This document shows positions 1 through 32,902 of a DNA stretch of 32,902 bases, in pieces (position 1 is the first letter of the stretch; every line of letters begins with the position of its first letter). Under the pieces are notes generated by a model, which searched no databases, was not told where the DNA came from, and was given only the letters and a program-made list of their open reading frames with translations. The position numbers and the translations under genes are program-made. The stretch spans positions 1 through 32,902 of the forward strand of contig LXFE01000323.1 of assembly GCA_001929475.1 (NCBI GenBank), read 5' to 3'. This DNA comes from Neolecta irregularis DAH-3 (lineage: Eukaryota; Ascomycota; Neolectomycetes; Neolectales; Neolectaceae).

Positions 1-20
1 ATGGTCATGCAGAGACAGAG

Positions 21-88
21 AGACAGATCGATATCAGAGACAGATCGATATCAGAGACAGATCGATATCAGAGACAGATCGATCTCAG
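21..88. repeat. 17-bp tandem repeat, four copies
   Basis: Four head-to-tail copies of the unit agacagatcgatatcag lie at 21-37, 38-54, 55-71 and 72-88. The last copy has one change (atatcag to atctcag), and partial copies flank the array on both sides. The unit contains the palindrome gatatc or atcgat. The reading frame open across it is a by-product of the repeat. The array lies at the very edge of the window, which suggests that the assembly broke here. Confidence 0.9.
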
Positions 89-326
89 AGACAGAGATGG
101 AAGTCTGCGGCGAGGGGCGGTGTGGTTTGCGGAGCCCGCCTAGCCATTTCCAGGTGATTAGATTACAGATAACCGGCACCGACATCGCCGCGTGTTTCTA
201 CACCAGCATTGCAGAAAGTACTGCGGGCATCGCGAAAACACCAACGGCCGTCTGCGATGTATATCGATGCATATCTGGCTGCGGCTGCCATAGCTGCTGC
301 TGGCATAGCCGTGCCCTCTCCACCAC

Positions 327-1880
327 ATGTCGCGCTTCCCGCTGCTGAAGCACAATGACATCGTCCAGTGCATGCGCGACATGGGCATTCCCTTTTCAGA
401 AGAAGACCTTGCAAAACCTTCCGCCGGGCGCATGCAGGCCGTCTACGAGCAGTTTGCCGAATTGTTCATGGGCCTGTTTACCGGCGAGTTCGACTCGGCC
501 ATACAGAAATGCGGCGAGATACTCGAATACCCAGTACAAACCACCCTCCGCACGGCTGACATCCAGCTAGTCCACTGCGCGTCCATTGGCCTGATGGCCT
601 TCCACCAGCACCTGTACGCCTCCCCGCAAAACACACTGCTCACACCAGCGTGCAACTCATGAACCAAGTAGGCATTCTCGACTTTTCGATACGCGACCTC
701 CTCAAACCCGAGCCGGGCAGAGTAAAACGAATCCTTTCCGGCGTCATCAATTTTGCCAAATTCAGAGAAGAACAGCTCGAGACGTATGAAGAGCTGTCCA
801 AACAATCAGTATGCTTGAAACAGAATGATCTCACACGCAGGAAAACTACCTCAGAGCCCACGGTGAGCTCTCAGAGCGCAATCTCGACTTTATGCACCAA
901 ATAACCGGCATCAAACAGCAGCGAGAGGAGGAAGAACCCTACGCCCGGCAGGTCAAGGAGGCCAACAAGCTGCTTACCCAAAAACTCTACCAACTCAAAT
1001 CCACGCAGTCCAAAATCCAAGAACAAACAGATCGGCTCAAACGCGAAAGAAACGTGTTGCAAGAGAAAATCGTTCGCCCCTCGTTTATCTTGTTCTCACT
1101 TGCAGAAAAACACCTCGTTGAGTTTGAGCAATACTAAAAGGGAAGTCGAGCAAATTCATCTCCGAATCGTTCCTGCCCCTGAGAAATTACGGCAAGCAGT
1201 CATAGACATGTCTGAAAGCCTGATGAGCGACAAAAATGCTATATCAAACCTCGAGAAAAGACTTCGAGATCTCCAAATGAAAGCAGACGTTCTTGTCCAA
1301 CTGGAACAGGTTGGTTTTAAATGTATCCTATTGACTCGACTAGGATTTAATATCTTCATTGAAAGCAATGGAGGAATGTGAAACAGAAGTCATTCGCGTC
1401 GAAGAAGCCTTCAAGAAAGAAACCCGACACCGCGAAATGGTAGACCAGAAAGAAATCGAAGTACGGGAATATACTGTCAAAGAAACTGTACACTGTTACC
1501 AATCCGAGTCTAATATATTTAGCAACTCCACCGACAGCTAGTTCATGCAGAAGAGAAACTCGTTCGAGTCCAGAAACAAGCCGAACAAAAACGCCAAACA
1601 GCTCAACTACGAATGGAAGATATCCGTAAAGAATACGAGTCAATGACCAAGGAACGCGCTGCTCGCTCCCGTGAAATGGACTTGAAAAAGGCAAGCATCG
1701 AACGGACTGAGAAAAAGGTTTAGACTAATTCCATGTCTTTATTAAATCATTTAGATCGCCGATCTTGTAGAAAACGTGGCCCAGGAAACACAGGTCGTAG
1801 AAACCGAATGGGCCAAATTGAACAGCCATATCGAACTTTACATGGATGAAATGCGTCAATGCATGGCTATCGCTGGATAA
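327..1880 (+). CDS. NUF2: Kinetochore protein Nuf2
   Basis: Nuf2 is a subunit of the Ndc80 complex, which links kinetochores to spindle microtubules. The first exon begins MSRFPLLKHNDIVQCMRDMG and continues with IPFSEEDLAKPS, the typical N-terminal calponin-homology region. The next exon holds the family block FSIRDLLKPEPGRVKRILS followed by GVINFAKFRE. The rest is charged, heptad-rich coiled coil ending in CMAIAG before a stop at 1878-1880. I read seven exons joined by six GT-AG introns. Donors include gtacgc after FHQHL, gtatgc after SKQS, gttcgc after QEKI, gttttaa after LEQV, gtacac after VKET and gtttag after TEKK. The spliced product is about 440 residues, normal for the family. The ATG at 327 is chosen because the conserved N-terminus starts directly there. 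The gene ends 10 bp before the stop of the convergent neighbour, so the 3' untranslated regions must overlap. Confidence 0.95.
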
Positions 1881-1890
1881 ATGGGTTTAT

Positions 1891-2625
1891 TTACAGTGGT
1901 TTATTAGTAATAGTAATATCTATACATTTATTTTCTTGTTCTTTCCATTGCACCAGGCTCTTGTGTCCCATACTAGACCATTCGCCCTCGCCAACACCAA
2001 CCGTCCAAAATGATTTCATCCAACGAGCATAACATTTATCAATTCCAATAGCTTGCGACTCTCCCAGAAATTCTGTCTCATTCAAAATACCAATAAACTC
2101 GTCTTCACTCTTCGAGTCTCCGATAATTAAACGGCCATTATTGCAAGCATCAAGTGCACTCGCCAAAGTTCTTCCCAAGCCTTGCGCAGAATATCGTTCA
2201 CCTAGTCTATGCATTTCAGTAAACCCCCAAATGGCAAGAAACGTCTTTTGTTCCATTCGTACAATTGACAGGAACGCGGATAGTTGAGGTAATGACGTGA
2301 CGTGAACAATAGACAACTGTCTGGATGCAGCTTGCCATATACTACTCGCGGTCTCGAGACTACTCAGAAATGACGATATCACGGATCCCTCTGCATTTAT
2401 ATCGTTCTGAAGAGCGTTGTTAATAGAGTGTTGACGGGAAGAACTGCAGATTACTAAAATGGAATTTTCACGAGGTTTGTGTAAACGATGATAATTGAGT
2501 AGAAATAGCAAGACTGAAGCGACAGAAGGCGAAGTTATCAGCAAAGGAAATAAATCGAGGTTGACATGGCTAGTTTGAGACGGGTGTTCAGGACACAGTA
2601 AAAGCTCAATTGGAGGTTGAAACAT
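1891..2625 (-). CDS. Unrecognised protein, 244 aa; weak RecA/Rad51-paralogue flavour
   Basis: This is a single open frame with no intron, read from the first in-frame ATG (2623-2625, MFQPPIELLLCPEHP). I do not recognise the family with confidence. Its layout is a hydrophobic strand-like segment (PSVASVLLFLLNYHRLH), a second strand (ENSILVICSSS), a long helical middle, a strand resembling a Walker B region (KTFLAIWGFTEMHRLG) and a helix with GLGRTLASALDACN. The C-terminus (CYARWMKSFWTVGVGEGEW) resembles the end of divergent fungal Rad51-paralogue-like proteins. No Walker A motif is visible. A divergent Shu/SWSAP1-like recombination accessory protein is one possibility, offered only as inference. 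The gene is convergent with NUF2, 10 bp away. A TTG codon 36 bp upstream is in frame but is not a likely start. Confidence 0.6.
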   Translation of the reverse strand: MFQPPIELLLCPEHPSQTSHVNLDLFPLLITSPSVASVLLFLLNYHRLHKPRENSILVICSSSRQHSINNALQNDINAEGSVISSFLSSLETASSIWQAASRQLSIVHVTSLPQLSAFLSIVRMEQKTFLAIWGFTEMHRLGERYSAQGLGRTLASALDACNNGRLIIGDSKSEDEFIGILNETEFLGESQAIGIDKCYARWMKSFWTVGVGEGEWSSMGHKSLVQWKEQENKCIDITITNKPL

Positions 2626-2835
2626 AAGCAGCACGAATGAATCGGTACATCGCAATATCAATAATTCACAAGATACATCGCGATCAAACGGACCAGAGAA
2701 TGTAATAAATGTATGTCATTAACGGACAGTAACTAAGCCTAGATCGCTGACATTAACCATGTCGATGGATAACAAGAAAATAAAAACTCTGCTGACTTGC
2801 TCGGCCGGTCGAATAGGACCGCCATGAAATCCCCC

Positions 2836-3429
2836 CTATTGCTGATATCCGGAGCCGGGGAGAGGAAAACAATCATATCCAGCAAGTGAAGCTCCCCCGG
2901 AGCAGTATTCCAACCAAGCCTGAGTAGCGGGATACGAATAGTATGCTGCCCAATAATCGACTAGAATATCAGAAATTTCACTCGCGAAAGGATTGGCCTG
3001 CCTTTTGTAGTATCAAGGACAAACGGGCACTCAGGCTGGCAGCCAAGATTTATCGCTGCAGGGGTTGCCTCATACCCATCAGGGGTATACGCAGTATTAC
3101 AACCTTGCCGAGAAACGGTACCATATATAGGGCTGCCAAGCAAACCAGAGTTGCAATAAGCCAACCCATAAGCCGAGAGATTTTGCCTTGCGAGCTGGGA
3201 GATACTCGTCGCGGCTAAACCATCAGAACTGCCCTTGAAAATGCGGCCAACAATTTACGCCGATTTGATCTCCCCCACAACCCGGATGGGCCTGCACTTT
3301 GCAGCTAAATGTGATCACATTTTTGCTGCCCCCATGTGGATTGGCAGCAATTTTGGACTCTCCAAGATCGGTAGTATCAGCAAGGGTCGCAGTCAAAACT
3401 GTCGCATAGGCGAAGAGAATGAATTTCAT
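2836..3429 (-). CDS. Small secreted cysteine-containing protein, paralogue A
   Basis: The start at 3427-3429 gives MKFILFAYATVLTATLA, a clear signal peptide. I read three exons: 3261-3429, 3002-3214 and 2836-2960 (507 nt, 168 residues). The chain includes ISQLARQNLSAYGLAYCNSG, then CNTAYTPDGYEATPAA, CQPECPF, and a C-terminal exon with WLEYCSGGASLAGYDCFP. It aligns with paralogue B (5682-6348) across the first two exons, including QLARQN/ELAQYN, YCNSGL/YCNYGL and CQPECPF/CPQGCPL, and both introns sit at the same places in phase 1. In this copy both donors must be GC (3215-3260 and 2961-3001) to keep the shared frame. It is therefore either a gene with two GC-AG introns or one with decaying splice donors. 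Function is unknown; an extracellular or cell-wall role is inferred from the signal peptide alone. Confidence 0.65.
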
Positions 3430-3465
3430 GATAGGCGAAGATATCAGCCGGTGCAAATCGCCTGC

Positions 3466-3479
3466 CTTTTTATATTTCA
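3466..3479 (-). promoter_or_regulatory. TATA box of secreted paralogue A
   Basis: On the minus strand the sequence gaaatataaaaaggcagg lies about 45 nt upstream of the ATG at 3429. The same element, with flanking bases, stands at the same distance upstream of paralogue B. The ATG-containing frame upstream (MPFVKYKKAG) is only the translated promoter. Confidence 0.65.
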
Positions 3480-4519
3480 CAAACGGCATTTGAGACTGCC
3501 ATAGACCTTGGGGAAGACTTTGCCGAGAGCTCTTTAGTCATTCTCTTCATCGCTAAATTGGTCAAAAACTGAACAACATACCCAACAAAAGCGGCCTGAG
3601 AGAAAGGAAATTGGGCGTCCTCTTCCAAGCTCACACAGGACTCGCTCGTCTGCAGTTTCACTTTATTCCACAATTTTTGTACAGACTTGCAGATATCAAA
3701 AGTCAAAATCAAGATTGTACTTGTCACCTATGACATCGAAATTCAAGGGATGAAGAACTAGGGTTTTGACTTGTCTCGAGCTTTGGCCATTTTTAAATAT
3801 ATCTTACACGTTGCAACGCGAGTTGAAAACATTTTACTAGTGCAAGCTTACGCTTTGTAAGAAGAGCAAAATCTCTTATAAAGCATATTGTATGAAAGAA
3901 TCTCATCTTCAAGTCCTTGTTTTACACCCAAGAGCATCTGAAAATTCACTGTTCTCTCCTGCGTAACGCGACTAACCGCGTGTTTCCCGATGACATTAAC
4001 TAACCTTGAAAATAACAAGTCTGATTAACCTAGTATTGGCGCAGGTTATTTCAGCATCGGATTACAAATATCGGGAATATCATTCGGTATAGAATCTAGG
4101 GATCCGGTCTTGTAATTCCAAGATAGAAATTCATTTCATGATCGGTAGACCCGGTAATTCAAATCCACGCGAAATGTAGTATACGAAACGTAAAGTACTT
4201 TACCATTCACAACCACTGCTCCTCCACCTTGATAATTTATTTTGTTCACTTTATATCCTAACTCATCCTCCACAAATAGGATGTTGGCGTCTATATTGGC
4301 TCGGGAATTATCAATATACACAAGCTAAATCACTTGGAGTGAGAAACTCAATATGTAGCCATTACAAATACTTGGAATGGATCCTCTAATATCTTTGTTC
4401 TTCTAGAAACTTGGAATTTCAAAGCTAGAGTGTTAGAATCATGTAAGCTATTTGGTACTTCAGATAGCGAAATCTAGTTCTTCCTGTGAACCTCCGTACA
4501 TACGAAGCCAATATGTACG
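3480..4519. other. Intergenic stretch upstream of secreted paralogue A
   Basis: No convincing gene is seen. The part from about 3480 to 3830 matches the region upstream of paralogue B (about 6390-6600) in two blocks: one next to the TATA box, and one around 3737-3815 (atcgaaattcaag, tagggttttgact, cgagctttggcca, tttaaatata). The two blocks are about 180 bp further apart here than at paralogue B. The rest is AT-rich. A 61-codon minus-strand frame at 4136-4321 has no recognisable features. Confidence 0.55.
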
Positions 4520-4955
4520 TTAGTTGTCCATATCATCGATATCAACATCCACATCTGCATGCAAGCTCTTTGCTTTATCCCTTGGCAATGTCGTCCTCTA
4601 TTTCTCCCAACCAATCTGTGTTTCTAGGTAACTCTTCATATTCAGGAGAATGATGTCTGATTGGTGGAAGCTTGCGAAACTTGATTGGCTTGATACACAA
4701 ACGAGGACAGTCTACGTATTCATCAAGGGCTTGGCGTAGTTGATCTACCAGTTGGGGGATCTGGACTGAGACTGCTGACTATTTGAATCGACATATTATA
4801 CACCTGGATCGCCAACGAGACAATCCAAAGCGCAGAAAAGCTCTAAACAAAATCGGAGACTCGCAGGTTTGAGCAAGATGTATTAAAACAACGACTGAGG
4901 CTATTCGAGCTTGGTAGCATAGTCGTGTCAGTTGCCTTAACAGGAGAGAAGACAT
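4520..4955 (-). pseudogene. Possible small gene or gene relic, unrecognised
   Basis: The minus strand from an ATG at 4953-4955 reads MSSLLLRQLTRLCYQARIAS, which looks like a mitochondrial presequence. Further on, in a different frame, comes a protein-like stretch (VQIPQLVDQLRQALDEYVDC, then PRLCIKPIKFRKLPPIRHH and NTDWLGEIEDDIAKG). A third frame ends acidic (DKAKSLHADVDVDIDDMDN, stop at 4520-4522). Joining these needs introns I could not place: there is no good donor/acceptor pair at the last junction, where the frame simply shifts by one base. It may be a small intron-containing gene or a decayed one. I do not recognise the product. Confidence 0.25.
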
Positions 4956-5132
4956 TAAAAAACACTGGTAATGCAGCGGCAGCTAGTTCGAGATGAGAAG
5001 ATAATCTTTTGTAGACGGTCGTTTACTACAATCCACGATTTTAAGCGGGTTGAAAATAGCTAGAAATATTAGAAATTCTCGGTTAGCAAGGAAAGGTCTA
5101 CCCCGGCCGGCGGATTGTAGTATTTTGGGCAA

Positions 5133-5459
5133 CTACCCGTGCAATCTGACGGTAAATCGTCCCCGGGGCTCCATTGGAGGGGAGCTTCCAACCGGTGGGA
5201 GTACAAGCAAAGGGTAAGTCAATTCAACTATAACCGGGTCCGCCGAAGGTGCAAGAGTAGCGGTGCTATATAAAATGTGGTATTGGTCAGCGACGGCCTG
5301 CAAATTCTTTCCGAATGAGGGCGGGCGAGTGTAAATAGGATTAAAGAGCGTTATTGGATGACCGACCGTGATAGGCGTGGACAAAAAAAGAGCGTGGTTT
5401 TGATCACGTGCACCACAAACACCTTTCGAAATGCTGTTGCAATCAGGGCGGCTCCGCAA
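5133..5459 (-). other. Possible exon of an unrecognised gene
   Basis: A 108-codon minus-strand frame (CNSISKGVCGARDQNHALF, then FNPIYTRPPSFGKNLQAVAD and TLAPSADPVIVELTYPLL) reads like protein but starts from a TTG codon and matches no family I know. Upstream, frames up to 5629 could supply an earlier exon (WWFVRSLPFYCGAALIATAF), but I found no splice junction I trust. It lies directly downstream of secreted paralogue B, without the shared cysteine motifs or TATA element of the pair, so I do not count it as a third member. Confidence 0.2.
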
Positions 5460-5681
5460 TAGAAGGGCAGGCTACGGACAAACCACCACTGGGCCAAGTC
5501 AATGATCAAAGGTTTGGGATAAACATATGTCATATTAAACTCGAATATACAGACCGGACACCTACAATCCGGATATATATCTAAGAACGAACTGCCGCGA
5601 CGTGGGATATCTCGATAAATAACGGACAACAGAAGCTACTCAGCATTGCTCGATTGGCACACAGCCGACAACGAAGACCCT

Positions 5682-6348
5682 TTAATAACAATATTGAGGG
5701 ACCGCAATGCAGACGTTTGTCCCGAGATTGTAAACTTGATCATAAGGGGGCTGTCTTCGGAGGCAATCGTCAGTATTCGAAAAGATCTTGGTGATGTCGG
5801 TAACACCATCTAGAAATATCAGAAATGCTCGTTCTGCAAGTACGAGCATACCGGCTTTGAAGAATAACGGGCATCCTTGGGGACATTGATTGGAATCTTG
5901 TGGGCCTGAACTACCACTACCACCACCCGAAGCAGACGGGGTGCAAGCATATGGGCAATTATAGCGGTTAATGCTACCATTCCCGTACCCGTCGAACAGG
6001 CCATAGTTGCAATACTCGAGGTCGGTCTGAGACACCTGGTTATATTGCGCTAGCTCCGCGAAACTCCCTGCTCCTAAAATCGTCAGAAACCACCCTTTAA
6101 GAATTTTTCTTACCGTTTACATACACAGTAGGTCCCCGGCAAGTTCGGGGGCAATTGCAATTCCCTTGGGTTTGAATCAGGCTACTACCAAGGTTATCAG
6201 GACTGGCGCTGGACCCGCTCGTGGGAGTGAACTTGTCGGACTGAACGGTGGCGGCCGGATTATCGACCACGCTCTGGGGAGAGCTCTGGGAGGAATCCAG
6301 GCTGGCTGCAGCCGACAACGTTGCAAAGGCGAAGACGATGAATTGCAT
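5682..6348 (-). CDS. Small secreted cysteine-containing protein, paralogue B
   Basis: The start at 6346-6348 gives MQFIVFAFATLSAAASLDSS, a signal peptide. I read exons 6114-6348, 5852-6073 and 5682-5809 (585 nt, 194 residues). Intron 1 (6074-6113) is gtaaga..ttttag and intron 2 (5810-5851) is gtatgc..ttctag, both phase 1. After a Ser/Pro-rich linker comes CNCPRTCRGPTVYV, then FAELAQYNQVSQTDLEYCNY, a Gly/Ser-rich linker, CPQGCPLFF, and an end with NLGTNVCIAVPQYCY. The eight or more cysteines and the linker suggest an extracellular protein held by disulfides. Intron 2 is 42 nt, in frame and free of stops, so an unspliced reading looks valid but is probably wrong. Paralogue A lies 2.2 kb downstream on the same strand. 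Function is unknown; effector-like or wall-associated roles are only inference. Confidence 0.7.
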
Positions 6349-6377
6349 GTTGATGAGGATCGACTGCCAAGGGCCTG

Positions 6378-6392
6378 CCTTTTTATATTTCA
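6378..6392 (-). promoter_or_regulatory. TATA box of secreted paralogue B
   Basis: The minus strand reads gtgaaatataaaaaggcagg about 45 nt upstream of the ATG at 6348, identical to the element before paralogue A. Homology continues upstream (agactgcc, then a second block at about 6470-6540 with atcgaaattcaagcggg and ggctttgactcgtcgagag). This supports duplication of gene plus promoter. Confidence 0.65.
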
Positions 6393-6599
6393 CAGTCGGC
6401 ATCTCAGACTGCCGAATAAGACCTTCGGGAGGACTTTTTGCCGGAAAGTTTTGCTACCTGTACGCTAAAACATCATCGAAATTCAAGCGGGAAACCTAGG
6501 GCTTTGACTCGTCGAGAGCTTGGCCAAGTTTAAATATAACTTTCTCTCGACGCATGCCGTGATTGAAAGCATTTTCACGAGTCCAAGCGTAGGTTTGGG

Positions 6600-7165
6600 T
6601 TAGCAGTGCGTGTCTATCAAAGCTAAATAAGAAGTCTGAACAATCAGGTTTTCCACATAACACGCCCGTCTCGGGACATACGGGTTCTTGCAGGTCGCGC
6701 TAAGACGTTGGAGTAGGTTTGAAACTGATATCGTATTTAAAGCCTTGATAGACAATCAGAACAAAGACCTTGAGCAGTTTTGACTTGTTATTCAACCGCT
6801 TTCATGTTCTATCCACAAAATACAAATTATAAAGAACAGGGAAAGAGAAGAATGCGAAAAGTTCTCTGAGAAAACAGGGATGTTCTAGAAGAGCAGGACC
6901 CTGCCTAGGGCCAATGTGGAGCTAATTTCGGGTTGGCTTTTGTTCGAATGTTATCCCGTCATTTCCTTAACGTCTCGATCAACATGAACAAGACGCGTTC
7001 AGCCCAAACGAGCAGAAAGCTTGTCCCAATAGCTTCGCAGATCTACCACCATAGCCCCCTCGAACTGGGAATATGATTGGTTGCCTTGCGGGTGTAACTT
7101 TTGACTTTTCTCATTTTCGCTCTCTTTTTCTTTTCTACCCCAGAAAGATATATATATAGACAATC
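6600..7165. other. Intergenic region between secreted paralogue B and LEU5
   Basis: No gene is seen. The left part is the distal upstream region of paralogue B. The right part is the 3' flank of LEU5 and holds a short TA microsatellite (about 7149-7158). An open frame running through 6999-7165 is only a read-through of the LEU5 frame past its last intron. Confidence 0.5.
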
Positions 7166-8450
7166 CTAGATTCCCAATGCAAGCTTCATACGCTCGTATA
7201 CCAGAAAGGAACACGACACCATTGGTATAATCTAATATTAGCATATTTGACAGTATTCCCAACAAGACCTTCACATATCCAATCGACAAACCCACAAAGA
7301 ATCCTCGAAACCCCCTTCCAAACCAAATTTTCTGGGCGGTCTCCCACATTCCCGTGAATCTTTGCTCTCCTTTCGCTCCTGCAACCTGCATCCGCCGTCG
7401 AATGACTTCTAGGGGATAACTGGCTGTTTGCGACATCAAAGCTGCAAATCCTCCCGCTGTCAGTTCAGACCAGACCTTTAATGGAGCTCGTGTCGCTTTA
7501 TTTGACGGGTCCATCAAAGTATATTGCCGAAGTATTGGTGATCGGAACAAATCTCCAATGAAGTCATGTACCCAAAATGAAACACCGGCATAGGGTAGCA
7601 TGCCCACCAGCGTAGGTGTGAATCCACGGTAAAAATTGCTTATCCCTCTGAAAGAGAGCGGTAGCCGACTACATAACGTTGCCGGAGTAACCGTCAAGGA
7701 TGCTCGTGCCAAAGTAGTATTCGCTGACTCAATGAGACTTGGTTTACGCGTATAATAAATCGGGTTATGACCTCGTTCATGATATATTTGCCAGCAAGTG
7801 TTTGTAAAAGTTATTCGATAATTTTTCCGTGTCTCAAATGCCAATCTCACCCTTACAACCTCCAAGGGATATGTGAATATGACCGAGGTAACACCTACCT
7901 GATTATCACCGAGCGTCCTGAACTAACGGTGAAAATCTACCTGCGAGAGAGCCAGCCATGAAGCGTCTCCAACCTTGGTCCAACCGTTTATTCGGAATGA
8001 GGAGATGTCGATATTGCTCATATGCAATGAATTTGATAGCGGCGTAGGGAAAGATCCGAAGCAATGTAGCTGAATGGCCTTGATATAATCCCCAAACACC
8101 ATCTTGTCGATAAATTGCCTTCGTTGCGTATATCGCACCGGCCCAGCTACCTGCATACTTTGCAAAGTGTGGATTGGATGTCTGGAACAATATCTTTATT
8201 CGATCGAGGGGCGCAATCAAGGTCTTCGCCTGCCTTTTTAGATCAATTTAAAGGAAGAAAGTACGGTGCATCCAGCTAACCCGCCTGCCAATCCAGTTCT
8301 CACAACATAATCTAGACTCTGGGGGTCTGGTTTTCCAACAGCCACAAGATTTCCTTGGGGTAGTATTTCATCATTTATCGCTGGATCGCACGAGAGTACA
8401 TCGTTGCTCTGTTTGACTAGTTCCTCGTTTTCATAGCCGGAAATCAGCAT
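7166..8450 (-). CDS. LEU5: Mitochondrial carrier, Leu5/SLC25A16 type
   Basis: This is a member of the mitochondrial carrier family, six transmembrane helices in three repeats. Leu5 of yeast is needed for coenzyme A in the matrix. The repeat signatures are [27 protein letters not shown] and [16 protein letters not shown]. The Leu5-like block [20 protein letters not shown] identifies the subfamily. The start at 8448-8450 ([10 protein letters not shown]) is the first in-frame ATG. Introns: gtactttc..aggcag joins AGCT to [10 protein letters not shown]; gtagatt..aggtag joins AGSLAG to VTSVIF; the last, gtcttg..atattag with branch tgctaat, joins GYVK to [20 protein letters not shown] and stops at 7166-7168. 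Without the last intron the frame runs on to 6999 with a false tail. Coenzyme A transport is inferred from the subfamily. Confidence 0.9.
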
Positions 8451-8603
8451 GCGAAGAGGGTTGCTGCTGATTTTTGATGTTTTTGTCAAATTATTGTAGA
8501 GATGGTAGCTTTGGATGCCAAGATAGCGGGGTTTAATTTTACAAGACGCCCAACTATATTGTAGATATTTCTATCTCTACATATACAACAAGATCTACGC
8601 AAG

Positions 8604-10898
8604 TCAAATAACTCGAGTTTCTCGTTCAAGCCAAGCCAATGCTTGGGGATTTCCTTTCAAGAAAGATTTAGTTTTTTCCAACACTTGTTTGTGATAGGCA
8701 TTCAACCAATGGATATCGTCATTTGTTAACATCGACTTCTCAATCAAGTTGCTAGCGAAGGGGCACTGTGATAATAAGCATATCCAAAATATTTGAAAAC
8801 ACACACCATGGTAATGGTTTCAAATCCAAAATAAGAGCGGTCCCCAAATCGATGTTGGGTCTCCACTTCCTTTACAATAACCAAATTTTCCAGTCTAATG
8901 CCAAACTTGCCATCTTCGTAATAGCCCGGCTCTATTCTAGATAAGACCAATAATGTTTTATTCACGTACCGTTAGAGAGGACCATACCGGCATCCAGGGC
9001 AACTTCGGAAAATGCAAGCCTAGTACCAATCCCTGCTGGTCCCTCGTGGACATTCAGAAAGGCACCAACACCGTGTCCCGTTCCATGTCGATAATCTAAA
9101 CCTTGAATCCAAAGATGTTGACGAGCTAAAACATCAATAGCAAATCCAGTTGTGCCCTTTGGAAAAACTGCGCGAGCAAGCGAGATGTGACCTTTGAGGA
9201 CGAGGGTATAAGCTTCCTTCTCGAAAGCGTTCGGAGTTCTGTGGTGAACAGTACGAGTGACATCTGTTGTTCCATCCCTTCATCAGTAGAAGAAAATTGG
9301 GACTGTACCGATACTGAGCCCCAGAGTCACATAGATATATTGCGGATGGATCAACGACAGCGCAAGAACCTTTCTCTGGTTGATAATGAATAATGGCACC
9401 ATTCGGTCCAGTTGAAGAGATTGTAGGGAAAGATAAGCCTGCATAATTTTCTTTACCCCTTGGGATGAGCCAAAGGAACTGGAAAGCATACGCACTTTCG
9501 AATCTGTTCCAACTTGTCGGATACATCAACTTCATCCAACGAAGAACCATCTTTTAAGCTATCTTCAAGCCATGCGAAGTATTCGATGAGTGAGGCTCCA
9601 TCTCGAATATGACATTTCCTCATTCCATCCAATTCAACATCGTTTTTCACAGCTTTCGCCATCTGGATCGGACTTTGAATCTCTTCAACGTTATTCTGAC
9701 CAAGAGCATTGACAAGAGCCCAAGAAGCTGTCTTGGCAACGAGAATTTTCTTCTTCGCCTCTAGAGTTTTAGAGAGAATGGTTGAATCTGCAAAAATGGC
9801 ATAGAAAGGCGCAATTTTCACGTGGTCCCCAAGGTGCTTCTTGATTCCATCGTTGAGTTGAGATTCATGAATATAGAGAGTGGTGTTTGTCATCGTGACA
9901 AGTGCATAGGAAAAGAACACCGGATTATAAGGAATATCATCCCCTCGAAGATTGAAAAGCCCTAGTCCATGAGATACATATTCTCATCACACGTACAAGC
10001 AATCTCATCAAGGGCAGATACTACAAAACCTTCAGCAGATCTTTTTTCAATTGCTTTCCGAAGCTCGAGGAGCTTATCGGCGACTGATTTTCCTCGTCCT
10101 GTCAGCACCAAACAGGATGCCATCATGATACCTGTATACTTGGTTTCCAATACAAAGACAGGCCTAGTTGGTCGAGCTGGTCGCTGTTTGGCCCAAACAT
10201 CATCAATCAAATTGCAATCCATAGGGACAAGTTTAGCTTCGCTCTGGCTTTGAAGATCATCTTGTAATTTCTTCGCTTGAGCTTGAAAATCAACCGCATG
10301 TGCAGAGAGAGATCGTACAAAATGTAAGCAGAGTCGCGTCAACTCCAACAGACTTTCCGGACTTTGCCTCTGCTATGGTCCATTCTTGCCAGCTTAAAAC
10401 ATCCGGTAAACCATATTTCATTAAAGTCCAGTTACTATCGAGCTAGATATCAATAAATGCGTCACACTATAGCTCTAATACTTGCTTCCCTGCTTGATTG
10501 AAATAACGCCCGTCGGTAAATAAAGCAGCCTTGGTTTCGGTAATGACTGCACAGCCTGCCGATCCAGTGAAACCTTTGATATAAGTCAAGCACCATAGGC
10601 AAATTAATACCGCTGATATATGCCCGTCTCGCGTCAGCGGGACAAGTGTATTCGCTCTGGTGGGAATCTTCAGAAGGTACGACTTTTCAACTCAGCAGTA
10701 ATAAGAGACAACGAAAACCGCACCATAAAGTTGGATATTGCATTTCCGCATCAACGTACGCAAACTAGAAAGTCGCTCAGTGGTATTTGTTGCACTTGCA
10801 GCTTGATCCATTGGTCGAGCAGTATAGTAATTATGCTTATTGGAGGAGAATGGCTTAATTAGACGTCGCAGCATTCCCCTCAACTGCATAATTATCAT
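8604..10898 (-). CDS. Xaa-Pro aminopeptidase P (M24B metallopeptidase)
   Basis: This enzyme removes an N-terminal residue followed by proline, using two metal ions. After two N-terminal creatinase-like domains ([49 protein letters not shown]) comes the pita-bread catalytic domain. Its ligands are all present once introns are removed: DGTTDVTRT (two Asp), HGTGHGVG (His), NEPGYYEDG (Glu) and GIRLENL (Glu). The C-terminus is [10 protein letters not shown] count about ten introns of 33-45 nt; one (gtatcatg..gctgacag, between KYTG and RGKSV) is in frame with no stop. The product is about 600-620 residues. The first in-frame ATG (10898) and a second at 10874 ([20 protein letters not shown]) would give a basic, mitochondrial-like N-terminus. 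A third Met ([14 protein letters not shown]) would give the cytosolic form, so dual targeting is possible. Confidence 0.92.
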
Positions 10899-11111
10899 GT
10901 CGTACTTTTATATAGAACAGGAAAAAACACATGTACAATTTCAGACATGCCCTGTTGTATTCCTGTCAGATCAGCGTAAATCAGAATCCACCGCCGATTT
11001 CGAACAAAAACTTTTGCATTATCGGGAACAAATGGAAGAAAAGGGCAGTCACGCAGGGACTGACATCAGCAAAAGAAGATATATACATGAATAACACATA
11101 CCTGCAGCAGG

Positions 11112-13109
11112 TTACAATCCTAGTTGTTGTTCCATCTGCTCAATATATATTCTGAGCGTTTCGTATGAATGAGCTTCAGGGTCTGCTATTGCCAGACACG
11201 CACGAATCGATGCAATGAGTTCAGCATCTGGTTCAACCGGCAGGCGTTCAGATTTCATCTCAGGCCACACCTTGCTGATAGCATAAATTGCTTCACGCTG
11301 ATTGCGAGATATTGCAACGAGACTGTAAGTCAAAGTATACATATCCTTGTCCCGGTGAAACCCCGCCAGCTTGACGTCTTTGAAACGCTCCCAGAACGCA
11401 ATCCATAGGTGACATGTCGCTAGGTTTTTGAGCATAAGATTTAAAAATTCAACTGTAATGGGGATTTCAAAGGCACCAAGAATGCTTTCTATGATGAAAG
11501 CAGCAGGATCGGAAAACGGCGGTCTCCTGGTGGGCGCGTAGTGCAACTTTTTACCCTCGGATCGGAGGTGTTCGTATTCTTCCAAAATACCATGTACCTC
11601 CCTTTTGATCTCTTCATCTGTGGGAAGAATGGGTGTGCATAGAGTATAAAGCGCCTTCATCAATCTTTCGTTATGAATTTCAAATCCGGCTTGAGCGTAG
11701 AGTTCCACAACTGACTTCAGGGGATGAAAACGATGTCGAAGCAAAACTTGGCGGCGAAGTTTAGCCTGACCAGACCCTGAATATTCAATCGTACAATTTC
11801 GATTACTAAGCGAAGCAGCAAGACAATCGATCACATCAAAGTAGACCTGTTGAGGCAACATGACACCCCGTGCGATAGCTAGATGTAAGAATCTCGTGAG
11901 GTCGTGACTAGTAAATGCCTCGAAGTTCAAAGAGTGCGCCGTAAGCGCTAACTTGAATCGTTCGAGCCATAGCTCAACAGAAGCATGTAGAGGGAATGTT
12001 GCGCCAGCTGATCGCAAGACAGCTTGGATTTCCCGAGCAGAGGTTTCTGAAGAAAATTTATGCATAGCAGAAGCATGAGCATCAAGGATAAGTTTATGCT
12101 TCTCACTTTCCGGCCTATCGATGAGATGAACGAAGCGCAACACCGATTTGTAGTCGCCTTCCGCAATATAACTCTGAAACGATTCCCAGATTTGTTGCTG
12201 TGAATGAGATCGGACATCACTATCAAGCATTGCTTTCTTGAGAAGAGTTTGGAAATCAAAATCCTCCAAATGAGACTCATGAACAATCAAAGACGAGTAG
12301 GATCGTCGAGAGTTTGCAAATGTAGAATAAAAACGAAGACTCTGACCGCGCATCTGCTTGGTTCCAACTATCCTTGAACTATCCGATGAGAGGATTTGGT
12401 CCTCGGAGTCTTCCTCGGAGAGTTTTAAGAGCCGTTTACGGTATAAACCCTCAAGGTCATATTCTTCTCGTCCGTCTACAGTAAAAAGGTGTATCATCAG
12501 GCCGTGAGCTGCCATGTCAATGCACACCCACTTTGCACAATCGTCTGGAACCTGGAGAAATCCGGATCGGTTCTTTCGTTTTGCCCGCCGTAGTTTTCGA
12601 TATTTGTCTTCTACTTCCAACCCCTCAGCTCGGGGTTTGGTTCCCAATGTATTTTTCAGCCACAAAAGGAATTCTTCGCCTCCAACAGTAAGATGACGCT
12701 CGCCCTTTGCTGAACAGATAATCATGATTGTGCTGCTTCCAAATGGCGACAGGGGTTCCTCGAAGCCCTCGCTCCTAAGATCGAGGATTTTAAAGTCGCT
12801 GAAATTAAGGTGATTCGTCAAGTGATGTACAACGTCTATTAGAAGTTGCGGGGGATTTGAAGGGAGAACAGCTTCGATATCTTCGCACTCGGCAAGATCT
12901 CCAGCATGTAAAGGCCACGACTGGCTTTCCGGTTTGTCATCTTCAATATACCATGGTTTGGCTGGGTGAGCTTGGCCATACGCCGGATCCTGGATATCTT
13001 TTTGTGCTTCTCCCGGCGCTCGAAGTAGAAAACGCGCACTTTGTCTAATCTGGAGGGACCGCGAAGTTGAGATCAGTCGGCGAAGAACCACAGATACCCT
13101 TGGGTACAT
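11112..13109 (-). CDS. ATP25: ATP25: RsfS-like domain fused to mitochondrial ATP25 domain
   Basis: In yeast, Atp25 is cut into an N-terminal RsfS/Iojap-like ribosome factor and a C-terminal part that stabilises the mRNA of ATP synthase subunit 9. This is an intronless frame of 665 residues, rare among its neighbours. The start at 13107-13109 (MYPRVSVVLRRLISTSRSLQ) gives a basic, Ser/Arg-rich mitochondrial presequence; the longer frame upstream lacks one. The RsfS-like part covers roughly residues 80-230 (LLIDVVHHLTNHLNFSDFKI, STIMIICSAKGERHLTVGGE, WVCIDMAAHGLMIHLFTVDG, REEYDLEGLY). The rest is helical, with VIHESHLEDFDFQTLLKKA at the start and many short repeats, as in Atp25. It is divergent from DCS1, with 85 bp between start codons. 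Confidence 0.92.
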   Translation of the reverse strand: MYPRVSVVLRRLISTSRSLQIRQSARFLLRAPGEAQKDIQDPAYGQAHPAKPWYIEDDKPESQSWPLHAGDLAECEDIEAVLPSNPPQLLIDVVHHLTNHLNFSDFKILDLRSEGFEEPLSPFGSSTIMIICSAKGERHLTVGGEEFLLWLKNTLGTKPRAEGLEVEDKYRKLRRAKRKNRSGFLQVPDDCAKWVCIDMAAHGLMIHLFTVDGREEYDLEGLYRKRLLKLSEEDSEDQILSSDSSRIVGTKQMRGQSLRFYSTFANSRRSYSSLIVHESHLEDFDFQTLLKKAMLDSDVRSHSQQQIWESFQSYIAEGDYKSVLRFVHLIDRPESEKHKLILDAHASAMHKFSSETSAREIQAVLRSAGATFPLHASVELWLERFKLALTAHSLNFEAFTSHDLTRFLHLAIARGVMLPQQVYFDVIDCLAASLSNRNCTIEYSGSGQAKLRRQVLLRHRFHPLKSVVELYAQAGFEIHNERLMKALYTLCTPILPTDEEIKREVHGILEEYEHLRSEGKKLHYAPTRRPPFSDPAAFIIESILGAFEIPITVEFLNLMLKNLATCHLWIAFWERFKDVKLAGFHRDKDMYTLTYSLVAISRNQREAIYAISKVWPEMKSERLPVEPDAELIASIRACLAIADPEAHSYETLRIYIEQMEQQLGL

Positions 13110-13194
13110 AAATAGGCTGTGTATGAAAAAAGTTTCATCCGAGATCGATCCACGCTCCTCCACAAAAACCAAAAATATTTACTTGGATAGAAAG
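13110..13194. promoter_or_regulatory. Shared divergent promoter of ATP25 and DCS1
   Basis: Only 85 bp separate the two start codons, so both 5' untranslated regions and core promoters must lie in this short stretch or overlap the coding ends. No TATA box is evident. Confidence 0.5.
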
Positions 13195-14296
13195 ATGGCC
13201 TCTATCGATTTGCAAACCCTGAATCACTTCGAGTTTGATAGAATTTTAAATGACGGCAACACTATTGTCTTCTAGGACACAAATTGACAGTTGAAGATCC
13301 TCGCACAAAATCTATTACATTACTTGGAAATTTGAAATCACAACGCGCTATAGTAACGCTGGAAAAGACCCCATTCCCTTATGATAACCCTGAAAACATT
13401 CTGGATGAGTCTTCGCTTCGATCAATTGTCCTTGGATTCAGTAACGATGTCTATTCATGGTATCATGGCTTTGCAAAGTCAACGTCACCAGCGTTCAAAA
13501 TCAATATAATTTGGCCTACTACTGAAGCTGTACAATTATTTACCCAGATATTGAGCCCTAAATCTTAAAGCATATTAGGAAATACTCCAAACAAAGTTTT
13601 CGTATGGTGACAGAGACGCCAGAAATCTACAAAACCTTGGTCGAGCCGTACATTGATGCGGTAAGTGCTAATAGATGTCAATGGTGTTTATGAGTTTCTC
13701 CGAGGACGACTGACGAGAAGGGTTTACAATATCTTGAATCACACCACTGAGTCAGATCGCATTGTCTATGAAAATCCGGATGTTCTTACTGGCTACATTG
13801 TGCTTCCCGATCTGTATCCTCTTATTGCGCCATCACAGCTAATATTCAGTAAATGGGATGGAAAGATGGTTTCATCGCTATATCTCTGTGCCATCTTTCA
13901 TAGAAAGGATCTTCGGTCGATTCGAGATCTGACGACGGACCATATAATGCTGTTGAAAGATTTCCGAGAAAGCATTTTGTATGAGATACCCAAGAAATAC
14001 CATATCGATAGCAATCAGCTGAGAATATACTTTCACTGTACGTCATCTATATCTTTATATACGATCCAATTAACGAGGCAGATCATCCGTCTTACTACCA
14101 TTTGCATGTTCATATCGCTCATGTATCATACGATGGCAGTTTTGGGTCGGTCGCGGGAAAAGCAATTCTAATCGAAGAAGTAATTGAGAGACTGCAAGAA
14201 TGTCCCACGGGAACTGGATATTCTTCAAAGACCTTGACATTTTCTATCGGAGAAGAGTCTGATATCTGGAAGAATATTTTCGCAAGGTTGACTTAG
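13195..14296 (+). CDS. DCS1: Scavenger mRNA-decapping enzyme DcpS/Dcs1 (HIT family)
   Basis: Dcs1 hydrolyses the cap left after 3'-5' mRNA decay. The histidine triad is HLHVHIAHV near 14100-14128. Upstream are family blocks VEDPRTKSITLLGN, HIRKYSKQSFRMVTETP, QWVYNILNHTTESDRIVYEN, PDLKWDGK and HRKDLRSIRDLT. I read six exons: introns 13256-13290 (GC donor, gcaaca..gacag), a 41-nt intron starting gtacaatt, 13684-13720 (gtgttt..gagaag), a 36-nt intron gtatcc..attcag, and a 44-nt intron gtacgtc..gaggcag. The exons sum to 909 nt, exactly 303 codons, 302 residues, close to the family length. The ATG at 13195 begins MASIDLQTLNHFEFDRILND. A decoy gtaagtgctaatag at 13661-13674 lies in coding sequence. 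Confidence 0.93.
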
Positions 14297-14740
14297 AATT
14301 GCCGTGCAACAGACTTGCGCGAGCTTCACTATTATGTCACTATACGTCGGAAAAGAATATGTCGGAGGCTATCTCATGCTTACCAATATTCTTTGAAAAG
14401 ACAATCGTACTGCGATACTTCAATTCACATAATGTCAGTATTCATCATTCTACCTCGCTTTTTTTGTTATCGTTCTTTAGTCCTCATTGTATCTTTCTTC
14501 TTGCATCCCTGTTAATCCATATCAACGCCTTTCCTGGCCCTATTTTTCCTGGGCATCTCCACATTTCAAATAAAACTAACTTCAAGTGACGGAAGTGCTC
14601 GCGAAGTCAAGAATGTCGACAATCTCCTTGGACAAGTATTTGGAGCAGCAATGTTGTGGATGGTCCATGGGCTTTTTCACGTGACACATTGATTAAATGC
14701 CAACCACCACCATGCCACCAAATGTGTCGCCCACTCGCTT
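14297..14740 (+). other. 3' flank of DCS1, no gene seen
   Basis: This is AT-rich and pyrimidine-biased sequence with short frames only (up to 96 codons, no recognisable motif). A CACGTG E-box (tttttcacgtgacac) stands at about 14677-14686, shortly before the pyrimidine-rich tract. Confidence 0.4.
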
Positions 14741-15240
14741 CCTCTCACTAGTCACTCCCCTGACCATCACCTCGCTCTACCAATGCCCTATGCCCTTGTC
14801 CCACTGCCTCGCAGCCTTTGTCAACCGCCTTTTGCTGCAGAAAGTGCACAACCTACACAGACCCGGCTATCCTGCCAGCCTACTCAAACTCCACTCCCTC
14901 CCGTCTCTCCCTCCCGTCCCTCCTGCCTTGCCCGCCTGTCCCTCCCATCCTGCCTGTCCCTCCTATCTCACGTGCCTTGCCTGCCTGTCCCACCTGCCTG
15001 TCTCTCCCATCTCGTTCTCCGTCTCCCCGCCCATCCCGCCCATCTCGCCTGCCTCACTCGCCTTGCCTGCCCGTCTCTCTCGCCTCTCCCACCCGTCTCG
15101 CATCCCTCTCGCGCTTCTCCTGCTCACCTGACTTGATTACCTCAACCGCCCTTTCTGCCTCACGCGCCAATCTCTCCCGCCTCGCTCGCCTGCTTGGCCT
15201 GTCTTGCCCACCCGCCTGTCAGTTCCCTTGCCAATCTTTA
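14741..15240. repeat. Pyrimidine-rich low-complexity tract (about 500 bp)
   Basis: The plus strand is almost wholly C and T with scattered G, made of imperfect repeats of short words such as cctgcc, ctcgcc, cctccc and tctccc. All three plus frames stay open for over 110 codons, because stop codons need A; this is a composition effect, not coding. Such strand asymmetry can support triplex or other non-B DNA. CACGTG motifs occur on both sides (about 14680 and 15335). Confidence 0.85.
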
Positions 15241-15354
15241 GATAGATATAAAGAATTATATACATAATATAGCAATTTATACTTGAATTTTAACATATTC
15301 CTGCCCTGCACGCCACCACCCAAATCTGTTGTCACGTGTTAGGCCCGGCCGTCC

Positions 15355-15631
15355 ATGAAAAAGCTCATGGCATCCATAACACTGCGAAACAGCGAGGAGA
15401 TCGCAGGGAACGAGATCCGAGCATGTCGTACAGTAATACGAAACCTACTGCAAGCCGTCTACGATTATTATCAGCCAAAGGGCAATACTTCTGATCATCA
15501 TTAAACTCTATGCTGCTGACCTCCTCAAGAAAATTGAAAAGCTTTATGATGATAATATTCCGACCGACAACCTAGTCAACCTGAACGGAAGCGCGGAGGA
15601 TGTCCAGAGGTATGCTGATTCTGTCTATTAA
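15355..15631 (+). CDS. Doubtful small gene, unrecognised
   Basis: From the ATG at 15355 a frame reads MKKLMASITLRNSEEIAGNE, then IRACRTVIRNLLQAVYDYYQ. A second frame reads DLLKKIEKLYDDNIPTDNLV and NLNGSAEDVQRYADSVY with a stop at about 15629. The two could be joined by an intron from gtctac (after LLQA) to ctcaag, about 69 nt, giving a small helical protein of about 65-70 residues. The pattern of helices with KIEKLYDDNIP recalls small helical complex subunits such as Mediator Med10, but the conserved YTREFVE-type tail is missing. I would treat it as unproven. Confidence 0.25.
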
Positions 15632-16016
15632 TCCAAATTGCTATATAAATACAAGCTGCTATCTTTGTGGATGCTTTGACTTTTCTTTGAATGCTTCAGA
15701 ACCGAAGGAATAGACAGACGCTTTCCCACTGGAACACGTCAGTGAGGGATAAGTATTGCCTCGAAGCGTTCTCGCCAGGGTTATGTCCTACAAGGATCCC
15801 GGACAAAGTAGATTCTCTATAGTACATCAAATCCGAGGACTTGTTATCAAACACCAATTGTTGATTAGATAGACCGGAATCAGAGGTTATAGGTCACGAG
15901 CCTCTGACTTTGCAACAATTGATTATTGTTAGTCGCTGCACCTTCTCGAATTGCTCCTTACTCTTGCTTTGGCCTAAACACTACTCTCAGTCGGTCGCAT
16001 AGGATTACGAGACTCA
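15632..16016. other. Intergenic region upstream of SCC2, with nested inverted repeat
   Basis: No gene is seen. An outer inverted repeat caattgttg (15855-15863) / caacaattg (15913-15921) encloses an inner one, tcagagg (15880-15886) / cctctga (15901-15907). Together they could fold as one interrupted hairpin. The stretch ends about 100 bp before the SCC2 start. Confidence 0.45.
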
Positions 16017-19000
16017 ATGTCCACCAGCGACAATAAACCTGACCTATCCGGGTCAAACCACCGCCTAAATTCCAACGATATCGATTCTGCGCTACTCTAT
16101 ACATCTCTCACGACAGCAGTTCCTACAGGACCAAGTAAGTCGATCCAGCTAGAAGTTGCATTCTCACATATCAGTCCTAGATATTATTTCCCAGCCTGTT
16201 CTCCAGCCCGTTTACTCAACTACACTCTCATTATCGGAATCCGAGAACACTTGGATAAAAGAAAACTTTACCAATTTATATTCCTGTGAACCAGTCTCTC
16301 AACATCAGCACAGTTTTCGGGAGCATTTTCAGCAGTTAGCCGCAGACATAAATGCCTTGGATCTCGGATTCCTGTATAATAAACAATCATAGACAATCCA
16401 CTGAATGATCAGTCAATTCAAGGATCAAACTTCTTTTGGTGGCCTCGAGCGAAATTCCAGTAGTCAGGAAGAACTCAAAGTTGTTGCTCAAGCCCGAAAG
16501 AAACTAGGAAAGTTCGCCAGTAGCATTCTCGACCAAATGAATTTAAACTTTAGATGTATCGTTTGATCTAGCAACTTTGGACTGATAAACATAGATCCTA
16601 CACCGATGACGCCTAGTTCGAGAACTGGGACTGCAGCACAGTTTTCTTTCCTGAATACGGACCATTCCGCCGACCATGACATTCTTTTTCAGTCGTCACC
16701 TCCGGCATACAAACCAGAAGCCATCATTGCCAATAAAATAGACGCATCTCATGTTTCGCACTTGATCGAACCGCAGATAACCATGCACAAGACGCCTAAC
16801 CCTTCAACCTCTGCCATAAAATCCGGAAAAGAAAGTCGTGAAAGATTGCGTGTGACTGAACTACTTACAAAGAACATTGTAAATTCGACAAAGTTAGTAA
16901 AGGATGACAAAATCAGGGGAGAATATGCAGTAAAGGAGTTTCAGTCGCTTTGCGAAGACATTTTCGAAGCCGATGATGCCCATGTACCAGGTGAACCTCT
17001 TTCAGAATCGAACGACGCTCAGATATTGTGGTCCTTGGGGACTCATTTGAACGGAGAGCCCTGTCTATCTTTCGAGATTATGGTTCGTTTGGAAAAATTA
17101 ATTACGAATGTCATTAAGTTGAAGAGGAGCAAGGATTTATTGATATCCGATCTCTTTCGAATTCAAAAAATATGCAAAAGGTCAATATCGCTTATTTCAG
17201 AAGAAGATTTGGGAGGTATTGATTTTGAACAACAATCTGGGGTCGACGAGTTACTCAAGCGAATCGACCTCAATGAAAAATCTCTTATGGCTTCTTCACT
17301 CATTTTACTGATTGCACAAAGCTATCATAGGGAGAAACAGGTTTTTTGTTCTTTACCTCTTTCACTCATTAATCAGTTATGCTCTGAAGAATTGCTACTC
17401 AATATTGCAGACAATGTCAAGTCTCTCGTGGAGAATAACCTTCATACAATGATCAATGGAGATATCAAGGGTTAGGCTTTCTTGCTTGTCAAACTGATGG
17501 AAGAAAATAAGTCTGCATACTTTAGAGCTGCTTTGACCCATAAAAGGTATTTGGGATCACTTCTGCAGCGCGTCATTCATGTAATGTCTTCTTTCGGTAA
17601 TCTCATAGAACAATTCTTGTCCGAAAACATCATTACGAGGCTAGAGTTTCTGTCCGTCGGTCTCATATTTGTTGAAAACAGTCCGAAGGATGTCTCTTCT
17701 ATCTTTACTCCAGTTATGGTTGAGAGTCTAAGAGTCATATCGATGGATCTGATTTGTAAGGTAAGATGTTTTCAGCTCACCTCGTTGATAATCTAGATTT
17801 TTTCCCGATATGAAGATCAGCGTGATTTCATTACAGAAGAAATTCTCGGAAATCTGACAAAGTTACCGTCTAGTCGTCAAAAAGCTCGTCAATTTATACT
17901 AAACAATGGAAAACATGTTCAGTTGATAAGTGCACTTCTTTTGCGCTTAGTGCAGTCGTTTTCTCAAACTGTTGCTGTGGACAAAAGTTTCTTGGCAGAG
18001 ACTTATTCTGGTTATCTCATTAATGGATCTCCAGACCAGGGAAGAGAGTTTTCGTCAAAAGACTTGACTCATGTTCACAAGCATGTATGGAGATAATTAT
18101 GGGTTTCTGCTGACGCGAGATTGCAAGGAAAGCATCCATTGCATCCGAAAATGCAACACATATTACTCATCGTATCGTTAATTGGATTGTAACCAAAGCA
18201 TTTAGAGAACCAAAGACTAGCACATTGGAAAATCCACAAAAAGTCTTTTTTGAAATCCTCGTTAATGATTTTTTAATAATGTTTACCTCGTCGGACTGGC
18301 CGGCAGCAGAATTGATGCTCGGTGTAATTATCAAACACCTTGCATCTCACCTTGCCGATGACAGGAATCATGCCAATACTCGCGGTTCTGCTCTAGACTC
18401 TCTGGCAAACATTATGAGCAATGTGCGGAGTATTACTATTGAAAGTCAGGCAGAACTAGTGGAAAAGAATTTGGGATTTCAAACTCATGTTCCAATTTCC
18501 GAAATGACCAAAGAAATTGATGTAGATCAATGGGATTACATTATGGGAGGGTATGAAGTGATCCTTCAAGACTCTTCAAATGCCACTTTTCCTGATGCTC
18601 GAATCAAGGTAAATCTGTTTTAAATCAACAGCAGTGACTCAATATTAGGATGGGTTTCAGTTCTTAATAGTAAGACTTCTTAATGACGTTCTTCAAGCTC
18701 GTGAAAATATCGATGATACTAACACGAGTTCGCCAATTTTTCAACGAGCGAATAAAGCAATACATACACTTGGAAACATCATCGTTGCTTCCACATATAA
18801 AAGCATACATACTTTTACAGAATCTACAAGTCCTCAGTCTCTTCGTTCTGCTTATCATACTGTGTTGTCAACCTCGACAACTTGTCGTTCCTTTGATACA
18901 ATCATACAACGACTTATTCAGCTGCTCGATGCACCGCAGATTGTACTTCGAACAAAGGCTCTCAAAGCACTGGGTCATATATCATTGTCAGATCCCTCAG

Positions 19001-21789
19001 TGCTTTCTAGAACATCGATCAAGACTGCTGTAGCTCATCGAATGTCTGATACATCGCCTCAAGTCCGAGATTCAGCACTGGATCTTGTTGGAAAATACGT
19101 TCAGATGCAGCCAGCATTGGCCAAGGGCTATTTCCAATACATTGCTGAACGTCTTACTGTATGTGATTATGTAAGCACTCACTTATATTTGCAGGATCCT
19201 GGATTAAATGTTCGTAAGCGTGCTATGCGTTTATTAAAGGAACTTTATATCAGAGGCGATCAAGAAATCAAGATTGAAATCGCATTACGGTTGATTCCGT
19301 GTATTTCTGATAGTGAAGAGGGAACCAGAGTATACATCCCTTTTCGTCTGCATAGTGATGAAGTTTTAAGGAATTTGCTAGCAAAACCATGGATGAGCTC
19401 TGGTTTGAATCGGACACAACAATGCCGGTCGTTGCCAACAAGAAACAGTTTTACCACAAGGCGGCCGTCATAATTAAATCAATCAGTAAACTCGGAAGAT
19501 TCAGTCCTTTGGTTTATGATTTAGTTCGACCGGTGCGCTTACTCTTCCCTGCCTTTCCCCTTATATTTTTAGAAGAATAAGCCTGAAAATCTTGGTATAT
19601 TGAAATCTTTTGTGCATGCAATCTACGAGCTTTTATTACAGAGTCAAAGCGCTAACGATAATATTGAAGATAAAATTGAGTGCCTTTCGGCAATCGCAGT
19701 TTTCGTGCGAGTTGCCCCTCTTGCAATTGATTGTTCACATCTCGTATCACTACAAGTTGAGTTAGAGTCCAAGGATCAGACAGTTTTGTACCTTGTTCTG
19801 ACGATCTATCGATCGACCCTTCCGTCGTTGGCAAATATACCAAAGAGCTTTCTTATCAATATCCAAAAGACTCTACTTGGAAAAATGACGACATTTTTCA
19901 CTCGAGTATACACTCTTGTAAATCAACATGTTAACGATCAGGTACTAAAAGAAGCTGTTCCTGTGATTTGCGCAGTTTCCGAGAAAACCAATGAAATGCA
20001 AAGAATCACTGCAACGATTCTCTCATGTTTGAATGGAATTTCTGTGGCTAAGAATCTTGCAATTAACAACGAAATCGTTTCATATAGTCGTAATCTAGCT
20101 CTTCTACTAGTCTTGCTAGGTCTATTTGGACAGAACTGTGATCTTGATCGAGCGGAACTTGATCTAGGCAAACTCGTTGACAACACAAAATTCGAGTCAG
20201 TGAATGATTACATCACCGATACGATATCGTTGTTTTGTAACTATTGTTGTCATGAAGATATACAAAAGTCTGCGATACAAGGCTTGTGTATGTGCTTTAT
20301 CAAGGGTGGACGTTTATTAATTTTTCAGGTTTTCTGTGTTCCACTAATTCGTCGCTCTTTTTAAAATCTTCGGTTCTCAAATCTATGGATAGGGTCTTCT
20401 CGAGTGATAATCAAAAACATAAAATTACATTGCTAAAGGGTCTTCATGAATATCTACTGTTGGAAGAGCAAAGGATGATGATTGCTGCTGAGAATGAAAA
20501 ATTCAGCCAGCAAGTGAATGCCGCTACTCTTAACCGCGAGAATCGAATTAACCAAGATTCTGGGTATGCCATTATTTTATTTAGTACGTATTAATTTTTA
20601 GCGTTGCAACATCGTTGATGCAAAGATACTTGGACTCTATTCTCACCGCAGCTATGGGACAAGATTTACAGCTGTCTTTTGTTGCAGTCCAAATTATTCA
20701 GAGTATCGTAGCTCAAGGACTTGCCAATCCAAGAAACGTAAATATATACTCGCCGCTGATTTGCTAATATATTAGTGCATGGGTACCGTGATTGCATTAC
20801 AAACGTCCGCAGACGCAAGGATACGCGAAATCAATATTATGCTACATACAGAATTGAACGCAAAACATGAATCGTTGATCGAAACGTGCTGCGTCTCTGG
20901 AGTGAGGTCTATATTCGAGTATCAGAATAGTATGACTGGCGATACACAAGGTATTTGCGATTATTTATCTGTATTAAAAATCAAGGATTTATCGACGGTT
21001 CTATTCGCTTATCTCATTTAACCGCTCTTTATAAAATACTCAAAACAAACCGCATATCAAAGAAGAAATTCTTTAATGGTCTAGTTACTTCGCTTGGTAT
21101 GGATCCAATGAGTAATACAATTACGTTAGAGGATGTACGATATACAAAATTCGTGGTGGAGGCTTTGTCTTGTCTGGACTTTGCTACTCTGGAGGAAGTT
21201 TTACTTGTGATTCATGTGCTTGATCGGCACCTTGTCACGACTGCGGATTCGATATTGCAATCAGTTGAATCTATGCTGTTGGAAGTGTCGTCTTCTATGT
21301 TGCATGGTGCAGTTTTATATTCAGCGATATTCATTCTCAAGAAACATTTAAAACAAATGTATGGACTTTCGGAACAAAAATGTCGAGCATTTGATTCTAG
21401 CAAGATTGGGATTTCAAGAGATGCGAAGCCTGCCGTCAAGCAAGATTCTTCTGTTTTGTTATCATGGGATCAAGTTCCTGGGATGAGACGAGCCAGCAGG
21501 GAAATAGCCGACTATAAGGCGGTATGTTTCTGTGGTTGGAGAACTTCTTTTAAAGCCCTAGTTTTGTTTGCTTATGAATGAACAACCGAGTTATGAAGAA
21601 TATGCAGTAGAGGATGCGATACATAGTCTTGAGGGCACATTTCTTATCGAAAGGTCTGGTACTGAGGCTGGTGACTCTGCTACAGAGGGAACCACGCCGG
21701 GCTCAAAATCCGGCAGAAAGAGAAGAAAAACGGAGGTCATAATGGAGGATTCTCCCACAAAGAAACGAAAGCCGTTGAAGAAAACGTAG
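16017..21789 (+). CDS. SCC2: Cohesin loader Scc2/Mis4/NIPBL
   Basis: Scc2, with Scc4, loads cohesin onto chromatin and stimulates its ATPase. The start is MSTSDNKPDLSGSNHRL. An N-terminal disordered region is followed by helical HEAT-type repeats. The diagnostic block near 18940-19330 reads LRTKALKALGHISLSDPSVL, RMSDTSPQVRDSALDLVGKY, DPGLNVRKRAMRLLKELYIR and IALRLIPCISDSEEGTR. After a 41-nt intron it continues EFASKTMDELWFESD. About 15 short introns break the gene. Junctions I resolved include GFL/QFKDQ, NLNFRY/PTPM, IKG to ENKSAY (intron gttagg..ggaag) and SEEGTR/EFASKT. The product is roughly 1,650-1,700 residues, a normal size. The C-terminus carries basic nuclear-localisation clusters (GRKRRK and KKRKPLKK) just before the stop. 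A Scc4 gene is not in the window. Confidence 0.9.
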
Positions 21790-21885
21790 GAATGAAATCT
21801 GGGATGGCAAATGGACATGTACAAATTTAATGGGTGGAGCTTCGGGGCGTATATACATTGAAATTTTTATTTGCATAGCAGTGTT

Positions 21886-22614
21886 TTAATCAAGACTTGG
21901 GCTTAATGCAACGAGGGAGAATTGAATGTTTGATTGTTCTCGTTGGATGAACTGGCGTATGAGTGTGATTACTGCTTCGCCGAGGAGATCTTGGTCGTCT
22001 GGCAGGATTCCTCTATCGAGAGGCCCGCTACGTCTACCGTCGAGTTCATAAATGTGGCCGTCTGTTCCCCGTGTATAGCAGACGAAATGCAGATTTGTGT
22101 CTTGGTCGGCGTCTGGTGGAGCAGAGTCGCCTTGAGAGGCCATTTCTTTGTGCGCATCGGCGAGGATGGAGGAGGTTTCGAGGACTCGAGGTCTTTCTGC
22201 AGCTGGACGAGACAAAAGCTCAGTGATTAGAGTGTTCAATGCACTTGCAGGAACGATGTTGTCCACCACACCATTGTTTGCAATGCTGTGGAGCAGGGCG
22301 ATGGTTCCTTGGCAGATCAGCGACCCACAGTATTATGCCACACCACAGGCGTTTTTGATTGTCTGTTTTATCCAGCAGACGTGTTTAGAGTCTGGAGAAG
22401 CGCCGAATCTCGCGTCGTCGTCGGGTATGGAGTGTTGGTATGCTTGAGAGAGGGGAAAGACAAGGAGGAGTGCCTTTGCAGGGCGCGGAATGAGATCGAG
22501 TAGGTCCAATGAGTAGACATCGTGAAAAGCGAGGTTTTTTTCGAGGCCGAGAATGCGGGAGAATCGGGTCAGCAGCGCGGGATTGTTTTCGACGGGGACA
22601 AAAGCGGCAGCCAT
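21886..22614 (-). CDS. YUH1: Ubiquitin C-terminal hydrolase (UCHL3/Yuh1, peptidase C12)
   Basis: This cysteine protease releases small adducts from the C-terminus of ubiquitin or Rub1/NEDD8. The start at 22612-22614 gives MAAAFVPVENNPALLTRFSR, the typical N-terminus. Catalytic parts: the Gln and Cys in WIKQTIKNACGTIALLHS, the His in NLHFVCYTR and the Asp in HIYELDGRRSGPLDRG. The single 36-nt intron (gtgtgg..gccaag) splits the codon after NAC, and its removal restores the conserved NACGTIALLHSIANN. The product is 230 residues, as in UCHL3. It ends before a stop at 21886 and is convergent with SCC2. It shares an 81-bp divergent promoter with the receptor gene. Confidence 0.93.
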
Positions 22615-22695
22615 GCGAAATTGGGTGTTTGTAGAAGCGGTAACTAGCAAACGTCGGGAATTTATTCTTATTCGCCAACCACCCGAATTTCTCCA

Positions 22696-24087
22696 ATGAG
22701 TATTCTGGCGCTGTCTCCAGAATCCGCCAAAGTGCGGTGGACAGCGCGCGAACTTGCGGTTCTGCGCAGTCTGACTATAGCTGCGAGTGCTATGAGCATG
22801 TGTGCGTGCACGTTGATGCTCTACTGGTTCTACAATCTACGCCGCAAGTCGTTCCGGCTGCAGTCCGTATTTATTCACCGATCCTCTGCTAATAGATAGA
22901 CTTATTATGGCGCTGGTGCTGTGCGACTGCATCCGTGCGGTGTGGGAATTTGCGTATCCCATCGTAATCTGGGCACACCACGACCGCCTCGACCAGGCTG
23001 CGTATTGCCAGGCCACGGGCTTCTTTATTGCTGCGTTTATGGAAGCCGGAGGCATTTGCGTTAGGCGGACTGCACTAACAGGTCAGACTATGCCGTCGTT
23101 GTTATTGCAGTTCACACTGCGCTCTATGTCTTTGCTCCAAACATCACCCGCCCCGGCGACGAAGGCGGCTTGTCCAGGTACAAATCTTGGGTCTTTGCGA
23201 TATGGGCTTTCCTTTCGCTTCTCATGGCCAGTCTCGGGTTTCTCACCCCAACAAAGGGCTATGTTCCCTTGTCTGTCTGGTAACAATTTTGGCTATTTCC
23301 CATTCTCATATCCAGGTGCTATCTGCCATCCAGGCCTCTCACCTGGCGAATGTCCCTGTCCTGGGGCCCCCGCTATTTTATCTTTGCCTTCATCACAGTC
23401 CTCTACATCGCCATCTACGTCTACATCCGCCGCAAATTCAAATTCATCGCCAAAGATCTCGAGATCCCCCATGCAGACTCGAGCGACAGCTTTGCCCTAA
23501 ACCCACACTCCTCCACGCCCCCCGTTCGAATGCAATCTTTTCGAAAATCAAATAGGGTCCTTTTCGCTCGTGCAAATCAATCAAAACAAATACCAGACCG
23601 ACAATCATTTGAAGACGACGGTATCGAGAATCCCCAAATAGCTGCACTCAAAAATTCAAGCAGAGAAGGTCAACCTAGTTTCCAACAAAGGAAACAAATG
23701 GTTAGTCGACAATTACGCCTTTTGTTCGTTTATCCAATGGTTTATATAATCATTTGGATCGTTCCTTTTGCGCATCATATATCCCAATACGACGACGATA
23801 CATTTCGCGATCCAATATTCGGACTCGCTTGTGCAGCTGCCTTTCTAATTCCTCTACAAGGTTTCATAAACGTCTGCGTCTACGCTCGTAATGAAAAACC
23901 ATGGAAAGTATCCCCAGATGGAAGAAGACCTTCAGATACTTCTTTTTCTCCTCAAAACAATAATACAATAAAGCTTCAAATCCTAAACCGTGGATTCCGA
24001 AATTGGGTTTCGAGTACTCTTGCCAACGACGCTTTTATTCGATTAGAAATCCAGGAAGCTGAACCCACTACATTACAAAATAAATAA
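22696..24087 (+). CDS. G protein-coupled receptor, Gpr1/Git3-like
   Basis: This is a seven-helix receptor of the fungal nutrient-sensing type that signals through a G-alpha to adenylate cyclase. Helix 1 is in LAVLRSLTIAASAMSMCACT; later ones are IMALVLCDCIRAVWEFAYPI, DYAVVVIAVHTALYVFAP, SWVFAIWAFLSLLMASLGFL and RYFIFAFITVLYIAIYVYI. A long hydrophilic third loop follows. The last two helices are LRLLFVYPMVYIIIWIVPF and ACAAAFLIPLQGFINVCVYA, ending in NEKPWK, a feature of the family. Three introns: one ending ctaatagatag (joining SFRLQ to LIMALVL), a GC-AG intron at 23052-23086 (joining FMEAG to DYAVV), and gtaaca..atccag (within SVW). Ligand is unknown; glucose or another nutrient is inferred from the family. 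Confidence 0.85.
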
Positions 24088-24376
24088 AAAGAAAGACAAA
24101 ATATGAAATATCCCCCTGACATTATAATTCTTTACACTTTTTTTGGGGTTTTTTATTTTTTTTTCGCAAATGGGAATTGGTTTGTATTTTGTATTTCAAT
24201 AGTCAATCAAGTTTATCAGTAATTGTTAATGTCTGTATATTTAATATATATATAAATATCTATTAATCTAATAGATAGATGCCCCTCTTTACACCCACCA
24301 ATTAAATGCCTAAATGCCCACCTGCACTAATGCAAAACCCCACATCACGTCATTATCCGCAAATAAACATTCGGGT
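24088..24376. other. AT-rich convergent intergenic region
   Basis: Between the stops of the receptor gene and the YSC84-like gene lie T runs (about 24136-24165) and TA microsatellite-like sequence (about 24240-24275). These fit back-to-back 3' ends; no gene is seen. Confidence 0.5.
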
Positions 24377-25665
24377 TTATTCTCTTGTTTTTACGTAATT
24401 TGCCGGAAAGATACCTTGTTGATTACCAATTCGACCTTTCCACCAATCCTAGCAATTAGCCAAAACAAAAAGAAATAAAACAAGATTGAAGGGGTACGTT
24501 TTGGGAGGGTGTGCGTTTAATTATATCTATTATATCTCCTTTTTTAAACCCGAGATCTCCGGGTCGTTCGGCTTTGAAAGTAAACGATGCGATTGCTTGG
24601 TCATTTCGTAGTATATTTGACTGGGAAGATAATTTATTGGGAATTGATTGCTGGGAAAAGTGGTTTGGTTGGTTGGTACTAGCGACTTGATCGCGAAAAG
24701 GGTTTAAAATATCATCAATGTAGTGATTGTCGTTGTTGATTTCATGGATAGTTGCCCTTCGAGAAGAGTGGAAAGGGTTGCCTCGTTTCCATGGTAGAGA
24801 ATTACTTCTTGAGCGGCTATCAGATGAATTTCTACCCCAGTCGTCGTCGTTGTCGTCGGTATAGTTGAAATCAGGGATATCGGAGAACGAATCACGTCGA
24901 TCGATGCCGTCTGCTCGGAAAGCGCGGGTATTTAGGATAGCGTATAGAGGATCTGCTCCGAGAGGGGGATCAATTGCTCCACTGAGAATTTGATTCGCAG
25001 TTACTTTTGCGCGGTAAAAGTTTTTGTTTGCGTCCTTGCGTTCGATGAGGGCACTTCCTTCAAGACTGATTCCAGCAAATAAACCCTTTGTTTTAGAGTA
25101 TGCGAATACAGCGGCGACTGATTTCAGACTTGCTCCGCCTGCTGCTTCGACATTGCGACCTAATGGGCCGAGAGCAACTGATATGTTTCCTCCGAGGGTG
25201 ATGCTTCCTGCTTGGGAAAAGGTCTTTACAGCGGCTTGGTCGTTGAGGATGAATATGACTATGATTAGCAGGTTAGCGAATCCAGTTACAATCTGTGATT
25301 TCTCCGCCAATTTGTCCGCCAAAGCCTGTTTAATGAGTACCGGTGATACGAGGCGTATACCCATGCCGCCCATGATAATGGCAGAGGGAGCAGACCAGTT
25401 GCCGTTTGCAAGGCGTGCGATAACAAGACCGGACCCAACTCTTCCAGTAAAGAGGAAACCAGCCTTGAGTACAGTAATGATAGCAAGGCCTTTAGCATTG
25501 CGGAGGACGGAGGGGGGGATGACTTTGTCTGAACCGAATGTGTTTGACGGTTTTACAAAGGATGTGAGTATACGAGCACATTTGCGACATTCGCCTGGAG
25601 GGTGAGCTATATTACTATGGATAAATACTGGTCAGGGTATTGGGCAGCGGCGAATGGATGCCCAT
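24377..25665 (-). CDS. YSC84: SYLF + SH3 protein, Ysc84/Lsb3 (SH3YL1) type
   Basis: Ysc84 and Lsb3 bind actin and lipids and act at cortical actin patches in endocytosis. The start is MGIHSPLPNTLTS (25663-25665), the conserved N-terminus, joined by a 34-nt intron (25595-25628) to ECRKCARILTSFVKPSNTFG. The SYLF domain follows: AKGLAIITVLKAGFLFTGRV, NGNWSAPSAIIMGGMG, then a 36-nt microexon (25290-25325) coding GFGGQIGGEITD, then FIFILNDQAAVKTFS and GNISVALGPLGRNVEAAGG. A Ser/Asp-rich linker leads to a C-terminal SH3 domain (IASFTFKAERPGDLGFKKGD, and after the last intron DWWKGRIGNQQGIFPANYV), ending KTRE before the stop at 24377-24379. The product is about 380 residues. The microexon introns (35 and 31 nt) together with it keep an open frame, so the unspliced reading is deceptive. 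Confidence 0.93.
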
Positions 25666-26190
25666 GATTGCTTGGAGTAGAGGGTAGCGGAGTGGTTTAC
25701 GCCAAGCTTGCTAATTAGCGGCCTTTGGGTATAAAACGCTGTGGCTAGATCGCGTTTTGAAGGAGTGACTTTTGACCAGTGAGTCTTTTTCTCGTTCTAT
25801 ATGTCTGAGACAAGTATTTGCCGGCCCCAGTCTTGCGCGGGTGATGTCCATTTGCCGAGATGCCGTTTGGCTGAGCAGGCAAAACGGGCAGAGTCGGCAG
25901 ATGTACTGTCTGTGCTTTAATGTACTTGCGGTAGCGTACTTTGTGTATGTATTGTATTATGCTGGGATGGCTGCTGTAAACACTGCCATGCCGCTGCTCC
26001 TTTTTCTTGCTGCAACCTCCAAGACTATCTTGCAGACTTGTTGCAGACGTCGTGCAGGCTGTTGCAGACGTATCGCAGACTGAATTTATTTCAGCCGCAT
26101 CAGGCGATTTGCAAAAAAGAGGGCGCGCTCCACCTGAAACCGGCTCGTGGATGAGCCTCGCGGGATCCGCCAAACCCTAAAACTCTTTAA
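25666..26190. promoter_or_regulatory. Divergent upstream region of YSC84-like and STE20-like genes
   Basis: The 525 bp hold no gene I can support. A TATA-like gggtataaaacg lies at about 25727-25738, too far from the kinase ATG to serve it unless its 5' untranslated region is long or spliced. Five imperfect copies of an 11-bp unit (ttgcagacgtc and variants) stand at 26030-26082. Frames of 103 codons (plus) and 142 codons (minus) look non-coding. Confidence 0.4.
26030..26082. repeat. Imperfect 10-11-bp tandem repeat, five copies
   Basis: The units are ttgcagacttg, ttgcagacgtc, gtgcaggctg, ttgcagacgta and tcgcagactg, about 110 bp upstream of the kinase start codon. They may be a cluster of factor-binding sites or a decayed minisatellite. 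Confidence 0.6.
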
Positions 26191-27999
<1,809 letters not shown>

Positions 28000-28197
28000 G
28001 TGATTTGTCGTTTTGTTGGAGTTTTCTTTTTGGCAATCTCTGGGGTCTATCTTTTTTTTGTTTTCTCAAGTTTGTTTTATTTCTCTTTTAACATGGCACG
28101 TCATATCTTTTTGTATCTGTAGAAAATTCAGCTTTTGGGCTGTCACCTATAAGGTAGCTATAGATTCAAATCGACATCCTCTCCACATTTGACTTTG

Positions 28198-30137
28198 ATG
28201 TTTCGACCACAACCAAACCCCTATGACGAAATAGTCGGTATATTCTTCAGCCGCATAAAAGCAGGCGGGTGACGTGATAGTCAAAGCGACAGACGAGAAT
28301 CTCACAAGCGAGAATTGGGAATATATATTAGACGTTTGCGATAAGGTAAACGGGAATCCAGATACCGGGTATATAAAGCACGTCGCTAGTCCCGTGCTTA
28401 TTGCTTGGACCCAAAGATGCTGTTGCCGCTGCCCTGAAACGATTCAGCCATCGAAGCGCAAATGTACAACTATACGCACTCGCTGTATACCGTCCTGTTC
28501 CTCCAGTTTGATATTTACACGGGCAGCTGGCGAATGCGCTTAGTCAAAATTGCGGGACCAAGATCCATCGTGAATTGGCTTCACGAACATTCACGCAATC
28601 GTTGTCTAGATTAATTGGCGATCGCGTATGCATTTTGTATTGTGTGGTCTCATCAAGTTAGAACGTACATAAAAGCGTCAAGGGTCGTGCATTCGAACTC
28701 ATCGAGTCATGGGTGGAAGAATATAAAAGTGATCCGTCACTAGGTCTTATGGCGGAAGCCTACAAGCAATTAAAATCACAGAGTACCTGTCCATTCAAGT
28801 GAAAATTGAGGTATAGATCTTGATATACCGCCTCCATCGAAACCCCAGAAACACGAAATCACTCAATCTGATCGGCGAAGAGAGGAAGATGAACTTCAAA
28901 TGGCTCTTGCTTTGTCGTTGAGCGATAGCGTTAGTATATCGGATAGAAAGACCCCGCAATCGTCGTCGTCGTTTTCACAGGCTCAGCATACTCTACAACC
29001 TCCTTTTGAACAACCAAGAACACCGGCTCCTGCTCATACCACCGCCGCAACGGTGTCGCGTGTTCGAGGTCTATACGATTTTGTCCCCTCTGAAGCAGGT
29101 GAATTAGCTTTTCGAAAGGGAGATATCATCACCGTTCTTGAATCAGTGTACAAAGACTGGTGGCGAGGTTCACTCCGCGGTATAGTTGGAATATTCCCTA
29201 TCAATTATGTAGAAATTGTTCCCGATCCAACGCAAGAAGATCTCCGAAAGGAGGCTGAAGATGAAGCTAAAGTGTTTTCTGAAGGAAAGAATGTTGAGAA
29301 ACTGCTTGTCTTGTTGACTGAGAATGAAGGAGGCAGAGATTTATCTGAAGATGAGCAGCTGCAGGTATATGTTTTATGGCAAGGTTTCTGATTTATAGAC
29401 GTTGTATCATTCAGCAATTTCAGTACGACCAAAGTTGGTAAGTTTGATTGAAAAATATTCGCAGAAACGAGGTTTGATTGACTTTTTCATTCTTGTTTAT
29501 ATTAGATGAGCTTATTACACTCAATGATCGGTTTCTCAAGGCACGTAGGGATTACGATGCGCTGATGGAAGCATCTGTCGCTCAATTCTCACGACCAGAA
29601 GCCTCGATGGGTTATTATCAGCCGTCCAAGGCCCCACCATCTCGACGAGACGAGCGACCACTGGCCGAGACAAAACCTTTTGAACCGTATCAAGCTCCGC
29701 AACATGCGTCTCGCCCAGAGGTTTATGCACCAGTGTACCAAGCTCCACAATCTGAACCGCCGTATGTTCAACATGGCGGTCGACCTGCTGCTAGACCAGA
29801 TATTCGACAAGACTACACCCAACCGGGAACCTCTCGACCATATCCTCCACAAAGCTACGACCAACCCCCGTCCAGCCACCCCCCGTATCCAGTCGACGAT
29901 GCGGTAGACTATCGAGATCCTGCCTATCGTGCGTCCACACCGCCTCTAGTGTCATCCGACGTTTACCAACACCCGCCTCTAGCGTCATCCGACGTTTACC
30001 AACACCCGCCACAACCCGCGCGCACCGACCCCCGACACCCACGAGTATCACCTGGAACAATGGCAGGCATAGGAGACTATTACCGGCAGAAAGATAACGT
30101 GGCCGATGAACTCTTTCTTCCGCGAAATACCGGATGA
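28198..30137 (+). CDS. HSE1: Hse1, ESCRT-0 subunit (STAM orthologue)
   Basis: Hse1 with Vps27 sorts ubiquitinated membrane proteins at endosomes. The start [13 protein letters not shown] is joined by an intron to [20 protein letters not shown], the VHS domain. It continues DAVAALKRF-type helices, [20 protein letters not shown] and [15 protein letters not shown] ubiquitin-interacting motif ([16 protein letters not shown]) follows, then an SH3 domain ([40 protein letters not shown]). The GAT-like helical region is [17 protein letters not shown] and [21 protein letters not shown] Pro/Tyr/Gln-rich tail ends the protein. At least seven short introns are present. The tail has a 33-bp direct duplication (29943-30008). 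The gene lies 199 bp after the STE20-like gene on the same strand. Confidence 0.94.
29943..30008 (+). repeat. 33-bp direct repeat in HSE1 tail, two copies
   Basis: Two adjacent 33-bp units (29943-29975 and 29976-30008) differ by one base (gtgtc/gcgtc). They encode the peptide unit [11 protein letters not shown] / [11 protein letters not shown]. The near identity means a recent in-frame duplication in a disordered region. Confidence 0.9.
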
Positions 30138-30238
30138 TTTGATAATAAGTTTCCCTTTTTTTCTATATTTTTCGACTAGCTGCAATACATTTGAGCATAT
30201 TTTTCCAAATATATTTAACCACCACACCTACCTGCTTT

Positions 30239-31363
30239 ATGGCTGCTCAACGTACCTGCAAAGAGGAAACGTTAATATTCCTTGGAACCGTACTTCTCTT
30301 TGAAATACCTCGATGACGAGTTTGAGGGTACGAGTAGTTCTATTCCTGTTATCGGCTGTTTAACTCGACAATCGCCTTGTTGTAAAGTATGTCTGTCGTC
30401 TATACAACCCGACTCGAAGAACCGGAGAAGAAATACGTCGGCGCTGGTGCGAGTCAGGTATTGCTATTTTAGCGGGGCTGGTTTCACAGAAAGGACACCG
30501 GACGGGGTAAAGTGAGTTTAGAGATTGTCCTTGTGTTTCTTATCAGCGTGCTAGAAATATCTTGATTGACGCAGGAAAGACGTTTTATGGTAAATCATCG
30601 TGTTTTGTTTCTGATATCTAGAATCGGCATTACTTGTCTTTCCCAAATACGGCCTGCGACAAATCGATGCACTGTTACTATCACATAATCACTGCGAGTA
30701 TTCTGAAGCCGATTACGCGGCTGATCTAGTGCGGCAAACGGTCTTGATGATCTACGAGGGTGGACTTTGGGCGGGTTTGTCCAAGAGTATATTGACGTAT
30801 ACTGCGATCAAGCAACGTTTCATTCGGTAAGAACGATGTTTCCGTTTCTAGTGGATATCAGCAAAGCTACCGGCGGCGGCGATGTTGTTCGTAAATTTAC
30901 CCCTGAAGCGATCTAGCTTACAGACCAAGGGTTCAAATGGCATGTCATCGATCCAATCGAGCCGTTTCAAATAGAGGCCGGGGGTATCCAGGTTCAAGCT
31001 CTGCAAGTCGAGCATGGATTCTATTCTAGTGGTTTGCCTTACTATTGTCTTGGTTTCCGCATTGGCGAGTTTTCGTATATCTCGGATACCAGCGCCGTTC
31101 CGGAACGCACAAAGACGCTATTACACGGAACTAAAGTCCTCGTTCTCGACGCCCTGCGAGATAAACCCCATCCAAGTCATTTTTCAATCAACCAGGCGCT
31201 TGGTTTTGTAAAGAGTTTGCATCCGCCACCCCTACAAACATACTTGACTGGATTCTCCCACGATGTAAATCACTATGAACTCGAGAAACGGTTGGTCAAG
31301 GATACTAGTATCAATATTACACCTTGCTTTGATGGCCAAAAGGTTGAATTGGATTATTGCTAG
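30239..31363 (+). CDS. Metallo-beta-lactamase-fold hydrolase, PhnP-like
   Basis: The start at 30239 gives MAAQRTCKEETLIFLGT, and a 36-nt intron (gtactt..tttgag) joins it to GTSSSIPVIGCLTRQ. Then come SKNRRRNTSALVRV, RARNILIDAGKTFYESALL, FPKYGLRQIDALLLSHNHCD and AANGLDDLRGWTLGGFVQE, the last two joined by a 32-nt intron. The metal-binding HxHxD reads HNHCD. Further ligand-region motifs are VQALQVEHGF, FSYISDTSAVPE, LVLDALRDKPHPSHFSINQA and LTGFSHDVNHYELE. The family resembles bacterial PhnP (cyclic phosphate phosphodiesterase) and an uncharacterised group of fungal and plant hydrolases; its substrate is unknown. Removing about five short introns is essential: unspliced frames break the metal site. 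The stop is at 31361-31363, and the gene is convergent with the UHRF1-like gene. Confidence 0.85.
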
Positions 31364-31457
31364 AAAGATATCTTGATAAATAAATTTACCACCCCGAGTT
31401 TTACCCAACTAGTACATCTAAATCTTTATGCAAAAACTGTAGTGATTGGCGCTGATG

Positions 31458-32902
31458 TTAGGCATCGTAGGTAGGTATAATAGCTTTGAGTGCTGCGATT
31501 AAAAGATGGTTTGGCTTGACCTCTTTTCGCCACAGAGTTTTGCGGGCTTCTTCTTCTTGAGGATCGATTTTGGCGTTGACGTCGGTGTTGGTGTAGGCTT
31601 TCAACAAGGAGGTGCGACAGGAAGGACATTTCGGACCAAAGCCTACAATGAGATTGAACACGGTGGTGGAGTACCTTCAACACTGCTCTCCAAGCAACCT
31701 CTGCAAGCGGTATGGCCACAGTAGGTGGATACTGGCGGGTTTTTAACAAAGTCGTAGCAGACCGGGCAGGTGAAATGAGATTGCAAGGCTTCGATGAAGT
31801 CGCCCATGCTGTACAAGACTTTATCGGTCAAGATTGCCTGCCACGTCCGCGCATTCACCTTGTCGGCATCAATCAGTTTTTTGAGGGACGCAGACGGCTC
31901 CCAAAGCTTTCGAGATTTTTTGACAAGGGCAGCGGCGATGTTGCCGTCGGCTTTCCGTTTCGACTTGGGGTCGTCTTTTGTTTGCTTGTCGGTGGTTGGA
32001 TTGTAGTTGTCGGGGACGACCATTTCCAGTCCAAGTTCAGCGATGAGTTTTTTGCCTGCGACGGTCCAGGGAGCCGGTGCTTTATCGTCCCGGAAGAATT
32101 CGTATCTCCAAACGATGAACCCTGTTGAGCCTTTCTCTGGCCAGTACTATACTCAGACGGGTGATGGTGGGAGATACCCTCTTGAGGCGATAAATGCCAT
32201 CATAGCGGCACCCTTGATCTGGGGCAAATTTTGGGTGGTGCTTTTTCAATTTTTCTGTTCTAACGACGCGAACAGGTTTGGAATTTTTCCAGTTCTTGGC
32301 TTCAGCCCCCTTGTTTGGATTTATGGGAGCATCGCAGGTCATTGCCAAGGCCAAGTTTTGCTTTGCAAGAGTCTGGTCGAGTGTTTGTTCTGCGGTTCTC
32401 CTGTTTCCGGTTTTGAGATCACGGCCACCGGAACCAGTGTAGACAAAACTGTCTCCGTCGTCGATGTCTTCGGGATATCCAGCAGCGAGCACAATGGACT
32501 GAGCGCCGCCGGCATTTGCTGAACCGGCGATTCCGCCTACTGGAGGCCTACAAGGTTGGTGTGTATATTTTGGGCGAGGACCTGTGAATGCCCGCCTCGC
32601 TGACGCCCATTCTGAATTTCCACGTCTGGCCGACTTCGATCCCGGGGATGGGGCCAAAGTGGTCTTTTGCAACAATGGTGCACTGGGCGATCAGAGCAGG
32701 GACCGCAAGGGCATACTTCTTTTGAGCGGCCGACGCATGCCATGCCCCTGCCCCAGTCTTTGGTCTGGGTTGCCGAGGGCATCTTTGACTTTTTGCTCTT
32801 TGAGACATCGATTGAGTCTCCGGCCTTGACAAAGCTGCTAATGTCGAGGGTGCAGTCTTTGCAGAACCTTTGGATGAGCAACGAGGCAGCGCGGGGGGGG
32901 GG
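31458..32902 (-). CDS. UHRF1: UHRF1-like protein (SRA-RING), 5' end beyond the window
   Basis: UHRF1 binds hemimethylated CpG and ubiquitinates histone H3 to recruit the maintenance methyltransferase. The visible part begins with [18 protein letters not shown], which looks like the last Cys pair of a PHD finger. Then come [40 protein letters not shown], and the SRA/YDG domain: [99 protein letters not shown] and [16 protein letters not shown] basic linker precedes a RING finger ([37 protein letters not shown]), and the stop is at 31458-31460. Short introns fall after RSKE, in HR/PP, after RLKR and within CLESS. No in-frame start is visible, so the gene is cut by the contig end. The order matches animal UHRF1. 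Confidence 0.88.
32893..32902. repeat. Run of ten G at the window edge
   Basis: The window ends in ten G after gcagcgc. It lies at the point where the UHRF1-like gene is cut. It may be an assembly or sequencing artefact, since the reading frame across it (Pro codons) has no counterpart in the family. Confidence 0.6.

Follow-up and report, generated by a model that had tools for sequence, protein, structure and literature searches.

The end of contig LXFE01000323.1 (C301 in the assembly we searched) of Neolecta irregularis DAH-3, an early-branching ascomycete of the Taphrinomycotina, carries most of a UHRF1 gene, whose product in animals assists the copying of DNA methylation. We read it, with a probability of about 0.72, as roughly the 3' two-thirds of the Neolecta UHRF1 ortholog, vertically inherited within fungi and taking part in DNMT1-UHRF1 maintenance of CpG methylation, probably without direct reading of H3K9 methylation. 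Judged by its matches, which lie far beyond chance, the UHRF1 gene is genuine. It was already deposited under that name; what is added here is the evidence of its kinship, its partner, a corrected gene model and the Tudor-less form.

Within the window (the whole 32,902-nucleotide stretch analysed), the coding part of the gene occupies 31458-32867 on the minus strand, in 5 exons separated by 4 introns of 31-34 nt (34, 34, 31 and 32 nt), all of them GT-AG. Once the introns are removed, a single frame stays open from the contig end as far as the stop codon (31458-31460, -), with frame and splice sites intact across 425 codons. Its product comprises the last part of a PHD finger, the whole of an SRA domain and a RING of the C3HC4 type; the 5' part of the gene is lost where the contig ends. 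Its features are as follows, with the evidence for each in brackets:

32868-32902, minus strand: contig end, ten C (as read on the minus strand) and 25 nt ending in AG (sequence)
32717-32867, minus strand: first coding exon, with the PHD end (FCKDC) and the linker with [11 protein letters not shown] (splicing, structure alignment)
32683-32716, minus strand: intron, 34 nt (splicing)
32582-32682, minus strand: exon, N-terminal part of the SRA (splicing)
32548-32581, minus strand: intron, 34 nt (splicing)
32178-32547, minus strand: exon, SRA core with the equivalents of the flipping pocket and NKR finger (splicing, structure match, residue comparison)
32147-32177, minus strand: intron, 31 nt (splicing)
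31675-32146, minus strand: exon, end of the SRA, basic linker and first part of the RING (splicing, Pfam)
31643-31674, minus strand: intron inside the RING, 32 nt (splicing)
31458-31642, minus strand: last exon, with the end of the RING, the C-terminal tail and the stop (splicing, Pfam)
32084-32661, minus strand: extent of the SRA, two introns within (PF02182, residues 60-230, mapped by hand on the spliced frame)
31617-31768, minus strand: extent of the RING, one intron within (PF00097, residues 336-375, mapped by hand on the spliced frame)

Because relatives have W-F/Y-C at this point and the sequence here ends in AG, positions 32868-32902 are most likely the tail of an intron plus the ten-C run, with a Trp codon split as TG and G at the junction. 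A sequence-only reading had placed the gene at 31458-32902; its coordinates stand except for the coding start, which lies at about 32867, the remainder being likely intron tail and C run. A protein search recovered the deposited protein P0001, 'E3 ubiquitin-protein ligase UHRF1 [Neolecta irregularis DAH-3]', with 80% of the query aligned at 100% identity; the first 76 residues of P0001 are read in other frames. It thus has a wrong N-terminal frame and lacks the first part of the SRA.

Two neighbouring genes were also noted in the window. A metallo-beta-lactamase-fold gene (PF12706, 30900-31363) is convergent with UHRF1, its last frame ending about 95 bases from the UHRF1 stop, and at 28810-30137 there are frames with an SH3 domain (E=4.8e-15) and, by eye, a stretch like a ubiquitin-interacting motif, which we take to be probably a Hse1/STAM homolog.

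The identification as UHRF1 is carried by domains, their order and individual residues. Pfam finds SAD_SRA (PF02182, E=6.8e-44) in the spliced protein and, C-terminal of it, a zf-C3HC4 RING (PF00097, E=1.4e-8, residues 336-375) in which all eight Cys/His zinc ligands are present. The order is continuous, running from FCKDC through the linker and [14 protein letters not shown] to the SRA and RING. Of the solved structures, UHRF1 itself scores highest (9lpk, E=7.6e-104), and the alignment is co-linear, starting at residue 359 with the last PHD Cys pair and continuing through the linker and the SRA, then a gap and the RING; plant SUVH structures match far less well, with E=8.7e-20 for the best of them. 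Together the Pfam matches and this alignment bear out the earlier proposal of an SRA and RING in UHRF1 order with the [11 protein letters not shown] linker. The PHD-like Cys pair noticed before the SRA likewise aligns with the PHD end of relatives. It reads F-C-K-D-C, or W-F-C-K-D-C with the presumed upstream splice site; this last Cys pair is the only part of the PHD within the contig, and the matching Trp and two Cys are invariant in 19 aligned relatives.

Within the SRA, 10 of 12 positions compared are identical to human UHRF1, including V446, Y466, D469, Y478, T479, N489 and R491, the two differences being A for G464 and R for K490. These seven residues we take to form the thumb, the 5mC pocket and the NKR finger, and to be key to the reading of hemimethylated CpG. 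The SRA as a whole is 60-67% identical to three UHRF1 SRAs, as against 43% to the SRA of another Neolecta locus, C124. Animal UHRF1, a UBL-TTD-PHD-SRA-RING E3 ligase, resembles the Neolecta gene in the PHD end, the linker, the order of SRA and RING, the SRA residues and the presence of DNMT1 in the genome. It differs in its tandem Tudor, for which none of the 36 fungal-named rows among the 120 matches listed, some of them fragments, has a match.

A maximum-likelihood tree was built from 38 rows, namely the query and 37 rows picked from the best 120 of 967 matches, all of UHRF1 type and none plant-named. The Neolecta protein falls in a clade with six named Pezizomycotina rows (support 99/94), inside a clade of 26 fungal or unnamed rows (100/99), and all eight animal rows of the tree lie outside this larger clade. 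The members named in its own clade are from Geoglossomycetes (Geoglossum, Glutinoglossum, Trichoglossum) and Pezizomycetes (Kalaharituber, Peziza), both of them Pezizomycotina, whereas Neolecta belongs to Taphrinomycotina. UHRF1 proteins of Glomeromycotina, Zoopagomycota and Mortierellales (UBL-PHD-SRA-RING) have the same order, no Tudor match and 43-53% identity among the matches listed; unlike them, Neolecta sits in the Ascomycota branch. From its position beside Pezizomycotina and apart from the animal rows we infer that the gene was inherited within Neolecta and is not a contaminant. Its intron sizes agree: by our own reading, the adjacent metallo-beta-lactamase-fold gene has introns of 40 and 32 nt and the DNMT1 gene on C101 of 38, 43 and 32 nt, so that the 31-34 nt introns of UHRF1 fit the Neolecta genome. 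Tree and introns thus uphold the earlier claim that a UHRF1-type gene truly resides in a fungus, and the check by tree that had been proposed puts it among fungal, not animal, sequences.

The opposing view, that the gene comes from another organism in the fruit body (an animal, a plant or a glomeromycete) as a contaminant or a chimeric contig end, deserves weighing since the DNA source was collected fruit bodies, according to the available part of the genome report (PMC5309816, which gives a published assembly of 14.5 Mb at 44% GC), and the contig breaks off right at the gene, beside a run of ten C/G. Its GC3 of 0.585 exceeds that of all but one of the 13 open frames in the window that have at least 200 codons (one of the 13 overlaps UHRF1), but higher values occur, 0.63 in the window and 0.69 in another fetched Neolecta region, though some of these frames may not be genes. 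The closest other-species match by identity among the matches listed is a glomeromycete, at 53% (67% in the SRA), which taken alone is a match that would have misled on origin; the tree instead joins the gene to Pezizomycotina at 99/94. In size the introns resemble those found in DNMT1 and the adjacent gene, and a query of 308 bases from close to the contig end had a single match in the assembly searched, the window itself. We therefore consider a foreign origin very unlikely and, on the tree (with no plant-named row) and the intron sizes, set animal or plant contamination aside.

Two further placements in the trees may be recorded. UHRF1 of the copepod Tigriopus californicus (P0104), which has no Tudor match, sits, together with two unnamed rows, in between the fungi and the remaining animals. 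The rows nearest by path to the Neolecta UHRF1 (P0011) and DNMT1 (P0208) are metagenome proteins, both from the source collection 'lgn' and possibly from a single uncultured fungus.

The sequence-only reading had spoken of a full UHRF1-like architecture. The PHD end, SRA and RING are there in that order; the UBL, the greater part of the PHD and any Tudor would follow past the contig end, none of them having turned up in the sequence searched, and fungal relatives are listed without a tandem Tudor. Our genome searches covered 8.96 Mb in 363 contigs, out of the published 14.5 Mb, and absences weigh little because about 5.5 Mb lies outside the search. In these 8.96 Mb the TTD profile (PF12148) had no match, nor did it give a control match, and the UBL-PHD part of the Kalaharituber ortholog, used as query, found no UHRF1-type UBL or PHD. 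It did return ten matches, five of them PHD (two on C172). All five extend beyond the last Cys pair, ending at query residue 222-228, and since that pair of UHRF1 is already in the window, they belong to other genes and are not the missing exon. UBL matches on C200 and C192 were rejected as the 5' end because they are polyubiquitin genes (the weakest C192 match having no locus of its own), and one further weak UBL match lies on C99.

Comparison with other fungi suggests what the missing part may look like. The four fungal orthologs scanned (P0017, P0031, P0002, P0013) all have UBL, SRA and RING, three of the four have a PHD, and none has a TTD, a domain that the same scan finds in Xenopus UHRF1 at E=2e-66. 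In a 19-row alignment the Tudor-bearing block is filled by two animal rows only. Absence of the domain extends to four animal-named rows (P0038, P0041, P0093, P0104) among the matches listed. Because the fungal orthologs compared are without a TTD, the full Neolecta protein is likely UBL-PHD-SRA-RING with no Tudor. It could instead be that the 5' part is truly absent and the gene a decaying SRA-RING fragment, which would agree with the failure to find a UHRF1-type UBL or PHD in the contigs searched; we regard this as very unlikely, given that the gene stops exactly at the contig end, that neither frame nor splice sites are disrupted in the 425 codons present, and that about 5.5 Mb of the published assembly lay outside the search.

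The sequence-only reading had noted that no partner methyltransferase lies in the window, and a profile search of the rest of the assembly located one. DNA_methylase matches fall on three contigs (C101, C138 and C55), and the C101 enzyme (deposited as P0207) is a DNMT1, with an RFD (E=3.5e-16), BAH in two stretches and a catalytic DNA_methylase domain; among solved structures it is matched best by those of DNMT1 (5wy1, E=1.8e-106). UHRF1 and DNMT1 are thus on different contigs in Neolecta. No CXXC match was obtained in the deposited P0207, a difference from the DNMT1 of the animal DNMT1-UHRF1 system. In P0207 the catalytic stretch PCQGFSG is also short of the residues QGFS, all four of which are present in our own reading of C101, and the two readings differ at two further points. 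Among the matches listed, the closest named relatives of this DNMT1 are from Geoglossomycetes (43-45%), Glomeromycotina and Mucoromycota. In the DNMT1 tree the fungal backbone is without resolution; by path an unnamed row and then Geoglossomycetes are nearest, with no supported clade. Five Leotiomycetes rows are DNMT1-like, form a clade of their own and have no RFD listed, so DNMT1-like ascomycete enzymes are not confined to Neolecta and Geoglossomycetes. As for the other two loci, C55 matches the structure 9baq, 'DNA (cytosine-5-)-methyltransferase' (E=5.7e-41), better than DNMT1 (E=5.8e-25); presumably 9baq is DIM-2, and we accordingly read C55 as DIM-2-like. C138 has weak structure matches (best E=1.1e-11) and is possibly a RID-type enzyme. 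In Cryptococcus the SRA reader Uhr1 is paired with the maintenance methyltransferase Dnmt5; compared by description, the Neolecta pairing of SRA reader and methyltransferase would be of the same kind, with a DNMT1-type partner instead.

A 2023 preprint (PMC10327204), as far as its available text goes, describes all sequenced Taphrinomycotina as devoid of DNA methylases, having screened 14 proteomes, one of them Neolecta; the DNA_methylase loci and the deposited DNMT1 speak against this for Neolecta. The portions available of PMC10538959, PMC13297926, PMC5309816, PMC11061109, PMC10327204 and PMC10878826 contain no mention of UHRF1 or DNMT1 in Neolecta.

UHRF1-type proteins had been called uncommon in fungi, and here the earlier account has to be revised: 36 of the 120 UHRF1 matches listed bear fungal names, Neolecta's own included, 26 of them from Glomeromycotina or Zoopagomycota, and fungal UHRF1 is already on record in the accessible parts of two studies. 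A survey of the Fanconi pathway reports it in early-diverging fungi (PMC11061109), and a CDCA7-HELLS study reports it in fungi including Taphrina deformans, another of the Taphrinomycotina, some of the fungal 'UHRF1' there being SRA proteins without a RING (PMC10538959). Dikarya are represented among the named matches listed only by Neolecta and six Pezizomycotina. UHRF1 is listed for four species of Geoglossomycetes, and an RFD-bearing DNMT1 for three of these among the best 120 of 504 DNMT1 matches. The same best 120 include no DNMT1 of Kalaharituber, Peziza or Geoglossum umbratile, all of which have UHRF1, so the pairing is not strict on the evidence so far. In two species the genes lie on contigs of matching length, apparently the same one in each case: FGG08_000665 and 000711 of Glutinoglossum americanum (UHRF1 and DNMT1, P0015/P0209), both on a 248,623-base contig, and M1840_004428 and 004491 of Geoglossum simile (P0018/P0210), both on a 301,482-base contig.

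Across the window and six more fetched regions, CpG observed/expected ratios range from 0.83 to 1.02, so the genic DNA sampled bears no mark of heavy CpG methylation; such values speak against strong depletion in genes but say nothing against methylation restricted to repeats. Chromodomain and SET matches are present in the assembly searched. No HP1 and no Clr4/DIM-5 was recognised among the chromodomain and SET match frames read (four families, 8.96 Mb), and the chromoshadow (HP1) and Pre-SET profiles had no match in the 8.96 Mb, and no control match either. A search for a CDCA7-like partner with zf-4CXXC_R1 returned one match, C192:20358-20564, which we reject as CDCA7 because a nearby upstream frame encodes a JmjC domain, a combination like that of Neurospora DMM-1 or plant IBM1 in the available text of PMC10538959.

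The Neolecta assembly searched has three further SRA loci, on C124, C308 and C153, and in the 5-9 kb around each we saw no uninterrupted RING-like Cys/His pattern, one split by an intron being able to escape such a search. At C153:5113-5665 and following, the last part of the SRA shares one open frame with a bromodomain (E=2.4e-20); we know of no named family with this combination of SRA and bromodomain.

On our preferred reading, the missing 5' end would encode the UBL and the rest of the PHD and no Tudor, UHRF1 and DNMT1 would act together, and 5mC would exist in Neolecta. After replication, the Neolecta SRA would bind hemimethylated CpG and flip out the 5mC, while the PHD would hold the histone H3 tail and the RING would ubiquitinate H3; the RFD/RFTS of the DNMT1 encoded on C101 would then bind ubiquitinated H3, and the enzyme would methylate the new strand. 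The animal Tudor reads H3K9me3, as stated in the part available of a review (PMC13297926). With the fungal orthologs compared lacking the tandem Tudor, recruitment in Neolecta would rely on hemimethylated DNA and the H3 tail alone, probably without direct reading of H3K9 methylation.

It might be argued instead that the ortholog is kept mainly for DNA repair (interstrand cross-link sensing in the Fanconi pathway), methylation having been lost or become minor. In favour of this view, the genic DNA sampled shows no clear CpG depletion, and the available portion of PMC11061109 counts UHRF1/UHRF2 among the Fanconi-pathway proteins of early-diverging fungi. Such a role on its own would, however, leave aside the conservation of residues that we recall as readers of hemimethylated CpG and the presence of an RFD-bearing DNMT1. 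A co-evolution analysis, in the text available of PMC10538959, moreover ties UHRF1 to DNMT1. We judge retention mainly for repair unlikely, and prefer the reading as part of a DNMT1-UHRF1 maintenance system.

The deposited models of both UHRF1 and DNMT1 need correcting before they are used in surveys. A DNMT1-UHRF1 pair in Neolecta and Geoglossomycetes contradicts the statement of PMC10327204, in so far as its text is available, and qualifies a 2026 review (PMC13297926), which in its available part describes Ascomycota as using mainly DIM-2 and RID, with no strict maintenance enzyme. This distribution suggests that the ancestor of the ascomycetes still possessed an animal-like system, which disappeared afterwards. 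More specifically, and at what we would put as even odds, that ancestor had a working DNMT1-UHRF1 module for CpG maintenance without a Tudor reader of H3K9me, a module that persists beside DIM-2 in Neolecta and Geoglossomycetes and has repeatedly been lost elsewhere. If this is true, the published absence of DNA methylases from Taphrinomycotina is wrong for Neolecta, and the reading of hemimethylated DNA, uncoupled from H3K9me, would suffice for maintenance in these fungi, which would then serve as a natural experiment on whether UHRF1 can do without its H3K9me reader.
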